DNA of 64,000 nucleotides from Actinomycetales bacterium (GTDB lineage Bacteria; Actinomycetota; Actinomycetes; Actinomycetales; Microbacteriaceae): positions 1-64,000 of the forward strand of contig JAFKEN010000008.1 in NCBI GenBank assembly GCA_017308515.1, given 5' to 3'. Position 1 is the first letter of the stretch. Each line of letters starts with the position of its first letter. The position numbers and the translations under genes were made by a program. Shown here in pieces: positions 1 through 64,000 of this stretch. The notes below the pieces were generated by a model. The model ran no database searches, was not told the origin of the DNA, and saw only the letters and a program-made list of their open reading frames with translations.

Positions 1-1
1 G

Positions 2-739
2 GTGCTCCCCGCCCAGCTCGACCGCGCCGCGCGGGCCGAGCTCAAGACGCTGAGCAAGGAGAACGCCGACCGCGTCGCGCGCCACCTCGTGATGGCCGCG
101 CGCCACATCGACGACGACCCCGGTCTCGCACACCGGCACGCCCTCGCGGCGGCCCGAACCGCCGGTCGGATCGCGGTCGTGCGCGAGACGGTGGGCATCA
201 CCGCGTATGCGACCGGCGACTTCGCGCTCGCGCTGCGCGAGCTGCGCACCTACCGACGGCTGAGCGGACGCGAGGACCAGCTGCCGCTCATGGTCGACAG
301 CGAGCGCGGCGTGGGCCGCCCGCAGAAGGCGCTCGAGCTGGGGCGTTCGGTTCCGCGCGCGCAGCTGGAGATCCCGGTACAGGTCGCGCTCGCGATCGCG
401 ATGTCGGGCGCTCGCCTCGACCTCGGGCAGGCCGAGCTCGCGCTGCAGGAGCTGCGCATCCCGCAGCTCGACCCCGACCGCGCCTTCGCCTACAGCCCGG
501 CGCTGTTCGACGCCTACGCGACGGTGCTCGAAGACCTGGGGCGCGCCGAGGAGGCGCAGCAGTGGCGCGAGCGCGCCGAGCGCGCGGCGCAGGCGCTCGA
601 GGAGGCCTCCGCGCCGGAGGACGACGAGACGATCGAGGTCGTCGACGAGACGCTCGAGCTCGAGTCCGACGCGACAGCCGAGACCGCCGAGACCGCCGAG
701 ACCGGCGAACCCGCCGAGCCCGACGATGCCGCGCGCTGA
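2..739 (+). CDS. TPR-like protein, 5' end outside window (partial)
   Basis: C-terminal part of a helical-repeat protein; the reading frame is open to the left edge, and the family normally has a long basic N-terminal tail, so the true start lies outside the window. The 245 visible residues alternate short amphipathic helices (for example LALRELRTYRRLSG and LGQAELALQELRIP) typical of degenerate tetratricopeptide repeats. The last ~45 residues are acidic and low-complexity, with an ETA repeat, and are probably disordered. It overlaps the HAD gene by 14 bases, so the two are translationally coupled. The position matches Rv1691 in the Mycobacterium tlyA cluster. A scaffold role is likely; no enzymatic motif is seen. 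Confidence 0.8.
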   Translation: MLPAQLDRAARAELKTLSKENADRVARHLVMAARHIDDDPGLAHRHALAAARTAGRIAVVRETVGITAYATGDFALALRELRTYRRLSGREDQLPLMVDSERGVGRPQKALELGRSVPRAQLEIPVQVALAIAMSGARLDLGQAELALQELRIPQLDPDRAFAYSPALFDAYATVLEDLGRAEEAQQWRERAERAAQALEEASAPEDDETIEVVDETLELESDATAETAETAETGEPAEPDDAAR

Positions 740-1763
740 GGCCGCGCCGGCTCCTCTCGAGGGCGTCGACCTGCTGCTCGCCGACCTCGACGGGGTGGTC
801 TACGCCGGCGCGCGCGCGATCCCGCACGCGGTCGAGGCGCTGAACGCCGCCCAGGCGGATCGCCGCGTCGCCTACATCACCAACAACGCCTCGCGCACCG
901 CCGCCTCGGTCGCCGAGCACCTGACGGAGCTCGGGCTGCACGTCGAGCCCGACGACATCGTCACCTCGCCGCACGCCGCGGTCGAGCTGCTGGCCGACGC
1001 CGTGCCCGCGGGATCGACGGTGCTCGTCGTGGGCGGCGAGGGCCTGAGCTCCGTGGTCGAGGCGGCCGGGTTCCGCGTCACCGACTCGGCGCGCGACGTG
1101 CCGGCCGCGGTGATCCAGGGATTCCACCCCGCGGTCGGCTGGGCGCAGCTGGCCGAAGCGTCCTTCGCGCTCAACGCCTGGAACGACGGGCGCCCGGGCG
1201 AGGGCGGCATCCCGTGGATCGCCACCAACACCGACTGGACCATCCCGCAGGAGCGCGGCACGGCCCCCGGCAACGGCACCCTCGTCTCGGCCGTGCATAC
1301 CGCCGTCGGGCGCCTGCCGCGCGTGGCGGGCAAGCCGGAGCCGGCGATCTTCCACACCGCGCTCGCGCGTTTCGGCGGCGCGTCGCCCCTGTTCCTCGGC
1401 GACCGGATCGACACCGACATCCGCGGTGCGCGGCGGGCCGGGGTGCCGAGCGCGCTCGTGCTGACGGGCATCGACGGGCCGAAGCAGCTGATCGCGGCGG
1501 CGCCGGAGGACCGGCCCGACTTCGTGCTCGCCGACCTCCGCGAGCTCGCGCAGCCCTACCTCGCCCCGGTCGCGACCGAGCGCCGCGGGGGCGTCGAGGT
1601 GCGCTGCGGGACGGCCGTGGTCAGCCGGCGGGGCGCGGTGATCCGGCTCGAGAAGCGCGGCGAGAAGGTGCACGAGCTGCGCGCCGCGTGCGCCGCCGTC
1701 TGGGGCAGCGGCCTGTCGCTCTACGCGCTCGACGTCGACGCGCGGCTATCCTCGGCGTCATGA
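726..1763 (+). CDS. HAD-superfamily phosphatase, NagD-like
   Basis: Predicted phosphatase of the NagD/4-nitrophenyl phosphatase branch of the haloacid dehalogenase superfamily. Motif I DLDGV lies at residues 20-24 (nucleophile Asp20), motif II TNN at 52-54, the motif III Lys is in GKPEP and the motif IV acidic residues are in FLGDRIDTD. About 70 extra residues follow the HAD core, as in other actinobacterial members of this locus (Rv1692 equivalent, reported as a glycerol-3-phosphate phosphatase in Mycobacterium; that substrate is only an inference here). It starts inside the preceding gene and its TGA stop overlaps the ATG of the next small gene (ATGA), so it sits in one operon with tlyA, nadK and recN. 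Confidence 0.88.
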   Translation: MPRAEAAPAPLEGVDLLLADLDGVVYAGARAIPHAVEALNAAQADRRVAYITNNASRTAASVAEHLTELGLHVEPDDIVTSPHAAVELLADAVPAGSTVLVVGGEGLSSVVEAAGFRVTDSARDVPAAVIQGFHPAVGWAQLAEASFALNAWNDGRPGEGGIPWIATNTDWTIPQERGTAPGNGTLVSAVHTAVGRLPRVAGKPEPAIFHTALARFGGASPLFLGDRIDTDIRGARRAGVPSALVLTGIDGPKQLIAAAPEDRPDFVLADLRELAQPYLAPVATERRGGVEVRCGTAVVSRRGAVIRLEKRGEKVHELRAACAAVWGSGLSLYALDVDARLSSAS

Positions 1764-1927
1764 GCGAGGCCGCCACGCGCGACACCGAGGCCGACCCGGC
1801 GCTGCTGGATCGGCTGCGCCTGATCGAGGACCAGCCGCTCGCCGATCGCGCGGCCGCGCTCTCGGCCGTGCACGACGAGCTGCGGCGACGCCTCGAGGCC
1901 GGCGACGCCGGGGCGGGGCCGACCTGA
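1760..1927 (+). CDS. Small conserved hypothetical protein (55 aa)
   Basis: A 55-residue protein that starts in the ATGA overlap with the HAD gene. The middle is an amphipathic helical stretch (LLDRLRLIEDQPLADRAAAL) followed by a second helix (VHDELRRRLEAGD). Small proteins of this type lie between the HAD phosphatase and tlyA in many actinobacteria (Rv1693 position). No function is known and no catalytic motif is visible. Its TGA stop (1925-1927) overlaps a CTG that could start tlyA, which would continue the tight coupling of the operon. Confidence 0.65.
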   Translation: MSEAATRDTEADPALLDRLRLIEDQPLADRAAALSAVHDELRRRLEAGDAGAGPT

Positions 1928-2778
1928 CGGAGGCGGGGCCCGGCGCCGGATCTGAAGCCGAGGCCCCGACAGGGGCGGACGGCGGGGTTCCCGCGCGCCT
2001 CGACGTCGAACTCGTGCGGCGCGGCCTGGCCCGCTCCCGCGCGCACGCCCGCGCGGCGATCGAGGAGGGTCGCGTCGAGGTCGACGGCCGGGTCGCGACG
2101 AAGCCGGCCGCCCCGACTGCGCACAGCGCCGCGATCGAGGTGCGGGATCCCGACCGCTACGTCGCGCGCTCGGCCCACAAGCTGATCGCGGCCCTCGACG
2201 CCCTTGCGATCGATCCCGCCGGGCGGCTCGCGCTCGACGTCGGGGCGAGCACCGGCGGCTTCACCCAGGTGCTGCTCGAGCGGGGCGCGCGCGAGGTGAT
2301 CGCGCTCGACGTGGGGCACGACCAGCTCGTGCCGGAGCTGCGCGCCGATCCGCGGGTGCGCGTGGTGGAGGGCGCCAACGCGCGCGAGCTGACCCCGGCG
2401 TCGCTGGCCGAGCTCGCCGGCACCGCGGAGGCGCCGGAGCTCGTCGTCGCCGACGTCTCCTTCATCCCGCTCGGGGCGATCCTGCCCGCACTCGTCGCGG
2501 TCGCGACGCCCGACGCCGAGTTCGTGCTGCTCGTGAAGCCGCAGTTCGAGGTGGGGCGCTCCGCGGTGCGGGCGGGGATCGTGCGCGAGCGCGCGGCGCG
2601 GCTCGAGGCGGTGCGCGGCGTGGGGCGCGCGATGGCGGGCCTGGGCCTCGGGGTGCGGGGGGTCCTCTCCTCCCCGATCCTCGGATCCGCCGGGAACCGC
2701 GAGTACCTGCTCGCGGCGACCCGCGGCGTCGGGGGCGATCCGACAGAATGGGAGGGAGCGCTCGCGGCGCTTGACTGA
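1924..2778 (+). CDS. tlyA: TlyA family rRNA 2'-O-methyltransferase
   Basis: S-adenosylmethionine-dependent 2'-O-methyltransferase of the TlyA family, which methylates 16S and 23S rRNA and sets capreomycin sensitivity in Mycobacterium. An N-terminal S4 RNA-binding domain (RLDVELVRRGLARSRAHAR) is followed by an FtsJ-like fold: SAM loop LDVGASTGGF, Asp in VADVSFIPL and Lys in LVKPQFEVG. The start is unusual. The first ATG/GTG/TTG in frame is GTG 2014, but that falls inside the conserved S4 N-terminus, and no stop separates it from CTG 1924, which overlaps the previous TGA. I use CTG 1924; GTG 2014 is the alternative and would remove the first S4 residues. Residues before the S4 domain are low-complexity. 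Confidence 0.85.
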   Translation: MTEAGPGAGSEAEAPTGADGGVPARLDVELVRRGLARSRAHARAAIEEGRVEVDGRVATKPAAPTAHSAAIEVRDPDRYVARSAHKLIAALDALAIDPAGRLALDVGASTGGFTQVLLERGAREVIALDVGHDQLVPELRADPRVRVVEGANARELTPASLAELAGTAEAPELVVADVSFIPLGAILPALVAVATPDAEFVLLVKPQFEVGRSAVRAGIVRERAARLEAVRGVGRAMAGLGLGVRGVLSSPILGSAGNREYLLAATRGVGGDPTEWEGALAALD

Positions 2779-2809
2779 GCGCGACCGAGCACGACGGAGG
2801 GTGTCGACG

Positions 2810-3760
2810 ATGGCCGACGAACGCCACCTGCTCGTGGTCGCGCACACCGGGCGCGAGGAGTCGCTGAACGCTGCGGTGCAGGTGTGCCGGCTGCTGCGCG
2901 CCGCCGGGCTCACCCCGGTCGTCGCCGAGAGCGAGCGCGACGACCTGCTCGCCGCCGCACCCGACCTCGAGCCGCTCGCCGTGCTCGGCGCCGAGGTCGC
3001 GACCCACGATCTCGAGCTGGTCATCGTGCTCGGGGGCGACGGCACGATCCTGCGCGCCGCCGAGCTCGCGCGCGGCTGCGACGCCCCGCTGCTCGGTGTC
3101 AACCTCGGGCACGTCGGGTTCCTCGCCGAGGCGGAGCGCGAAGACCTCGAGGAGACGGTGGCGCGCGCCCTCGCCCGCGACTACCACGTCGAGGAGCGCA
3201 TGACCCTCGCGGTGCGCGTGAAGGTCGAGGGGGAGGTCGTCTACGAGACCTGGGCGCTCAACGAGGCCACCGTCGAGAAGGCGAGCCGGGAGCGCTCGCT
3301 CGAGGTCGCGATCGAGGTCGACCAGCGTCCGCTCTCGACCTTCGGCTGCGACGGCGTCGTCATGTCGACGCCGACCGGCTCGACCGCCTACGCCTTCTCC
3401 GGGGGCGGTCCGGTCGTCTGGCCGAGCGTCGAAGCGCTGCTGTTCGTGCCGCTGTCGGCGCACGCGCTCTTCGCGCGCCCGCTCGTGGTCGGGCCCGACT
3501 CCGCGCTCGCCGTCGAGGTGCTCGACCGCTCGGTCGGTGCCGGCGTGCTCTGGTGCGACGGCCGCCGCACCTTCGACCTGCCGCACGGCGCCCGCGTCGT
3601 CGCCCGGCGCTCCGAGCAGCCGGTGCGGCTCGCGCGGCTCGCGCAGGGCCCCTTCTCCGAGCGCCTCGTGCGCAAGTTCGCGCTGCCGGTGAGCGGCTGG
3701 CGCGGCCCGCACCCCGGCGACGAGCGCGCCGCGGGCGAGGAGGGGGCGCGCGAGGCGTGA
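2810..3760 (+). CDS. nadK: NAD kinase
   Basis: ATP/polyphosphate-NAD kinase that makes NADP from NAD. The diagnostic GGDGTILRAA motif is near residue 73, followed by the NLGHVGFLAE loop, the NE pair in WALNEATVEK and the glycine-rich segment TPTGSTAYAFSGGGP. The ATG at 2810 has a GGAGG ribosome-binding site 9 bases upstream, so I prefer it to the in-frame TTG 2771 or GTG 2801. It lies between tlyA and recN, as in most actinobacteria (ppnK of Mycobacterium), and its TGA overlaps the GTG start of recN. Expected to be cytoplasmic and essential. Confidence 0.95.
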   Translation: MADERHLLVVAHTGREESLNAAVQVCRLLRAAGLTPVVAESERDDLLAAAPDLEPLAVLGAEVATHDLELVIVLGGDGTILRAAELARGCDAPLLGVNLGHVGFLAEAEREDLEETVARALARDYHVEERMTLAVRVKVEGEVVYETWALNEATVEKASRERSLEVAIEVDQRPLSTFGCDGVVMSTPTGSTAYAFSGGGPVVWPSVEALLFVPLSAHALFARPLVVGPDSALAVEVLDRSVGAGVLWCDGRRTFDLPHGARVVARRSEQPVRLARLAQGPFSERLVRKFALPVSGWRGPHPGDERAAGEEGAREA

Positions 3761-5466
3761 TCGAGGAGATCTCCATCCACGACCTCGGGGTGATCGGGCA
3801 GGCGCGCCTGCCGCTCGGCCCCGGCTTCACCGCGCTCACCGGCGAGACCGGCGCGGGCAAGACGATGGTCGTCACCGCGCTCGGGCTGCTGCTGGGGGAG
3901 CGTGCCGACTCCGGCGCGGTGCGCGCCGGCAGCGAGCAGACGAGCGTCGAGGGCCGCTGGCTCGTGCCCGAGGGCGGCGCGGTGGCGCAGCGCGCGCGCG
4001 ACGCCGGCGGTGAGCTCGACCCGGCTCCCGACGGGCGCGCCGAGCTCGTGCTCGGCCGCACCGTGACCTCCGAGGGGCGCTCTCGTGCGACCGTCGGCGG
4101 GCGCTCCACCCCGGTGGGCGTGCTCGGCGAGCTCGGCGAGCGGCTCGTGGTGGTGCACGGCCAGTCCGACCAGATCCGCCTGCGCTCCGAGACCGCGCAG
4201 CGCGAGGCGCTCGACCGCTTCGCCGGCCCGGCCTTCGCCGCCCGGCTCGCCGATTACCGCGAGGTCTTCGAGCGCTGGCAGGCCGCGCAGTCCGAGCTCG
4301 ACGTGCTCACCGCCGAGCGCGACCGCCGCGCGCGCGAGGCCGAGGAGCTGCGGGCCGCGATGGCCGAGATCGAGGCGGTGGATCCGCAACCGGGCGAAGA
4401 CACCGCCCTCACCGAGCGCACCGAGCGGCTCACCAACCTCGAAGACCTGCGCCTCGCCGCGACGGAGGCGCAGGAGGCGGTCTCGAGCCAGCTGACCGAC
4501 GACGCCCGCGACGTGGTCGGCCTGCTCGACACCGCCCGCCGCGCGCTCGACCGGGTCGTCGCGCACGACCCGGAGGTCGGGGCGCTGATCGAGGCGGTCG
4601 ACGCCGCCTCCTTCGCGGCGGCGGAGGTGTCGGCGCGCGTCTCCCACTATCTCGGCGCCCTCGACACCGACGGCGGGCGCGAGCTCGAGACCCTGCAGGA
4701 GCGACGGGCCGTGCTCGCCCAGCTCGTCCGACGCTACGGGCCGACCCTCGACGACGTGCTGGAGTACGCCCGCACCGGCGGCCTGCGCCTGCTCGAACTC
4801 GACGGCGACGACGAGCGCATCACCGCGCTCGCCGAGTCGGTGCAGCGCGATCGCGAGGAGCTGGGCCGCCGCGCCGAGGAGCTCACCGCCCTGCGCCGCG
4901 AGGCGGGCGAGCGGCTGTCGGCGGCGGTCACCGAGGAGCTGCACGCCCTCGCGATGCCCGACGCGCGGCTCAGCGTCGCGGTGACCCCGCGCGATCCGGG
5001 GCTCACCGGCGCCGACCAGGTCGAGCTGCTGCTCGAGGCGCACGCGGGGGCCGAGGCGCGCCCGCTCGCGCGCGGCGCGTCCGGCGGGGAGCTCTCGCGC
5101 GTCATGCTCGCGATCGAGGTCGTGCTCGCGGGCTCGGACCCCGTGCCCACCTTCGTCTTCGACGAGGTCGACGCGGGCGTCGGCGGTGCGAGCGCGCTCG
5201 AGATCGGGCGGCGGCTCGCGCGTCTGGCCGAGTCGGCGCAGGTCATCGTCGTGACCCACCTCGCCCAGGTCGCGGCCTTCGCCGGCAACCACCTCGTCGT
5301 CGAGAAGGCCGGCGACGGCTCGATCACGACCTCGAGCGTGCGACTCGTGCACGCCGCCGACCGGGCGCGCGAGATGGCGCGGCTGCTGAGCGGATCGCCC
5401 GACTCCGAGTCGGCGCTCGCGCACGCGCAGGAGCTGCTCGAGGCGGCGCACGGCCGCTGGGACTGA
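3757..5466 (+). CDS. recN: DNA repair protein RecN
   Basis: SMC-like ATPase that acts early in double-strand break repair. The N-terminal Walker A is GETGAGKT (about residue 30); helical coiled-coil arms occupy roughly residues 170-370 (many EEL/RRAEE heptads); the C-terminal ABC signature is ASGGELSRVML, and Walker B is TFVFDEVDAGVGG followed by the H-loop VTHLAQVA. The length, 569 residues, is normal. The GTG start at 3757 overlaps the nadK stop (GTGA). In Mycobacterium two genes including mctB separate recN from pyrG; here there is only a 97-base gap with the pyrG promoter. Confidence 0.95.
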   Translation: MIEEISIHDLGVIGQARLPLGPGFTALTGETGAGKTMVVTALGLLLGERADSGAVRAGSEQTSVEGRWLVPEGGAVAQRARDAGGELDPAPDGRAELVLGRTVTSEGRSRATVGGRSTPVGVLGELGERLVVVHGQSDQIRLRSETAQREALDRFAGPAFAARLADYREVFERWQAAQSELDVLTAERDRRAREAEELRAAMAEIEAVDPQPGEDTALTERTERLTNLEDLRLAATEAQEAVSSQLTDDARDVVGLLDTARRALDRVVAHDPEVGALIEAVDAASFAAAEVSARVSHYLGALDTDGGRELETLQERRAVLAQLVRRYGPTLDDVLEYARTGGLRLLELDGDDERITALAESVQRDREELGRRAEELTALRREAGERLSAAVTEELHALAMPDARLSVAVTPRDPGLTGADQVELLLEAHAGAEARPLARGASGGELSRVMLAIEVVLAGSDPVPTFVFDEVDAGVGGASALEIGRRLARLAESAQVIVVTHLAQVAAFAGNHLVVEKAGDGSITTSSVRLVHAADRAREMARLLSGSPDSESALAHAQELLEAAHGRWD

Positions 5467-5549
5467 GCGCTCCGCGGCCCGCGGGGCACGTGATCCCCGG
5501 GACGACGACGACGGCCCGCGTGTCCGGGCGGTCTCCCGGCCCGGTGGGA

Positions 5550-5555
5550 TACGCT
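5550..5555 (+). promoter_or_regulatory. pyrG -10 box
   Basis: TACGCT lies 8 bases before the GTG start of pyrG, in the only gap (5467-5563) of the surrounding gene run. No convincing -35 box is seen. The spacing would put the transcript start at or next to the start codon, so pyrG is probably leaderless. Confidence 0.5.
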
Positions 5556-5557
5556 GA

Positions 5558-7375
<1,818 letters not shown>

Positions 7376-7388
7376 CGGGTCGCGCCTG

Positions 7389-8003
7389 ATGGCCCAGGCC
7401 GCGTCGCTCGGCGCCGAGCCCGCGGGAGCCGACGCGATGCCGCTCTCCGACGCCCCGGTCGAGCCCGAGATCCTCGCCGCCGAGACGGTGTTCGCCGGGC
7501 GGGTGTGGGACGTGCGCCGGGAGAGGTTCCGGCTGGAGCACTCCGAGCCGGTGCGGGAGTTCGTCGCGCATCCGGGGGCGGTCGCGATCCTCGCGCTCGA
7601 CGACGACGACCGGGTGCTGCTGATCCGGCAGTACCGCCACCCGATCCGCACCGCGGAGTGGGAGCTGCCGGCGGGTCTGCTCGACGTCGAGGGCGAACCG
7701 CCGCTCGACGCCGCGCGGCGCGAGCTGGCCGAGGAGGCCGATCTCGTCGCCGAGCGCTGGGAGCGCCTGCTCGCCTTCCACACGACGCCCGGCGGCAGCG
7801 ACGAGCGGCTCGAGGTGTTCCTCGCCCAGGGCCTGCGCCCCGCCGACTCGACCTTCGAGCGCACCGAGGAGGAGGCCGACCTCGCGTGGCGCTGGGTGCC
7901 GCTGGGCGAGGCCGTCGCGGCGGTGCTCGACGGGCGGCTCGAGAACGCGATCCTGCAGCTCGGCGTGCTCGCCCTGCACGCGCGGCGCACCCCGGGCGGA
8001 TGA
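7389..8003 (+). CDS. NUDIX hydrolase, ADP-ribose pyrophosphatase type
   Basis: Predicted pyrophosphohydrolase of the ADP-ribose/ADP-sugar group. It has the lead-in [16 protein letters not shown] typical of ADPRases and a NUDIX box running from GLLDVEGE through [10 protein letters not shown]; the last Gly of the consensus is replaced by Asp. The 204-residue length fits. It lies 13 bases after pyrG and overlaps xerD by four bases (ATGA), exactly the order in Mycobacterium (Rv1700). The first ~30 residues are a non-conserved lead. Confidence 0.88.
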
Positions 8004-9001
8004 GCGAGAGCCCGGCCCCGGCGCCCGCGCCACCGGTCTCCCCGGTCTGGGAGCGTGCGATCGAGCGCTTCCTGCGCCACCTGCGCATCGAGCGCGGCCG
8101 TTCGGAGCACACGATCGGCGCTTACCGTCGCGACCTCGAGGCTCTGGCGGCGTCGGTCGGCGCGGCGACGCCCGACCCCGCGGCCCTCGACGCCGAGGTG
8201 CTCGCGGGGCACCTGCGCTCTCTGCGGGAAGGCGGGCCCGCGGCGCCGCCGCTCGCGCCGAGCTCGCTCGCCCGGCACGCGTCGAGCATCCGCGGGTTCT
8301 GCCGCTTCCTCGTCGACGAGGGGGTGCTCGCGGTCGATCCGTCGACCCGGCTCGTGACCCCGCAGCTGCCCGCGCGGCTGCCGAAGGCGCTCTCGATCGA
8401 GCAGGTGCGCCGGCTGCTCGAGGCGGCCGCCGCCGCGCCCGACGAGCCGACGGCGCTGCGCGACGCCGCGCTGCTCGAGCTGCTCTACGCGACCGGCGCG
8501 CGCGTCTCGGAGGCCGTCGGTATCGACGTCGACGACCTGGTCGGCCCCGAGGGCGCGGTGGATGCGGTGCGCCTGCTGGGCAAGGGCGGCAAGCAGCGCG
8601 TCGTGCCGGTCGGCAGCTACGCGCGCGCCGCCGTCGACGCCTACCTCGTGCGCGGGCGCCCGGTGCTGTCGGCGCGGGGGCGCGCGACGCCCGCGCTGCT
8701 GCTGGGGGCGCGCGGGGCGCGGCTGTCGCGCCAGAGCGCGTGGCTCGTGCTGCGCGCGGTCGCCGAGCGCGCGGGCCTCGGCGAGGTGGAGCTCAGCCCG
8801 CACAGCCTGCGGCACTCGTTCGCCACCCACCTGCTCGAGGGCGGGGCCGACGTGCGGGTCGTGCAGGAGCTGCTGGGCCACGCCAACGTGGCGACGACGC
8901 AGATCTACACCCGGGTGACGGCCGACGCCCTGCGCGAGATGTACCGCGAAGCGCACCCGCGCGCGCGGGATCGAGGCCCTCAACCTTCAACCTCAGCTTG
9001 A
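8000..9001 (+). CDS. xerD: Tyrosine recombinase XerD
   Basis: Site-specific recombinase that resolves chromosome dimers at dif together with XerC. The N-terminal SAM-like core-binding domain spans residues ~12-105 ([21 protein letters not shown]-type helix). The catalytic domain shows the R-K-H-R-H-Y set: Arg in ATGARVSEA, Lys in LLGKGGKQR, HxxR in [12 protein letters not shown], His in [10 protein letters not shown] and nucleophile Tyr in QIYTRV. Its position between the NUDIX gene and parA is the housekeeping location, so I do not assign it to the island at 30-35 kb. The stop codon lies in the putative box upstream of parA. Confidence 0.92.
8982..9001 (+). promoter_or_regulatory. Putative regulator box upstream of parA
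   Basis: A 20-base box beginning AACCTTCAAC and ending TTGA, at the very end of xerD. The reverse strand at 44121-44140, upstream of the MerR gene at 44167, has the same box with 16 of 20 identical bases. The half-sites TCAA and TTGA suggest a dimeric binding site. A TAGAAT -10 box follows at 9036-9041, 6 bases before the parA ATG, with no good -35. Confidence 0.4.
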
Positions 9002-9047
9002 CGCGCGCCGTGGGAACGGCCCCGGCGGCCCGACCTAGAATCGCCGC

Positions 9048-9950
9048 ATGTCGGCGCAGCGGGAGGACGTCACCGAGCTGCCCGGGCTGAGCTCCGACGA
9101 GCTGGCCGGGGTCGTGCTCGGCCCGACGGGGCGCCCGATGACCGACTTCCCCGAGCCGGCGCCGCTGCGCTCGCACGGCCCGGCGCGCATCATCGCGCTG
9201 TGCAACCAGAAGGGCGGCGTCGGCAAGACGACGACCACCATCAATCTGGGCGCGAGCCTCGCCGGCTACGGCCGCAAGGTGCTCGTCGTCGACTTCGACC
9301 CGCAGGGCGCGCTGAGCGCGGGCCTCGGCGTGGGCACCCACGACGCGATCACGGTGTACGACCTGCTGCTGGGGCACGAGCGCGACGCCTCCGCCGCGAT
9401 CGTCACGACCTCCACGCCGGGGCTCGACGTGATCCCCGCCAACATCGATCTCTCCGCCGCCGAGGTGCACCTCGTCAACGAGGTGGCGCGCGAGCAGATC
9501 CTCGCGCGGGCGCTGCGCCAGGTCGCCGACCGCTACGACGTGATCCTCATCGACTGCCAGCCCTCGCTCGGGCTCCTGACGGTCAACGCGCTCACCGCGG
9601 CGCACGGGGTGCTCATCCCGCTCGAGTGCGAGTACTTCGCGCTGCGCGGCGTCGCGCTGCTGATCGAGACGATCGAGAAGGTGAAGGACCGGCTGAACCC
9701 GGCGATCGAGCTCGACGGCATCCTCGCGACGATGTACGACCCCCGCACCCTGCATTCGCGCGAGGTGCTCGAGCGGGTCGTCGAGGCGTTCGGCGACGAC
9801 GTGCTCGAGTCGGTCATCGGCCGCACCGTGAAGTTCCCCGACGCCACCGTCGCGGCCGAACCCATCACGAGCTTCGCGCCCGAGCACCAGGCCGCCGAGT
9901 CGTACCGCCGTCTCGCGAGGGAGCTGATCGCCCGTGGTGCCGCCGCCTGA
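9048..9950 (+). CDS. parA: Chromosome partitioning ATPase ParA
   Basis: Deviant Walker A ATPase of the ParA/Soj family, 300 residues. The P-loop is KGGVGKTTTTINLG (about residue 50), Walker A' is VVDFDPQGALSAG and Walker B is VILIDCQPSLGLL. A ~45-residue variable N-terminal tail precedes the fold. No parB is adjacent; instead it heads scpA-scpB, as in Mycobacterium (Rv1708), so it is the accessory ParA of the segregation-condensation operon rather than the oriC-linked parAB gene. It overlaps scpA by 17 bases. The TAGAAT -10 box 6 bases upstream predicts a leaderless transcript. Confidence 0.9.
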   Translation: MSAQREDVTELPGLSSDELAGVVLGPTGRPMTDFPEPAPLRSHGPARIIALCNQKGGVGKTTTTINLGASLAGYGRKVLVVDFDPQGALSAGLGVGTHDAITVYDLLLGHERDASAAIVTTSTPGLDVIPANIDLSAAEVHLVNEVAREQILARALRQVADRYDVILIDCQPSLGLLTVNALTAAHGVLIPLECEYFALRGVALLIETIEKVKDRLNPAIELDGILATMYDPRTLHSREVLERVVEAFGDDVLESVIGRTVKFPDATVAAEPITSFAPEHQAAESYRRLARELIARGAAA

Positions 9951-10812
9951 CGCGGCGGCCGCGGAGGTGGAGCAGCCGGAGGCGTCCGCGGCCGACGCGG
10001 CGCCCGATGCCGCGGCCGAGCCCTCCGAGAGCCGCGGCTTCCGGCTGAGCCTGAGCAACTTCGACGGCCCCTTCGATCTGCTCGTGCAGCTCATCACGCG
10101 CCGCGAGCTCGACATCACCGAGATCTCGCTGCATGCGGTGACCGACGAGTTCCTCGGCTACCTGCGCCTGCTGGAGGCCGACGACCGGCTCGACGAGGCG
10201 AGCGAGTTCCTCGTGGTCGCGGCGACGCTGCTCGACCTCAAGATCGTCGGGCTGCTGCCGCAGGGCGAGCTTGTCGATCCGGAGGACGTCGCCCTGCTCG
10301 AGGCCCGCGACCTGCTGTTCGCGCGGCTGCTGCAGTACCGCGCGTTCAAGGAGGCCGCGGGATGGTTCGCGCAGCGGCTCGAAGCGGAGTCGACCCGGCA
10401 TCCGCGCAGCGTGCGGCTCGAGGAGAAGTACCGGCGCCAGACGCCCGAACTGGTGTGGACCCTCGGGCTCGACGACTTCGCGGCCCTCGCGCTGCTCGCC
10501 CTGACGCCGCGGGAGATCCCGATCGTCGGACTCGACCACCTGCACGCGCCGCTCGTCTCGATCCGCGAGCAGGCGGCGCACGTCGTCGCGGTGCTGCGCA
10601 GGGGAGAGCCGGTGAGCTTCCGCCAGCTCGTCGCGGGCATCGAGCAGAAGGGCGTCGTCGTCGCGCGGTTCCTCGCCGTGCTCGAGCTGTACCGGCACGC
10701 CGCGATCACCTTCGACCAGCTCGAACCGCTCGGCGAGCTCACCCTGCGCTGGTCCGCCGCGCACTGGACCGACGACCAGCTCGCCCATCTCGGAGCCGAC
10801 TATGACACCTGA
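9934..10812 (+). CDS. scpA: Segregation and condensation protein A (kleisin)
   Basis: Kleisin subunit bridging the Smc head domains in the Smc-ScpAB condensin. After a ~30-residue acidic variable tail the conserved start appears: LSNFDGPFDLLVQLI and the helix LDITEISLHAVTDEFL. The C-terminal winged-helix domain includes AVLELYRHAAITFDQ. Length 292 aa. It overlaps parA at the 5' end and scpB by 11 bases at the 3' end, which supports coupled synthesis of the complex. Confidence 0.93.
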   Translation: MVPPPDAAAAEVEQPEASAADAAPDAAAEPSESRGFRLSLSNFDGPFDLLVQLITRRELDITEISLHAVTDEFLGYLRLLEADDRLDEASEFLVVAATLLDLKIVGLLPQGELVDPEDVALLEARDLLFARLLQYRAFKEAAGWFAQRLEAESTRHPRSVRLEEKYRRQTPELVWTLGLDDFAALALLALTPREIPIVGLDHLHAPLVSIREQAAHVVAVLRRGEPVSFRQLVAGIEQKGVVVARFLAVLELYRHAAITFDQLEPLGELTLRWSAAHWTDDQLAHLGADYDT

Positions 10813-11473
10813 CACGCCCGACGCCGCCGACGCGGCCCCCGACGACACGGCTGAGAACCCCGCCGCCGCTGCCGACGAGGCGGTCGCGGGCGAGGCGACC
10901 GCCCCCGCGGCGTCCCCGGTCGATCTCGAACGGCGCCTCGAGGCGATCCTCATGATCGCCGACGAGCCGCAGCCGCTCGTGAGTCTCGCGACCGCGCTCG
11001 GGGCGCCGGTGCCCGCCGTGCGGCAGAGCATCGAGCGGCTCGTCGCCGACTACGACGGCGAGACCGGCGGCCCCCGGCGCGGCTTCGAGCTGCGCGAGGT
11101 CGGCGGCGGCTGGCGCATCTACGTGCGCCCCGAACACGACGACGCGGTGCGCGACTTCGTGCTCACCCAGAGCCCCACCAAGCTCTCGCAGGCCGCGCTC
11201 GAGACGCTCGCGGTGATCGCCTACAAGCAGCCCATCAGCCGCGGGCAGATCGCCTCGATCCGCGCCGTCAACGTGGACTCGGTGGTGCGCACGCTGCTCG
11301 GCCGCGGCCTCATCACCGAGGCCTTCACCGACCCGGAGACCGGCGCGATCCACTACGAGACGACGGAGCTGCTGCTCGGGCAGCTCGGCATCAACTCGAT
11401 CGAGGAGCTGCCCCCGATCTCGCCGCTGCTGCCCGACGGAGCCGACGGGTTCGACGAGCTCGCGGTGCGGTGA
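10802..11473 (+). CDS. scpB: Segregation and condensation protein B
   Basis: Winged-helix partner of ScpA. Two tandem winged-helix domains are visible: residues ~45-120 (LEAILMIADEPQPL) and ~125-205 (LSQAALETLAVIAYKQPISRGQI, the family hallmark). An acidic Ala/Asp tail of ~40 residues precedes them. The ATG lies inside scpA, and the gene ends 4 bases before the pseudouridine synthase GTG. Expected to act in the cytoplasm in a dimer bound to ScpA. Confidence 0.92.
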   Translation: MTPDTPDAADAAPDDTAENPAAAADEAVAGEATAPAASPVDLERRLEAILMIADEPQPLVSLATALGAPVPAVRQSIERLVADYDGETGGPRRGFELREVGGGWRIYVRPEHDDAVRDFVLTQSPTKLSQAALETLAVIAYKQPISRGQIASIRAVNVDSVVRTLLGRGLITEAFTDPETGAIHYETTELLLGQLGINSIEELPPISPLLPDGADGFDELAVR

Positions 11474-11477
11474 TCCG

Positions 11478-12326
11478 GTGAGCGCCGAGCGCAACGACGG
11501 GGAGCGGCTGCAGAAGGTGCTCGCGGCGGCGGGCGTCGCGAGCCGCCGGGTGAGCGAGCAGCTGATCGCCGAGGGACGGGTGCGGGTCAACGGCGTCGTC
11601 GTCGACGAGCTCGGATCGCGCATCGACCCCGCCGTCGACGAGGTCGAGGTCGACGGCACGGCCATCCAGCTCGACACCAGCCGCCGTTACGTCATGCTCA
11701 ACAAGCCCACGGGCGTGGTGAGTTCGATGAGCGACGACCGGGGTCGCCGCGATCTGCGCGAGTTCACCGCGGACTACGAGGAGCGGCTGTTCAACGTCGG
11801 CCGGCTCGACGCCGAGACCAGCGGCCTGCTCGTGCTCACCAACGACGGCGAGCTCGCGCACGTGCTCGCGCACCCGTCGTTCGGGGTCGAGAAGACCTAT
11901 CTCGCGACGGTGCGAGGCGCCGTCGCCCCCGCCGTGCTGCGTCGGCTGCGCGAGGGCGTCGAGCTCGACGACGGCCCGATCGCGGCGGACCGGGCGCGCC
12001 TCATCGGCGAGCCCAGCCGCGGCCGCTCGATCGTGGAGCTCACCCTCCACTCCGGCCGCAACCGGATCGTGCGGCGCATGATGGACGCCGTCGGCCACCC
12101 CGTGCTCGAGCTCGTGCGGCGCCAGTTCGGACCGCTGCACCTCGGCACCCTCGCGATGGGCGCGACCCGCGACCTCAGTAGGGTGGAGCTCGGCGAGCTG
12201 CTGACGCTCGCGCGCGCGGCCCGCCCGGACCAGGCGGCCGCGGTCCGGCCGGGTGCCGACGAGCCGGGCGCCGACGCCCCACCCGCCGACTCCTCCCGCC
12301 CCTACTCCAGGAAGCCCCGCCGATGA
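11478..12326 (+). CDS. rluB: 23S rRNA pseudouridine synthase, RluB/RsuA family
   Basis: Pseudouridine synthase with an N-terminal S4 domain ([21 protein letters not shown]) and a catalytic domain with the Asp of [21 protein letters not shown]. Motif II appears as KPTGVVSSM and the C-terminal motif as [17 protein letters not shown]. Residues after ~240 form a disordered Pro/Ala tail. Always downstream of scpAB in actinobacteria. RluB (23S U2605) is the best match by context; assignment to RsuA or RluE cannot be excluded by eye. The TGA overlaps the ATG of tyrA. Confidence 0.88.
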
Positions 12327-13411
12327 CCGCCGCCCGCACCTTCGGACCGGTGCGCATCGTGGGCACGGGCTTGCTGGGCACGAGCCTGGGTCTCGCCCTG
12401 CGCGCGCGCGGCGTCGAGGTGATCCTCGCGAACCGCTCGCCCGCGGCGCTGCGCCTCGCGATCGATTACGGCGCCGGCCGCGCGGCGACCGACGCCGACG
12501 CGCCCGCGCTCGTCGTCGTCGCCACCTCGCCCGACTCGACCGCCGAGCGGGTCGCCGCCGAGCTCGCGGCACACCCCGAGGCGCTCGTGACGGACGTCGC
12601 GAGCGTCAAGGGCGGCATCCTGCGCGAGCTGATCGCCGTCGGCGCCGACGTGGCGCGCTACCTCGGCTCGCACCCGATGGCGGGGCGCGAGCGCGGCGGG
12701 GCGATGGCGGCCCGCGCCGACCTCTTCGACGGGCGCCCGTGGGTGCTCGCCCCGCACGACGCGACGGACCCCGCCCAGGTGCGCGCCCTGGAGGACCTCG
12801 CGCTCGACGTCGGCGCCGTGCCGGTCGTCATGGACCCCGAGGATCACGACCGCGGCGTCGCCCTCATCAGCCACGCCCCCCAGCTGGTCGCCTCGCTGCT
12901 CGCGGCCCGCCTGACGGACGGCCAGACCCGCGCGGTCGGCCTCGCCGGGCAGGGACTGCGCGACACGACGCGCATCGCGGCGAGCGACCCGGAGCTGTGG
13001 GTGCAGATCCTCTCCGCGAACGCCGCCCCGGTCGCCGAGGTGCTGTCCGCGCTACGCGACGACCTCGACGCGGCGCTCGCGGCGCTGCGCGATCCCGAGG
13101 CCCCCGGCGCGCTCGCGACCATCGCGGGGGTGCTCGACGCGGGCAACCGGGGGGTCGCGCGCATCCCCGGCAAGCACGGGCGCGACGAGCGCTACGCGAG
13201 TCTCGTGGTGCGCATCGACGACCGGCCGGGGGAGCTCGCGCGGCTGCTCACCGAGATCGGCGAGGAGGGCGTCAACATGGAGGACCTGCGACTGGAGCAC
13301 TCGCCGGGCGCGCAGGTCGGCTACGCGGAGATCGCGGTGCTCCCCGAGCGCTCGCACGAGCTCGCGACGGCGCTCGAGGCCCGCGGCTGGACCCTGGTGG
13401 AGGGCCGATGA
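12323..13411 (+). CDS. tyrA: Prephenate dehydrogenase with ACT domain
   Basis: NAD(P)-dependent TyrA catalysing oxidative decarboxylation of prephenate in tyrosine synthesis. The Rossmann motif is [15 protein letters not shown] at residues ~12-26; the catalytic His is in [13 protein letters not shown]; the second conserved His is in [10 protein letters not shown]. The C-terminal ACT-like domain starts near residue 290 ([16 protein letters not shown]) and probably binds an aromatic amino acid for feedback control. It overlaps rluB (ATGA) and cmk. Mycobacterium lacks tyrA at this point, whereas many Micrococcales have it here. Confidence 0.92.
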
Positions 13412-14103
13412 GCGCCGCGCCGCAGGCGCCCGTCGTGGTCGCGATCGACGGACCGGCGGGCTCGGGCAAGTCGAGCGTCAGCCGCGAGGCGGCGCGCCGG
13501 CTCGGCTACGCCTTCCTCGACACGGGGGCGGCCTACCGCGCGCTGACCTGGCTGGGGCTCGAGCGGGGGGTCGACCTCGACGACGCCGAGGACGTCGTCG
13601 CGCTGCTCGACGACTTCCCCTACGCGACCGAGGTGATCGACGGCGGCACCCGGGTGCGGGTCGGCGAGCACGACGTCACCGGGGCGATCCGCGAGCCCCG
13701 CGTCTCGGCCGCGGTGAGCGCGGTCGCCCGGATCCCCGAGGTGCGGATCGCCCTCAACGACGCCTTCCGCGGCATGCTGCGCGGCACGGCGGCTCCCGGC
13801 ATCGTCGCGGAGGGCCGCGACATCACGACCGTCGTCGCCCCGGATGCGCCGGTGCGCATCCTGCTGACCGCCGACGAGGCGACCCGCATCGCGCGCCGCG
13901 CCGGCGAGCTCGGGCCGGGTTCCGCCGCGAGCGCCGAGCAGCTGCGCGAGCGCGACCGCCGCGATGCGCAGGTCGTGGACTTCATGACCGCCGCCCCCGG
14001 TGTCACGACGCTCGATTCGACCGATCTCGACTTCGAGCAGACCGTGCGCGCCGTGATCGATCTCGTCGAGCGGGCGCGGGCGGGGGAGCGCGACGCCGGA
14101 TAA
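13408..14103 (+). CDS. cmk: Cytidylate kinase
   Basis: CMP/dCMP kinase, 231 aa. The P-loop is [19 protein letters not shown] at residues ~13-31, followed by [13 protein letters not shown], the [12 protein letters not shown] segment with its conserved Arg and Asp, and a lid region around [10 protein letters not shown]. It overlaps the tyrA stop (ATGA). In other actinobacteria der follows directly; here 2.9 kb of unrelated genes separates them. Confidence 0.94.
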
Positions 14104-14130
14104 CCGACCGGCCGACTCCAACGCGGTCTC

Positions 14131-14183
14131 GTTATCAGCTCAGGACTTGTATCACTCCTGTTATCAGTTCTAGGCTGATGACA
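14131..14183 (+). promoter_or_regulatory. Promoter and operator of the satD-like gene
   Basis: TTGTAT (14147-14152) and TAGGCT (14171-14176), 18 bases apart, form a promoter whose -10 lies 6 bases before the ATG, so the message should be leaderless. An inverted repeat TGTTATCAG/CTGATGACA (14159-14167 and 14175-14183, 8 of 9 pairs, spacer 7) covers the -10 box and start. A further half-site GTTATCAG is at 14131-14138, 29 bases before the next copy. A repressor bound here would block RNA polymerase; the gene product itself, with its C-terminal helix-turn-helix, is the obvious candidate. Confidence 0.6.
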
Positions 14184-14797
14184 TGAGCGATGGGATCGCG
14201 ATCCTCGTCGACATCGTCGGCTCGCGCGGGCTCGCCGACCGGCAGGCCGCGCAGGGCCGGGTCGAGGCGGTCTTCGCGCGCATCCACGAGCTGCGCCCGT
14301 TCCGCGAACCCGCCCGTGCCACGACCGGCGACGAGCTGCAGGCGGTCTCGGGCGACCTGGCCCACGCCCTGTGGGCGAGCGGTCTGGCCCGGCTGCGGCT
14401 GCACGACGATCCGGGGGTGCGCCTCGGCCTCGGGGCGGGCGAGTTCGCGCGGGTCGACACCCGCGACGGCTCGGTGCCCGACGGCTCGGCCTGGTGGAAC
14501 GCGCGCGCGGCGATCGACCGCGCCCACGAACTCGGGCAGCGGCGCAGCACCGGCTTCGTGCGGTGTTGGTATGTCGGGCCGCATCCGGAGGGCACCACCT
14601 CGTACCTGCTGCTGCGCGACGACGCCGTGGCGCGCATGACGGACGAGGAGCGTACCCTCGCCGCGGGGCGCCTCGAGGGGCGCAGCCAGGAGCAGCTCGC
14701 GGAGGAGGCCGGGGTGACCCAGTCGGCGGTGTCGCAGCGCCTCGCGCGCTCCGGCGGTCGCGCGCTCGATCTGGCCGACCGGGAGTCGCGCGCGTGA
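14183..14797 (+). CDS. SatD-family protein with C-terminal HTH
   Basis: A 204-residue protein resembling the SatD family, whose biochemical role is not known. The N-terminus starts AILVDIVGSRGLADRQ, the D-x-V-x-S-R pattern of the family; the middle holds DELQAVSGD and WWNARAAIDRA. The last ~50 residues form a helix-turn-helix resembling sigma region 4 (EQLAEEAGVTQSAVSQRLAR). Its stop overlaps the start of a membrane protein (GTGA), the usual partner of this family. An inverted repeat covers its promoter, so autoregulation is likely. Part of the block inserted between cmk and der. Confidence 0.7.
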   Translation: MSDGIAILVDIVGSRGLADRQAAQGRVEAVFARIHELRPFREPARATTGDELQAVSGDLAHALWASGLARLRLHDDPGVRLGLGAGEFARVDTRDGSVPDGSAWWNARAAIDRAHELGQRRSTGFVRCWYVGPHPEGTTSYLLLRDDAVARMTDEERTLAAGRLEGRSQEQLAEEAGVTQSAVSQRLARSGGRALDLADRESRA

Positions 14798-15582
14798 TCG
14801 CGGCGCTTCTGCTCGTCGCCGTCGGCGCCGGCGACCTCGCCCGCGGCGCACGGTCGCTCGCCCTCGGGTGGGTGCTCGCCGCCGTCGCCTGGTCGGCGAC
14901 CCTCGCGCTCGGGCTTCTCGGCGGCGCGCCGCCGATCGCGGTGTCGCTCGCGGTGCTCGGCGGCGTCGCCTGGTCGATGGCGGCCGAGGGGCTGAGCGGA
15001 TCCCGCTCCACGCCGCTGCCCGTCGTCGCGCTGCTCGCGATCGCCGTCGTCGTCGCGCTCGCGGCGGACGGGGCGCTGCCCGCTCCGCCGCCGACCGTCC
15101 TCGGTGCCGAGGTCGCCCGCCTCGCGGGCGGGGCGACGCTCGCGCGGGTGCTGCTCGTGCTCGGCGCCGTGCTCGTGCTGCTGCGCACCGCGAATCTGAT
15201 CGTGCGCGCGACGCTCGTGCAGGCCGTCGACCGTCGCCTCGAGCCGGTGGCGGGCCGTCCCGCCGCCTCCGGGTGGCGGGTGCGCCTGGGCTCGCGGGAG
15301 ATCGGTGCCGTGGAGCCCGTGGTCGCCGCGAGCGCGCCGTCGCGGCTGCGCGGCGGGCGCATCATCGGCCCGCTCGAGCGGGGCTTCGTGCTCGCGCTCG
15401 CGCTGCTGGGCGCCTGGGCGGCGCTCGGCGCGCTCGTCGCCGCGAAGGGCATCGTGCGCTTCCCGGAGATCTCGCGCGACCGGCCCTCCGGGTCGAAGGC
15501 CGAGGAGTTCCTCATCGGCAGCCTCGCCAGCTGGGCGGTCGCCGGCGCGCTCGCGCTGCTGCTCGCGGTGCATCCCGCCTGA
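14794..15582 (+). CDS. Polytopic membrane protein, SatD partner
   Basis: A 262-residue integral membrane protein with about six hydrophobic segments (residues 1-25, 25-60, 70-85, 110-135, 200-225 and 240-260) and a hydrophilic loop at ~140-190 that contains VRLGSREIGAVEP. It is coupled to the SatD-like gene by a GTGA overlap. Family unknown by name; such proteins are regular neighbours of satD in actinobacteria. Probably functions with it at the membrane, but no transport or enzyme motif is recognised. Confidence 0.65.
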   Translation: MIAALLLVAVGAGDLARGARSLALGWVLAAVAWSATLALGLLGGAPPIAVSLAVLGGVAWSMAAEGLSGSRSTPLPVVALLAIAVVVALAADGALPAPPPTVLGAEVARLAGGATLARVLLVLGAVLVLLRTANLIVRATLVQAVDRRLEPVAGRPAASGWRVRLGSREIGAVEPVVAASAPSRLRGGRIIGPLERGFVLALALLGAWAALGALVAAKGIVRFPEISRDRPSGSKAEEFLIGSLASWAVAGALALLLAVHPA

Positions 15583-15661
15583 GGCCGCGGCGACACGCGG
15601 GTTCGGGCGGCGGGTTCGGGCGGCGGCCCCGGCGCGGCAGCCGGAGCCGTTCCGCCGGGGG

Positions 15662-16396
15662 TCAGTCTCCCGCGGTCCCCTGCGCCCGGCGCGCCACGCG
15701 GTAGGCCGTGAGCAGCTGCTCGGTCGTGCCGTGGAAGGGAGCGCCGTGCCCGGGCAGCACGAGGTCGACGTCGAGATCGGCGAGACGTTCGAGACTCGCG
15801 TCGGCGAGGGCCGGGTCGTCGGTGAAGGGCGCGGGCGCCGGCCCGGTGACGCCGGTCAGCACATGGCGGGTGGTGAGCGCGTCGCCGACCGCGACGGCGC
15901 GCACGCTCGGCAGGTGCACCGCGACGCTTCCGGGGGAGTGACCCGGCAGGGCGAGGATGCGCGGCGCGCCCGGCAGCGCGAGCACCTCGCCGTCGGCGAC
16001 CGTGCGCACCTCGCGCAGCCAGCGGGTGCGGGCGCCGCCCTTGCGCAGTGCGTAGCCGAAGAAGCGCAGCACGGGGCCGAGCCGGCGCGGCCCCGCGGCC
16101 GGGTGGCTGCTCTCCTCCCCGCGGGCGCGCGCCGCGTCGGCGGCGCCGACGTAGACCGGCACGCCGAGTTCGCTGCGCAGGCGCTCGGCGATGCCGACGT
16201 GGTCCATGTCGCCGTGCGTGAGGATGACGCCGCGGAGGTCGGCGAGCGAGCGCCCGGCGGCCGCGAGCTCTCGGCGCAGGTCGGGCAGGAATCCGCTCAG
16301 CGCAGCGTCGACCAGCGTGACGCCGGTGTCGTCGAGTACGAGGTAGGCGGCGATGATGTCGTTGCCGATGCGGCGCAGTCCGGGGGTGATCTCCAT
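15662..16396 (-). CDS. MBL-fold metallo-hydrolase
   Basis: Metallo-beta-lactamase superfamily hydrolase, 244 aa. Zinc-binding motif THGDMDHVG (about residue 60), a later His in ALPGHSPGS, Asp in VAVGDAL and His in LVLPGHGAPF complete the di-metal site. No signal peptide. It is divergent from the TetR gene with 54 bases between starts, and the shared gap is filled by two palindromes, so the TetR protein very probably controls it. Substrate unknown; glyoxalase-II-like and quorum-quenching lactonase-like activities are both possible. Confidence 0.85.
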   Translation of the reverse strand: MEITPGLRRIGNDIIAAYLVLDDTGVTLVDAALSGFLPDLRRELAAAGRSLADLRGVILTHGDMDHVGIAERLRSELGVPVYVGAADAARARGEESSHPAAGPRRLGPVLRFFGYALRKGGARTRWLREVRTVADGEVLALPGAPRILALPGHSPGSVAVHLPSVRAVAVGDALTTRHVLTGVTGPAPAPFTDDPALADASLERLADLDVDLVLPGHGAPFHGTTEQLLTAYRVARRAQGTAGD

Positions 16397-16399
16397 GAC

Positions 16400-16444
16400 G
16401 GCTACGGTAATTAGCCTTCATGGCTACTGTCAATAGCCTATGCT
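16400..16444 (+). promoter_or_regulatory. Tandem TetR-type operators between MBL and tetR genes
   Basis: Two 17-base palindromic sites, GGCTA-N7-TAGCC, at 16400-16416 and 16422-16438. The centres are exactly 22 bases apart, about two helical turns, so both would be bound on the same DNA face. TATGCT at 16439-16444 abuts the second site and lies 6 bases before the tetR ATG at 16451, suggesting a leaderless, autorepressed gene. The first site overlaps the region just upstream of the divergent MBL gene. Confidence 0.75.
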
Positions 16445-16450
16445 GGCCGC

Positions 16451-17029
16451 ATGCCCGCACCGGAACGCACGAGCCTCGACGAGATCGCCGCGGCGGCGCT
16501 CGAGCTCCTCGACGAGGGGGGCCTCGGCGCCCTCACGATGCAGGCGGTCGCGACGCGGGTCGGGGTGCGGGCGCCCTCGCTCTACAAGCGGGTGGCCGAC
16601 CGCACCGCCCTCGTCGAGCGGGTATTCCTGGCCTGCGCCGCCGAGCTGGACGCGGTGATGCGCGCGGCTGCCGAGCGCGCAGGGAGCGACGGGGGCGATC
16701 GCATCGTCGCGATCGTGGTGGCGGCCCGCGACTACGCGCACGCCTCCCCGCATCGGTACCACCTGATCTTCGGCGGCGTCGTGACCGACGCCGACCCCGC
16801 TGCGCTCGAACGCTCCGCCGAGCCGATCGTCGCCGCCTGCCGCGCGCTGGTCGGCCCGGACCGCGCCCTCGACGCCGCCCGCACCGTCACCGCGTGGGCC
16901 CAGGGCTTCCTGCTCATGGAGCTCTCGGGCTCGTTCCGGCTCGGCGGCGACGTCGAGCAGGCCTTCCTCCGCGGCGCGCGCTGGATCGCCGACGCCCTCG
17001 TCGCCGACCGCGACCAGCGTCTCCCGTAG
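16451..17029 (+). CDS. TetR/AcrR family transcriptional regulator
   Basis: A 192-residue repressor. The N-terminal helix-turn-helix (residues ~8-52) reads ALTMQAVATRVGVRAPSLYKRV; the C-terminal ligand domain matches the WHG/TetR_C_33 type (GFLLMELSGSFRLGGD). Two tandem palindromes in its own promoter and the divergent metallo-hydrolase gene point to autorepression and control of that hydrolase. The inducer is unknown. It lies 9 bases before der, but der has its own TAGGCT box. Confidence 0.88.
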   Translation: MPAPERTSLDEIAAAALELLDEGGLGALTMQAVATRVGVRAPSLYKRVADRTALVERVFLACAAELDAVMRAAAERAGSDGGDRIVAIVVAARDYAHASPHRYHLIFGGVVTDADPAALERSAEPIVAACRALVGPDRALDAARTVTAWAQGFLLMELSGSFRLGGDVEQAFLRGARWIADALVADRDQRLP

Positions 17030-17032
17030 GCT
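17027..17032 (+). promoter_or_regulatory. der -10 box
   Basis: TAGGCT overlaps the tetR stop and lies 6 bases before the der ATG at 17039; it predicts a leaderless transcript independent of tetR. No clear -35. Confidence 0.45.
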
Positions 17033-17038
17033 GGGGGG

Positions 17039-18598
17039 ATGACCACGGGCGCTGCGGACGGCTCCGCCGAGGGCCCGCAGCAGCCCGGCGCGGCGGAGGA
17101 TCTCGACGACGACTTCGGCGCCGACCCCGGCCTCGCCGACCGCCTCGCCGCGATCGACGACGACACCGCCGAGCGGCGCGCCGCGAGCCTGCGCGCGGGG
17201 CTCGACGACTTCGAGCTCGACGACGAGGATCTCGCGCTGCTCGAGGGCTCCGAGGCGGGTGCCGACGGTGTCGTCGAGCTGCCCGCCCTGCCCGTGCTCG
17301 CGATCGTCGGGCGGCCCAACGTGGGCAAGAGCGCGCTCGTCAACCGCATCCTCGGCCGCCGCGAAGCGGTCGTCGAAGACGTGCCCGGCGTCACGCGCGA
17401 CCGGGTGAGCTACAAGGCCGAGTGGATGGGCCGCGGCTTCACGCTCGTCGACACCGGCGGCTGGGAGCCCGACGCCCGCGGCATCGACGCGGCGGTCGCC
17501 GCGCAGGCCGAGGTCGCCGTCGACCTCGCCGACGCCGTCATCTTCGTCGTCGACGTCAACGTCGGCGCGACGAGCACCGACGAGCACGTCGTGCGCATGC
17601 TGCGCTCCTCGCGCAAGCCCGTGCTGCTCGCGGCGAACAAGTCCGACGACGCCATCAAGGATCCCGAGGCGGCCGTGCTCTGGAGCCTGGGCCTGGGCGA
17701 ACCCCACCCGGTCTCCGCGATCCACGGTCGCGGCGTGGCCGACCTCCTCGACGAGGCGATGAAGGTGCTGCCGGAGGAGTCGGCCGTCGCCAAGCGCCAG
17801 GTGGGCGGCCCGCGCCGCGTCGCGATCCTCGGGCGGCCGAACGTCGGCAAGTCGAGCCTGCTCAACAAGGCCGCGGGCGAGGAGCGCGTCGTCGTCAACG
17901 AGATCGCGGGCACCACGCGCGACCCCGTCGACGAGCAGGTCGAGCTCGGCGGGAAGGTGTGGACCTTCGTCGACACCGCCGGCATCCGCAAGCGCGTGCA
18001 CCTGCAGCAGGGCGCCGACTTCTACGCCTCGCTGCGCACTGCCGCGGCGTTGGAGAAGGCGGAGGTCGCCGTCGTCGTGCTCGACGTGACCGAGCCGATC
18101 TCGGTGCAGGATCTGCGCATCATCGACCTCGTGCTCGAGTCGGGGCGCGCCCTCGTGCTCGCCTACAACAAGTGGGACCTGCTCGACGACGAGCGGCGCC
18201 GCTATCTCGAGCGGGAGATCGAGCAGGACCTCGCGCACGTCGCGTGGGCGCCGCGGGTCAACATCTCGGCGCGTACCGGCCGGCACCTCGAGAAGCTCGT
18301 GCCCGCGCTCGAGACGGCCCTCGCCAGCTGGGACACCCGCATCCCGACCGGCAAGTTCAACGCCCTCGTCGCCGAGCTCGTCGCCGAGCACCCGCACCCG
18401 GTGCGCGGGGGCAAGCAGCCGCGCATCCTCTTCGGCACCCAGGCCGCGACCCGGCCGCCGACCTTCGTGCTGTTCACGACCGGGTTCCTCGACCCGCAGT
18501 ACCGTCGGTTCATCCAGCGGCGGCTGCGCGAGGTCTACGGCTTCGAGGGCACCCCGATCGTGGTGAACATGCGCGTGCGAGAGAAGAGGCGGCGATGA
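17039..18598 (+). CDS. der: Ribosome biogenesis GTPase Der (EngA)
   Basis: Double-Era GTPase needed for 50S assembly. Two G domains follow an ~85-residue acidic actinobacterial N-terminal extension: G domain 1 with P-loop [22 protein letters not shown] and NKSD; G domain 2 with [22 protein letters not shown] and NKWD. The C-terminal KH-like domain (residues ~400-519) contains [14 protein letters not shown]. Normally immediately after cmk; here displaced by the inserted genes. Confidence 0.96.
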
Positions 18599-18617
18599 GC
18601 CGCCCGCGGCGCTAGGC

Positions 18618-19145
18618 GTGGATCGGTTCGTCGCCGCCGCCACGCGACTGCTCGCCCCGCTCGAACCCGCCTTCGCCCGCCTCGACCGGCTCGGCGGCGG
18701 GCGGCGGCTGGCCGGCCTCCGGCACCGCGTGAGCGAGGAGGATCGCGCGCGCACCCGCCGCGGGTTCGCGGGCATCTTCTGGATCCTCGTGGCCGAGATC
18801 GCCATCGGCCTCGGTGCGCTCGTCTTCGCGATCGTGCTCGACGCGAGCGGGGGAGCGGTGCCGCCGGCGGTGTGGTTCCGGTCGATCGCGGTGCTCGCGA
18901 TCACGGTGACCCTGCTCTACTTCGCCTGGCGCGCGTGGCTCGGCTGGTACTGGGCCTACTCGCGGCTGCGGCTGTTCAGCCGCATTTTCCCGATCGTGAC
19001 ACTCGTGGTGGCGGCGATCCCCGGCCTGTACCCGCTGTGGATGACGATCGAGCAGATCGTGTTCAGCCTGCTGATGATCGGCATCGGCGACATTCTCACG
19101 GCCGACCACTTCCGCGAGACCTTCCCGCGCCCCGCGCGTGACTGA
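18618..19145 (+). CDS. Conserved membrane protein, four predicted TM segments
   Basis: A 175-residue protein, GTG start, with hydrophobic segments around residues 49-72, 85-102, 118-138 and 140-158. Short basic N-terminal segment; C-terminus basic. No family recognised and no catalytic residues evident. It follows der after 19 bases, so it is possibly cotranscribed. Confidence 0.6.
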   Translation: MDRFVAAATRLLAPLEPAFARLDRLGGGRRLAGLRHRVSEEDRARTRRGFAGIFWILVAEIAIGLGALVFAIVLDASGGAVPPAVWFRSIAVLAITVTLLYFAWRAWLGWYWAYSRLRLFSRIFPIVTLVVAAIPGLYPLWMTIEQIVFSLLMIGIGDILTADHFRETFPRPARD

Positions 19146-19253
19146 GCGATCGCCGATCGCGAGGGACGTTCGACTCTGATCCGCGGGGACGCCGCACGCG
19201 ACTCTGGGGGCGTTGCGCTCCACCCACTCAGAGATGCGAAGGGATCCGCCTCC

Positions 19254-19739
19254 ATGTCCGCCACCACCGCCACCACCACCACCGACGACACCCGCGTCGT
19301 CACCCTCTCCGGCCGCACCGCGGCCGCGTTCCGCGTGCTCGGCTGGCTCGCGATGCTCGCCGGCCTCGTCATGATCGTCGCGGGCGCGACGGTCTGGGGC
19401 GTCGTCAGCTCCGAGCTCGCCGCCGAGAAGATCGTCGTCGCGGAGGACGCGACGCTGCTGCCGGGCGCCGAGGTCACGGGGCCGTTGACCGCCTACGCCG
19501 AGGCCGAGGTCATCAACCACCACGCCCTCGAGGCGAGCGACGGCCAGACCTACGCGCAGCTCGATCGCGACGACCCGATGCGCGCGACCGTCATGAACGC
19601 CTCGTTCCTGCGGGCTTCGCTGTTCACCTCGGTCGTGTCGTTCGGAGTCGCGGTGCTCGTGATCGGCATGGGCCTGTTCGTCGGCCTCGTCGGCTGGGCG
19701 CTGACGCGGCTCTCGCCGCGGCGGGCCGCCGCCGACTGA
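19254..19739 (+). CDS. Conserved membrane protein (often annotated LigA-like)
   Basis: A 161-residue actinobacterial membrane protein with two strong hydrophobic segments (residues ~27-52 and ~125-150). Between them is an extracytoplasmic-type region with LPGAEVTGPLTAYAEAE and the conserved MNASFLRASLFTSVV that leads into the second helix. Relatives are often labelled aromatic ring-opening dioxygenase LigA, but nothing here supports enzyme activity; I regard that label as an artefact. The ATG is preceded by GAAGGGA. Confidence 0.65.
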   Translation: MSATTATTTTDDTRVVTLSGRTAAAFRVLGWLAMLAGLVMIVAGATVWGVVSSELAAEKIVVAEDATLLPGAEVTGPLTAYAEAEVINHHALEASDGQTYAQLDRDDPMRATVMNASFLRASLFTSVVSFGVAVLVIGMGLFVGLVGWALTRLSPRRAAAD

Positions 19740-19760
19740 CCGCGCCCCGGGGCGCCGGGC

Positions 19761-20414
19761 TCAGAGCCCGGCGCTCGGGTTCGCGGCGCGCATCGCGTCG
19801 AGCGCGGCGCCGGTCGCCTGCCCGGTGACGGACGCGGCCGGGCCCTCGCACGCGATCCAGGCCCCGCCCGTGACCAGGTGGGTCGCCGCCCAGTCGGAGA
19901 CCTCGGTCGAGCCCAGCTGGTCGTACCCCGTGACCGTGCCCGTCGTCGCCGAGGTGAACCCGTCGGCCGTGAGCCCCGCCTCGAGGGCGGCGACCTCGGC
20001 GGAGTCGAGCACCCCGACGTAGAGCCAGAACACGCCGTCGCTGTTGGGGATGCCCCAGCTGCATCCGCGGTACGGGTCGGCGGCCGACGCCGCCGTGGTC
20101 GCCGCGTCGGAGCCGAGCACGAACCCGCTGCCCGAGAGGCTCACCTCGCCGAGGTACTCGGTGGAGGGGCTGAAGATCGTCCGCGCGGTGGCCAGCGGCA
20201 GCAGCTGCTCGCAGTCGGGGATCGCGATCGAGACCGGCGTCGGGGTGGGCGCGGGGCTCGGGCTCGTCGACACGGTCGGCGTGGGGCTCGGGCTCGGGCT
20301 GCCGGTCGAAGCGGGCCCGGCGGTGCCGCACGCCGCGAGCAGCGCCGCGAGGGCGAGGCCCGCGCCCGCGGCGCCCAGGCGGGTCGGGAGGTGCGCGGTG
20401 CCGTGCTCGGTCAT
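19761..20414 (-). CDS. Putative lipoprotein
   Basis: A 217-residue secreted lipoprotein. The N-terminus has a signal peptide ending in lipobox LAAC (Cys near residue 29), then a Ser/Pro/Thr-rich linker of ~30 residues and a globular domain starting IAIPDCEQLLPLATAR. Three further Cys residues (DCEQ, GCSW, ACEG) may form one disulphide. Family not recognised. A GAGGGG ribosome-binding site precedes the ATG and a TACTCT -10-like box lies upstream. Confidence 0.75.
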   Translation of the reverse strand: MTEHGTAHLPTRLGAAGAGLALAALLAACGTAGPASTGSPSPSPTPTVSTSPSPAPTPTPVSIAIPDCEQLLPLATARTIFSPSTEYLGEVSLSGSGFVLGSDAATTAASAADPYRGCSWGIPNSDGVFWLYVGVLDSAEVAALEAGLTADGFTSATTGTVTGYDQLGSTEVSDWAATHLVTGGAWIACEGPAASVTGQATGAALDAMRAANPSAGL

Positions 20415-20466
20415 GAGGACCCCTCTGCTCGCGATGCGGTCAGAGTAGCGCCCGGCGGGCCCCGCG

Positions 20467-23148
20467 TCAGCCCGTGTTCTGCAGGCCCGCCGCGACGCCG
20501 CTCACCGACAGCAGCAGCAGCCGCTGCAGCTCCGGATCGGGCTCGGCGCCCTCGGGGGCGTCGCGCAGCGCGCGCAGGGCCCGCAGCTGCAGCAGCGACA
20601 GCGCGTCGACGTAGGGGCTGCGCATCTTCACCGCGCGCTGCAGCACCGGCTTGTTGCCCAGCAGCTGCTCGCCGCCGGTGAGCCGCACCACCCAGTCGCG
20701 GGTGAGCGCCATCTCGTCGAGCACGAGCGCGGCGAGCTCGTCGCGGTCGCCGAGCGCGAGGTAGCGCCGCGCGATGCGGGTGTCGGCCTTCGCGAGGCTC
20801 ATGCCGACGTTGTCGATCATGGTGCGCAGCAGCGGCCACTCGGCGTAGGCGGCGGCGAGACGGTCGGCGTCGCCGACAGCCTCGAGCGCCGACCCGAGGC
20901 CGAACCAGCCGGTCAGGTTGATGCGCGCCTGCGTCCAGGAGAACACCCAGGGGATCGCGCGGAGATCCTCCAGCGACTCCACCGAGAGCCCGCGGCGCGC
21001 GGGTCGCGAGCCGAGCGCGAGCAGGCCGAGCTCCTCCATCGGGGTGACGGTCGCGAACCAGGGAGCGAATCCGGGTGCCTTCACGAGCTCGAAGAACCGG
21101 TCGCGGGAGGCGCGGTCCATCGTGGCGGCGAGGTCGGCGAAGCGCCGGGCGGCCTCGTCGTTGCGCTGCTCGATCGACGGCGCCGAGGCGAGCAGGATCG
21201 CCGCCGCCACCTGGTCGATGTGCCGGCGCGCGATCTCGGGGTCGCCGTACCGGGCGAAGATGACCTCGCCCTGCTCGGTGAGCTTGAAGCGGCCGTCGAC
21301 CGAGTGCGGCGGCTGGGCGAGGATCGCCGAGTTCGCGGGGCCGCCGCCGCGGCCCAGGGCGCCGCCGCGACCGTGGAACAGGGTGAGCTCGATGCCGTTC
21401 TCGCGCGCCCACTCCGAGATGCGCTCCTGCGCCGTGTAGAGCGCGAGGGTCGCCGCGACCGGCCCGACGTCCTTCGAGGAGTCGGAGTAGCCGAGCATGA
21501 CCTCCATCCGCCGCCCGGTCTGCTCGAGCCGCGCCGCGAACTCGGGGTGCTCGACGATCTCGGCGAGGATCCCCGGAGCGGCCTGCAGGTCGGCGAAGGT
21601 CTCGAACAGCGGGATCACGTCGAGCACGGGGGGCGTGCCGCCGGGCCCGACGGCGTGGCGCGCGAGGCGGTGCACGTTCGCGAGATCCTCGGCGGACTGC
21701 GTGAACGACACGATGTAGCGCCCCGCGGCGCGCGGCCCGAAGCGCTGCTGGATGTGCCCGATCACCCGGATGACCTCGAGCACCTCCTCCGCCTGCTCGC
21801 CCGGCTCGCCGCCGGCCTCGAGCTCGGCGAGCACCTTCGCGTGCACCGCCGAGTGCTGGCGCACCTCGAGCTCCGCGAGGTGGAACCCGAAGGTCTGCAC
21901 CTGCCAGATGAGCTCCTGCACCCCGCCATAGGCCTGGCGCAGCGCGCCGGCCGCGACGAGCGAGCGCTGCACGACGGCGAGGTCCGCGAGCAGCTCCTCC
22001 GGGTCGGCGTAGGCGAGGTCGGCGTCGCGCATGCGCGTCGCGGCGATCCGGCGGGCGAGCATGAGCACGACGCGCCGGTGGTGCTCGCCCGGCGAGCGCT
22101 TGGCGATGTCGGCGGCGGCCTCCTGGTCGGCCGAGCGCAGCCGCTGCCAGAGGGCGCTCAGCTCCTCCGAGGCGGGGGTGGTGAGGCCGTCCAAGGTGAG
22201 GCTGCGCCCGACGCGCGCCGCGGTGCGCTCGAGCCCGCGCAGCACGTGGTCGCTCGCGATCGCGGCCGCCGAGCGCGTGACCTCCGCGGTCACGAAGGGG
22301 TTGCCGTCGCGATCCCCGCCGACCCAGGTGCCCAACCGCAGGAAGGGGCGCACGATCGGCTCCGCGGCGCCCGAGGCGGCGCCCTGCAGCGCGTCGTCGA
22401 CCCGGCGGTACACCTCCGGCACCGCGGTGTAGAGGGTCTCGTCGAAGACCGCCATGACCGAGCGCACCTCGTCGACCGGGGTCGGCTTCTCCGCGCGCAG
22501 CGGCGCGGTGCGCCAGAGGGTGTCGACCTCCTGCAGCATCTCGCGGTGCAGCCGCTCCGCCTCGCCGCTCGTGCCCTCGGTCGCGCCGGCGGCGTCGTAC
22601 TCGTCGAGCAGGCCCGCGAGGCGCCGGATCGCGTCGGAGACCGCGCGGCGCCGCGCCTCGGTGGGATGCGCCGTGAACACCGGGTGGAACCGCATCGCCT
22701 CCAGCCGCCGGGTCGCGGTCTCGGCCCCGAGCTCCTCGCTCAGCCGGGCGAACGCGCCCGGCACGGTGTCGGTCGGGGCCTGCTCGACCGGATCGGCGGA
22801 CCGCTCGCGCAGCACCCGCACCCGCTGGTGCTCCTCGACGAGGTTCACCAGGTGGAAGTAGCTCGTGAACGCGCGCGCCACTTCCTCCGCTCGCTCGACG
22901 GTGAACGACCCGGCGATCTCCTCCGCGCGCGCGAAGGCCTCCGGGCTCTCGTCGGTGTGGGCCTGGATCGTCGCGGTGCGCAGGCGCTCGACGTCGTCGA
23001 ACAGACCGGGCGATCCGCTCTCGCGGAGCACGTCGCCCAGGAGCGCACCGAGCAGGCGCACCTGGGCGCGCATCCGGGCGGGGATCTCCTGGCCGGCCTC
23101 GTCACGGCCGACGACATCGAGGGAATCTGCGGGGGTGGCGTCTCGCAT
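20467..23148 (-). CDS. ppc: Phosphoenolpyruvate carboxylase
   Basis: Anaplerotic enzyme that carboxylates PEP to oxaloacetate. 893 aa, normal length. The catalytic His is in FTAHPTEARRRAV (~residue 158), the Lys signature is GYSDSSKDVG, the glycine-rich PEP loop is FHGRGGALGRGGG, and the protein ends in the characteristic QNTG. On the minus strand, TAGCGT lies 6 bases before its ATG. Pyruvate carboxylase is also encoded here (45896-49300), so this organism has two routes to oxaloacetate. Confidence 0.96.
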   Translation of the reverse strand: MRDATPADSLDVVGRDEAGQEIPARMRAQVRLLGALLGDVLRESGSPGLFDDVERLRTATIQAHTDESPEAFARAEEIAGSFTVERAEEVARAFTSYFHLVNLVEEHQRVRVLRERSADPVEQAPTDTVPGAFARLSEELGAETATRRLEAMRFHPVFTAHPTEARRRAVSDAIRRLAGLLDEYDAAGATEGTSGEAERLHREMLQEVDTLWRTAPLRAEKPTPVDEVRSVMAVFDETLYTAVPEVYRRVDDALQGAASGAAEPIVRPFLRLGTWVGGDRDGNPFVTAEVTRSAAAIASDHVLRGLERTAARVGRSLTLDGLTTPASEELSALWQRLRSADQEAAADIAKRSPGEHHRRVVLMLARRIAATRMRDADLAYADPEELLADLAVVQRSLVAAGALRQAYGGVQELIWQVQTFGFHLAELEVRQHSAVHAKVLAELEAGGEPGEQAEEVLEVIRVIGHIQQRFGPRAAGRYIVSFTQSAEDLANVHRLARHAVGPGGTPPVLDVIPLFETFADLQAAPGILAEIVEHPEFAARLEQTGRRMEVMLGYSDSSKDVGPVAATLALYTAQERISEWARENGIELTLFHGRGGALGRGGGPANSAILAQPPHSVDGRFKLTEQGEVIFARYGDPEIARRHIDQVAAAILLASAPSIEQRNDEAARRFADLAATMDRASRDRFFELVKAPGFAPWFATVTPMEELGLLALGSRPARRGLSVESLEDLRAIPWVFSWTQARINLTGWFGLGSALEAVGDADRLAAAYAEWPLLRTMIDNVGMSLAKADTRIARRYLALGDRDELAALVLDEMALTRDWVVRLTGGEQLLGNKPVLQRAVKMRSPYVDALSLLQLRALRALRDAPEGAEPDPELQRLLLLSVSGVAAGLQNTG

Positions 23149-23226
23149 GCCTCCACGCTAGTCAGTGAGCGGCGCCGCCCCGGACGCGGGGTGGGGCGGG
23201 GGTCGCGCGGCCGCTACGGTGATGCG

Positions 23227-24078
23227 GTGAGACGATTCGGGATCGTCCTGGGGATCGTCGGGGCCGCGATCGTCGTGATCGCGGGCGCGCTGGCTCTTCT
23301 GGTCGGCTTCGGCCTCGTTCCGGGCACCGGTGGCGAGTCCGGCAGCAGCTTCGGCTCGGGCGCGGGGCTCGGCGAGGGCGACTCGGTCGACGGCGACCTC
23401 GGGCGGCTCGACCTCTACGAGGTGCAGCCCGACGCGTCGCTGAACCCCCAGCCGCGGGGCGCGACCGCCGACGCCTGGGACGTCTTCGTGCGCATGGTGG
23501 GCGCCGACGCGGCGGCCACCGAGATCGAGACCTTCGCGGCGGGCGACGCGCCCGACAGCAGCACGCTCGCCTACGTCGAGGAGGCCTCCGAACCGGGCCG
23601 CTGGACCCTCGCGATCAACGTCGCCTCCGTCGCCGACGACGGCGAGCTGCTCTTCGGCACGCTCATCCACGAGTACGCCCACGTGCTGAGCCTCGCGCCC
23701 GACGAGTTCAGCTCCGGCGGCGGCTCGTGCCCGACGATCGACGTGCAGGAGGGCTGCGCCGTCGCCGACTCGTACCTCTGGGCCTTCTATGAACAGTTCT
23801 GGGCCGGCTACGAGGATGCGCCGCCGCTCGACAACGTCGACGAGGACGTGGCCTGGGAGTTCTACCAGGCCCACGAGGAGGACTTCGTCAACGACTACGC
23901 CGCGACGAACGTCAGTGAGGACTTCGCCGAGAGCTACACCAGCTACGTGCTCGAGAGCTCGACCTCGACCGACACGGTCGTCGGCCGCAAGCTCGCCTTC
24001 TTCGACGACTACCCGGCGCTGCGCGAGCTGCGGGAGCGGATCCGCGCCGAGTTCGCGGGGGACTACGGCCTGCCCTGA
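23227..24078 (+). CDS. Membrane-anchored HExxH metalloprotease-like protein
   Basis: A 283-residue protein starting at GTG 23227, with one N-terminal hydrophobic segment (residues ~6-30) followed by a Gly/Ser-rich linker, so it is anchored or exported. A zinc-metallopeptidase motif LIHEYAHVLSLA is near residue 149, and EDFAESYTSYV some 85 residues later offers the third ligand Glu of a gluzincin. Two Cys (SCPTIDVQEGC) in between could form a disulphide. No named family recognised. Divergent from ppc. Confidence 0.7.
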   Translation: MRRFGIVLGIVGAAIVVIAGALALLVGFGLVPGTGGESGSSFGSGAGLGEGDSVDGDLGRLDLYEVQPDASLNPQPRGATADAWDVFVRMVGADAAATEIETFAAGDAPDSSTLAYVEEASEPGRWTLAINVASVADDGELLFGTLIHEYAHVLSLAPDEFSSGGGSCPTIDVQEGCAVADSYLWAFYEQFWAGYEDAPPLDNVDEDVAWEFYQAHEEDFVNDYAATNVSEDFAESYTSYVLESSTSTDTVVGRKLAFFDDYPALRELRERIRAEFAGDYGLP

Positions 24079-24104
24079 GCCGGGCCGCTGTCGCCCCCGC
24101 GGGA

Positions 24105-25220
24105 TCAGTCCACGAACGCCTGCGAGGCGTCGATGATGCGCCCCAGGCTCTCGACCGCCGCGAGTTCGCGCCCCACCTGGGACGGGCGATCCGCGTGGGC
24201 GTCGAGCGCCTCCCGCAGCGCCTGCAGCTCCGCGCGGGCACGGTCGAGCCGGCCGCGCGCGTCCTCGTCCTCGGGCGGGGTCTCGACGAGTTCGGCGGTC
24301 GCGTGGAGAGTCCGGGCGAACCGGTCGCGGGCCGGGCCGGACGGGTGGCGTCCGTGCTCCGCAGACGCGTCCGTTCCGGCCGCTCCGGCGTCGGCCTCCG
24401 TGACCGGGTCGAGCAGGTCGGCGGTGTCGCGCACCAGCAGCACGGTGCGGTCGAGCGCGGCGATCCGGCGGCGGTTGAGCTCGCGCAGCGATCGTCGACG
24501 TGCCGCGCGCGGATTGAGCCGGCGGCTCTCGTCGCCGCGTTCGACCTCGGCGCGCACGGCGTCGGCGGTGGGGGAGAGCCGGTGGATGCGCCGGCGCACC
24601 CCGCCGGGATCCTCGTCCGTCGCGGCGATCGCGTCGGCGATCTCGTGCATCGCCGCGCCGACGTCGTGCCGGAGCTCGGAGAGCCGTTCCTGCGCGCGGC
24701 GCAGGTACAGCGGCGGCACGATGAGCGCGTTCACCGCGAGACCGACCACGATGCCGACCGGGAGGTCGGCGAGGTAGCCGAGGGTGAAGCCGGTCGGGTC
24801 GGCGCGCCCGATGACGACCACGAACAGCGCCGCGATGGGCGCCCAGCTTCTCCCGGTGCCGAGCTGGCGCACGCCGCCGATCAGCACGCCGACCGCGATG
24901 ACGAGACCGATGACGGCGACCTCGGGCCACTCGGCGAACAGCAGGGCGAGCCCGCCGACGCCGATCGCGATGCCGAGGGTCGCGCCGACGAGCACCTGCA
25001 GGCCCGAGCGGGTGGACTGCAGCACGGTCGGCGTCATGGCGATGAGCGCGCCGAGCGCCGCGTAGTAGGCGTAACGCTCCTGGGTGAAGGGCAGCAGCGG
25101 CGCGAGCCACCACGACAGGGCTGCGGCCAGGGCGGACTTGCCCGCGAACAGTGCGCGTTCCGCGAGCGTGCGGCGCGGGTCGGGCCCCAGGACCCGACGC
25201 GCGATCCGACCGAGAGGCAT
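24105..25220 (-). CDS. FUSC-family (aromatic acid exporter-like) membrane protein
   Basis: A 371-residue protein with six hydrophobic segments in residues ~22-185 arranged like half of a FUSC/ArAE permease (YYAALGALIAMTPTVLQSTRSGLQVLVGATLGI is the characteristic re-entrant stretch), then a ~180-residue cytoplasmic helical domain. Proteins of this fold export aromatic or phenolic acids in a few studied cases; no substrate can be inferred here. Divergent from the MarR-GNAT gene, so probably controlled by it. Confidence 0.72.
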   Translation of the reverse strand: MPLGRIARRVLGPDPRRTLAERALFAGKSALAAALSWWLAPLLPFTQERYAYYAALGALIAMTPTVLQSTRSGLQVLVGATLGIAIGVGGLALLFAEWPEVAVIGLVIAVGVLIGGVRQLGTGRSWAPIAALFVVVIGRADPTGFTLGYLADLPVGIVVGLAVNALIVPPLYLRRAQERLSELRHDVGAAMHEIADAIAATDEDPGGVRRRIHRLSPTADAVRAEVERGDESRRLNPRAARRRSLRELNRRRIAALDRTVLLVRDTADLLDPVTEADAGAAGTDASAEHGRHPSGPARDRFARTLHATAELVETPPEDEDARGRLDRARAELQALREALDAHADRPSQVGRELAAVESLGRIIDASQAFVD

Positions 25221-25298
25221 CGTCGTGACGCTACCGGCGCCGACGGGGCGCCGGGCGGGGATCGGAGGAGATCCTCACCTCGCGATCGCCGATATCTG

Positions 25299-25310
25299 TG
25301 ACTAAAGTCA
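25299..25310 (+). promoter_or_regulatory. Palindrome over the marR-type promoter
   Basis: TGACT-AA-AGTCA at 25299-25310 is a perfect palindrome. It covers the likely -10 TAAAGT (25303-25308), 6 bases before the ATG at 25315. Position and symmetry fit a MarR dimer site controlling its own gene and possibly the divergent FUSC-type transporter. Confidence 0.5.
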
Positions 25311-25314
25311 AAGG

Positions 25315-26220
25315 ATGGACGGGGGGCAGATCGCCGCCGTGCGGCGGTTCAACCGCACCGTCACCGCGGCGGCCGGGGCGCTCACCGACGCCTACCTCGA
25401 CGAGGATCTGAGCCTGGGCGCGGCGCGCGTGCTCTGGGAGCTCGCCCGGCTCGTCGACACGGAGGGCGGGGCGCCGGTGGCGCTGCGACTGGTGCGCGAC
25501 GAACTCGACCTCGATCCGGGCTACCTCAGCCGCGTGGTCGCCCGGCTCGCGGCGGCCGGCCTGCTCGCCTCCGCCGTCGACCCGACCGACGCCCGGCGGC
25601 GGCTCGTCGCGCCGACCGACGCGGGCCGCGCCCGCATCGAGGTCTACGACCGGCGCAGCGACGCCCTCGCCGCCGGCCGGCTCGCCCCGCTCACAGCTGG
25701 CGCCCGCGCGCGGCTCGTCGCCGCGATGGGGGAGGTCGAGCGTCTGCTCGCCGCCTCCTCCGTCGCGATCGACGAAGTCGACCCCGAGACCGACGACGCC
25801 CAGCACTGCCTGCGCGCGTACTACGCCGAACTCGACGAGCGCTTCGACGTCGGGTTCGACGTCACCGCGAGCCTGCCGGTGCGCCCCGAGGAGGTGCGCC
25901 CACCCGCCGGAGTGATGCTGCTCGCCTGCGAGCACGGGCGCGCCATCGGCTGCGGGAGCCTCAAGTTCCACGGCGAGGCGCCCGCGGAGATCAAGCGGCT
26001 GTGGGTCGACCGCGCCGCGCGCGGGCTCGGCGTCGGCCGACGGCTCATGGACGAGCTCGAGAACCGGGCCCGCGCGGCGGGGTGCCGCGCGGTCCGGCTC
26101 GACACGAACGCGAGCCTCGTCGAGGCCATCGCGATGTACCGGGCGCGGGGCTACGTCGAGATCCCGCCGTTCACCGACGAGCCCTACGCCGACTACTGGT
26201 TCGAGAAGCGCCTCGACTGA
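25315..26220 (+). CDS. MarR-GNAT fusion: regulator with acetyltransferase domain
   Basis: A 301-residue two-domain protein. Residues ~1-145 form a MarR winged helix (RVLWELARL, then LDLDPGYLSRVVARLAAAGLL and the wing DPTDARRR). Residues ~150-301 form a GNAT fold with the acetyl-CoA loop RAARGLGVGRRLM and a LDTNASLVEAIAMYRARGY segment. Such fusions are a recognised actinobacterial architecture, but their substrates are unknown. A palindrome covers its promoter, and a FUSC-type efflux gene is divergent. Confidence 0.85.
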   Translation: MDGGQIAAVRRFNRTVTAAAGALTDAYLDEDLSLGAARVLWELARLVDTEGGAPVALRLVRDELDLDPGYLSRVVARLAAAGLLASAVDPTDARRRLVAPTDAGRARIEVYDRRSDALAAGRLAPLTAGARARLVAAMGEVERLLAASSVAIDEVDPETDDAQHCLRAYYAELDERFDVGFDVTASLPVRPEEVRPPAGVMLLACEHGRAIGCGSLKFHGEAPAEIKRLWVDRAARGLGVGRRLMDELENRARAAGCRAVRLDTNASLVEAIAMYRARGYVEIPPFTDEPYADYWFEKRLD

Positions 26221-26245
26221 GGCCGTCGGCGCGCCTCCCGGCTGA

Positions 26246-27028
26246 TCACCAGGTGCTGTCGCCGCGGATCACCGCGTCCGAGCCGCCGTCGATGAAGACG
26301 ACCTGCCCGCACAGGTGCGCGTTCTCCTCGCTCGTCAGCCAGGCCAGCAGGTAGGCGACATCGCGCGGCTCGAAGATGCCGTTGAGCGGCATCGGCACCT
26401 GCTGCAGGATCGCCTCCCGCGCCTCCGCCGTCGACGTGAACTGCTCCGTCATCGGCGTCACCACCACGCCCGGCGCGATCGCGTTGAGGGGGATGCCCGC
26501 CCCCGCCCAGTCCGGCGTCGGAGCCGAGCGGCGGATCCACCGCGCCAGCGCCCGCTTCGTGGTGCCGTAGATCGCGCCCGCCGCCTCCGGCCCGGCGGCC
26601 TCCAGCTGGCCGGCGCGGTGCCGCGCCGCGGGCTCGTCGTGCGCGATCAGCGCCTCGAGCAGCTCCTCGTCGGGCGGGAACAGCGACGCCATCGACGCGG
26701 TCGCCACCGCGCGCGGCGCCGAGGAACCGGCCAGCAGCGGGCGCAGCCCCTCCAGGGTCGCGAGCGCGCCGAAGTAGTTCACCGACACCGTCGCCGGCGT
26801 CGAGGTCGCCAGGCCCGCGTTCGCGATCACCGCGTCGAGGGTGCCGCCCGAGGCCTCCGTGACGGCCGCGACCATCGCGTCGCGCCCCTCCGCGCTCGAC
26901 AGATCGGCGACCACCTCCGCGTCGTGCACGTCGACCCCGATCACGCGGTGCCCGCGCTCGCGCAGCAGCGCCGCCGTCGCCGCCCCGATCCCGCTCGCGG
27001 AACCGGTCACCAGATACGTCCGAGACAT
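26246..27028 (-). CDS. Short-chain dehydrogenase/reductase
   Basis: NAD(P)-dependent SDR, 260 aa. Cofactor motif TGSASGIGAA is near residue 8, VDVHDAEVVADLS follows, NAG at VIANAGLA, and the catalytic pair is in IYGTTKRALARW. The region between strand 5 and the active-site Tyr is long (LFPPDEELLEALIAHDEPAA), as in the 3-alpha-hydroxysteroid dehydrogenase/carbonyl reductase branch. An in-frame GTG exists 6 bases upstream, but GGAGGA with a 7-base spacer favours the ATG. Substrate unknown. Confidence 0.88.
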   Translation of the reverse strand: MSRTYLVTGSASGIGAATAALLRERGHRVIGVDVHDAEVVADLSSAEGRDAMVAAVTEASGGTLDAVIANAGLATSTPATVSVNYFGALATLEGLRPLLAGSSAPRAVATASMASLFPPDEELLEALIAHDEPAARHRAGQLEAAGPEAAGAIYGTTKRALARWIRRSAPTPDWAGAGIPLNAIAPGVVVTPMTEQFTSTAEAREAILQQVPMPLNGIFEPRDVAYLLAWLTSEENAHLCGQVVFIDGGSDAVIRGDSTW

Positions 27029-27197
27029 GATCACTCCTCCCGCTCCGCCGGGGCGTCCGCTCCGACGCGGTCAGGATGCGCCGCCGCGGCACCCGGAGGG
27101 AGGGCAGAAGGTCCCGCGGAGCGCCCCGCGACACGACCCGGACGCGGCGATGCGGGGCCGCGCCGACGGCGACCCCGCATCGTTCCGGCCCGAAGGC

Positions 27198-27692
27198 TCA
27201 GGCGGCGGCGAGCTTCGCCGCGTACTCCTTCGCCTTCGCGTGCAGCTCCTCGCTCGTGTGCTGCTCCTGCTCGAGGTTCTCGGTGAGCAGCTTCGCGACA
27301 TCCGCCTCGCCCATCGCCTCCGCCGAAGCGATCAGGGTCTGGTAGGCAGCGATCTCCGCGTGCTCCGTCTCGAGCGCCGCCGACAGCGTCACGTGGTCGA
27401 GGATGCTCTCGTCCGACTTGCGGATCAGCTCCTTGCCCTCCTTCGCGAGCTCGTCGGTGACCCGGTTCGGCTGGGCGTCGGGGTTCATCGACAGCAGCGA
27501 GAACACCTGCTCCAGGTTCTCGATCTGGCCGCGGGTCTCGTCGGCGTGGTGCGAGAACATCTTCTTCAGCTCCTCGCTGCGCGCCGCCTGCTCCAGCTCG
27601 CCCAGCATCTCCAGCGAGTCGCGCTCCATCGTCAGCGCGACGCCCAGTCGGTAGCGGAACAGCTCGTCCGGCTTGTCGAAGTGCTCGAACAT
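27198..27692 (-). CDS. YciE/YciF-type ferritin-like protein (DUF892)
   Basis: A 164-residue all-helical protein of the DUF892/YciE family of ferritin-like stress proteins. The N-terminus MFEHFDKPDELFRYRLG and the helix SLEMLGELEQAARSEEL match the family, and Glu/His pairs (HHADE, LETEHAEI and EQEQH) are placed like a di-iron site. AAGGA precedes the ATG at 27692. Relatives respond to oxidative or osmotic stress; the exact role is unknown. Confidence 0.8.
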   Translation of the reverse strand: MFEHFDKPDELFRYRLGVALTMERDSLEMLGELEQAARSEELKKMFSHHADETRGQIENLEQVFSLLSMNPDAQPNRVTDELAKEGKELIRKSDESILDHVTLSAALETEHAEIAAYQTLIASAEAMGEADVAKLLTENLEQEQHTSEELHAKAKEYAAKLAAA

Positions 27693-27976
27693 GGGAAGGT
27701 CCTTCCGTCGTGGTGGTCGACCGCGGGTTCGCCGGCCGACGCGGGCCATGAGACGACAGCCGCGGCCGCGGTGCGCGCTCATCCACCCGACTCACGTCGG
27801 GGACTCGGCGCGGACCCAGGGCGGCGGCACGCGTCCGCCCCCCGTCACCGACTGGGCGCCGGCTGGGCGCCGGGTGAGGGATCCGTGAAATCGGGTCCGC
27901 GCGCTGCGCGCCGGGAGCATCCTCGCCAACGGCCGGTGCGACGGGGCCGGCCCTCGCGACGAGGGGAGACGTGCAC

Positions 27977-29350
27977 GTGGCCGGGTTCATCGGGGAGATG
28001 CGGGAGAGCGCCAACGGCCTCATGATCCGCATCACGATCATCGCCGCCATCGGCGGGCTGCTCTTCGGCTACGACACCGGCGTCATCTCCGGCGCGATCC
28101 TGTACATCAAAGACGACCTGAATGCCAACGACGCCGAACAGCAGTGGATCGTCTCCGTGCTGCTGCTCGGCGCGGTCGGCGGGGCGGCGCTCTCCTCCTA
28201 CCTCGCCGACCGCATCAGCCGGAAGTGGACCAAGGTCTTCTCCGGCAGCCTCTACTTCCTCGCCGCGCTCGGCTGCGCCTTCTCCGTCAACGTCGAGATG
28301 CTCATCATCTGCCGCTTCCTGCTCGGGCTCTCCGTCGGCACCGCCTCCTTCGTCTCGCCCCTCTACATCTCCGAATCGGCGCCGCCGCGGGTGCGGGGCG
28401 GGCTCGTCTCCTTCAACCAGCTCGCCATCACCAGCGGCATCCTCATCGCCTACCTCACCAACGTCGCCTTCCAGAACGTCGCCGGCGACTGGCGGTGGAT
28501 GCTCGGCGTCGCCGCGCTGCCCGGTGCGGCCCTCGCCATCGGCATGCTCACCGTGCCCAACACCCCGCGCTGGCTGCAGCGGCACGGCCGACCCGACGAG
28601 TCGCGCGCGACCCTCGAGAAGCTGCGCGAAGGCGACCAGCACGCGAACGTCGACGAGGAATACCAGGGCATGGTCGACGCCACCGAGAAGGAGGGGCGCG
28701 GCAGCTGGAAGAAGGTGTTCGCCAAGTCCATGCGCCCGCTCGTGCTCATCGGGCTCGCGCTCGCGTTCTTCCAGCAGTTCGTCGGCGTCAACACCGTCAT
28801 CTACTACGCGCCCACCATCCTCACCGACACCGGCCTCACCAAGAGCGACTCCATCGCCCAGACCGTGTTCGTCGGCGTCACCAACGTCGTCTTCACCATC
28901 GTCGCCATCCTGCTGCTCGACCGGGTCGGGCGGCGCAAACTGCTGCTCACCGGCACCGCCGTGCTCACCGTCGCGCTCGCCGTGCTCGGCGTCTACTTCT
29001 GGAGCGGGTGGATGCAGGACAACCTGCCCTGGGTCGCGCTCGGCGGCCTCGTGCTCTACATCGCCGCGTTCGCGATCGGGCTCGGCCCCGTGTTCTGGCT
29101 GATGATCTCCGAGATCTACCCCGTCGGCATCCGCTCGCGCGCCATGGCGCTCAGCACCATGGTCAATTGGGCCGCCAACTTCGTCGTCGCCGGCACCTTC
29201 CTCACCGCCACCAACCTCATCACCACGCAGGGCGTGTTCTTCGTCTACGCCGGGCTCGGCATCGTCGCGTTCCTGTTCTTCGCGTTCAAGGTGCCCGAGA
29301 CGAAGGACAAGACCCTCGAGCAGCTGCAGCGCGAGCTTGTCAAAGACTGA
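27977..29350 (+). CDS. MFS sugar porter
   Basis: Sugar:proton symporter of the major facilitator superfamily, 457 aa from GTG 27977 (GTG 27971 is an alternative; GGGGAG gives 8-base spacing to 27977). Twelve TM segments; signatures include GGLLFGYDTGVISGA in TM1, RFLLGLSVG, PNTPRWL, QQFVGVNTVIYYAP in TM7 and PETKDKTLEQL at the C-terminus. The GYDTGVISGA and QQxxGxN motifs favour xylose, galactose or inositol-type substrates, not resolvable by eye. Confidence 0.92.
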   Translation: MAGFIGEMRESANGLMIRITIIAAIGGLLFGYDTGVISGAILYIKDDLNANDAEQQWIVSVLLLGAVGGAALSSYLADRISRKWTKVFSGSLYFLAALGCAFSVNVEMLIICRFLLGLSVGTASFVSPLYISESAPPRVRGGLVSFNQLAITSGILIAYLTNVAFQNVAGDWRWMLGVAALPGAALAIGMLTVPNTPRWLQRHGRPDESRATLEKLREGDQHANVDEEYQGMVDATEKEGRGSWKKVFAKSMRPLVLIGLALAFFQQFVGVNTVIYYAPTILTDTGLTKSDSIAQTVFVGVTNVVFTIVAILLLDRVGRRKLLLTGTAVLTVALAVLGVYFWSGWMQDNLPWVALGGLVLYIAAFAIGLGPVFWLMISEIYPVGIRSRAMALSTMVNWAANFVVAGTFLTATNLITTQGVFFVYAGLGIVAFLFFAFKVPETKDKTLEQLQRELVKD

Positions 29351-29428
29351 CGCGGCAGGGCCGCGGCGGGCGCGATCCAGCGGGGGAGCCGCCGCATCCG
29401 AATACTTGGAGGGTCGGGAGGAGACCGC

Positions 29429-29932
29429 ATGGGAATCGGACGGCTGCTGCTGCGGATCGTCGTCGGAGGCGTGTTCATCGGGCACGGGCTGCAGAAGCTC
29501 ACCGGAGCCTTCGACGGCCCCGGCCTCGAGGGCACCGCCAAGATGAACGAGAAGCTGGGGATGCACCCGCCCGAGCGCAACGCCCTCGCCGCCGCGCTCT
29601 CCGAGACCCTCGGCGGCGCGGCCATCGTCGCCGGCGTCGCGATGCCGGTCGCGACCGCCGCCACCACCGCGGCGATGGCGACCGCGATCCGCAAGGTGCA
29701 CGCGCGCAACGGGTTCTGGAACTCGAAGGGCGGCTACGAGTACAACGCCACCCTCATCGCCGCCACCACCGCGCTCACCATCGACGGGCCCGGCCCGCTC
29801 TCGATCGACGCGCTCGTCGGCAAACACCGCTGGGGCGTGTTCTGGGGCCTGCTCGGGCTCGGCGCCGGCGTCGTCGCCTCCTCGTTCGCCATCGAAGCGG
29901 GGGAGGACGCGGCGCAGCGCGCCGAGGCGTGA
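29429..29932 (+). CDS. DoxX-family membrane protein
   Basis: A 167-residue protein with four hydrophobic segments. The start RLLLRIVVGGVFIGHGLQKL is the DoxX hallmark, followed by LGGAAIVAGVAMP. It is probably part of a membrane redox system. Its stop overlaps the start of a phosphoesterase gene (GTGA). Confidence 0.85.
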   Translation: MGIGRLLLRIVVGGVFIGHGLQKLTGAFDGPGLEGTAKMNEKLGMHPPERNALAAALSETLGGAAIVAGVAMPVATAATTAAMATAIRKVHARNGFWNSKGGYEYNATLIAATTALTIDGPGPLSIDALVGKHRWGVFWGLLGLGAGVVASSFAIEAGEDAAQRAEA

Positions 29933-30426
29933 GCACCCGCCTGATCGTCCTCAGCGACACCCACGTGCCCGCGCGGGCGCGCGACCTGCCGCCCGCGCTG
30001 TGGGCCGAGATCGAGCGCGCCGACATCGTCGTGCACGCCGGCGACTGGGTCAGCGTCGACCTCCTCGACCGCATGCTCGAGCGCTCGCGGCGCCTCATCG
30101 GCGTGCACGGCAACAACGACCACGGCGAGCTGCGCGAGCGCCTGCCCGAGGTCGCGCGCGCCGAGATCGAGGGGATGCGCCTCGCCGTCGTGCACGAGAC
30201 CGGGGGTCGGGAGGGGCGCGAGCGCCGCGCCGACGCCGCCTACCCCGACACTGACCTGCTCGTGTTCGGTCACTCGCACATCCCGTGGGACTCCGTCGCC
30301 CCGAGCGGCCTGCGCCTGCTCAACCCCGGCTCACCCACCGACCGCCGACGACAGCCGGTGGGGACGTACCTGCGGGTGGAGGTCGACGGGGGAGTGCTCG
30401 CGGGGGTCGAGTTCGTCGCGGTGTGA
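29929..30426 (+). CDS. Metallophosphoesterase, YfcE/MJ0936 type
   Basis: A 165-residue calcineurin-like phosphoesterase. The metal-binding motifs are all present: SDTHVPAR (D-x-H), HAGDW (GD), HGNND (GNxD), VVHE and FGHSH (GHxH). Length and motif spacing fit the small YfcE-like phosphodiesterases. Translationally coupled to the DoxX gene. It is the last core gene before the island. Confidence 0.9.
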   Translation: MSTRLIVLSDTHVPARARDLPPALWAEIERADIVVHAGDWVSVDLLDRMLERSRRLIGVHGNNDHGELRERLPEVARAEIEGMRLAVVHETGGREGRERRADAAYPDTDLLVFGHSHIPWDSVAPSGLRLLNPGSPTDRRRQPVGTYLRVEVDGGVLAGVEFVAV

Positions 30427-30448
30427 CGGCACGGGATCCGGGCGCGGG

Positions 30449-30589
30449 CAGGATTTGTCCCCACCGCACGGCCGCCACGTCGTTTCGTGACGCGTTGGAA
30501 AGGGCGGTATGGGCCCACCTGTTCGCAGGTGCAATGTCTCACGCCCGGGAAACGTGCGAAGGCCGCCCCTTTCGGGACGGCCTTCGCAC
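30449..30589 (+). repeat. Left copy of the island-flanking structured element
   Basis: Element of ~141 bases: motif CAGGATTTGTCCCC (30449-30462); a variable stem with arms ACCGC/GCGGT (30463-30467 and 30504-30508); a 42-base core (30511-30552) containing the hairpin CACCTG-TTCG-CAGGTG; and a long terminator-like hairpin (30554-30589). The core matches the right copy (34790-34831) at 41 of 42 bases, and the 14-base motif is identical. TTT and CCC of the first motif could pair with GGGAAA at the core's end, closing a junction. It sits between the convergent phosphoesterase and nuclease genes. Confidence 0.75.
30554..30589. terminator. Bidirectional terminator-like hairpin (left copy)
   Basis: A 12-base perfect stem GTGCGAAGGCCG/CGGCCTTCGCAC, extended inwards by CCC/GGG with one bulged A. 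The plus-strand tail is T-rich (TCTTGTCTATT); the minus-strand tail is GTTTCCC. It lies between convergent genes ending at 30426 and 30596. Confidence 0.65.
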
Positions 30590-30595
30590 TCTTGT

Positions 30596-32047
30596 CTATT
30601 GGCGACTCCCGAACCACCGCCGCCGCACGGTGCTCGACGCGCTGGGCTCATCGATACGGGCCGACGCATCGGCCGCCGTCGGCGATCGCATCGCGGAGCC
30701 AGAGGCCCTACCGAACAGGAGTTCGCGAATGGTGCCAGTGTCCTCATCACGCCACGCGGCAAAGAGGTCCAGAGCGGAGATCACCGGCTCGGTCTGCGCC
30801 GCCAGGAACTCCGGTCGGGCGTATGGCTTCGCGCTTCGCTCGAGGGGAACGGAGCGGACTTCGTGGCTGATGACGAGCGCCCCGCCATCGACTGGAATGC
30901 TGCCTGGCAGGCTCGACCATTCCCGCAGGTGACGGACGAGATCTTGGTAGGCCCGTTCCGGGGCGCTCCCGCTCGCGGACTTCACTTCTACTAGCCGTGC
31001 GCCCCCACCGTGGGTGCAGAGCAAGTCAGCGTTGGTGGTGTCTCCGAGCTGCTCATCGAGATCAGTGACCGTGATTCCCGCAGACTCGAGAACTGACCGG
31101 ACCGCATCAACTAGTTGCTTGCCAGTGCCGTACAGCAGGCCCTCACGAACCCCCACGGCTGCGCTCTGCGCTTCCTCGAGCTCGAGCCCCATCCTCAGAC
31201 GTCGCGCGGCGTAGTCAGTTTCGAGCGCAGCCAGCGCAGCATGGGCATGGCGTTCACGACGAGTCATGAAATCTTCATCTAGTGCCAGGGTGCGCCGTGC
31301 GCGACGCATCGCTCCGGGGACAACCTCCGGCAGCGCCTGCTCCAGCAGCCACGAAAGAAGCAGCGGCCAAGGCGTCTCCACTGGAACGACGTAGCGCCGC
31401 TCGACGCCGTCCGGCGATACCCAGGCAGCGACTACAGGCTCGCCGAGTTCAGTCTCCAGGATCGGAAGGAGCTTCCCTTCCGGAGCATGCTCTTCGCGAC
31501 CGAAGACCGATTCCAGCACCGCGCCACTGAGCGACAGACTGCGCCAGACAGGGGCCGGGTTGCTGCTGAGGAGACGTCGAGCGAGCTGGCCGTCGGCGTC
31601 ACCGAGGTCGGCGGCGGCTCGGACGCGCGCACCCTTACCGATCCGCTGACAAGAGATGCTGGTGTTGGTTCCGCCAATCAGCACCGTTCCGTCGCCCTGA
31701 AAGATGCTGAACGGCCCGTCTTCGAGGTGGCCGATTGGGCTGACGACCACCGCGGTCTCACCGCGGCTCTCTGCCCCTCGGCGAAAGCGGTCGAACTCGT
31801 CGGCGCCTCGCCCCGTGTAGACACTCGGCTGCAGGGCTGCCGCACAGTCGGCTGCGTCAAAGCCCACCCAGCGTGGCTCAAACCCGAGCCGGGTCCAGTC
31901 CAGATCCGCCGTGGCGACCGTCGGCCGCCGCTGCTTCTGCAGCCACGGGGCCGCGTCTTCGCCGACCTGCCGCTGACGCGCCTCGATGTCGTCCCAGTGC
32001 TCGGGCGGCTCCGACCCCACGTGAACCGGAACCGGGAGCTGAGTCAT
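30596..32047 (-). CDS. Island protein with C-terminal PD-(D/E)XK-like nuclease motif
   Basis: A 483-residue protein of no recognised named family. The C-terminal part has the restriction-endonuclease-like layout: helix LLYGTGKQLVDAVRSVLESAG (~305-324), Asp341 in NADLLC, then Glu354 and Lys356 in LVEVKSASG, followed by an ALVISHEVR strand and the helix YARPEFLAAQTEPVISALDLF. This spacing (D, then E-x-K) fits a metal-dependent nuclease of the PD-(D/E)XK fold. Residues 1-250 form a separate, uncharacterised domain (SPIGHLEDGPFSIFQGDGTVL). It lies 135 bases downstream of a DUF4238 gene on the same strand, within lower-GC DNA. Possibly a defence effector; this is an inference from motif and island context. 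Confidence 0.65.
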   Translation of the reverse strand: MTQLPVPVHVGSEPPEHWDDIEARQRQVGEDAAPWLQKQRRPTVATADLDWTRLGFEPRWVGFDAADCAAALQPSVYTGRGADEFDRFRRGAESRGETAVVVSPIGHLEDGPFSIFQGDGTVLIGGTNTSISCQRIGKGARVRAAADLGDADGQLARRLLSSNPAPVWRSLSLSGAVLESVFGREEHAPEGKLLPILETELGEPVVAAWVSPDGVERRYVVPVETPWPLLLSWLLEQALPEVVPGAMRRARRTLALDEDFMTRRERHAHAALAALETDYAARRLRMGLELEEAQSAAVGVREGLLYGTGKQLVDAVRSVLESAGITVTDLDEQLGDTTNADLLCTHGGGARLVEVKSASGSAPERAYQDLVRHLREWSSLPGSIPVDGGALVISHEVRSVPLERSAKPYARPEFLAAQTEPVISALDLFAAWRDEDTGTIRELLFGRASGSAMRSPTAADASARIDEPSASSTVRRRWFGSRQ

Positions 32048-32182
32048 GCCTCAATCATGGCTAAACGGGGCGCGAGCATGCATCTTAGAGAAGTACCGAA
32101 GTGATACTCCTGAAAATCGCCTGACGATAGAAGGATGAGGCAAGTCGGTGCCGAAGCGACGAACCCGAGAACCCACCTGAAG

Positions 32183-33244
32183 CTACTCAATTGCCTCTGC
32201 TACCACGGGTGCTCCGGGCACCGGTGCGCGCTCGCCGTCCTCCGGTTCGACTTTCGGGATGGGGAACCACGGTTCACCGCTGAACTGTATCGGTTCTTTT
32301 CCGAACGCCATCGTGACGGGGGCTGGCTCAGGCAATTCTTCGGGAACGAACCGCACGTCCTCGGGGTGGTGGAAAAGATACTGGCTCGCGTTAGCGGCCG
32401 TTTCGAAGTTGAAGAACTTCTCCAACTGGGTCGTCCCAGTCAGAACCATGTCGGCGGTGCCTCTGTGAACCGCTTCGACCGGAACATCAAGCTCGATTAG
32501 GGGTTCGATGCTCCCGAGGAGAAGGCCGACCTTGCGAGACAGGGGGAAGGTGATACCCCAGGCGGTCATGAATCCAACTCCCTGCCAGCCATCGCCTCTT
32601 GGATCTCGCACCAGGCCAACCGGCGCATCGGAGGTGATAAGGGAACGTCGGTCAAAGTGAATCAACGACCAAGGTCTTCCCACGAGGTACTTCAAAAGGT
32701 GCTCGGCGAGGTCAAGCATCTGCTTGATGTGCGCAGTCCTTGGTCGTTCGATTGGGGGTCCCTCAGAGCGGGTCGACAGTGCCCACAACGATTCCACCAG
32801 TTCGTCGCTGACAGCTCCCCCCTGCTTCTCGAGCATGCGCCGAAGACCGGGCTTGCCGCCAGCCCCGATCTGAAGGCGGAGCATCTGCCGGGCCATTTCG
32901 TCCATTGTTCGACGTTGGGCAGGGACACGAGTGGCTTGCAGGGCGATGAAGTACCCGAGGTTCATGCGGTCGTCGTAGCCAAGAGGCCAGGAGCCAGCGC
33001 CAATCTTCTTGAAGATGCCGGCAGTTGTGCCCTCGACCCCCGAGATGGCCTTCTCAATCACATCATTGCCATCCGGATGCCCTTCGACCGCGTAGAACCC
33101 CTTGGCGACCGAAGCATCTCGAACCGACTGGATGAACCTCTGCTCACCCGGAAGCTGAATCGTGACGATCTGATCGTTCTCAGCAAAGCCGCGCAGGTAG
33201 AACTGCGGGACCGTGTGGTGCCGCTTCGCGGAGTGAGTCGTCAC
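32183..33244 (-). CDS. DUF4238 protein, canonical member of divergent pair
   Basis: A 353-residue protein with the DUF4238 signature at its N-terminus (HHTVPQFYLRGFA, residues 9-21). Further conserved blocks are DASVAKGFY, FIALQATRVPAQRR and SLITSDAPVGLV. I choose GTG 33244 because the first twelve residues then align without gaps with the start of the divergent paralogue; ATG 33283 is the alternative. Biochemical function of DUF4238 is unknown. Base composition is clearly lower in G+C (about 60% in a sampled line) than flanking core genes. TTGACA on the minus strand at 33313-33308 could be its -35, with a poor -10. Confidence 0.72.
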   Translation of the reverse strand: MTTHSAKRHHTVPQFYLRGFAENDQIVTIQLPGEQRFIQSVRDASVAKGFYAVEGHPDGNDVIEKAISGVEGTTAGIFKKIGAGSWPLGYDDRMNLGYFIALQATRVPAQRRTMDEMARQMLRLQIGAGGKPGLRRMLEKQGGAVSDELVESLWALSTRSEGPPIERPRTAHIKQMLDLAEHLLKYLVGRPWSLIHFDRRSLITSDAPVGLVRDPRGDGWQGVGFMTAWGITFPLSRKVGLLLGSIEPLIELDVPVEAVHRGTADMVLTGTTQLEKFFNFETAANASQYLFHHPEDVRFVPEELPEPAPVTMAFGKEPIQFSGEPWFPIPKVEPEDGERAPVPGAPVVAEAIE

Positions 33245-33385
33245 GTCGACATTGTCGCCCCGTGCGCCGACACAACCGCACATCGAGAACGATGCTGCAC
33301 GCGTCGATGTCAACTTCAAGCGACGGCATGAACTCGATGCGGAACCCAAGCGTGCGCGACTTCCGAGACGCTCGTGCCGCGGGGG

Positions 33386-33412
33386 TTGCAATCCGACGCC
33401 TGCGAGTATCCT
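33386..33412 (+). promoter_or_regulatory. Probable promoter of the rightward DUF4238-like gene
   Basis: TTGCAA at 33386-33391 and TATCCT at 33407-33412, 15 bases apart, in the 203-base gap between the two divergent paralogues. The leader would be ~30 bases and includes GGAGGA, 7 bases before GTG 33448. The short spacer makes this tentative. Confidence 0.35.
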
Positions 33413-33447
33413 CGCCGTCGAGAAAAGCGGACAGGGAGGAGCGGACC

Positions 33448-34449
33448 GTGTCGCCACACCAGCCTGTGCGTAACCATACGGTCAACCGTTCGCACCTTGC
33501 CCGTTTCGCTCGGGACGGCATCCTTCACCGCCTCACCCTCGGCGAGCACGAGGTCAGTCAGCCGGTTCCCATCTCGTTCAACGACGCCTCCGTTCACAAG
33601 TACTTCTATGTCGCAGAAGACCCGGAGGGTAACCGCGACTACCGATTCGAGGCATGGGCCGCGGACTTCGAAGGCGCGGCGACCACCGCGATTCGCGACA
33701 TACTCGATGGCACGCCGTGGTCTGCTGGCGACGCAATCAAACGCCCCCTCGCCGAATGGATCGCGCTGCAAGAGGCGCGCACACCACTGATGAGACACCG
33801 CGCAACGAATCTTGTGAGGGTTCTGCTGCACCAGTTCCAACAGGATGGTGCCGCGGAGCGTCTCGAGGCCTTCATGGCTGCCGCGGGTTGGGAGTTCAAC
33901 GAACGGGAACGCGAGTTGCTCCGCGAACAGATCAAAACCTACCGCGCCGAAGAAGGACGAGTCACCCCTGGAATGCACATCGACCTCATCCGCGCGAGTA
34001 TGGCGGACGCCGTACCTACGCTTCTGGCCCGCGGATGGGTGCTCGTCAGGTTCGACAACGAGAGTCTCTTCACTTCTGACAACCCGGTCGTGATGCTGGG
34101 CGATCAGTTCTTGCCCTCCCCTATGAGGCTTGGCTTGACGGATGCGCAGTACGTCTCGGTCGCAGTCGATCGCAAGGCCGCTCTGGCGCTGCCGCTCGAT
34201 CCCGGCGACGGCGAGCTTCAGGGCACTCGCGAGATGGCTCACGCGATCAACGCCGCGACTTACATGAACGCTGACGAGGTGCTCTTCATGCACCCCGACG
34301 ACGACGCTGCGGCGATGCTGCCCTCGATGTTGCCCCCCAGAACCAGGTTCGAGCCCTCCGTGGAGGACTTCAAGGACTTCTCCGAGTGGCCGATCGCCGG
34401 CCTCCAGCGACTGGCGTCAATCCGGAAGCAAGCTGCCGAGCAGCCTTGA
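33448..34449 (+). CDS. DUF4238-like protein, divergent paralogue
   Basis: A 333-residue paralogue of the protein at 32183-33244, transcribed away from it. GTG 33448 has a strong GGAGGA site 7 bases upstream. Shared blocks in the same order: HTV at residues 10-12, DASVHKYFY, EGAATTAIRDIL, WIALQEARTPLMRHR and SLFTSDNPVVML. However, the canonical VPQFYLR segment is replaced by VNRSHLAR, so this member has diverged at the family's most conserved motif. Function unknown; the pair could form a heteromer or an effector with its regulator. Located in the island, with a truncated nuclease gene 41 bases downstream. Confidence 0.7.
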   Translation: MSPHQPVRNHTVNRSHLARFARDGILHRLTLGEHEVSQPVPISFNDASVHKYFYVAEDPEGNRDYRFEAWAADFEGAATTAIRDILDGTPWSAGDAIKRPLAEWIALQEARTPLMRHRATNLVRVLLHQFQQDGAAERLEAFMAAAGWEFNERERELLREQIKTYRAEEGRVTPGMHIDLIRASMADAVPTLLARGWVLVRFDNESLFTSDNPVVMLGDQFLPSPMRLGLTDAQYVSVAVDRKAALALPLDPGDGELQGTREMAHAINAATYMNADEVLFMHPDDDAAAMLPSMLPPRTRFEPSVEDFKDFSEWPIAGLQRLASIRKQAAEQP

Positions 34450-34714
34450 CGATGGCAAGCCCCGCCGGTCGACGCGAGGGGGGATTGAGTATGGTCGCCT
34501 ACGCGCTCGACGCGGAGTACGAGAACGGGGTAGCCGACGTCATCGCTCATATCGCCGGTGACGCTGCCAAGGTCGATCTCAACGTCCGCATGATCCGCCG
34601 CAAGAGCTCGAATCAACGGCAGATCGATGTAAGGGTGACCGGAAGCATCTTTGGCTACGGGGATGCCACGATGGTCGTGGACTGCAAGCGGTACAAGAGT
34701 CCTCGAGAGGACAT

Positions 34715-34735
34715 TGTCGGGCTTGACAGGATTTG
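34715..34735 (+). repeat. Copy of the tRNA-Pro 3' end (putative att site)
   Basis: TGTCGGGCT-T-GACAGGATTTG repeats the 3' end of the tRNA-Pro gene as read on the plus strand (34870-34889), with one inserted T. The copies are 155 bases apart and enclose the right flanking element. Duplication of a tRNA 3' end is the usual scar of tyrosine-integrase insertion; no integrase gene remains in the island. Confidence 0.6.
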
Positions 34736-34868
34736 TCCCCTACTGAGCCGCCTCCACGCCGCTGCGCGGCGCGGCGGACTGCTCAGCGGGGGCCCACCTG
34801 CTCGCAGGTGCAATGTCTCACGCCCGGGAAATGCGAATCGGCCGCCCTTACGGACGGCCGATTCGCAT
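34727..34868 (+). repeat. Right copy of the island-flanking structured element
   Basis: Same organisation as 30449-30589 and same orientation: CAGGATTTGTCCCC (34727-34740), a different variable stem with arms CTGAGC/GCTCAG (34743-34748 and 34781-34786), the 42-base core (34790-34831; hairpin CACCTG-CTCG-CAGGTG) and a terminator-like hairpin. Relative to the left copy, the terminator stem carries an extra TC on one arm and the matching GA on the other, so pairing is kept. It lies directly downstream of tRNA-Pro. Confidence 0.75.
34831..34868. terminator. Terminator-like hairpin downstream of tRNA-Pro (right copy)
   Basis: A 14-base perfect stem ATGCGAATCGGCCG/CGGCCGATTCGCAT with a ~10-base loop. 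On the minus strand it lies 3 bases after the tRNA-Pro 3' end and is followed by TTTCCC, so it probably ends the tRNA transcript. Confidence 0.65.
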
Positions 34869-34871
34869 TTG

Positions 34872-34945
<74 letters not shown>

Positions 34946-35080
34946 AGACCCGCGGCGCCGGGACGGCGCGAGCACGGCTCCCGAGTCTACATGGGAGTGA
35001 GGGCACCCGAAGATGGGGCCAACGGCTCTGGCCGGGGTGGGTTAGGGTTCCGCAGACTCGCCACAAGTCAGGGGGTGACG

Positions 35081-36172
35081 ATGCTCGAGAACTGGCCGCA
35101 GGTCGCCGTCGGCGCGACCGCGATTCTCGCGGGTGTGCTCGCCTTCGTCGTCGACCGCACCGGCGTCGTCATGGCGCACGGGATGCGGCACTGGGTTCTC
35201 GCGTTCCCCACCGCCGCGTTCGCCGCCATCTCGTTCCTCATCGCCGACGCCACCGGCGGCGCGTGGTGGGCGGTGGCCGGGGGCAACGTCTGCATGGTGC
35301 TCGCCTGGGGCCTCGTCTGGAGCGGATGCCGCGCCTTCAACGGGCGCTCCTCGTGGGTCGCGGTCGTGATCCTCGGCGGCCTGATCGCCCTCCTCGCGAC
35401 CGCCGTGCCCACCCCCTACGACCTCGTGTGGGAGGGCGACCTCGCGCGCTGCCTGCTGATCGCCGCGTTCAACATCGCCAGCGCGATCGAATTCCTGCGC
35501 GCGACCCTGCGGCCCTACCCGATCGCGCGGATCGGGGGAGTGCTGTTCGTGGCCAACGCGGTGTTCTCGCTCGTGCAGGCCGGCATCCCCGTCGTCGGCG
35601 GGCCTGGCGCGGCCGAGCTCACCTCTCTGCTCACGCGCACCGTCAACCCGCTGTTCGAAGGGGTCTGCGCGGCGGTCGGCGTCGTCTCGATCCTTGTGCT
35701 GCAGCGGCAGCTGCAGCAGCTCGTCGACCGCGTGCCCGACCCCGACCGGCCGGTGAGCGCGCGCAGCTTCGCCCGGCGGGTGCTGTCGGCCGACCGCGGC
35801 ACCGTGATCTTGATGGGGCTCTCCCTCTACTCCCGCCTCCGCGTCGCCTACGGCGGCCCCCAGGCCCGCACCCTCCAGCACGAGCTGCTCGACGCGGCGC
35901 ACGACGCCGCGCCCGCCGGCGCCGTCGTCGGCGACCTCGGCGACGGGCGCGTCGGCGTGCTCGTGGCCGAGCTGGCGCCCGACCAGGCCGTGCCGCTGCG
36001 GCAGGCGATCCGGCGCGGCTTCGAACGCCGCCGCCGCGAGGACGAGCTCGACATCGGCATCCGGCTGCTCGACCTCTCCGCGCCGGCCGCCGACCCCGGC
36101 GTGCTCGACACGCTCGCCGCCGAGATGCGGGTGCTCGAAGTCGACGAGCCGCGCGTCGACCCCGCTGGCTGA
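35081..36172 (+). CDS. Membrane protein with degenerate GGDEF-like domain
   Basis: A 363-residue protein. About six hydrophobic segments occupy residues ~5-215, followed by a ~140-residue cytoplasmic domain that follows the layout of a diguanylate cyclase (GTVILMGLSLYSRLRVAYGG, then LGDGRVGVLVAEL) but lacks the Asp residues and the GG(D/E)EF signature. It is therefore probably an inactive relative or a receptor rather than a cyclase. ATG 35081 is chosen, preceded by AGGGGG; GTG 35075 is also in frame. It is divergent from tRNA-Pro. Confidence 0.65.
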   Translation: MLENWPQVAVGATAILAGVLAFVVDRTGVVMAHGMRHWVLAFPTAAFAAISFLIADATGGAWWAVAGGNVCMVLAWGLVWSGCRAFNGRSSWVAVVILGGLIALLATAVPTPYDLVWEGDLARCLLIAAFNIASAIEFLRATLRPYPIARIGGVLFVANAVFSLVQAGIPVVGGPGAAELTSLLTRTVNPLFEGVCAAVGVVSILVLQRQLQQLVDRVPDPDRPVSARSFARRVLSADRGTVILMGLSLYSRLRVAYGGPQARTLQHELLDAAHDAAPAGAVVGDLGDGRVGVLVAELAPDQAVPLRQAIRRGFERRRREDELDIGIRLLDLSAPAADPGVLDTLAAEMRVLEVDEPRVDPAG

Positions 36173-36200
36173 TCGGCCGGCGCTCCGGCAGAATCGGCCC

Positions 36201-36683
36201 ATGCTGCCGAGCCCGTTGCGCCGCCCCGTCGCTTGGGTCTCACGCACCCGCCTGTTCCGCGGCGTCGGGCCGCGCGTCATGCCGCCGCTCGAGCGGATCA
36301 CCCGCGCCGTCACCCGACGCGAGACGCCGCTCAGCGGCGCGATCGTGCCCTCGCTCGTGCTGCACACGACGGGTGCGCGGTCGGGGGAGCCCCGGTCGAC
36401 CCAGCTCATGTACTGCCCCGACGGGGCCGACATGCTCGTCACCGGCAGCAACTTCGCCCGCGAACGGCACCCCGCCTGGACCGCCAACCTCCTCGCCCGC
36501 CCCGACGCCGCCGCGACCGTGCGCGGCCGGCGCATCGAGGTGCGCGCGACCCTCGTCGCCGAGCACGAGCGCGAGCAGACCTGGGTGCTGCTCGAGCGCA
36601 ACTGGCCCGGCTACCGCGGCTACGAGCGCTCCGCCGGCCGCGACCTGCGCATCTTCCGGCTCACGCCGGTCGACGGGGACTGA
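36201..36683 (+). CDS. Deazaflavin (F420)-dependent nitroreductase-family protein
   Basis: A 160-residue protein of the Ddn/DUF385 type. The characteristic segment is LVLHTTGARSGEPRSTQLMY, followed by VTGSNFARERHPAWTANLLARP and VRGRRIEVRATLV. Members bind F420 and reduce quinones or nitro compounds; most are poorly characterised. Short 28-base gap after the GGDEF-like gene. Confidence 0.83.
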   Translation: MLPSPLRRPVAWVSRTRLFRGVGPRVMPPLERITRAVTRRETPLSGAIVPSLVLHTTGARSGEPRSTQLMYCPDGADMLVTGSNFARERHPAWTANLLARPDAAATVRGRRIEVRATLVAEHEREQTWVLLERNWPGYRGYERSAGRDLRIFRLTPVDGD

Positions 36684-36707
36684 CCGAAACCCTCCGGGGC
36701 GTCGCCC

Positions 36708-38591
36708 TCACTCGTCGCCGGGGTCGGCACCACGGCTGCCGCCCCGGCCGGTGTCGTCGCGCTGGTGGGCGCCGACCCGCTCCTCCGAGGGATCCGGCGC
36801 ATCCGTGCCGCGCGCCCGTGCGATCGCGTCCGCCGCCCGCACGAGCGTCAGGTGCGAGAAGGCCTGCGGCGTGTTGCCCACGTGCCGCTTGCCCTTCGGG
36901 TCGTACTCCTCCGACAGCATCCCCACGTCGTTGCGTGCCGCGAGCAGCTTCGCCATGAGCTTCTCGGCGTCCTCCAGCCGGCCCGAGCGCGCGTACTGCT
37001 CCACGAGCCAGAACGAGCAGGCGAGGAAGGGATGCTCCTCGCCGCTCAGCCCGTCGACACCCGACTCGGTGCGGTAGCGCAGCACGTAGCCGTCGCGCAT
37101 GAGCTCCTTCTCGATCGCCGCGACGGTGCCGAGCATGCGCGGATCGTCGGGCTCGACGAACCCGACCTGCGGCAGCAGCAGCAGCGCCGCGTCCAGCTCG
37201 CCGGATCCGTAGGACTGCACGAACGTGTTCCGTTCGGCGTCGAAGCCCTGGGTCTCGATCTCGTGCCGCAGCCGGTCGCAGTGCGCGCGCCACGCCTCCA
37301 CATCGCCCTCGAGGCCGTGCTCCTCGACCCCGCGCACACCGCACGCGAAGGCCGCCCAGAGCATCACCCGCGAGTGCGTGAAGCGCTTCTCGGGGCCGCG
37401 GATCTCCCAGATGCCGTGGTCGTCGCGGTCGAGATTGCGCTCCACGTAGTCGAGCAGCGCGACCTGCAACGACCAGGAGAAGCGGTCCTCCTCGACGCCG
37501 ATGCGCCGCGCCATCTCGAGCGCGAGCATCACCTCGCCGAACACGTCGCCCTGGAACTGCCCCGCCGCGCCGTTGCCGACGCGCACCGGGCTCGAATCGG
37601 CGTAGCCGGGGAGGGTGTCGAGCTCGTACTCCATCAGCCGCCGTTCGCCCGCGAGGCCGTACATGATCTGCACGTCGGCGGGATCCCCGGCGATCGCCCG
37701 CAGCAGCCAGTTGCGCCAGGCGTGCGCCTCGCCCTCGTACCCGTGCAGCATGAAGGCTTCGAGGGTGAGCGCCGCGTCGCGCAGCCAGACGTAGCGGTAG
37801 TCCCAGTTGCGCGATCCGCCGAAGTCCTCGGGCAGGCTCGTCGTGGCGGCGGCGACGATGCCGCCGGTGTCCTCGTGGGTGAGCGCGCGCAGCAGCAGCA
37901 GCGAGCGCTCGACCGCCTCGCGGTGCTCGCCGTCGACCTCGCTGCGCTCGGCCCAGTCGCGCCACGCGCTCACCGTGTGGTCGAGCCGCTCGTCGACGTC
38001 GGCCGGCTCCGGCGGCTGGCGGTGCGAGGGGTACCAGGTGAAGGAGATGTCGACCGTCTCGCCCTCGCGCACCGCGAACTCGCTCACGTGCACGTGGTCG
38101 CTCGGCTCGAGCTTCGGCCCGCGCACGATGACGCTGTCGGGGCCGGCGACGCCGATGAGCGCGTGCTCGCCCTTCGCGCGGGCGTGCTCGGGGGCCTGCC
38201 GCACCCAGGGGAGCGCGTCGGCGTAGCCGAAGCGCAGGCGCAGCTCCTGCCGCATCGCGACCTCGCCCGAGAGCCCGCGCACCCGGCGCACGAGGTCGGC
38301 GCGCCGGTCGCCGAGCGGCATGAAGTCGGTCACCTCGGCGACGCCGCCCTCGGTCTCCCAGCGCGAGACGAGCACGAGCGTGCCCTCGAGGTACTCGCGC
38401 GAGACGCAGCGCTCACCGTCGACCGGCGCCAGGCGCCACATGCCGTGCTCCTGCGTGCCCAGCAGCGCGCCGAAGACCGACGCGGAGTCGTACCGCGGCA
38501 GGCAGAGCCAGTCGATGCTGCCGTCGCGGCCGACGAGCGCGCCGGTGTGCAGGTCGCCGATGAGGGCGTAGTCCTCGATCCCGAGCGCCAT
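36708..38591 (-). CDS. Glycoside hydrolase family 15 protein
   Basis: A 627-residue cytoplasmic enzyme of GH15 with an N-terminal beta-sandwich (residues ~1-250) and an alpha/alpha-barrel. Motifs include the start IEDYALIGDLHTGALVGRDG, the barrel signature GGSRNWDYRYVWLRDAA and the catalytic acidic region HGIWEIRGPEKRFTHS. Actinobacterial members act as trehalases or glucan glucosidases; substrate not determined. ATG 38591 preferred; GTG 38597 overlaps the stop of the upstream GNAT gene, so the two are coupled. The C-terminal ~40 residues are disordered. Confidence 0.88.
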   Translation of the reverse strand: MALGIEDYALIGDLHTGALVGRDGSIDWLCLPRYDSASVFGALLGTQEHGMWRLAPVDGERCVSREYLEGTLVLVSRWETEGGVAEVTDFMPLGDRRADLVRRVRGLSGEVAMRQELRLRFGYADALPWVRQAPEHARAKGEHALIGVAGPDSVIVRGPKLEPSDHVHVSEFAVREGETVDISFTWYPSHRQPPEPADVDERLDHTVSAWRDWAERSEVDGEHREAVERSLLLLRALTHEDTGGIVAAATTSLPEDFGGSRNWDYRYVWLRDAALTLEAFMLHGYEGEAHAWRNWLLRAIAGDPADVQIMYGLAGERRLMEYELDTLPGYADSSPVRVGNGAAGQFQGDVFGEVMLALEMARRIGVEEDRFSWSLQVALLDYVERNLDRDDHGIWEIRGPEKRFTHSRVMLWAAFACGVRGVEEHGLEGDVEAWRAHCDRLRHEIETQGFDAERNTFVQSYGSGELDAALLLLPQVGFVEPDDPRMLGTVAAIEKELMRDGYVLRYRTESGVDGLSGEEHPFLACSFWLVEQYARSGRLEDAEKLMAKLLAARNDVGMLSEEYDPKGKRHVGNTPQAFSHLTLVRAADAIARARGTDAPDPSEERVGAHQRDDTGRGGSRGADPGDE

Positions 38592-38593
38592 GG

Positions 38594-38878
38594 TCACTGG
38601 GCGATCAGCTCGGCGTGCTCCGGGTGGCGGGCGAACCAGTCGGCGACGTACCAGCAGCTGGGGGTCACGTGGGTGATCCCGCGGGCGCGCACGTCGTCGA
38701 TCGCGAAGGTGACGAGGCGGTCGGCGAGACCCTGTCCCCGGAAGCTCGGCACGGTGACGGTGTGCGGGAAGGCGATGGCGTCGCCGCGCTCGCGGTAGTC
38801 GAGAGCGCTCGCGAGAGCGCCGTCGACCGTGAGCACGTAGCGGGACTCGTCCGGATCGCGGCGGATGTCGATGTCCAT
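38594..38878 (-). CDS. Small GNAT-like N-acetyltransferase (YidJ/Acetyltransf_CG type)
   Basis: A 94-residue minimal acetyltransferase. It has the acetyl-CoA loop FRGQGLADRLV preceded by TVTVPS, then THVTPSCWYVADWFARHPE, which is diagnostic of the DUF/GCN5-like CG family. It is the first gene of a two-gene unit with the GH15 gene. Substrate unknown. Confidence 0.83.
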   Translation of the reverse strand: MDIDIRRDPDESRYVLTVDGALASALDYRERGDAIAFPHTVTVPSFRGQGLADRLVTFAIDDVRARGITHVTPSCWYVADWFARHPEHAELIAQ

Positions 38879-39298
38879 TCCGCCAGCTTAGGCACGTGAT
38901 CCGTCGCGGAACCGGGGATCGACGGGGGGATCCCCCCTTCCCTTGAGGCGATCCTGAGTCGATCCTGCGCGCTGGACGCCGTCATATTGAGGCGGGCGGG
39001 CCACAATCGTCTCGGCGCACGACAACCCCGATGTGCGTCACGGAAGGACTCGTTCCCCCCGACGGCAACCCGAATGCCGAGAGTCCCTCCGACGAGCGAG
39101 GGGGCCGCCCCGGGCCCCCTCGCCCCTCGCGGGTCACACCCCACTCGTCCCTGCGAGATCACCCGAGAAGCCCGCACGACCGCCCCGAGCTCCCGCCCCG
39201 GACCTCGGGGCGGAGGTGTCTCCGGGCCCGGTCGCGCCGGCCGCGCCCCGGCGGGGGGCTCCCGGCGCGCGCCCCGCTTCTGTTCGTAGTCTTCGGTC
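38879..39298 (+). other. 420-base intergenic region with three strong hairpins
   Basis: No convincing gene. In the direction of the glutathione peroxidase gene it can fold into: GGACTC/GAGTCC (39046-39051 and 39081-39086) enclosing CGGCA/TGCCG (39063-39067 and 39075-39079); an 11-base stem GCGAGGGGGCC/GGCCCCCTCGC (39096-39106 and 39113-39123); and a 10-base stem CCGCCCCGAG/CTCGGGGCGG (39180-39189 and 39204-39213). No clear promoter found. The open frame at 38987-39289 is low-complexity and not believable. Could be a structured 5' leader or simply GC-rich DNA. Confidence 0.45.
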
Positions 39299-39787
39299 AT
39301 GGACCTTCACGACATCCCCCTCGAGACCCTCGACGGGCGCGCGACCACCCTCGCCGAGCTCGGCGAGGGCGCGGTGCTCGTCGTCAACGTCGCCTCGAAG
39401 TGCGGGCTCACGCCGCAGTACGAGAAGCTCGAGGAGCTGCAGCGGCGCTACCAGAGCCGCGGTTTCACCGTCGTCGGTTTCCCCTGCAACCAGTTCATGG
39501 GGCAGGAGCCCGGCTCGGCCGAGGAGATCCAGGAGTTCTGCTCCACCACCTACGGCGTGACCTTCCCGATGATGGCGAAGACCCGCGTCAACGGCCGCGG
39601 CAAGCACGCGCTCTACCGCGAGCTCACCCGCGTGAAGGACGGCAAGGGACTCGCCGGGCCGGTGCTGTGGAACTTCGAGAAGTTCCTCATCGCACCCGAC
39701 GGCACGGTGCACCGCTTCCGCTCGAGCACGCAGCCCGACGCCCCCGAGGTCGTCGAGGCGATCGAATCCTCGCTCGTCGCGGCCTGA
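39299..39787 (+). CDS. Glutathione peroxidase-family (thioredoxin-type) peroxidase
   Basis: A 162-residue thiol peroxidase. The peroxidatic Cys is in NVASKCGLTPQY, the catalytic Gln and a second Cys are in GFPCNQFMGQEPG, and the catalytic Trp/Asn are in LWNFEKFLI. Cys instead of selenocysteine and the presence of the CNQF resolving-type Cys suggest thioredoxin rather than glutathione as reductant; actinobacteria generally lack glutathione. The protein is cytoplasmic. A hairpin-rich leader region precedes it. Confidence 0.93.
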   Translation: MDLHDIPLETLDGRATTLAELGEGAVLVVNVASKCGLTPQYEKLEELQRRYQSRGFTVVGFPCNQFMGQEPGSAEEIQEFCSTTYGVTFPMMAKTRVNGRGKHALYRELTRVKDGKGLAGPVLWNFEKFLIAPDGTVHRFRSSTQPDAPEVVEAIESSLVAA

Positions 39788-39816
39788 GTCGGGGCGTCGC
39801 TGCCGCGCCGGCGGCG

Positions 39817-40179
39817 TCAGTGCCCGCGCAGCTGCTCGATCGCGCGCCGGTCGCGCTTCGTCGGCCGCCCGGCGCCGCGATCGCGGCGCACCTCGGCGGG
39901 TCGCTCGACCCGCGGCGGGGCCTCGGGCGTGAGGTCGTCGTAGGCCGCGCGCGCGAGGGGAGCGCCGACCCGCTTCGCGAGCAGCTCGCGCACCACGACG
40001 ATCCGCTCGCCGCCCGGCGTGAGCACGCGCACCTCGTCGCCCACGCGCACCCGCTGCGCCGGCTTCACCCGCTCGCCGCCGATGCGCACGTGGCCCGCGC
40101 GGCACATCGCCGTCGCCGCGGAACGCGACCCGGCCAGGCGCACCGACCACACCCACGCGTCGACCCGTACCTCGCTCAC
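39817..40179 (-). CDS. S4-domain RNA-binding protein, Hsp15-like
   Basis: A 120-residue protein with an N-terminal S4 domain (VRVDAWVWSVRLAGSRSAATAMCRAGHVRI, KPAQRVRVGDEV) and a basic C-terminal tail (PTKRDRRAIEQLRGH). Layout and length match HslR/Hsp15, which binds stalled 50S subunits carrying peptidyl-tRNA in E. coli. Convergent with the peroxidase gene. Confidence 0.85.
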   Translation of the reverse strand: MSEVRVDAWVWSVRLAGSRSAATAMCRAGHVRIGGERVKPAQRVRVGDEVRVLTPGGERIVVVRELLAKRVGAPLARAAYDDLTPEAPPRVERPAEVRRDRGAGRPTKRDRRAIEQLRGH

Positions 40180-40243
40180 GCGCCCACCCTAGGCGGCGCG
40201 GCGAGCGGAGCGACCGGATGCGCGGCGCACCTAGGCTGAAGGC

Positions 40244-40747
40244 ATGGCCCGCGCCTCGCACGACCCCTCGGCGCGCCGTCCGCACGGGCCGGAAGACGTC
40301 TGGGTCGAGGGCCCGCAGGGCCGGTACTGGGGCCGCTACGGCGCCGCCGGGCTGCTCGTCGCGCATCCGGGCTCCGGGGTGCTGCTGCAGCTGCGCGTCG
40401 GGTGGAGCCACTTCGGCGGCACCTGGGGCCTGCCCGGCGGCGCGCGCAAGGGCGACGAGACCGCCGAGCACGCCGCGATCCGCGAGGCCGACGAGGAGGC
40501 GGGCGTGCCGCCCGAGCTCGTCGAGGTGATCGGCAGCCAGGTGCTCGACCTCGGCTACTGGTCGTACACGACCGTCCTCGCCCGCGCCGTGCAGCCCTTC
40601 GAACCGGTCATCGGCGACGCCGAGAGCGCGGCGCTGCGCTGGGTGCCGACCGGGGAGGTCGGGGAGCTGCCGCTGCATCCCGGATTCGCCGCGGCCTGGC
40701 CGACGCTGCGCGCCCGGCTGGCCGAGGCCGACCCGGCGCTCGGCTGA
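40244..40747 (+). CDS. NUDIX hydrolase
   Basis: A 167-residue pyrophosphohydrolase with a full NUDIX box (GGARKGDET...AIREADEEAGV) preceded by GTWGLPGG. The ~35-residue lead before the fold contains VWVEGPQGRYWGRYGAAG, resembling MutT-like proteins of actinobacteria. Substrate unknown. TAGGCT at 40232-40237 lies 6 bases before the ATG, so leaderless transcription is likely. Confidence 0.87.
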   Translation: MARASHDPSARRPHGPEDVWVEGPQGRYWGRYGAAGLLVAHPGSGVLLQLRVGWSHFGGTWGLPGGARKGDETAEHAAIREADEEAGVPPELVEVIGSQVLDLGYWSYTTVLARAVQPFEPVIGDAESAALRWVPTGEVGELPLHPGFAAAWPTLRARLAEADPALG

Positions 40748-40784
40748 GCGCCCCCGCCGCCCGGCGCACCCGGCGCCGCCCGCG

Positions 40785-41270
40785 TCAGGCCGTGACGGTC
40801 TCCGGTTCGCGCAGCGAGCGCTTCCACGCGACGAGCCCGCGCACGGTCGCGCTCGGGTCGTCGGCGAGACGCTCCATGACGTCGGCGGGCACGAGGTAGT
40901 TCACCGCGACGAATCCGCGCACGCTCTCGTCGGCGTCGTCGGCGAGTTCGCGCAGCAGATCGCACGAGGTGCTCTCGTTGCGCGCCACCCACGCGCGCAC
41001 CTGCGCGTCGGGATCCCGCGCGAGCCGGGCGCGCACGTCGTCGGGCAGGTGCGCGCTCGCCGCCGCGGCGGCCCGGATGCGCGGGTCGCCGTCCGCCGCG
41101 AGCAGCCGCAGGCGGCGCACCTTGCTCTCCGTGACCGGGGGAGCGGACTGCGGGATCGCGTCCGCGCCCGCCGCCTCCCGTGCGGCCGCCTCCTGGGCGC
41201 TCAGCATGCGCGGGGCGGCGGCCGCCATCTGGCGCCGCTGGGCGGGGGTGTTGAAGCGGATGCACGACAT
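40785..41270 (-). CDS. HEAT/LRV-like repeat protein
   Basis: A 161-residue helical-repeat protein. Repeated units of ~24 residues carry the pattern D-x(2)-x-VR-x(3)-A (DPRIRAAAAASAHLP, DAQVRAWVARNEST, DESVRGFVAVNYLVP, SATVRGLVAWKRS), as in leucine-rich-repeat-variant and HEAT-like proteins. Probably a binding scaffold; partner unknown. It precedes a membrane protein gene on the opposite side with an 18-base gap. Confidence 0.7.
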   Translation of the reverse strand: MSCIRFNTPAQRRQMAAAAPRMLSAQEAAAREAAGADAIPQSAPPVTESKVRRLRLLAADGDPRIRAAAAASAHLPDDVRARLARDPDAQVRAWVARNESTSCDLLRELADDADESVRGFVAVNYLVPADVMERLADDPSATVRGLVAWKRSLREPETVTA

Positions 41271-41288
41271 GCGCGGCAGGCTACGTGC

Positions 41289-42110
41289 TCAGGCGGGCGC
41301 CTGCTCGCTGACCCGCCGGGGGATCCACGGGATCACCGCCGAGGTGGTGCGCCGGTAGTCCTCGTACTCGGGGTACTTGCCGCGCGTGATGCTCTCGGTG
41401 AACGAGGTCGATCCGACGAACAGCACCGTCAGCAGCGCCGCCCCGACTACCGTCCACTGCCACGGGGAGCCGGCCGCGACGACGCCGAAGAAGAACAGCA
41501 CCCACCACTGCGCCTGCTCGAAGAAGAAATTCGGGTGGCGCGAGAAGCGCCACAGCCCGGTCTGCACGAAGTTCGCCTGAGGGGTGCGGCCCGCGGCGAT
41601 CTCGGCGGCCTTCGCCTTCTGGAAGTCCCACTGCTGCTGGTCGGCGATCATCTCGCCCACGAGCAGGGCGAGGAACAGGGCGGCGAGCGCGACGTCCCAC
41701 CCGGTGAGCGGCGTGCCGCGGTGCTCCCACGCGGTGAGCGCCGGCAGCGCGATGAGCACGAGCAGGGCGTTCTGGTAGAGCACGATGAAGAAGGCGTTGA
41801 ACAGCTGCCAGCGCACCGGCGACATCCGCGCGCGCAGCACGGCCCAGCGGTAGTCCTCCATGCCGGTGTAGCCGCCCTTGCGGGCGAAGTTGAAGGTGAG
41901 CCGCGCGCCCCACAGCGTCACGAGCGCCGCCATGAGGTCGAGTCGCGGGTCGCTCATGCCGGCCGCGATCGCGAAGACCCAGACGTAGACCACCGGCACG
42001 ATCGACCACAGCCGGTCGACCCAGGAGGTGTCCTTGGTGACGAGGGAGGCGGTCCAGCAGAAGAGACTGACGGTGGCGGCGATCACGACGACGATGACGA
42101 GCGGCTGCAT
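41289..42110 (-). CDS. DUF1295 steroid-5-alpha-reductase-like membrane protein
   Basis: A 273-residue integral membrane protein with about seven TM segments. The C-terminal block (GLWRFSRHPNFFFEQAQWW, then YPEYEDYRRTTSAVIPWIP) is the DUF1295/3-oxo-5-alpha-steroid 4-dehydrogenase signature, and SWVDRLWSIVPV is the usual N-terminal motif. Reductase activity is unproven for bacterial members. ATG 42110 chosen; the open frame further upstream has no family similarity. Confidence 0.83.
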   Translation of the reverse strand: MQPLVIVVVIAATVSLFCWTASLVTKDTSWVDRLWSIVPVVYVWVFAIAAGMSDPRLDLMAALVTLWGARLTFNFARKGGYTGMEDYRWAVLRARMSPVRWQLFNAFFIVLYQNALLVLIALPALTAWEHRGTPLTGWDVALAALFLALLVGEMIADQQQWDFQKAKAAEIAAGRTPQANFVQTGLWRFSRHPNFFFEQAQWWVLFFFGVVAAGSPWQWTVVGAALLTVLFVGSTSFTESITRGKYPEYEDYRRTTSAVIPWIPRRVSEQAPA

Positions 42111-42194
42111 GATGCGGATCCTAGCGACGCCCCGGCCCGGCGACCGCGGGACGCCGCGGGCCGCGCCGCCTAGACTTCCCGGGGAGGGAGGCCC

Positions 42195-42818
42195 GTGAGC
42201 ACCACCGTGAGCACCCGGATCGTGACGATCCCGAACGCGCTGAGCGCGCTGCGACTGCTCCTGGTGCCCGTCTTCCTCGCCCTGCTCATCGGCCAGCAGT
42301 GGTTCTGGGCGCTCGCGACGCTCGTCTTCTCGAGCATCACCGACTTCGTGGATGGGCAGGTCGCCCGCCGCTTCAACCAGATCACCCGGCTCGGCCAGCT
42401 GCTCGACCCGGCCGCCGACCGGCTCTACATCGTCGCGACGCTCATCGGCCTGGCCGGCGGCGGGATCCTGCCGTGGTGGCTCGTCGCGGTGGTGCTCGCG
42501 CGCGACCTCATGCTCGTGGTGCTCGGCGTCGTGCTGGCCAATCACCGCCTCGGCCCGCTGCCGACCCACCATCTCGGCAAGGTCGCGACCTTCACGCTCC
42601 TGTTCGCGCTGCCGACCCTGGTGATCGGCGCCGCCTTCCCCGACCTGCAGGTCTGGGCCGGCCCGCTCGGCTGGGCGGCGGCGATCTGGGGCGCGTTCCT
42701 GTACTGGGCCGCGGGCCTCGTCTACCTCGCGCAGGCGGTGCGCCTGGTGAGGACGGTGCGCACCTCCGGCGCGACCGCATCGGATACCCTGGGGGAAGAC
42801 GAGGAGGGCCGCTCATGA
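42195..42818 (+). CDS. pgsA: CDP-alcohol phosphatidyltransferase
   Basis: A 207-residue membrane enzyme that transfers a CDP-activated phosphatidyl or related group to an alcohol. The CDP-alcohol motif DG-x2-AR-x8-G-x3-D-x3-D is complete in FVDGQVARRFNQ and LGQLLDPAADRLY. Five or six TM segments. Phosphatidylglycerophosphate or cardiolipin-type synthase is most likely; the position before garA matches pgsA2 (Rv1822) of Mycobacterium. GTG start after GGGAGGG; a TAGACT box lies upstream at ~42172. Overlaps the FHA gene (ATGA). Confidence 0.87.
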   Translation: MSTTVSTRIVTIPNALSALRLLLVPVFLALLIGQQWFWALATLVFSSITDFVDGQVARRFNQITRLGQLLDPAADRLYIVATLIGLAGGGILPWWLVAVVLARDLMLVVLGVVLANHRLGPLPTHHLGKVATFTLLFALPTLVIGAAFPDLQVWAGPLGWAAAIWGAFLYWAAGLVYLAQAVRLVRTVRTSGATASDTLGEDEEGRS

Positions 42819-43267
42819 CCGACGCCCGTGACGAGCCGGCCGCCCCGCGGTCGGGCGATACGACGGCGCACTACGCCGACGATTTCGCCGCCCAGCTGGC
42901 CGCCATGGAGGTCTCCGGCGAGGAGCAGGCGGCGATCGCGGCCCTGCCCTCCGGGTCGGCCCTGCTCGTGGTGCGCCGCGGCCCGAACGTGGGCGCGCGG
43001 TTCCTGCTCGACGCCGACTCGACCGTCGCCGGTCGCCACCCCGACGCCGACATCTTCCTCGACGACGTCACCGTCTCGCGCCGGCACGCGGAGTTCACGC
43101 GCGTGGGCACGACCTTCCAGGTGAAGGATCTCGGCTCCCTCAACGGCACCTACTACGACGGCGTGCGCATCGAGTCGGCCCTGCTGACCGACGGCGCCGA
43201 GGTGCAGGTGGGCAAGTTCCGTCTCACCTTCTACGCCTCACGCGCCGATCTGCCCACGGCGGGCTGA
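42815..43267 (+). CDS. garA: FHA-domain regulator, GarA/OdhI type
   Basis: A 150-residue protein with a C-terminal forkhead-associated domain: FLLDADSTVAGRHPDADIFL, the SRRHAEF pThr-binding segment and LGSLNGTYYDG. The N-terminal tail holds SGDTTAHYADDF, placed like the double-Thr motif phosphorylated by Pkn kinases in GarA/OdhI, which switch 2-oxoglutarate dehydrogenase and glutamate metabolism. The sequence around the Thr pair is not identical to GarA, so phosphorylation is inferred. The PASTA kinase at 56524-58521 is a candidate partner. Overlaps pgsA and abuts ftsR. Confidence 0.85.
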   Translation: MTDARDEPAAPRSGDTTAHYADDFAAQLAAMEVSGEEQAAIAALPSGSALLVVRRGPNVGARFLLDADSTVAGRHPDADIFLDDVTVSRRHAEFTRVGTTFQVKDLGSLNGTYYDGVRIESALLTDGAEVQVGKFRLTFYASRADLPTAG

Positions 43268-43992
43268 TGCCCTCGGCCTCCTCTGCCGCAGCACCGCGCT
43301 CCGCGGGGGGCGCCGCGTCGCCCCGCTCGGCGGGGGGCGCGCAGCTGCTGTCGATCGGGCAGGTGCTCGCGCGGCTCAACCCCGAGTTCCCCGAGCTGTC
43401 GCCGTCGAAGCTGCGCTTCCTCGAGGAGCGCGGCCTCGTCGCGCCCGCCCGCACCGCGTCGGGGTACCGCAAGTTCTCGCACGCCGACGTCGAGCGGGTG
43501 CGACTCGTGCTCGCGATGCAGCGGGATCACTACCTGCCGCTCAAGGTGATCCGCCAGTACCTCGACGACCTCGACGCGGGCCGCGAGCCCGTGCTGCCCG
43601 GCGGCACCACGGTCGGGCCCTCGATGCTCGCCGCCGAGCGCCGACGCACGCGCGAGGAGCTCGTGCGCGAGGCCGGCGCGACGCCGACCCTCCTGCAGGA
43701 CGCGCTGAGCGCCGGACTGCTCGCGCCGGCCGACAGCTACGGCGACGAGGCGCTGCACCTGCTGCGCGCGCTCGCCGAGCTGCGCCGCGCCGGCATCGAG
43801 CCGCGGCACCTGCGCGGCCACAAGCAGGCCGCGGAGCGGGAGGTCGCCCTCATCGAGAGCGCGCTCGTGCCCTCGGCGCGCCGGCAGGACGCCGGCAGCC
43901 GGGCGAAGGCGCTCGACACCGCGCGGGAGCTCGCGGCGCAGCTCGATCTCGTGCGCGCGAGCCTCATCCGGTCGGCGCTCGAGCGCTGGTGA
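43267..43992 (+). CDS. ftsR: MerR-family regulator, FtsR/Rv1828 type
   Basis: A 241-residue MerR-type protein. After a low-complexity lead (APRSAGGAASPRSAGGA, an internal duplication) comes the winged helix LLSIGQVLARLNPEFPELSPSKLRFLEERGLV. Residues ~170-241 form a second helical domain (GDEALHLLRALAELRRAGIEP). It follows garA directly, like Rv1828 of Mycobacterium and FtsR of Corynebacterium, which activates ftsZ. The gene starts on the last base of the garA stop. Confidence 0.82.
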   Translation: MPSASSAAAPRSAGGAASPRSAGGAQLLSIGQVLARLNPEFPELSPSKLRFLEERGLVAPARTASGYRKFSHADVERVRLVLAMQRDHYLPLKVIRQYLDDLDAGREPVLPGGTTVGPSMLAAERRRTREELVREAGATPTLLQDALSAGLLAPADSYGDEALHLLRALAELRRAGIEPRHLRGHKQAAEREVALIESALVPSARRQDAGSRAKALDTARELAAQLDLVRASLIRSALERW

Positions 43993-44068
43993 CGCACCGG
44001 GCGCGGGTCGTCGACGACTCGGCGGGAGGCGGATCCTCGCGACACGCCGGGCGTTCGCGCGGATGTGA

Positions 44069-44140
44069 TTGTCGCGGCGGGTCGGCGTGGGTACCGTGGG
44101 ACCCAGCCCCGTCCTCACCCTCAACTTCACGTTGAAGGTT
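44069..44140 (+). promoter_or_regulatory. Promoter and operator-like box of the second merR gene
   Basis: TTGTCG (44069-44074) and TACCGT (44092-44097) with 17-base spacing form a plausible promoter, with start near 44104. At 44121-44140 in the leader lies a 20-base box (TCAACTTCAC-GTTGAAGGTT) whose reverse complement shares 16 of 20 bases with the box upstream of parA at 8982-9001. A protein bound here would block elongation or initiation. Confidence 0.45.
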
Positions 44141-44166
44141 AGGGACGCGATCACGAGGGGAACGGC

Positions 44167-44712
44167 ATGAGCGACCAGACGCCCGCAGCGGACGACCGCT
44201 ACGAGCTCGAAGTGCTGTTCACCGACGGGCTGCCCGAGCTCGAGGAGGGCCACGGCTACCGCGGCACCGTCGCGGCTCGCGCCGCCGGCATCTCCTACCG
44301 CCAGCTCGACTACTGGGCCCGCACGCAGCTCGTCGAGCCGACCGTGCGCGAGGCCGCCGGGTCGGGCTCGCAGCGGCTCTACGGCTTCCGCGACATCCTC
44401 GTGCTCAAGCTCGTCAAGCGCCTTCTCGACACCGGCATCTCGCTGCAGCAGATCCGCGTCGCGGTCGACCAGCTGCGCGCCGCCGGCATCACCGACCTCG
44501 CCCAGACGACGCTCATGTCCGACGGGGCGAGCGTCTACCTGTGCACCTCCGACGACGAGGTCATCGACCTCGTCAGCCGCGGTCAGGGCGTCTTCGGCAT
44601 CGCCGTCGGCAAGGTCTGGCGCGAGGTGGAGTCGAGCCTCGTCGACCTCGAGTCGACCGCGGCCGACCCGCAGGACGAGCTCGCCGCGCGTCGCGCGACC
44701 AAGGCGAGCTGA
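44167..44712 (+). CDS. MerR-family regulator (Rv1830 type)
   Basis: A 181-residue MerR-type regulator. The winged helix is GYRGTVAARAAGISYRQLDYW followed by TQLVEPTVREAAGSGSQRLY and helices ILVLKLVKRLLDTGISLQQIRVAV. The C-terminal ~70 residues form an effector or dimerisation domain (SDDEVIDLVSRGQGVFGIAVG). Its position after garA and ftsR is that of Rv1830; the bifunctional nuclease gene found between the two merR genes in Mycobacterium (Rv1829) is absent. The leader box suggests autoregulation. Confidence 0.82.
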   Translation: MSDQTPAADDRYELEVLFTDGLPELEEGHGYRGTVAARAAGISYRQLDYWARTQLVEPTVREAAGSGSQRLYGFRDILVLKLVKRLLDTGISLQQIRVAVDQLRAAGITDLAQTTLMSDGASVYLCTSDDEVIDLVSRGQGVFGIAVGKVWREVESSLVDLESTAADPQDELAARRATKAS

Positions 44713-44803
44713 CTCGTCAGAGCGACGCCACCGACGTGGCGTCGCGGCGGTCAGCTCGGCGTGAGCATCACCGCGGCGTCGCCCGGACGGAGGCGTCGCG
44801 AGC

Positions 44804-45790
44804 TCAGGCGTTCATCCACTCCGGGAATCCGGCCGTCATGCCGGGAGCCGTCGTCGGCGACTGAGGGCTCTGCGGGGCCTGAGGGTACTGCGACGACGGG
44901 GGAGCCTGCGGCGCGGGCGGCGCGGCCGCGGCACTGCCCGCGGGAGCCTGCGCCGCGGCGGCGGCCTGCGCCGCCGGATCGAGGTCGACCTGCTCGCCCT
45001 CGAGCTTCGCGGCGCGCACGACGCGGTCGAGCAACTGGTCGAAGTTGTGCGCCATCTCCTGCGCGCTCTCGCCCGGCCAGACGTGCAGCGGCTTCGCCGC
45101 GCCCTGCGCCTGCTGCAGCGAGGTGCGCTCGGGTAGCTGCGGGCTCAGCACGAGGGGGCCGAACATGTCGCGCAGCTCCTTGATGCGGAACTGGTGCTCG
45201 AGCGACTGGGCGCGGGCGCGGTTGACGACGATGCCGAGCGGCTGCAGGCGCGGCGAGAGGCCGCGGCGGATCTCCTCGATCGCGCGCAGTGCGCGGTCGG
45301 CTGCCGCGACCGAGAACAGGCCCGGTTCGGTGACGACGACGACGCGGTCGCTCGCGGCCCAGGCGGTGCGGGTGAGCGCGTTGAGCGAGGGGGCGCAGTC
45401 GACGAGGACGAGGTCGTAGTCCTTCTCGACGTGCGCGAGCGCCTCCTCGAGCTTCCAGATCTCGCGGATCGAGGGGTGCGGGCCGTCGAAGTTGATGGCC
45501 GAGGGCGAGCCGATCAGCACGTCCACGGTGCCGGGGCGCCCGCGGGTCCAGCCCGACTCGGCGATCGCCTGGCGCACCGTGCGCTCCTTGGGGGAGGCGA
45601 GCACGTCGGCGATCGTGAGGTGGCCGCCGACCTGGATGTCCATGCCGGTCGACACGTCGGACTGCGGGTCGAGATCGACCACGAGCGTCGAGATGCCGCG
45701 CGCGAAGGCGGCCGATGCGAGCCCCAGCGTGACGGTGGTCTTGCCCACCCCTCCCTTGAGGGAGCTCACGCTGAGAACATGCACGATCAC
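44804..45790 (-). CDS. ParA/MinD-like ATPase
   Basis: A 328-residue ATPase with the deviant Walker A SSLKGGVGKTTVTLGLA at the very N-terminus, VVDLDPQSDVSTGMD and Walker B LVLVDCAPSLNALTR. Residues ~255-328 are a Pro/Gln/Ala-rich tail. GTG 45790 has GAAGG 8 bases upstream; GTG 45784 is the alternative. No parB or cargo gene is adjacent. It is divergent from pyruvate carboxylase. Related actinobacterial proteins position cellular complexes; target unknown. Confidence 0.82.
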   Translation of the reverse strand: MIVHVLSVSSLKGGVGKTTVTLGLASAAFARGISTLVVDLDPQSDVSTGMDIQVGGHLTIADVLASPKERTVRQAIAESGWTRGRPGTVDVLIGSPSAINFDGPHPSIREIWKLEEALAHVEKDYDLVLVDCAPSLNALTRTAWAASDRVVVVTEPGLFSVAAADRALRAIEEIRRGLSPRLQPLGIVVNRARAQSLEHQFRIKELRDMFGPLVLSPQLPERTSLQQAQGAAKPLHVWPGESAQEMAHNFDQLLDRVVRAAKLEGEQVDLDPAAQAAAAAQAPAGSAAAAPPAPQAPPSSQYPQAPQSPQSPTTAPGMTAGFPEWMNA

Positions 45791-45895
45791 GAACTCTACC
45801 TTCAGTAGTCTGGGAGGGCCCAGACCCCCGGGCGATCGTTTCGGGGGCTCCGCCTCGCCACCCGCGCCGCCGCGCGTCACCGTGCAGAGGACCGC

Positions 45896-48800
45896 ATGTT
45901 CCACAAGATCCTGGTCGCCAATCGCGGGGAGATCGCGATCCGTGCCTTCCGCGCCGCCTACGAGCTGGGCGCGAAGACGGTCGCCGTCTACCCGCACGAA
46001 GATCGCAACTCGATGCACCGCCTGAAGGCCGACGAGGCCTATCAGATCGGCGAGGAGGGGCACCCCGTCCGGGCCTACCTCGACGTGGCGGAGATCATCC
46101 GGGTCGCGAAGGAGTCGGGGGCCGACGCGATCTACCCCGGCTACGGGTTCCTCTCCGAGAACCCCGAGCTCGCGCAGGCCGCCGCCGACAACGGCATCAC
46201 CTTCATCGGCCCCGGCTCGGGCGTGCTCGAGATGGCCGGCAACAAGGTCACCGCCAAGGAGCACGCGATCGCCGCCGGCGTGCCGGTGCTGAAGTCGACG
46301 CCCGCGACGACCGACATCGAGGAGCTGCTGCGCGGCGCCGACGAGATCGGCTTCCCGGTGTTCGCGAAGGCGGTCGCCGGCGGCGGCGGGCGCGGGATGC
46401 GCCGCGTCGACCGCCGCGAGGAGCTGCGGCCCGCGCTCGAGGCCGCCATGCGCGAGGCGGACTCCGCCTTCGGCGACCCGACGATGTTCATCGAACAGGC
46501 GGTCGTGCGCCCGCGGCACATCGAGGTGCAGATCCTCGCCGACGCCACCGGCGAGACGATCCACCTGTTCGAACGCGACTGCTCGGTGCAGCGCCGGCAC
46601 CAGAAGGTCGTCGAGATCGCGCCGGCGCCGAACCTCGACCCCGAGATCCGGGCGGCGATGCACCGCGACGCGATCGCGTTCGCGCGCTCGATCGGCTACG
46701 TCAACGCCGGCACCGTCGAGTTCCTGCTCGACACCGCGGGGGAGCGCGCCGGGCAGCACGTGTTCATCGAGATGAACCCGCGCATCCAGGTCGAGCACAC
46801 CGTGACCGAGGAGGTCACCGACGTCGACCTCGTGCAGTCCCAGATGCGCATCGCGGCGGGGGAGAGCCTCGCCGACCTGGGCCTGCACCAGGGCGACATC
46901 CAGCCGCGCGGCTTCGCCATCCAGTGCCGCATCACGACGGAGGACCCGAGCGCCGGCTTCCGGCCCGACACCGGCAAGATCACGACTTACCGCTCGCCGG
47001 GCGGTGCGGGCATCCGCCTCGACGGCGGCACGGTCGCCGCGGGCGCGCAGGTCTCGCCGCACTTCGACTCGATGCTCGTCAAGCTCATCTGCCGCGGGCG
47101 CGACTTCTCCTCCGCCGTGCTGCGGGCGCGTCGCGCGCTGGCCGAGTTCCGGCTGCGCGGGGTCGCGACGAACATCCCGTTCCTGCAGGCAGTCTTCGAC
47201 GATCCCGACTTCCTCGCGGGCGACGTCTCGACCGCGTTCATCGAGGAGCGTCCGCAGCTGCTCGACGCGCACACCTCGCGCGACCGCGGCACCAAGATCC
47301 TCACCTGGCTCGCCGACGTCACCGTCAACCAGCCGCACGGCCCAGGGATGGGCGCGATCGACCCCGCGCAGAAGCTCCCCGTGGTCGACCTCGAGGCCCC
47401 CGCGCCGGCGGGCACCCGCCAGCGGCTGCTCGAGATCGGTCCCGAGGGATTCGCGTCGGAGCTGCGCCAGCAGACCCGCCTCGCGGTCACCGAGACGACC
47501 TTCCGCGACGCGCACCAGTCGCTGCTGGCGACGCGGGTGCGCACCAAGGACCTCGTCGCGGTGCTGCCGCACGTCGCGCGGCTCACGCCCGAGCTGTTCA
47601 GCGTGGAGGCCTGGGGCGGCGCGACCTACGACGTCGCGCTGCGCTTCCTCGGCGAGGACCCGTGGGAGCGGCTCCTCGCGATGCGCGAGGCGCTGCCGAA
47701 CGTCGCGATCCAGATGCTGCTGCGCGGCCGCAACACGGTCGGCTACACGCCCTACCCGACCGAGGTCACCGCGGCCTTCGTCGAGGAGGCGGCCGCCGCG
47801 GGCGTCGACGTGTTCCGCATCTTCGACGCGCTCAACGACGTCGACCAGATGCGCCCCGCGATCGAGGCGGTGCTCGCCACCGGCAGCACCGTCGCCGAGA
47901 CGGCGCTGTGCTACACCGGCGACCTGCTCGACCCCGCCGAGGATCTCTACACCCTCGACTACTACCTGCGGCTGGCCGAGCAGATGGTCGACGCGGGCGC
48001 GCACATCCTCGCCGTCAAAGACATGGCCGGTCTGCTGCGCGCGGGAGCCGCCGAGAAGCTCGTCGCCGCGCTGCGCAGCCGGTTCGACCTGCCGGTGCAC
48101 GTGCACACCCACGACACCGCGGGCGGCCAGCTCGCGACGCTGCTCGCGGCCTCGCGCGCCGGGGCGGATGCCGTCGACGTCGCCTCCGCGCCGATGGCCG
48201 GCACCACGTCGCAGCCCTCGCTCTCCGCGCTCGTCGCGGCGACGGCCCACACCGAGCGCGACACCGGCCTGTCGCTGCAGGCGGTGAGCGACCTCGAGCC
48301 CTACTGGGAGGCGGTGCGCCAGGTCTACCGGCCCTTCGAGTCCGGCCTGCCCGGCCCGACGGGCCGGGTGTACCGGCACGAGATCCCCGGTGGGCAGCTG
48401 TCGAACCTGCGCCAGCAGGCCATCGCGCTCGGGCTGCGCGACCACTTCGAGAAGATCGAGGACTACTACGCGGCAGCCAACCGCATCCTCGGGCGCATCC
48501 CCAAGGTCACGCCCTCCTCGAAGGTGGTGGGCGATCTCGCCCTGCAGCTCGCGGCGGCCGACGTCGACCCCGAGGACTTCGAGGCGAACCCGCAGAAGTA
48601 CGACATCCCCGACTCCGTCATCGGCTTCATGGCGGGCGAGCTCGGCGACCTGCCGGGCGGCTGGCCCGAGCCGTTCCGCACCAAGGTGCTCGAGGGGCGC
48701 GAGGTGAGGATCGGCATCGAGCCGCTGAGCGCGGACGACCAGGAGGGTCTCGCGGGCGATCCCTCGACCCGGCGCGCGACCCTCAACCGCCTGCTGTTCC

Positions 48801-49300
48801 CCGCCCCGACCGCGCAGTTCGACACGGTGCGCGACGAGTTCGGCGACCTCTCGGTCGTCGCTACGCCCGAGTACCTCTACGGCCTCACCGCGGGGGAGGA
48901 GCGCGTCGTCGAGATGGAGCGCGGCGTCAGCCTCATCATCGGCCTCGAGGCGATCGGCGAGCCCGACGAGAAGGGTCTGCGCACCGTCATGACGACCCTC
49001 AACGGGCAGCTGCGCCCCATCGCGGTGCGCGATCGCTCGATCGAGGTCGAGTCGAAGGCGGCCGAGAAGGCGGATCCGGGGGTGCCCGGTCAGGTCGCGG
49101 CGCCGTTCCAGGGGGTCGTCACGCTCAAGGTGGCCGCCGGGGACACGGTGGCGGCGGGTCAGGCGGTCGCGTCGATCGAGGCCATGAAGATGGAGGCCGC
49201 CATCACGAGCCCCGTCGGCGGCGTCGTCGAGCGGCTCGCGATCCCGCCGACCCAGCAGGTCGAGGCGGGAGATCTCCTCGTGGTGATCCGAAGCTCCTGA
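45896..49300 (+). CDS. pyc: Pyruvate carboxylase
   Basis: Biotin-dependent anaplerotic enzyme, pyruvate + HCO3- + ATP to oxaloacetate. A single 1134-residue chain: biotin carboxylase domain (residues ~1-450; ANRGEIAIRAFRAA, GGGGRGMRR, EMNPRIQVEHTVTE), carboxyltransferase (~480-780; TETTFRDAHQSLLATR, metal-binding HVHTHDTAG) and a C-terminal biotinyl domain with IEAMKMEAA (biotinyl Lys1098). Normal length. The start is supported by AGAGGA 5-6 bases upstream. Confidence 0.97.
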   Translation: MFHKILVANRGEIAIRAFRAAYELGAKTVAVYPHEDRNSMHRLKADEAYQIGEEGHPVRAYLDVAEIIRVAKESGADAIYPGYGFLSENPELAQAAADNGITFIGPGSGVLEMAGNKVTAKEHAIAAGVPVLKSTPATTDIEELLRGADEIGFPVFAKAVAGGGGRGMRRVDRREELRPALEAAMREADSAFGDPTMFIEQAVVRPRHIEVQILADATGETIHLFERDCSVQRRHQKVVEIAPAPNLDPEIRAAMHRDAIAFARSIGYVNAGTVEFLLDTAGERAGQHVFIEMNPRIQVEHTVTEEVTDVDLVQSQMRIAAGESLADLGLHQGDIQPRGFAIQCRITTEDPSAGFRPDTGKITTYRSPGGAGIRLDGGTVAAGAQVSPHFDSMLVKLICRGRDFSSAVLRARRALAEFRLRGVATNIPFLQAVFDDPDFLAGDVSTAFIEERPQLLDAHTSRDRGTKILTWLADVTVNQPHGPGMGAIDPAQKLPVVDLEAPAPAGTRQRLLEIGPEGFASELRQQTRLAVTETTFRDAHQSLLATRVRTKDLVAVLPHVARLTPELFSVEAWGGATYDVALRFLGEDPWERLLAMREALPNVAIQMLLRGRNTVGYTPYPTEVTAAFVEEAAAAGVDVFRIFDALNDVDQMRPAIEAVLATGSTVAETALCYTGDLLDPAEDLYTLDYYLRLAEQMVDAGAHILAVKDMAGLLRAGAAEKLVAALRSRFDLPVHVHTHDTAGGQLATLLAASRAGADAVDVASAPMAGTTSQPSLSALVAATAHTERDTGLSLQAVSDLEPYWEAVRQVYRPFESGLPGPTGRVYRHEIPGGQLSNLRQQAIALGLRDHFEKIEDYYAAANRILGRIPKVTPSSKVVGDLALQLAAADVDPEDFEANPQKYDIPDSVIGFMAGELGDLPGGWPEPFRTKVLEGREVRIGIEPLSADDQEGLAGDPSTRRATLNRLLFPAPTAQFDTVRDEFGDLSVVATPEYLYGLTAGEERVVEMERGVSLIIGLEAIGEPDEKGLRTVMTTLNGQLRPIAVRDRSIEVESKAAEKADPGVPGQVAAPFQGVVTLKVAAGDTVAAGQAVASIEAMKMEAAITSPVGGVVERLAIPPTQQVEAGDLLVVIRSS

Positions 49301-49341
49301 ACGGAGTCTGGGCGCGACCTGAGCGCCTCGGCCACATCCGC

Positions 49342-49347
49342 TAAACT
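49342..49347 (+). promoter_or_regulatory. -10 box of the MinD-like gene
   Basis: TAAACT in the 115-base gap after pyc; the start would be near 49354, giving a ~60-base leader before ATG 49416. No clear -35 seen. Confidence 0.35.
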
Positions 49348-49415
49348 GGTCTGTCGGCCTGTTCGATGCTGCCCTCACGGGGTCGGCACCCGACGAGGCG
49401 GACGAAGGGGGAGTG

Positions 49416-50747
49416 ATGACCGACCACGTGACGCGCCGCGATCCGGCGGACGCCGGCGCAGAACCGAGCTCGAGCTCCGATTCGGCGCTCGCGGTGGCGA
49501 CCGACCCCGCGCTGACCTTCCGGGTCGAGCTGCCGCCGGTCGTGCACGAGACGCCCGACGACGAGGTCGCCGTCGCGCTTCCCGACGTGCCGGTGGATGC
49601 CGCCGGCGCCCCCGCGGCGCTCGCCACCTCATCCCTCGAGCTCGACCCGATCGCGTACGCCGAGGAGGCGCCGCCCGAGCCGGAGCCCGAGATCCCGCCG
49701 CTGCCCGGCCACGACGATCCGGCGCCCGAGCGCCGTCGTCGTCGCGCGCTCGCCTCGCCGCCCCCGCCGGTGCCGCGCGCGGTGCGCCGCTTCGGGCGCG
49801 CCGCCTACCGCGCCGAGGCCCCCGAGGGGCGCCTGCCGTTCCTCGTCTGGCGCGCGAGCCTGCGCCTCGTGCACCTCGACGACTCCTTCGCCGTGCGCGA
49901 GCGCAAGGCCCTCGACCGCCGCATCGGCGCCACCCTCTACCCGCCGGCCAACCACGTGGCCGTCGTCACCCGCAAGGGCGGGGTCGGCCAGACCACGGTC
50001 GCCGCCCTGCTCGGCCTCGCCATGGCGCGGGTGCGCGACGACCTCGTCGTCGCCCTCGACGCGAACCCTGACCGCGGCACGCTCGGCGACCGGTTCGGCA
50101 CCGCGGAGGACGCGACCATCGCCGACGTCGTCGCGCAGGCGCGCCGCCTCGGCCGCCGCGCCGACTTCGCCGCCTTCGCCGGCGCCGAGCCGGGCCGGCT
50201 CGTCGTGGTCGGCTCCGACCGCGACCCGGCGCGCACCGCGCCGCTCGACCCGCGCGACTTCGGCGCCGTCAGCCGCGTGCTCGACGAGGTCGCGGGCATC
50301 GTCATCACCGACACCGGCACCGGCCTGCGCCAGGAGGTCACGCGCGCGGCGCTGCGCCGCGCCGACGGCCTCGTGCTCGTCGCGGGCGCCGCGGTCGACG
50401 AGGCGCAGCTCGCGAGCGAGACCCTCGACGGTCTCGAGGCGAACGGCGACGCCGAGCTCGTGCGCGGCGCGGTCGTCGTGCTCAACACCGCGACGGTCGC
50501 GACCGACCCGGCGCGCCTCGACGACATCGAGGCGCACTTCGCCGCCCGCACCCGCGCCGTCGTGCGGATGCCCTACGACCCCGCTCTCGCGGCCGGCGCC
50601 CCGGTGCGCCCCGAGCAGCTGCAGCCGCTCACGCGCGACATCGTCCGCGAGCTCGCGGCGCTCGTCGTGGACGGGCTCTCGGCCCCCGAGGAGGCCGCCG
50701 ACGAGATCGAGGCCCCCGCCCCGGACGGGACGGGCATCGCCTCGTGA
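49416..50747 (+). CDS. MinD/ParA-like ATPase with altered P-loop (KGGVGQT)
   Basis: A 443-residue protein. Residues 1-~125 are disordered, acidic and Pro-rich; a basic segment RRRRRALASPPPPVPRAVRR leads to a conserved FRHL-type helix region and then a MinD/ParA fold. The P-loop is RKGGVGQTTVAALLG (KGGVGQT at residues 187-193), where Gln192 replaces the invariant phosphate-binding Lys; the upstream signature Lys187 is kept. VVALDANPDRGTLGDRFG and IVITDTGTGLRQEV occupy the Walker A' and B positions. The architecture resembles EspI-type ATPases linked to type VII secretion, but no such genes are nearby. ATG 49416 chosen over GTG 49413. Confidence 0.78.
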   Translation: MTDHVTRRDPADAGAEPSSSSDSALAVATDPALTFRVELPPVVHETPDDEVAVALPDVPVDAAGAPAALATSSLELDPIAYAEEAPPEPEPEIPPLPGHDDPAPERRRRRALASPPPPVPRAVRRFGRAAYRAEAPEGRLPFLVWRASLRLVHLDDSFAVRERKALDRRIGATLYPPANHVAVVTRKGGVGQTTVAALLGLAMARVRDDLVVALDANPDRGTLGDRFGTAEDATIADVVAQARRLGRRADFAAFAGAEPGRLVVVGSDRDPARTAPLDPRDFGAVSRVLDEVAGIVITDTGTGLRQEVTRAALRRADGLVLVAGAAVDEAQLASETLDGLEANGDAELVRGAVVVLNTATVATDPARLDDIEAHFAARTRAVVRMPYDPALAAGAPVRPEQLQPLTRDIVRELAALVVDGLSAPEEAADEIEAPAPDGTGIAS

Positions 50748-51250
50748 CGGAGCGGCAGATCCGCCTCTTCGGCGACCCGGTGCTGCGCTCGAAGGCCGAT
50801 CCGGTGAACGCGGTGCCGGGGGAGGCGCGCGCTCGCGCCCTCGCCGAGGACCTCGTCGACACCGTGCGCCCGCCCGGACGCGCCGGCGTCGCGGCGCCGC
50901 AGATCGGGGTCGGACTGCGCGCCTTCAGCGTCAACATCGACGGCGAGATCGACTACGTGTTCGATCCCGTGCTGGAGGTCGCCGGCGACCCGGAACCGGT
51001 CGACGAGGGGTGCCTCTCGGTGCCGGGCTTCTACTTCCCCCGCGAGCGCCACCCGTGGGCGCGCGTGACCGGGGTCGACGCGGAGGGTCGCCCGGTGGTG
51101 CTCGAGGGCGAGGGGCTCATGGCCCAGGCGCTCCAGCACGAGTGCGACCACCTCGACGGCCGCCTGTACGTCGAGGGGCTGGCACCGGAGATCAAGCGCG
51201 AGGCGCTGCGGGCGATCCGCCAGGCCGACTGGTTCCAGCCGACCCGCTGA
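50744..51250 (+). CDS. def: Peptide deformylase
   Basis: Removes the N-formyl group from nascent proteins. 168 aa, with motif 1 GVAAPQIG, motif 2 EGCLS and motif 3 QHECDHLDG, which supply the Cys and two His metal ligands and the catalytic Glu. The GTG start overlaps the preceding ATPase stop (GTGA), so the two are coupled. Confidence 0.95.
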   Translation: MTERQIRLFGDPVLRSKADPVNAVPGEARARALAEDLVDTVRPPGRAGVAAPQIGVGLRAFSVNIDGEIDYVFDPVLEVAGDPEPVDEGCLSVPGFYFPRERHPWARVTGVDAEGRPVVLEGEGLMAQALQHECDHLDGRLYVEGLAPEIKREALRAIRQADWFQPTR

Positions 51251-51280
51251 CCGCCCGCGCGCCGCGCTGAGCGCTCCGGC

Positions 51281-53107
51281 TCAGTGCACCACCATCTGCG
51301 ACTGGGTCTCGGGCTTGGCCGAGTACATCTCGTCGATCTCGCGGGCGAAGTCCTCGAGGATCGGCCCGCGCTTGATGCTCATCTTCGGCGTCAGGTGACC
51401 GCTCGCCTCGGTGAACTCGATCGGCAGGATCGTGAAGCGCCGGATCGACTCGGCGCGCGAGACCCGCTCGTTGGCGCTGTCGATCGCGCGCTGCACCTCG
51501 GCGACGACCTTCGGGTGCGTGACCGCCTCGGTGATCGGCATCTCAGGCGACTCGCCGTTGTTGCCCAGCCACGTCGGCAGCATCTCGGGGTCGAGCGTGA
51601 CGAGCGCGGAGACGAAGGGCTTCTGGTCGCCGACGACGACCACCTGGCCGACGATCGGGTTGGCGCGCACCGGGTCCTCGAGCCCGGCCGGCGCGACGTT
51701 CTTGCCGCCGGCCGTGATGATGATCTCCTTCTTGCGCCCGGTGATCGTGAGGTAGCCCTCCTCGTCGATCGAGCCGATGTCGCCGGTCTTGAACCACTCG
51801 CCGTCGAAGGTCTCCGCCGTCGCCTCGGGCTTGTTCCAGTAGCCGGCGAAGACGTCGACGCCCTTGACGAGCACCTCGCCGTCCTCGGCGATGCGCAGCG
51901 AGACGCCCGGCAGCGCCGGCCCGACGGTGCCGATCTTGATGCGGCTGGGCACGTTGACGGTCGCCGGAGCGGTCGTCTCGGTCAGGCCGTAGCCCTCCAT
52001 GATGAGCACCCCGAGGCTCTTGAAGAAGTGCCCGAGGCGCAGGCCCAGGGGGGCCGATCCGGAGATGGCGTACTTCACGTTGCCGCCCATCGCCTCGCGC
52101 AGCTTCGAGTACACGAGCCGGTCGAAGAGCCGGAACTGCACGGCGAGGCCGAAGGGCACCTTGCCGGCGTCGACCGCCTGCGAGTGGGCGACGGCGACCT
52201 CGGCGGCGCGACGGAAGATCTTGCCCTTGCCGCCGCCCTCCGCCTTCTGCTCGGCGGAGTTGTAGACCTTCTCGAACACGCGAGGCACGGCCAGCAGGAA
52301 GGTCGGCTTGAAGCTGCCGAGCGCCGGCAGCAGCTTGCTCGTGTCCGCCTGGTGACCCACCTTCACGCCGCACGTGATGGCGAGCACCGAGATGAAGCGG
52401 GCGAAGACGTGCGCGGTCGTGATGAACAGCAGGGTCGAGGATCCCGGCGCCACGACCTCCGGCATGACCTGCCCGGCGTTGCGGGCGGTCTCGACGAAGT
52501 TCGCGTGGGTGAGGATGCAGCCCTTGGGCGTCCCGGTCGAGCCGGAGGTGTAGATGAGGGTCGCGAGGTCGGAGCCCACCGCCGTCGTGCGGCGCGTCTC
52601 CAGCTGCTCGTCGGTGACGGATCCACCCGAGGCGGCGAGCTTGTCGAGGTCGCCGTTGCCCATCTGCCAGATCTTCGTCACGGCCGGCAGATCGGCGCGC
52701 ACCTCATCGAAGCGGGTGAAGTGCTCCGCGGTCTCGACGATGAGACCGGTGGCGCCCGAGTCGGTGAGGATGTACGAGATCTGCGAGGGCGAGGAGGTCT
52801 CGTAGATCGGCACCAGCACGGCACCGGCGAACCAGGTCGCGAAGTCGACGAGGGTCCACTCGTACCGGGTGCGGCACATGAAGCCGATCTTCTCGCCGGG
52901 CTCGACGCCCGCGGCCATGAGGCCCTTCGCGAGGGCCACGACCTGCGCGTGGAACTCGGCGGTCGTGACGTCGCTCCAGCCGCCGTCGTCGGTCGGCAGC
53001 GCGAACAGGGGTTCGTCGCCGTGCTCGGCCAGCCGCGCGACCAGGAGGTCGGTGGTGTTGGCCTGCGGGTCGGCGGGGACGGCGGCGGGGGTGGAGGTCT
53101 CGTTCAC
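51281..53107 (-). CDS. Long-chain acyl-CoA synthetase (AMP-forming)
   Basis: A 608-residue adenylate-forming enzyme of the FadD15/FACL type. Motifs are ATLIYTSGSTGTPKGC (ATP loop), YGLTETTAPATVN, WFKTGDIGSIDEEGYLTITGRKKEII (hinge) and the C-terminal Lys in LTPKMSIKRGPIL. Activates fatty acids to acyl-CoA; the chain length is not inferable. Single gene; convergent with def. Confidence 0.92.
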   Translation of the reverse strand: MNETSTPAAVPADPQANTTDLLVARLAEHGDEPLFALPTDDGGWSDVTTAEFHAQVVALAKGLMAAGVEPGEKIGFMCRTRYEWTLVDFATWFAGAVLVPIYETSSPSQISYILTDSGATGLIVETAEHFTRFDEVRADLPAVTKIWQMGNGDLDKLAASGGSVTDEQLETRRTTAVGSDLATLIYTSGSTGTPKGCILTHANFVETARNAGQVMPEVVAPGSSTLLFITTAHVFARFISVLAITCGVKVGHQADTSKLLPALGSFKPTFLLAVPRVFEKVYNSAEQKAEGGGKGKIFRRAAEVAVAHSQAVDAGKVPFGLAVQFRLFDRLVYSKLREAMGGNVKYAISGSAPLGLRLGHFFKSLGVLIMEGYGLTETTAPATVNVPSRIKIGTVGPALPGVSLRIAEDGEVLVKGVDVFAGYWNKPEATAETFDGEWFKTGDIGSIDEEGYLTITGRKKEIIITAGGKNVAPAGLEDPVRANPIVGQVVVVGDQKPFVSALVTLDPEMLPTWLGNNGESPEMPITEAVTHPKVVAEVQRAIDSANERVSRAESIRRFTILPIEFTEASGHLTPKMSIKRGPILEDFAREIDEMYSAKPETQSQMVVH

Positions 53108-53204
53108 GGCAGCTCCTTCGGTACCGGGTCGTTCCCCGGATTCTACGGGACCGGCCGGCCCCCATCCCGAGGATCCGCCCGGTGAAGCGGCCGCCCGCGC
53201 CCAC

Positions 53205-53210
53205 TAGACT
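53205..53210 (+). promoter_or_regulatory. glk -10 box
   Basis: TAGACT, 8 bases before the GTG start at 53219; predicts a leaderless or nearly leaderless transcript for glk and the coupled plsC gene. Confidence 0.45.
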
Positions 53211-53218
53211 CGACGCCC

Positions 53219-54184
53219 GTGCGAGCGATCGGGATCGACATCGGCGGCACCAAGATCGCCGCGGCGCTCGTGGACGAGACGGGGGCGATCGAGCGCCGGC
53301 TGAAGCGCAAGACGCCCGCGGGCGACGGGCCGGCGATCGTCGACGCCGTCGTCGACCTGGTGACCGAGCTCGCCGGGGGCGACACGAGCATCCCGGCCGG
53401 GGTCGCCGCTCCGGGGTTCATCGACCTCGCCCAGAGCACCGTGTACTACGCGCCCAACATCAACTGGCGTCACGAACCGCTGCGCGAGGTGCTGAGCCGG
53501 CGTCTGCCCGGCGTGCACATCACGATCGACAACGACGCCAACGCGGCGGGCTGGGCGGAGTTCCGCTTCGGTGCGGCCCGCGAGCAGCACGACATGACGC
53601 TGCTGACGCTCGGCACCGGGGTCGGCGGCGCGATCGTCACCGGCGGGCAGCTGCTGCGCGGCGGATTCGGCGCGGGCGGGGAGATCGGGCACCTGCGGCT
53701 GGTGCCCCAGGGCCTGCCGTGCGGCTGCGGGCAGCGCGGCTGCCTCGAGCAGTACGGCTCGGGTCGCGCACTGCTGCGGATGGCGAACGAGATCGCCGAC
53801 GCCGGCGGCATCGGGCAGAACCTCGCCGCCGTGCGGGAGGCCCAGGGCGCCCTCGACGGCGACATCGTCGGGGCGCTCATCCAGGAGGACGATCCGGGTG
53901 CGCTTGCCGCGCTGCGCGAGCTGGGGGGCTGGATCGGGCAGGCCTGCGCCTCGCTCTCGGCGGTGCTGGATCCTGAGCTGTTCGTGTTCGGCGGCGGCGT
54001 CTCGGCCGCGGGGGAGACGCTGCTCGAGCCGATCCGCGAGGCCTTCCACGCCCACCTGCCGGCCCGCGGGTTCCACCCCGAGCCCGACTTCGTCATCGCC
54101 ACCCTCGGCAACGACGCCGGCATGGTCGGCGCGGCCGATCTCGCCCGCACCGCCCTCGGCGCGGTCCCCGGCGTGGCAGGCTGA
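53219..54184 (+). CDS. glk: ROK-family glucokinase
   Basis: A 321-residue sugar kinase. ATP-binding IDIGGTKIAAALVDE at the N-terminus, catalytic IDNDANAAGWAEF, LGTGVGGAIV and the ROK zinc motif CGCGQRGCLEQYGSG. It phosphorylates glucose; the start matches actinobacterial glucokinases. GTG start, 5 bases before plsC. Confidence 0.92.
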   Translation: MRAIGIDIGGTKIAAALVDETGAIERRLKRKTPAGDGPAIVDAVVDLVTELAGGDTSIPAGVAAPGFIDLAQSTVYYAPNINWRHEPLREVLSRRLPGVHITIDNDANAAGWAEFRFGAAREQHDMTLLTLGTGVGGAIVTGGQLLRGGFGAGGEIGHLRLVPQGLPCGCGQRGCLEQYGSGRALLRMANEIADAGGIGQNLAAVREAQGALDGDIVGALIQEDDPGALAALRELGGWIGQACASLSAVLDPELFVFGGGVSAAGETLLEPIREAFHAHLPARGFHPEPDFVIATLGNDAGMVGAADLARTALGAVPGVAG

Positions 54185-54189
54185 ACGCG

Positions 54190-54969
54190 ATGCTCTACTG
54201 GCTGCTCAAGCACATCGTGCTGGGACCGTTCCTGCTCTCGGTCTTCCGGCCGTGGGTGCGCGGCCGCGAGAACATCCCCGCGAAGGGCCCCGTGATCTTC
54301 GCGAGCAACCACGTCTCCTTCGTCGACTCGGTGTTCCTGCCGCTCGTCGTCGATCGCCAGATCCGCTTCCTCGCCAAGAGCGACTACTTCACCGGCACGG
54401 GTCTCAAGGGCGCGATCGTGCGCTGGTTCTTCCTCGGCATCGGCCAGCTGCCGATCGACCGTTCCGGCGGCAAGGCCTCCGAGGCCTCGCTCAACTCGGG
54501 TCTCGAACACCTCGCCGGCGGCGGATGGCTCGGCATCTACCCGGAGGGCACGCGCAGCCCCGACACCCGCCTCTACCGCGGCCGCACCGGGGTCGCGCGC
54601 ATGATCCTCGAGTCCGGGGCGCCGGTCGTGCCGGTCGCGATGATCGACACCGAGAAGGTCATGCCGCTCGGCCACAAGCTCCCGGTGGTGCGCCGGGTCG
54701 GTGTCGTCTTCGGCGAGCCGCTCGACTTCACCCGCTTCGAGGGTCTCGAGGGCGACCGCTTCGTGCTGCGCTCGATCACCGACGAGATCATGTACGAGCT
54801 CATGCGCCTCTCGGGTCAGGAGTACGTCGACGTGTACGCCTCGAGCGTGCGGCGCCCCGCGAGCCAGCACCGCGGCCGCCGCGGCCGGGCGCGCGCTCGC
54901 GCCGCCGCCGCCCGCGCCGGCCGGCCCGAGGCCGCCGACGCGTCAGCGGGCGTCTCGACCTCGGCCTAG
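54190..54969 (+). CDS. plsC: 1-acylglycerol-3-phosphate acyltransferase-like protein
   Basis: A 259-residue lysophosphatidate acyltransferase family protein: NHVSFVDS (HX4D catalytic motif), YPEGTRSPD (glycerol-phosphate binding) and VVPVAMIDT. An N-terminal hydrophobic segment associates it with the membrane. The last ~40 residues are a basic Arg/Ala-rich tail (RRGRARARAAAARAG). It overlaps no gene but directly follows glk. Confidence 0.88.
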   Translation: MLYWLLKHIVLGPFLLSVFRPWVRGRENIPAKGPVIFASNHVSFVDSVFLPLVVDRQIRFLAKSDYFTGTGLKGAIVRWFFLGIGQLPIDRSGGKASEASLNSGLEHLAGGGWLGIYPEGTRSPDTRLYRGRTGVARMILESGAPVVPVAMIDTEKVMPLGHKLPVVRRVGVVFGEPLDFTRFEGLEGDRFVLRSITDEIMYELMRLSGQEYVDVYASSVRRPASQHRGRRGRARARAAAARAGRPEAADASAGVSTSA

Positions 54970-54972
54970 ACT
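54967..54972 (+). promoter_or_regulatory. aroG -10 box
   Basis: TAGACT overlapping the plsC stop codon; start predicted near 54979, giving a GC-rich leader of about 70 bases before GTG 55051. No leader peptide seen. Confidence 0.4.
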
Positions 54973-55050
54973 GGTCGGCTGGTGCCGCGCTCCGCGCGGC
55001 CCGCGGCGCCCCGTCGATCCCGGGGCGGCCCGACCGATCGAGGAACCCCC

Positions 55051-56424
55051 GTGTCTGACTCCACCGAGACCGTCGTCCAGGCCGATCCGAGCGTGCTGGC
55101 GGGTCTCGACGCGTGGCGCGAGCTCCCGGTCAAGCAGCAGCCGAGCTGGCCCGACCCGGAGGCCACGGCCCGCGTCTCCTCGCAGCTCGCGACGCTGCCG
55201 CCGCTGGTGTTCGCGGGCGAGGTCGACATCCTGCGCGAGCGGCTCGCGCGGGTCGCGCGCGGCGAGGCCTTCCTGCTGCAGGGCGGCGACTGCGCCGAGA
55301 CCTTCGCCGGGGCGACCGCCGACCAGATCCGCCGGCGCATCAAGACCGTGCTGCAGATGGCGGTCGTGCTGACCTACGGCGCCTCGATGCCGGTCGTGAA
55401 GATGGGCCGCATGGCGGGGCAGTTCGCCAAGCCGCGCTCGAGCGACACCGAGACCCGGGGTGACGTGACGCTGCCGGCCTACCGCGGCGACATCGTCAAC
55501 TCCTACGACTTCACCCCCGAGGGCCGCACGCCCGACCCGCAGCGGCTGCTCGACGGCTACCACATGGCGGCCTCGACGCTGAACCTCATCCGCGCCTTCA
55601 CCCAGGGCGGCTTCGCGGATCTGCGCGAGGTGCACTCCTGGAACCGCGGCTTCGCCTCCAACCCGGCCAACCAGCGCTACGAGGGCCTCGCGCGGGAGAT
55701 CGACCGCGCGGTGAAGTTCATGGAGGCGGCCGGCGCCGACTTCGACGAGCTGCGCCGGGTGGAGTTCTACACCGGGCACGAGGGCCTGCTCATGGACTAC
55801 GAGCGGCCCCTGACGCGCATCGACTCCCGCAACGGCACGCCGGTCAACACGAGCGCGCACTTCCTGTGGATCGGCGAGCGCACCCGCGATCTCGACGGCG
55901 CGCACGTCGACTACTTCAGCCGCATCCGCAACCCGATCGGGGTCAAGCTCGGCCCGTCGACGACCGTCGACGACATGGAGCGCCTCATCGACAAGCTCGA
56001 CCCCGAGCGCGAGCCGGGGCGGCTGACCTTCATCACGCGGATGGGCGCGGGCAAGATCCGCGACGCGCTGCCCCCGCTGCTCGAGGGCATCAAGACGCTC
56101 GACGCGACGCCGGTCTGGGTGACCGACCCGATGCACGGCAACGGGATCACGACGCCGACCGGCTACAAGACCCGGCGCTTCGACGACGTGGTCGACGAGG
56201 TGCGCGGATTCTTCGAGGCGCACCGGGCGGCGGGCACGTTCCCGGGCGGCATCCACGTGGAGCTCACCGGCGACGACGTCACCGAGTGCCTCGGGGGCTC
56301 GGAGATGATCGACGAGGAGACCCTCGCGACCCGCTACGAGTCGCTGTGCGACCCGCGCCTCAACCACATGCAGTCGCTCGAGCTCGCGTTTCTGGTCGCC
56401 GAGGAACTCGGCGACGTTCGATAG
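55051..56424 (+). CDS. aroG: Class II DAHP synthase
   Basis: 3-Deoxy-D-arabino-heptulosonate 7-phosphate synthase of the plant/actinobacterial type; first step of the shikimate pathway. 457 aa. The metal Cys is in LLQGGDCAETFA; the core has ASMPVVKMGRMAGQFAKPRS and RMGAGKIRDALPPL, and GNGITTPTGYKTR and the GGIHVELTGDDVTECLGG block follow. GAGGA lies 6-7 bases before GTG 55051. The 3' end is duplicated in tandem after the stop (56398-56513). Confidence 0.95.
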   Translation: MSDSTETVVQADPSVLAGLDAWRELPVKQQPSWPDPEATARVSSQLATLPPLVFAGEVDILRERLARVARGEAFLLQGGDCAETFAGATADQIRRRIKTVLQMAVVLTYGASMPVVKMGRMAGQFAKPRSSDTETRGDVTLPAYRGDIVNSYDFTPEGRTPDPQRLLDGYHMAASTLNLIRAFTQGGFADLREVHSWNRGFASNPANQRYEGLAREIDRAVKFMEAAGADFDELRRVEFYTGHEGLLMDYERPLTRIDSRNGTPVNTSAHFLWIGERTRDLDGAHVDYFSRIRNPIGVKLGPSTTVDDMERLIDKLDPEREPGRLTFITRMGAGKIRDALPPLLEGIKTLDATPVWVTDPMHGNGITTPTGYKTRRFDDVVDEVRGFFEAHRAAGTFPGGIHVELTGDDVTECLGGSEMIDEETLATRYESLCDPRLNHMQSLELAFLVAEELGDVR

Positions 56425-56513
56425 CGCGGTGCCGAGGAACTCGGCGACGTTCGATAGCGCCGTGCCGAGGAACTCGGCGACGTTCAATAAACGCAGTGCC
56501 GAGGAACTCGGCG
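56398..56513 (+). repeat. Tandem 33-base repeat of the aroG 3' end
   Basis: Unit GCCGAGGAACTCGGCGACGT begins at 56398 (inside aroG), 56431, 56464 and 56498: periods 33, 33 and 34. Each of the first three includes the last aroG codons (AEELGDV-R or -Q) and an in-frame stop (TAG, TAG, TAA). Each unit contains the small palindrome CCGAG-GAA-CTCGG. The array fills the whole gap to the convergent kinase gene, ending at 56524. Confidence 0.85.
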
Positions 56514-56523
56514 GCGTGACGCG

Positions 56524-58521
<1,998 letters not shown>

Positions 58522-58600
58522 GCGACGAGTGTAGGTGGGGGTCTCTGCGAGAACGGGCTGTGACACCCGTCGGCGCGGGCCTCGCGGGCCTCCGGGAGGG

Positions 58601-59968
58601 TCAGCCGAGGGCGGCGAACCAGGAGCGCGCGGGGGCCTCCCACTTGGCGTAGGCGTCGGGGTACGCGGAGATCTGCACGGCCTGCGCCGCCTGCGCGACC
58701 GACATCGACTGCCAGCCGGAGATGTCGAGCAGCCCGCGGATGCCGCTCTTGCCGAGGAAGAAGGTGCGGGTCGCGTAGTACGGGTCGGTCACCTCGGAGG
58801 GCGAGCCCCAGCCCTGGCTGGGGCGCTGCTGGAACAGCCCGAGGGAGTCGCGGTCGCCGTAGTCCAGGTTGCGCAGGCTCGACTCCTGCATCGCCGTCGC
58901 GAGCGCGATGATGATGCCGTAGTCGGGGATGCCGAGGTCGCGCCCGACCTGGATGATGAGCCGGGCGTTGCCCTCCTGCTCCCCGCTCAGCGAGGTGCTG
59001 CCGCTTCCGCCCCCCGACGACCCGGAGCCGCCCGAGCCCGAGCCCGCGGGGATGCCGAGGGTCTGACCGGGGTAGATGATGCTCGACCAGGCGAGGCCGT
59101 TCGCGTCGAGCAGCGCCTGGGTCGAGATGCCGAATCGGCCGGCGATGCCGCTGAGGGTGTCGCCCGAGACGACGGTGTAGCGCACGGGGGCCGGGGCGGG
59201 CGCCGCGGGCGCCGGCGCCGGCGCGTCGGCCGGAGCGGCCTCGGGGGCCGGGGTGATGTCGGCGACGAGCTGGAGGTCGAGCTCGGTGGGGCGCTCCGGC
59301 ACCGTGCCGGTCGCCTCGTCGGGGATGACGAGACGCTGACCGGGGTAGATGATGCTCGACCAGGTGAGGCCGTTGGCGTCGAGCACGCTCTGGGTGGAGA
59401 CGCCGTAGTGCGCCGCGATGCGGCTGACCGTGTCGCCGCGGACCACCTTGTGCATCGTCGCCGCCGAGGTGGCGGTCGCGGGAGCGGGCGCGCCGCCGCT
59501 CGTGAGGCGCAGCACCTGGCCGGGGAAGATCAGCGACTTCCAGCCGAGCCCGTTGAGGGCCAGCACGGAGGCCGTCGAGAGCCCGTAGGCGGTGGCGATC
59601 GACGAGACGGTCTCGCCCTCGAGCACCGCGTGGGTCGCGGGGATCGCCGAGAGGTCGACGGCCTTCGGCGCGGCGTCGGCGACGGTCGTGGCCCCGGTGC
59701 GCTCGCGCGCATCCTCCGCGCGCTCGGGCTTCGGGCTCTTGCGCGGAACGGCGTCGGCGGGCGAGACCGGGCCGGTCAGATGCAGGCTCACGGTCATCGC
59801 GCCGGCGAGCACGAAGGGCATCGTGGCCCGCAGCGAACGCGCCATCGCGCCGGGATCGTGCGGGCGGGGCACCTCGAGAACCTCCGGCAGGGGGCGCGAG
59901 GCGGCGCTCGGCGTCAGGCCGGCGAAGACGGCGCGCGCGAGCTGCTCGTCGACCGCTGACTCGTTCAT
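58601..59968 (-). CDS. LysM-repeat cell-wall protein with C-terminal lysozyme-like domain
   Basis: A 455-residue exported protein. A hydrophobic segment near residues 45-70 anchors or exports it. Three LysM repeats follow (ATHAVLEGETVSSIATAYGLS, MHKVVRGDTVSRIAAHYGVS, YTVVSGDTLSGIAGRFGIS), then a Gly/Ser linker and a C-terminal domain (LIIQVGRDLGIPDYGIIIA, ATAMQESSLRNLDYGDRDSLG) resembling transglycosylase-type folds: Glu in MQESSL and the downstream LGLFQQRPSQGWG. TTGACA on the minus strand (60066-60061) with CACCGT 17 bases on is a possible promoter, leader ~70 bases. It is not at this place in Mycobacterium. Confidence 0.85.
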   Translation of the reverse strand: MNESAVDEQLARAVFAGLTPSAASRPLPEVLEVPRPHDPGAMARSLRATMPFVLAGAMTVSLHLTGPVSPADAVPRKSPKPERAEDARERTGATTVADAAPKAVDLSAIPATHAVLEGETVSSIATAYGLSTASVLALNGLGWKSLIFPGQVLRLTSGGAPAPATATSAATMHKVVRGDTVSRIAAHYGVSTQSVLDANGLTWSSIIYPGQRLVIPDEATGTVPERPTELDLQLVADITPAPEAAPADAPAPAPAAPAPAPVRYTVVSGDTLSGIAGRFGISTQALLDANGLAWSSIIYPGQTLGIPAGSGSGGSGSSGGGSGSTSLSGEQEGNARLIIQVGRDLGIPDYGIIIALATAMQESSLRNLDYGDRDSLGLFQQRPSQGWGSPSEVTDPYYATRTFFLGKSGIRGLLDISGWQSMSVAQAAQAVQISAYPDAYAKWEAPARSWFAALG

Positions 59969-60148
59969 CCCCCCGGATGTCCTCTCGTCCCCGAGGCGCC
60001 GCGCGCGTTCCCGCGTGCGAATCGGCGCCCGTCCGTCACGGTGTCACAGATGATAACCCCTGTCAACGCACGTGGTCTATGTGAATTCTGTGGCCTGTGT
60101 GACTCGCGGTACGCGTCGCGCGAGCCCTCGGCGTGGCACGCTGGGGGC

Positions 60149-60490
60149 GTGGCGGAAGACGGACAGATCCGGTGGCTCAGCGTGCCCGAGGTGGGGGAGC
60201 GGCTCGGGCTGAGCCCCAGTCGGGTGCGGAGACTGCTGGAGGAGCGCATCCTGCTCGCGGTGCGGCGCGAGGGGGTGCTCGCCATCCCGGAGTCGTTCCT
60301 CGACGAGGAGGGGCCGCTGCGCGATCTGCGCGGCACGCTGCTCGTGCTCGGCGACGCCGGGTACGACGACGAGGAGGCCATGCGCTGGATGCTCGAGCCG
60401 GAGGACAGCCTCGGCGTCGCGCCGGTCGACGCGCTGCGCGCCGGGCGGCGCAGCGAGGTGCGCCGGGTCGCGCAGGCCCTCGCGTTCTGA
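60149..60490 (+). CDS. Rv2175c-like DNA-binding protein
   Basis: A 113-residue protein with an N-terminal winged or AlpA-like helix-turn-helix (WLSVPEVGERLGLSPSRVRRLLEERILLAV) and a second small domain (LRDLRGTLLVLGDAGYDDEEAMRWML). Its closest known relative by layout and context is Rv2175c, a substrate of PknL, so it is a likely target of the neighbouring PASTA kinase. GTG start; divergent from the LysM gene. Confidence 0.82.
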   Translation: MAEDGQIRWLSVPEVGERLGLSPSRVRRLLEERILLAVRREGVLAIPESFLDEEGPLRDLRGTLLVLGDAGYDDEEAMRWMLEPEDSLGVAPVDALRAGRRSEVRRVAQALAF

Positions 60491-60535
60491 GCCCCTCGGC
60501 GGCAGAAGACCCGCGGCGTCCGAGCTTCCGGGCTC

Positions 60536-61654
60536 TTAGGCGCGACGCCGCGTGACGTCGTTCGCGAGCGTCAGCAGCGCGTCGCGGGCGGAGCGCGCGA
60601 TCGAGGCCTCGGCGAGCGCCTCCGCGGCCAAGCGCACGTTGCGATCGATGATCGCCTCGACCTCGTCGACCGCGCCGCTGTCGCGGAAGGCGGTCTGCAG
60701 CATCGCGATCTGCTCCTCGTCGAGGCTCGGATCGCCCAGCAGCTCGTCGATGATGCGCACGGTGCCGGCGGGCAGCCGACGACGCGCGAGGTCGACGAGC
60801 ACGGTGCGCTTGCCGTCGCGCAGGTCGTCGCCCGCGGGCTTGCCGGTTACCGAGCTGTCGCCGAAAACGCCCAGCAGGTCGTCGCGCAGCTGGAAGGCCA
60901 CGCCGAGGGGAACCCCGAATCCGCGCAGCGCGTCGAGCTGGGCGAGGCTCGCCTGCGCGAGCGAGGCGCCGATCAGCAGGGGCGCCTCCACCGAGTACTT
61001 CGCCGACTTGTAGACGATGACGCGGTGCGCGCGCGAGAGGCGCTCCTCCTCGTCGATCTCCGCCCAGGCCGACTCCTCGAGCATGTCGAGGTACTGCCCG
61101 AGGGTCACCTCGCTGCGCATGAGGCCGAACTCGGTGCGCGCCGCACGGGCGGCGTCGGCGGGAACGCGGGCCAGGCCCGACTCGAACAGGTCGTCGCTCC
61201 AGCCGATCAGCAGGTCGCCCACGAGCAGCGCCGTGGCCGTGCCGTAGTCGGGCGCGGACCCGCGCCAGCCGCGCTCGGCGTGCAGCGCCTCGAAGCGGCG
61301 GTGCAGGGAGGGGGCGCCGCGGCGGAGGTCGGAGTGATCCATGATGTCGTCGTGCACGAGCGCCGCGGCGTGGAAGAGCTCGAGCGCCGCGGCGGCGTCG
61401 ATGACCGTCGGGAGCGTGTCGTGCACCGCCGACTCGTCGAGCGGGTCGACCTCGTCGGCGACGGTCGCGACCGCGGCCCATCCCCAGTAGCAGAAGCGCG
61501 CGCGGAACCTCTTGCCGCCGGCGAGCAGATCGCGGCACGCGGAGGCGATCGTCGCGAGGTCGGGGGAGATGCCCGCGAGCGCCGAATCCTGGGCGTCGAG
61601 GAACTCGTCGACGCGGCGCTGCACCAGGTCGACCAGACGCATACTCCCCGGCAC
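60536..61654 (-). CDS. Polyprenyl (geranylgeranyl-type) diphosphate synthase
   Basis: A 372-residue trans-isoprenyl diphosphate synthase. First Asp-rich motif DDIMD at residues 102-106, preceded by LFHAAALVH; second motif in FQLRDDLLGVFGD; GGKRFRAR near residue 47 binds IPP. Residues before DDIMD (ALV, with HAA) are small, which favours a product of C20 or longer. Located where idsA2 (Rv2173) lies in Mycobacterium. On the minus strand TAGGCT lies 6 bases before GTG 61654. Feeds carotenoid, menaquinone or dolichol-like lipid synthesis. Confidence 0.9.
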   Translation of the reverse strand: MPGSMRLVDLVQRRVDEFLDAQDSALAGISPDLATIASACRDLLAGGKRFRARFCYWGWAAVATVADEVDPLDESAVHDTLPTVIDAAAALELFHAAALVHDDIMDHSDLRRGAPSLHRRFEALHAERGWRGSAPDYGTATALLVGDLLIGWSDDLFESGLARVPADAARAARTEFGLMRSEVTLGQYLDMLEESAWAEIDEEERLSRAHRVIVYKSAKYSVEAPLLIGASLAQASLAQLDALRGFGVPLGVAFQLRDDLLGVFGDSSVTGKPAGDDLRDGKRTVLVDLARRRLPAGTVRIIDELLGDPSLDEEQIAMLQTAFRDSGAVDEVEAIIDRNVRLAAEALAEASIARSARDALLTLANDVTRRRA

Positions 61655-61740
61655 ATTCCTAGCCTACCGGGGGCGGGACGGCGTACCATCGTGCCCACGG
61701 ACGCGGTCGTCGTCCGGTCGGCGTGATCCAGGAGCACGAG

Positions 61741-62046
61741 ATGCCACTTTCCGAGCAGGAGCAGCGCCTCCTCGACGAGATGGAGCGCAGTCTCTACCAC
61801 AGCGATGCCGACGACGTCTCGACGGTCGGAGTGCGGGGCAAGGCGGGCTACACCGCCATCCTGCTCGGCGTCCTCGCCGCCGTGGTCGGCGTGGCCGGCC
61901 TGCTCGTGGGCGTCGTGATCCGCCAGCCGATCGTGGGCTTGATCGGCTTCGCCGTGATGTTCGGCGGCACCCTCTTCGCCATCGCGCCGCCGCAGCGCTT
62001 CCGCGTGCCGCGCGCGCACGCGGGCGAGTCGTCGCGCGAGCACTGA
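61741..62046 (+). CDS. DUF3040 membrane protein
   Basis: A 101-residue actinobacterial protein. The start MPLSEQEQRLLDEMERSLY is the DUF3040 hallmark, followed by two TM segments (residues ~41-62 and 64-82). ATG 61741 has AGGAG 6 bases upstream. Commonly found just before mraZ and the division gene cluster. Function unknown. Confidence 0.88.
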   Translation: MPLSEQEQRLLDEMERSLYHSDADDVSTVGVRGKAGYTAILLGVLAAVVGVAGLLVGVVIRQPIVGLIGFAVMFGGTLFAIAPPQRFRVPRAHAGESSREH

Positions 62047-62361
62047 CCCCGCACTGACACGCATCCCCTCCCCGCCCACGGCGTGATCGGGGCGGGTTCT
62101 CAGCTGCTCGCGCGCGTCTGGCCCGGCCCGCGCGGCGGATCGGCGCCCCGGCGTCTCTGATCCGCGCGCCCGCGTGCCCATACACCCCGTCCACTTCCCT
62201 CCACCGCGCCGGATCCCCGTGAATCCGGGCCTTTGGCGCGCCCGCGGAGCGGTCTCAGCCGTTTCCCACCCGCATTGGGGGCGCAAAGTGGTTGCAGGTG
62301 GAGGAAAGTGGAGTAATGTGGGGCTCACCTTCAGCTGGCCGGCGCAAAGGGGGTGGGGACC
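62047..62361 (+). promoter_or_regulatory. mraZ promoter region with four GTGG repeats
   Basis: A 315-base gap before the dcw cluster. GTGG occurs at 62288, 62298, 62308 and 62318, an exact 10-base period, the arrangement bound by MraZ (direct TGGG-type repeats). A promoter TTGCAG (62292-62297) and TAATGT (62314-62319), 16 apart, is embedded in the repeats, so MraZ binding would block it. The leader to GTG 62362 is ~36 bases. Nothing else convincing in 62047-62280. Confidence 0.7.
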
Positions 62362-62793
62362 GTGCTACTGGGTACGTTCGCCCCCAAGCTCGACGACAAG
62401 GGCCGCCTCGTGCTGCCGGCCAAGTTCTGGGACGAGTTCTCGCGCGGCGTCGTCGTCACCGAGGGCCGCGACGGCTGCCTGTACCTCTACGGCCAGGAGG
62501 AGTTCGAGACCCTCTACCGTCGGATGAGCGCGCAGCTCGACAAGCTCGGGCAGGCCGGGCGCGACTTCATCCGCCGCTTCCTCGGAGGCGCCTCGCAGGA
62601 GGTGCCCGACTCCCAGCGCCGCATCACGATCCCGCCGGCCCTGCGCGAGCACGCGCACCTCGAGCGCGAACTGACCGTGATCGGCACGGGAACCCACGCC
62701 GAGGTGTGGGACACCGCGACCCTCGCCGCGTACACCGCGCAGCGCTCCGAACTCTCCGACGCCGACGAGGAGGTGATCCAGGGACTCTTCTGA
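62362..62793 (+). CDS. mraZ: Transcriptional regulator MraZ
   Basis: A 143-residue double AbrB-like protein that heads and represses the dcw operon. The first motif FAPKLDDKGRLVLPAKFW and the second QRRITIPPALREHAHL are the two DNA-binding arms. GTG 62362 gives the typical start (MLLGTF) and is preceded by AGGGGG with suitable spacing; GTG 62353 is in frame but less likely. Four 10-base-spaced GTGG boxes lie upstream. Confidence 0.95.
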   Translation: MLLGTFAPKLDDKGRLVLPAKFWDEFSRGVVVTEGRDGCLYLYGQEEFETLYRRMSAQLDKLGQAGRDFIRRFLGGASQEVPDSQRRITIPPALREHAHLERELTVIGTGTHAEVWDTATLAAYTAQRSELSDADEEVIQGLF

Positions 62794-62894
62794 TCTCCCG
62801 GCGCTCGACCCTCAGCCGCACCACCTGACGCACCTTCCCCGGCGTCAGGCGGCGGCGGATGGGGATCCGGCTCCGGGGGCCCAGCCCCCTCGCC
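62794..62894 (+). other. mraZ-rsmH intergenic region with two hairpins
   Basis: CCTGACG/CGTCAGG (62824-62830 and 62843-62849) and a second hairpin GGGGGC-CCA-GCCCCC just before ATG 62895. The second would lie over the ribosome-binding region of rsmH. Actinobacteria are known to have a conserved mraW RNA motif upstream of this gene; whether this is that motif cannot be decided by eye. Confidence 0.4.
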
Positions 62895-63848
62895 ATGGCC
62901 GACACCGACCTGCACACCCCCGTGCTGCTCGAGCGCTGCATCGAGCTGCTCGCGCCCGCGCTCGAGCGGCCCGGTGCCGTCCTGGTGGACGCGACCCTCG
63001 GCCTCGGCGGGCACGCCGAGGCCTTCCTCGCGCGGTTCCCCGACCTGCACCTCGTGGGCCTCGATCGCGACACCGCCGCCCTCGCGCACAGTGAGGCCCG
63101 GCTCGCCGCGTACTCCGCGCGCACCGACCTCGTGCACACGGTCTACGACCGCATCCGGCCCGTGCTCGACGAGCTGGGGATCGACGAGGTCGCCGGGGTG
63201 CTCTTCGACCTCGGGGTCTCCTCGATGCAGCTCGACCGCGACGACCGCGGCTTCTCGTACAGCCGCGACGCCCCGCTCGACATGCGGATGGACGCGAGCC
63301 AGGGCGTGACCGCCGCCGAGATCCTCGCGACCGCCGACGAGCGCGAGCTCACCCGCATCTTCCGGGAGTACGGCGAGGAGAAGCTCGCCGCCCGCTACGC
63401 GCGCCGCATCGTGCAGCACCGCCAGACCGCCCCGCTGACCACCTCCCGCGAGCTCGTCGACCTGCTGCAGGCGGCGACGCCCGCGGCGCAGCAGCGCGCG
63501 GGGCACCCCGCCAAGCGGGTGTTCCAGGCGCTGCGCATCGAGGTCAACCGCGAGCTCGCCGCGCTCGAGGCGGCGCTGCCGCAGGCGCTCGACGCCCTCG
63601 CCGTCGGCGGCCGGATCGTCGTGCTCGCCTACCAGTCGCTCGAGGACCGCATCGTCAAGCACGAGCTGCAGGGCCGTGCGCGCTCGACCGCGCCGCGCGG
63701 GCTGCCCGTCGAGCTGCCGCAGCACCGGCCCGAGCTGCGGCTGCTGGTGCGCGGCGCCGAGCTCGCGCCCGATGAGGAGCGCGCGCGCAACCCGCGGGCC
63801 ATCCCGGTGCGGCTGCGCGCCGCCGAACGGCTGAGGGAGGCCGCGTGA
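62895..63848 (+). CDS. rsmH: 16S rRNA m4C1402 methyltransferase RsmH (MraW)
   Basis: SAM-dependent N4-methyltransferase of 16S rRNA C1402; 317 aa from ATG 62895. Typical start [18 protein letters not shown] loop [15 protein letters not shown], motif [12 protein letters not shown] and the C-terminal blocks [14 protein letters not shown] and [13 protein letters not shown]-type ([14 protein letters not shown]). An upstream in-frame ATG 62859 would add a non-conserved stretch ([10 protein letters not shown]). Its stop overlaps the GTG of the next gene (GTGA). Confidence 0.95.
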
Positions 63849-64000
63849 GCATGCCGATCCGCGGAACCTCCGCGCTCGCCCCCACCGCCCCCGCGCGACC
63901 GGCCGCCCCCGGCCCCGCGGCCCGGCCGCCGCTGCGGGTCGTCGAGAACCCCGCTCCGCGGCGTCTGCGGGTCGCCCGCCCGCGGCTCGCGCACGTCGTC
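63845..64000 (+). CDS. FtsL-like cell division protein, N-terminal part only
   Basis: 52 codons up to the window edge, starting at GTG 63845 in the GTGA overlap with rsmH. The visible part is a Pro/Ala/Arg-rich cytoplasmic tail ([10 protein letters not shown], then [10 protein letters not shown]) that would lead to a TM helix outside the window. In actinobacterial dcw clusters the gene directly after rsmH encodes FtsL, so the assignment rests on position. Confidence 0.6.

Follow-up and report, generated by a model that had tools for sequence, protein, structure and literature searches.

The window analysed here, a 64,000-nucleotide stretch of an Actinomycetales genome (family Microbacteriaceae, contig JAFKEN010000008.1), carries a two-gene unit on the forward strand, made up of a satD-like gene and an overlapping gene for a membrane protein. 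The unit is preceded by short half-sites in alternating orientation. The features are the following:

14131..14138, + strand: half-site D, GTTATCAG, its ATCAG core lying at -49 relative to the start codon; this position class is also found in orthologues
14146..14150, - strand: half-site C, degenerate (CTTGT for CTTAT), at -37; read against orthologue positions
14160..14167, + strand: half-site B, GTTATCAG, with its ATCAG core at -20
14171..14176, + strand: putative -10 element, TAGGCT, located 12 bp upstream of the ATG
14175..14179, - strand: half-site A, CTGAT, at -8, overlapping the -10 element
14183..14797, + strand: satD, encoding a predicted cyclase-fold domain (about residues 1-150) and a C-terminal helix-turn-helix (HTH; about residues 154-190)
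14794..15582, + strand: membrane protein gene with a GTG start, overlapping satD by 4 nt; in its product, the C-terminal region shows homology to the C-terminal half of DUF3307 proteins

The sequence-only reading had described an inverted repeat before a SatD-like gene, with a further copy of one arm 29 bases upstream, and both are present. TGTTATCAG at 14159-14167 is paired with CTGATGACA at 14175-14183. Within the 64 kb window, GTTATCAG has no copies other than those at 14131 and 14160, which lie 29 bp from each other (0.10 copies expected; two or more copies in 1 of 100 shuffles). The repeat had been placed over the -10 element and the start codon; the right arm does cover TAGGCT at 14171-14176, but it reaches only the first base of the ATG at 14183-14185. 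Three half-sites had been named rightly, while the fourth, the degenerate CTTGT at 14146-14150, had been missed. The complete array fits the positions seen in orthologues, with cores at -49, -37 (degenerate), -20, and -8, and its spacing is 29 instead of 28 bp because the -37 and -20 sites are separated by one base more than usual. The best repeat returned by a blind inverted-repeat scan of the window's upstream region is not the operator. Elsewhere in the window, an MBL-fold-like gene and a TetR-like gene divergent from it (names given by eye) are separated by a stretch, 16397-16450, with short repeats (e.g., ATTAGCC, GGCTA) that are possibly a TetR operator.

Matches to the window SatD are found in 47 of the 199 genomes of its family and in 80 of the 297 genomes of its order; among the latter, some weak matches come from a divergent branch or from long frames of no relation. 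A contig search with the window protein alone yielded no relatives, and an alignment-based search confirmed 467, the best 80 of which constitute the named loci (from Microbacteriaceae, Demequina, Nesterenkonia, Actinomyces, Aeromicrobium, and others). For promoter comparison, 133 upstream regions were reduced by similarity to 94 non-redundant ones, leaving out L116 (motif not detected by script), as well as L073 and L129 (no usable start). Start codons were set by rule, from the distance to the GDE motif and with ATG preferred, and those of L012, L023, and some others are uncertain.

This orthologue comparison, which had been proposed as one of the checks, finds the repeat again before satD relatives and confirms, at the level of sequence, that it belongs to a phased array larger than one inverted repeat. 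Half-sites of the form ATHAG/CTDAT precede the 94 satD genes in alternating orientation, from about -8 to -76. Counts of AT[ACT]AG and its reverse complement peak at -8/-9 (38), -20/-21 (58), and -36/-37 (56), with outer peaks at -48/-49 (34), -64/-65 (15), and -76/-77 (6), and do not exceed 3 at any position away from the peaks. Autocorrelation, which assumes no half-site, reveals a single strong periodicity at lag 28, with a z of 15.2 against mononucleotide shuffles (next best 4.6). In a dyad scan covering centres at least 15 bp from the start codon, the two strongest centres lie 25.5 and 39.5 bp before it, 14 bp apart, and a weaker one lies at 53.5. Perfect inverted repeats of the form 7-(6 to 8)-7 are present in 23 of the 94 regions, versus 1.2 expected from dinucleotide shuffles, and those with six or seven matches in 66, versus 19.8 expected. 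At least three phased half-sites occur in the 110 bp before satD at 34 of 79 loci, and runs of this kind outside both operon ends number 2 in 433,529 bases. At L079 and L089, a four-half-site phased array lies about 930-975 bp upstream of satD.

The divergent SatD-like branch in Actinobacteria (L031, L179-L196) retains the GDE motif in 17 of 19 loci, and all 17 have the partner motif nearby, in a downstream frame with IG.LER...ERF..G[TS], like that of the partner. By eye, the L031 and L196 promoters of this branch bear TCAAG/CTTGA-type sites 28 bp apart, and the L191 array looks canonical. A plasmid-borne copy is found on the Arthrobacter plasmid pZXY21 (CP017422.1, L175), typed as conjugative, where satD, preceded by GCTTAT-type sites, and an overlapping second gene have transposase genes in their vicinity.

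Genome-wide scans point to an array that appears dedicated to the satD locus. When the whole 2.85 Mb genome of the window was searched for GTTATCAG-N5-G-N-CTGAT-N-AC with up to three mismatches, the palindrome at 14160 was the sole place with two mismatches or fewer; the three-mismatch places were the upstream palindrome at 14131 and four others, and the control reading of the pattern gave no matches. A core pattern, CTTATAT-N7-ATATAAG with up to two mismatches, was then sought in 24 other genomes. One of these, G015, a 0.9 Mb genome in which satD was not matched, had 19 forward places versus 8 in the control and was dropped before the count. The pattern is matched in 18 of the 23 satD-bearing genomes, and it is on the location of its places, all 24 of them at most 1 kb from satD, that the apparent dedication of the array rests; at this tolerance, there is no match in G021, G080, G402, G401, and G296. 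With the pattern reversed as a control, G007 and G093 each had a single forward place. A wider regulon was considered and set aside, as none was seen in the window's own genome or in the 24 others.

The array coincides with promoter elements. TANNNT is found at -12 or -13 in 87 of the 94 upstream regions, the window's TAGGCT among them, and four Shine-Dalgarno-like words sought in the 12 bases before the start codon are absent in all 94. A -10 element 12 bp before the start and the lack of these words suggest that the satD mRNA is leaderless. Half-site C covers the -35 region, where there is no consensus TTGACA.

Palindromes of another spelling precede haloarchaeal satD genes. Haloplanus and Halorientalis have four GTTCG-N10-CGAAC palindromes, at -127, -98, -51, and -22, that is, two pairs spaced by 29 bp with 47 bp between the pairs, and Natronosalvus has ACAACC-N6-GGTTGT at -65 and -36, again 29 bp apart. 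With 94.5% identity between their SatD proteins, Haloplanus and Halorientalis are treated as a single case, so that the independent archaeal examples number two. The gene downstream of the Natronosalvus satD carries a hypothetical annotation. The Fusobacterium satD has a DUF3307-like neighbour, and no clear array is visible by eye in its promoter.

Half-sites also occur at the other end of the operon. Around the partner stop codon, at least two phased half-sites are present in 16 of the 68 loci with a readable 3' end (three loci with short 3' ends being left out), and at least three in 11. These arrays are seen at L066, L069, L070, L072, L074, L075, L076, L084, L087, L094, and L102, and also at L006, with the stop codon inside a half-site at L069, L075, L076, L084, and L102; the window's operon has no 3' array. 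A role as the promoter of the next gene gives no general explanation, since that gene is on the same strand in 9 and on the opposite strand in 7 of the 16 cases, according to a crude codon-composition call. A 3' array might possibly serve for looping or as a transcription roadblock, and it was considered whether an operon flanked by arrays could be a mobile unit.

The protein itself is SatD-like, as had been proposed, matching PF16264 at 45.2 bits (cut-off 29), and all 32 aligned relatives match this family at E <= 1. A single-sequence AlphaFold model was set aside (pLDDT 47), and the model obtained from 78 sequences reaches a pLDDT of 96.3 and a pTM of 0.91. The best structural match of residues 1-151 is the class III cyclase 5mbg (Z 14.6, 140 residues, 2.7 A), followed by GTP cyclohydrolase III (2qv6, Z 13.4) and a GGDEF domain (3icl, Z 12.6), these Z scores being a re-ranking of Foldseek's own matches. 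Foldseek's first match is Rv1900c (1ybt), with an E-value of 2.1e-4 and modest TM scores of 0.42/0.50. Profile comparison by hhalign with 27 class III cyclase domains gives a probability of 90.1 and an E-value of 1.6e-6 over 114 columns. Residues 1-150 are thus predicted to adopt the class III cyclase fold.

Eleven positions are invariant in all 78 sequences (D10, S14, T47, D50, E51, Q53, D100, G101, W104, W105, and R108), and D10 and D50 align to the DI.G and GDA metal-site positions of class III cyclases. The register of the invariant W104, W105, and R108 against the transition-state Asn/Arg motif of cyclases is ambiguous. The purine-selecting lysine, expected four residues before the second aspartate, is absent in all 78 sequences, residue 46 being A in 42, P in 31, S in 3, G in 1, and I in 1; together with the modest TM scores and the 90% profile match, this makes catalysis by SatD doubtful. 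PF00211 is not among the 12 Pfam families matching the window SatD at E <= 1; for the other 31 relatives, the listing covers 25 of 35 families. In the model, SatD thus has a cyclase-like fold and metal site, and membership in the class III cyclases is not claimed. The only PF00211 domain found in the window's genome, L144 (G000:C4:219194-219697), has another residue at the expected second metal aspartate and may be inactive.

The C-terminal HTH that had been read from the sequence reappears as three helices in the model at residues 154-190. The nearest sequence match of this segment is sigma region 4 (E 0.0019), with weak matches to TrfB and others; Pfam HTH profiles match residues 160-189 below their curated cut-offs. 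The pairing with a membrane protein recurs as well: a partner with at least three hydrophobic segments follows satD at 70 of 79 loci, with the 4-nt overlap in 56 of these 70, and no partner gene is found by script at the remaining 9. When 41 partners were compared with Pfam at E <= 1, 17 families were matched, none by more than one partner, and PF11750 (DUF3307) is absent among them. The partners share a conserved C-terminal region (GGR.IGPLER ... AAKGI.RFPEI ... AEYFLVGS), which aligns with the C-terminal half of the Haloplanus DUF3307 protein over 114 columns (probability 98.7, E 2.3e-16). The Pfam DUF3307 profile covers residues 15-115 of the Haloplanus protein, and the homology to the partner lies outside that part. 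By this alignment, the partner appears related to DUF3307 proteins.

Half-site spelling and the recognition helix of SatD vary together. Of the 11 loci with a helix ending in VSK, 10 have more GTTAT/GGCAT-type than canonical sites, versus 3 of the 83 other loci; where a residue other than Gln stands two positions before A-V-S, CTTCA/CTTAC-type sites are at least as numerous as canonical ones in 9 of 10 loci, versus 4 of 84. The corresponding Fisher p values, 3e-10 and 6e-9, are to be read with half-site classes named after inspection of the sequences and with rows related by descent. On a palm-domain tree, the VSK and non-Gln traits change at least three and at least five times, respectively. 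The starred branches of this tree provide two (VSK) and three (non-Gln) independent contrasts, too few for p < 0.05, which go the same way in 1.8 and 2.8 cases on average and the other way in 0.0 for both traits. Read in reverse, with five contrasts for each trait, the helix goes with the half-site change in only 1.8 and 2.4 of them and does not differ in 3.2 and 2.6. At least seven changes are counted for each half-site type, which means that some occur without a change in these helix residues. Locally, the clearest example is L130 (VSQ, canonical sites), placed inside a supported group of VSK loci with GTTAT-type sites (L088, L104, L128, and L131). Taken together with the conserved array, its restriction to the satD locus, and the haloarchaeal palindromes, this association suggests that SatD very probably binds its own promoter array.

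These observations can be joined into one mechanism. SatD would be a self-regulating one-component transcription factor, whose C-terminal HTH binds half-sites lined up in alternating orientation, two in every 28-29 bp. The array, overlapping the -35 and -10 elements of satD's own putatively leaderless promoter, would allow it to repress the satD-membrane protein operon, probably with several SatD dimers side by side. The N-terminal palm domain, predicted to have the fold of class III nucleotidyl cyclases and GGDEF domains, would most likely bind a nucleotide and possibly make one, the nucleotide state then setting operator affinity or acting on the membrane partner. Comparison among relatives supports the array, its phasing, the locus restriction, the helix association, and the overlapping partner gene. 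The case for the array, its phasing, and its restriction to the satD locus is strong, and that for binding by SatD itself is good but indirect. Repression rather than activation, likely since the array would cover both -10 and -35, is inferred, as are cooperative dimers, a nucleotide as the bound molecule, and any signalling, in either direction, between SatD and the membrane protein. The model as a whole (self-regulation via the array, repression, and a nucleotide-binding cyclase-fold domain) is given a probability of about 0.77. The earlier suggestion that SatD proteins are transcription regulators with an own-promoter operator is, thus, supported by array conservation, locus restriction, and helix association, and the pairing with a membrane protein by the recurrent partner gene; the two may, as had also been suggested, form a membrane-sensor system. 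A tentative extension, considered less likely than not, is that nucleotide-sensing or nucleotide-making SatD molecules sit side by side on the 28-29-bp array and, in about one-sixth of the loci examined, also on a 3' array, which might loop or bracket the two-gene unit, and that the palindrome spacing has been kept from Actinobacteria to haloarchaea while the spelling changes with the helix.

Other explanations account for part of these data. The array could be bound by another regulator, the SatD HTH acting elsewhere or not at all; some satD promoters are without an array, canonical half-sites numbering one or none at 9 of the 73 loci with canonical helices. Nevertheless, half-site spelling tracks SatD's own recognition helix, with contrasts that agree, and a core pattern found near satD only, in 18 genomes, would be odd for an outside regulator, which makes this explanation improbable. 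The reading of the conserved sequence as nothing more than core promoter elements (-35 and -10) or some feature of the mRNA has in its favour the TANNNT at -12/-13 in 87 of the 94 regions and the location of the commonest half-sites in the promoter region. Archaea, nevertheless, use a promoter type different from the bacterial one, and other palindromes precede archaeal satD genes; with half-sites that alternate, extend to -76, and recur past the operon 3' end, a pure core promoter is highly implausible.

Self-regulation by SatD might also take the form of activation, or of both activation and repression depending on the ligand. The sites reach -76, where activators often bind, and site C lies over a -35 region without consensus TTGACA. 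Half-site A, however, overlaps the -10 element and adjoins the start codon, and binding there normally blocks polymerase, so that activation is considered unlikely. Finally, SatD and the membrane protein could work together in defence or as an effector pair, in the manner of Pycsar or Panoptes, with a SatD-made nucleotide acting on the membrane protein. A predicted cyclase fold beside an overlapping membrane gene and a scattered distribution (in the family, 47 of 199 genomes) would suit such a pair, but neither protein has a match in PADLOC-DB 2.0.0 (2023), 50,697 phage records gave no match, and the window protein finds two plasmid records only. SatD, moreover, has its own HTH and operator and lacks the purine-selecting lysine, and a defence role is rather improbable. 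The preferred reading remains a SatD that binds and represses its own promoter.

Should this reading hold, an orphan family gains a testable role, for which the predicted fold, the pair of invariant metal-site aspartates, an operator with natural specificity variants, and the overlapping membrane gene offer starting points, and a cyclase-fold protein that is itself a transcription factor would, if true, be of interest to the nucleotide-signalling field. SatD and DUF3307 proteins occur in both bacteria and archaea. In the open-licence literature, no molecular function was found for either, which is a weak absence; PF16264 was not found named, and a search combining SatD, cyclase, and bacteria returned only an unrelated review. 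The word SatD mostly has other meanings among the literature matches listed. A Fusobacterium SatD is called an acid-resistance protein, from the family name, in one paper.

Several known systems share features with the satD pair. Within the SatD family (PF16264), the Pfam match of the window protein ends at profile position 115 of 211, and the Haloplanus SatD aligns with the alignment of the window's group over 197 columns (hhalign probability 99.6), which carries the homology on through the C-terminal region. The SatD-DUF3307 gene pairs of Haloplanus and Halorientalis also overlap by 4 nt, although the window partner itself has no DUF3307 profile match. Panoptes (OptS/OptE) and Pycsar encode a nucleotide-signal enzyme beside a transmembrane protein, an arrangement that the satD pair resembles; SatD differs from them by its HTH, its own-promoter array, and the lack of a PADLOC match. 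Class III cyclases (the catalytic domains of bPAC, OaPAC, and Rv1900c) share the predicted fold and both metal-site aspartates, whereas SatD has an HTH fusion, no purine-selecting lysine, and, for the window protein, no PF00211 match. With GGDEF domains and GTP cyclohydrolase III, the palm superfamily is shared by structure, and SatD has the GDE word at D50. CdaR/PucR-type regulators combine a GGDEF-like domain with an HTH and offer, like SatD, an example of a palm-like sensor fused to a DNA-binding domain.
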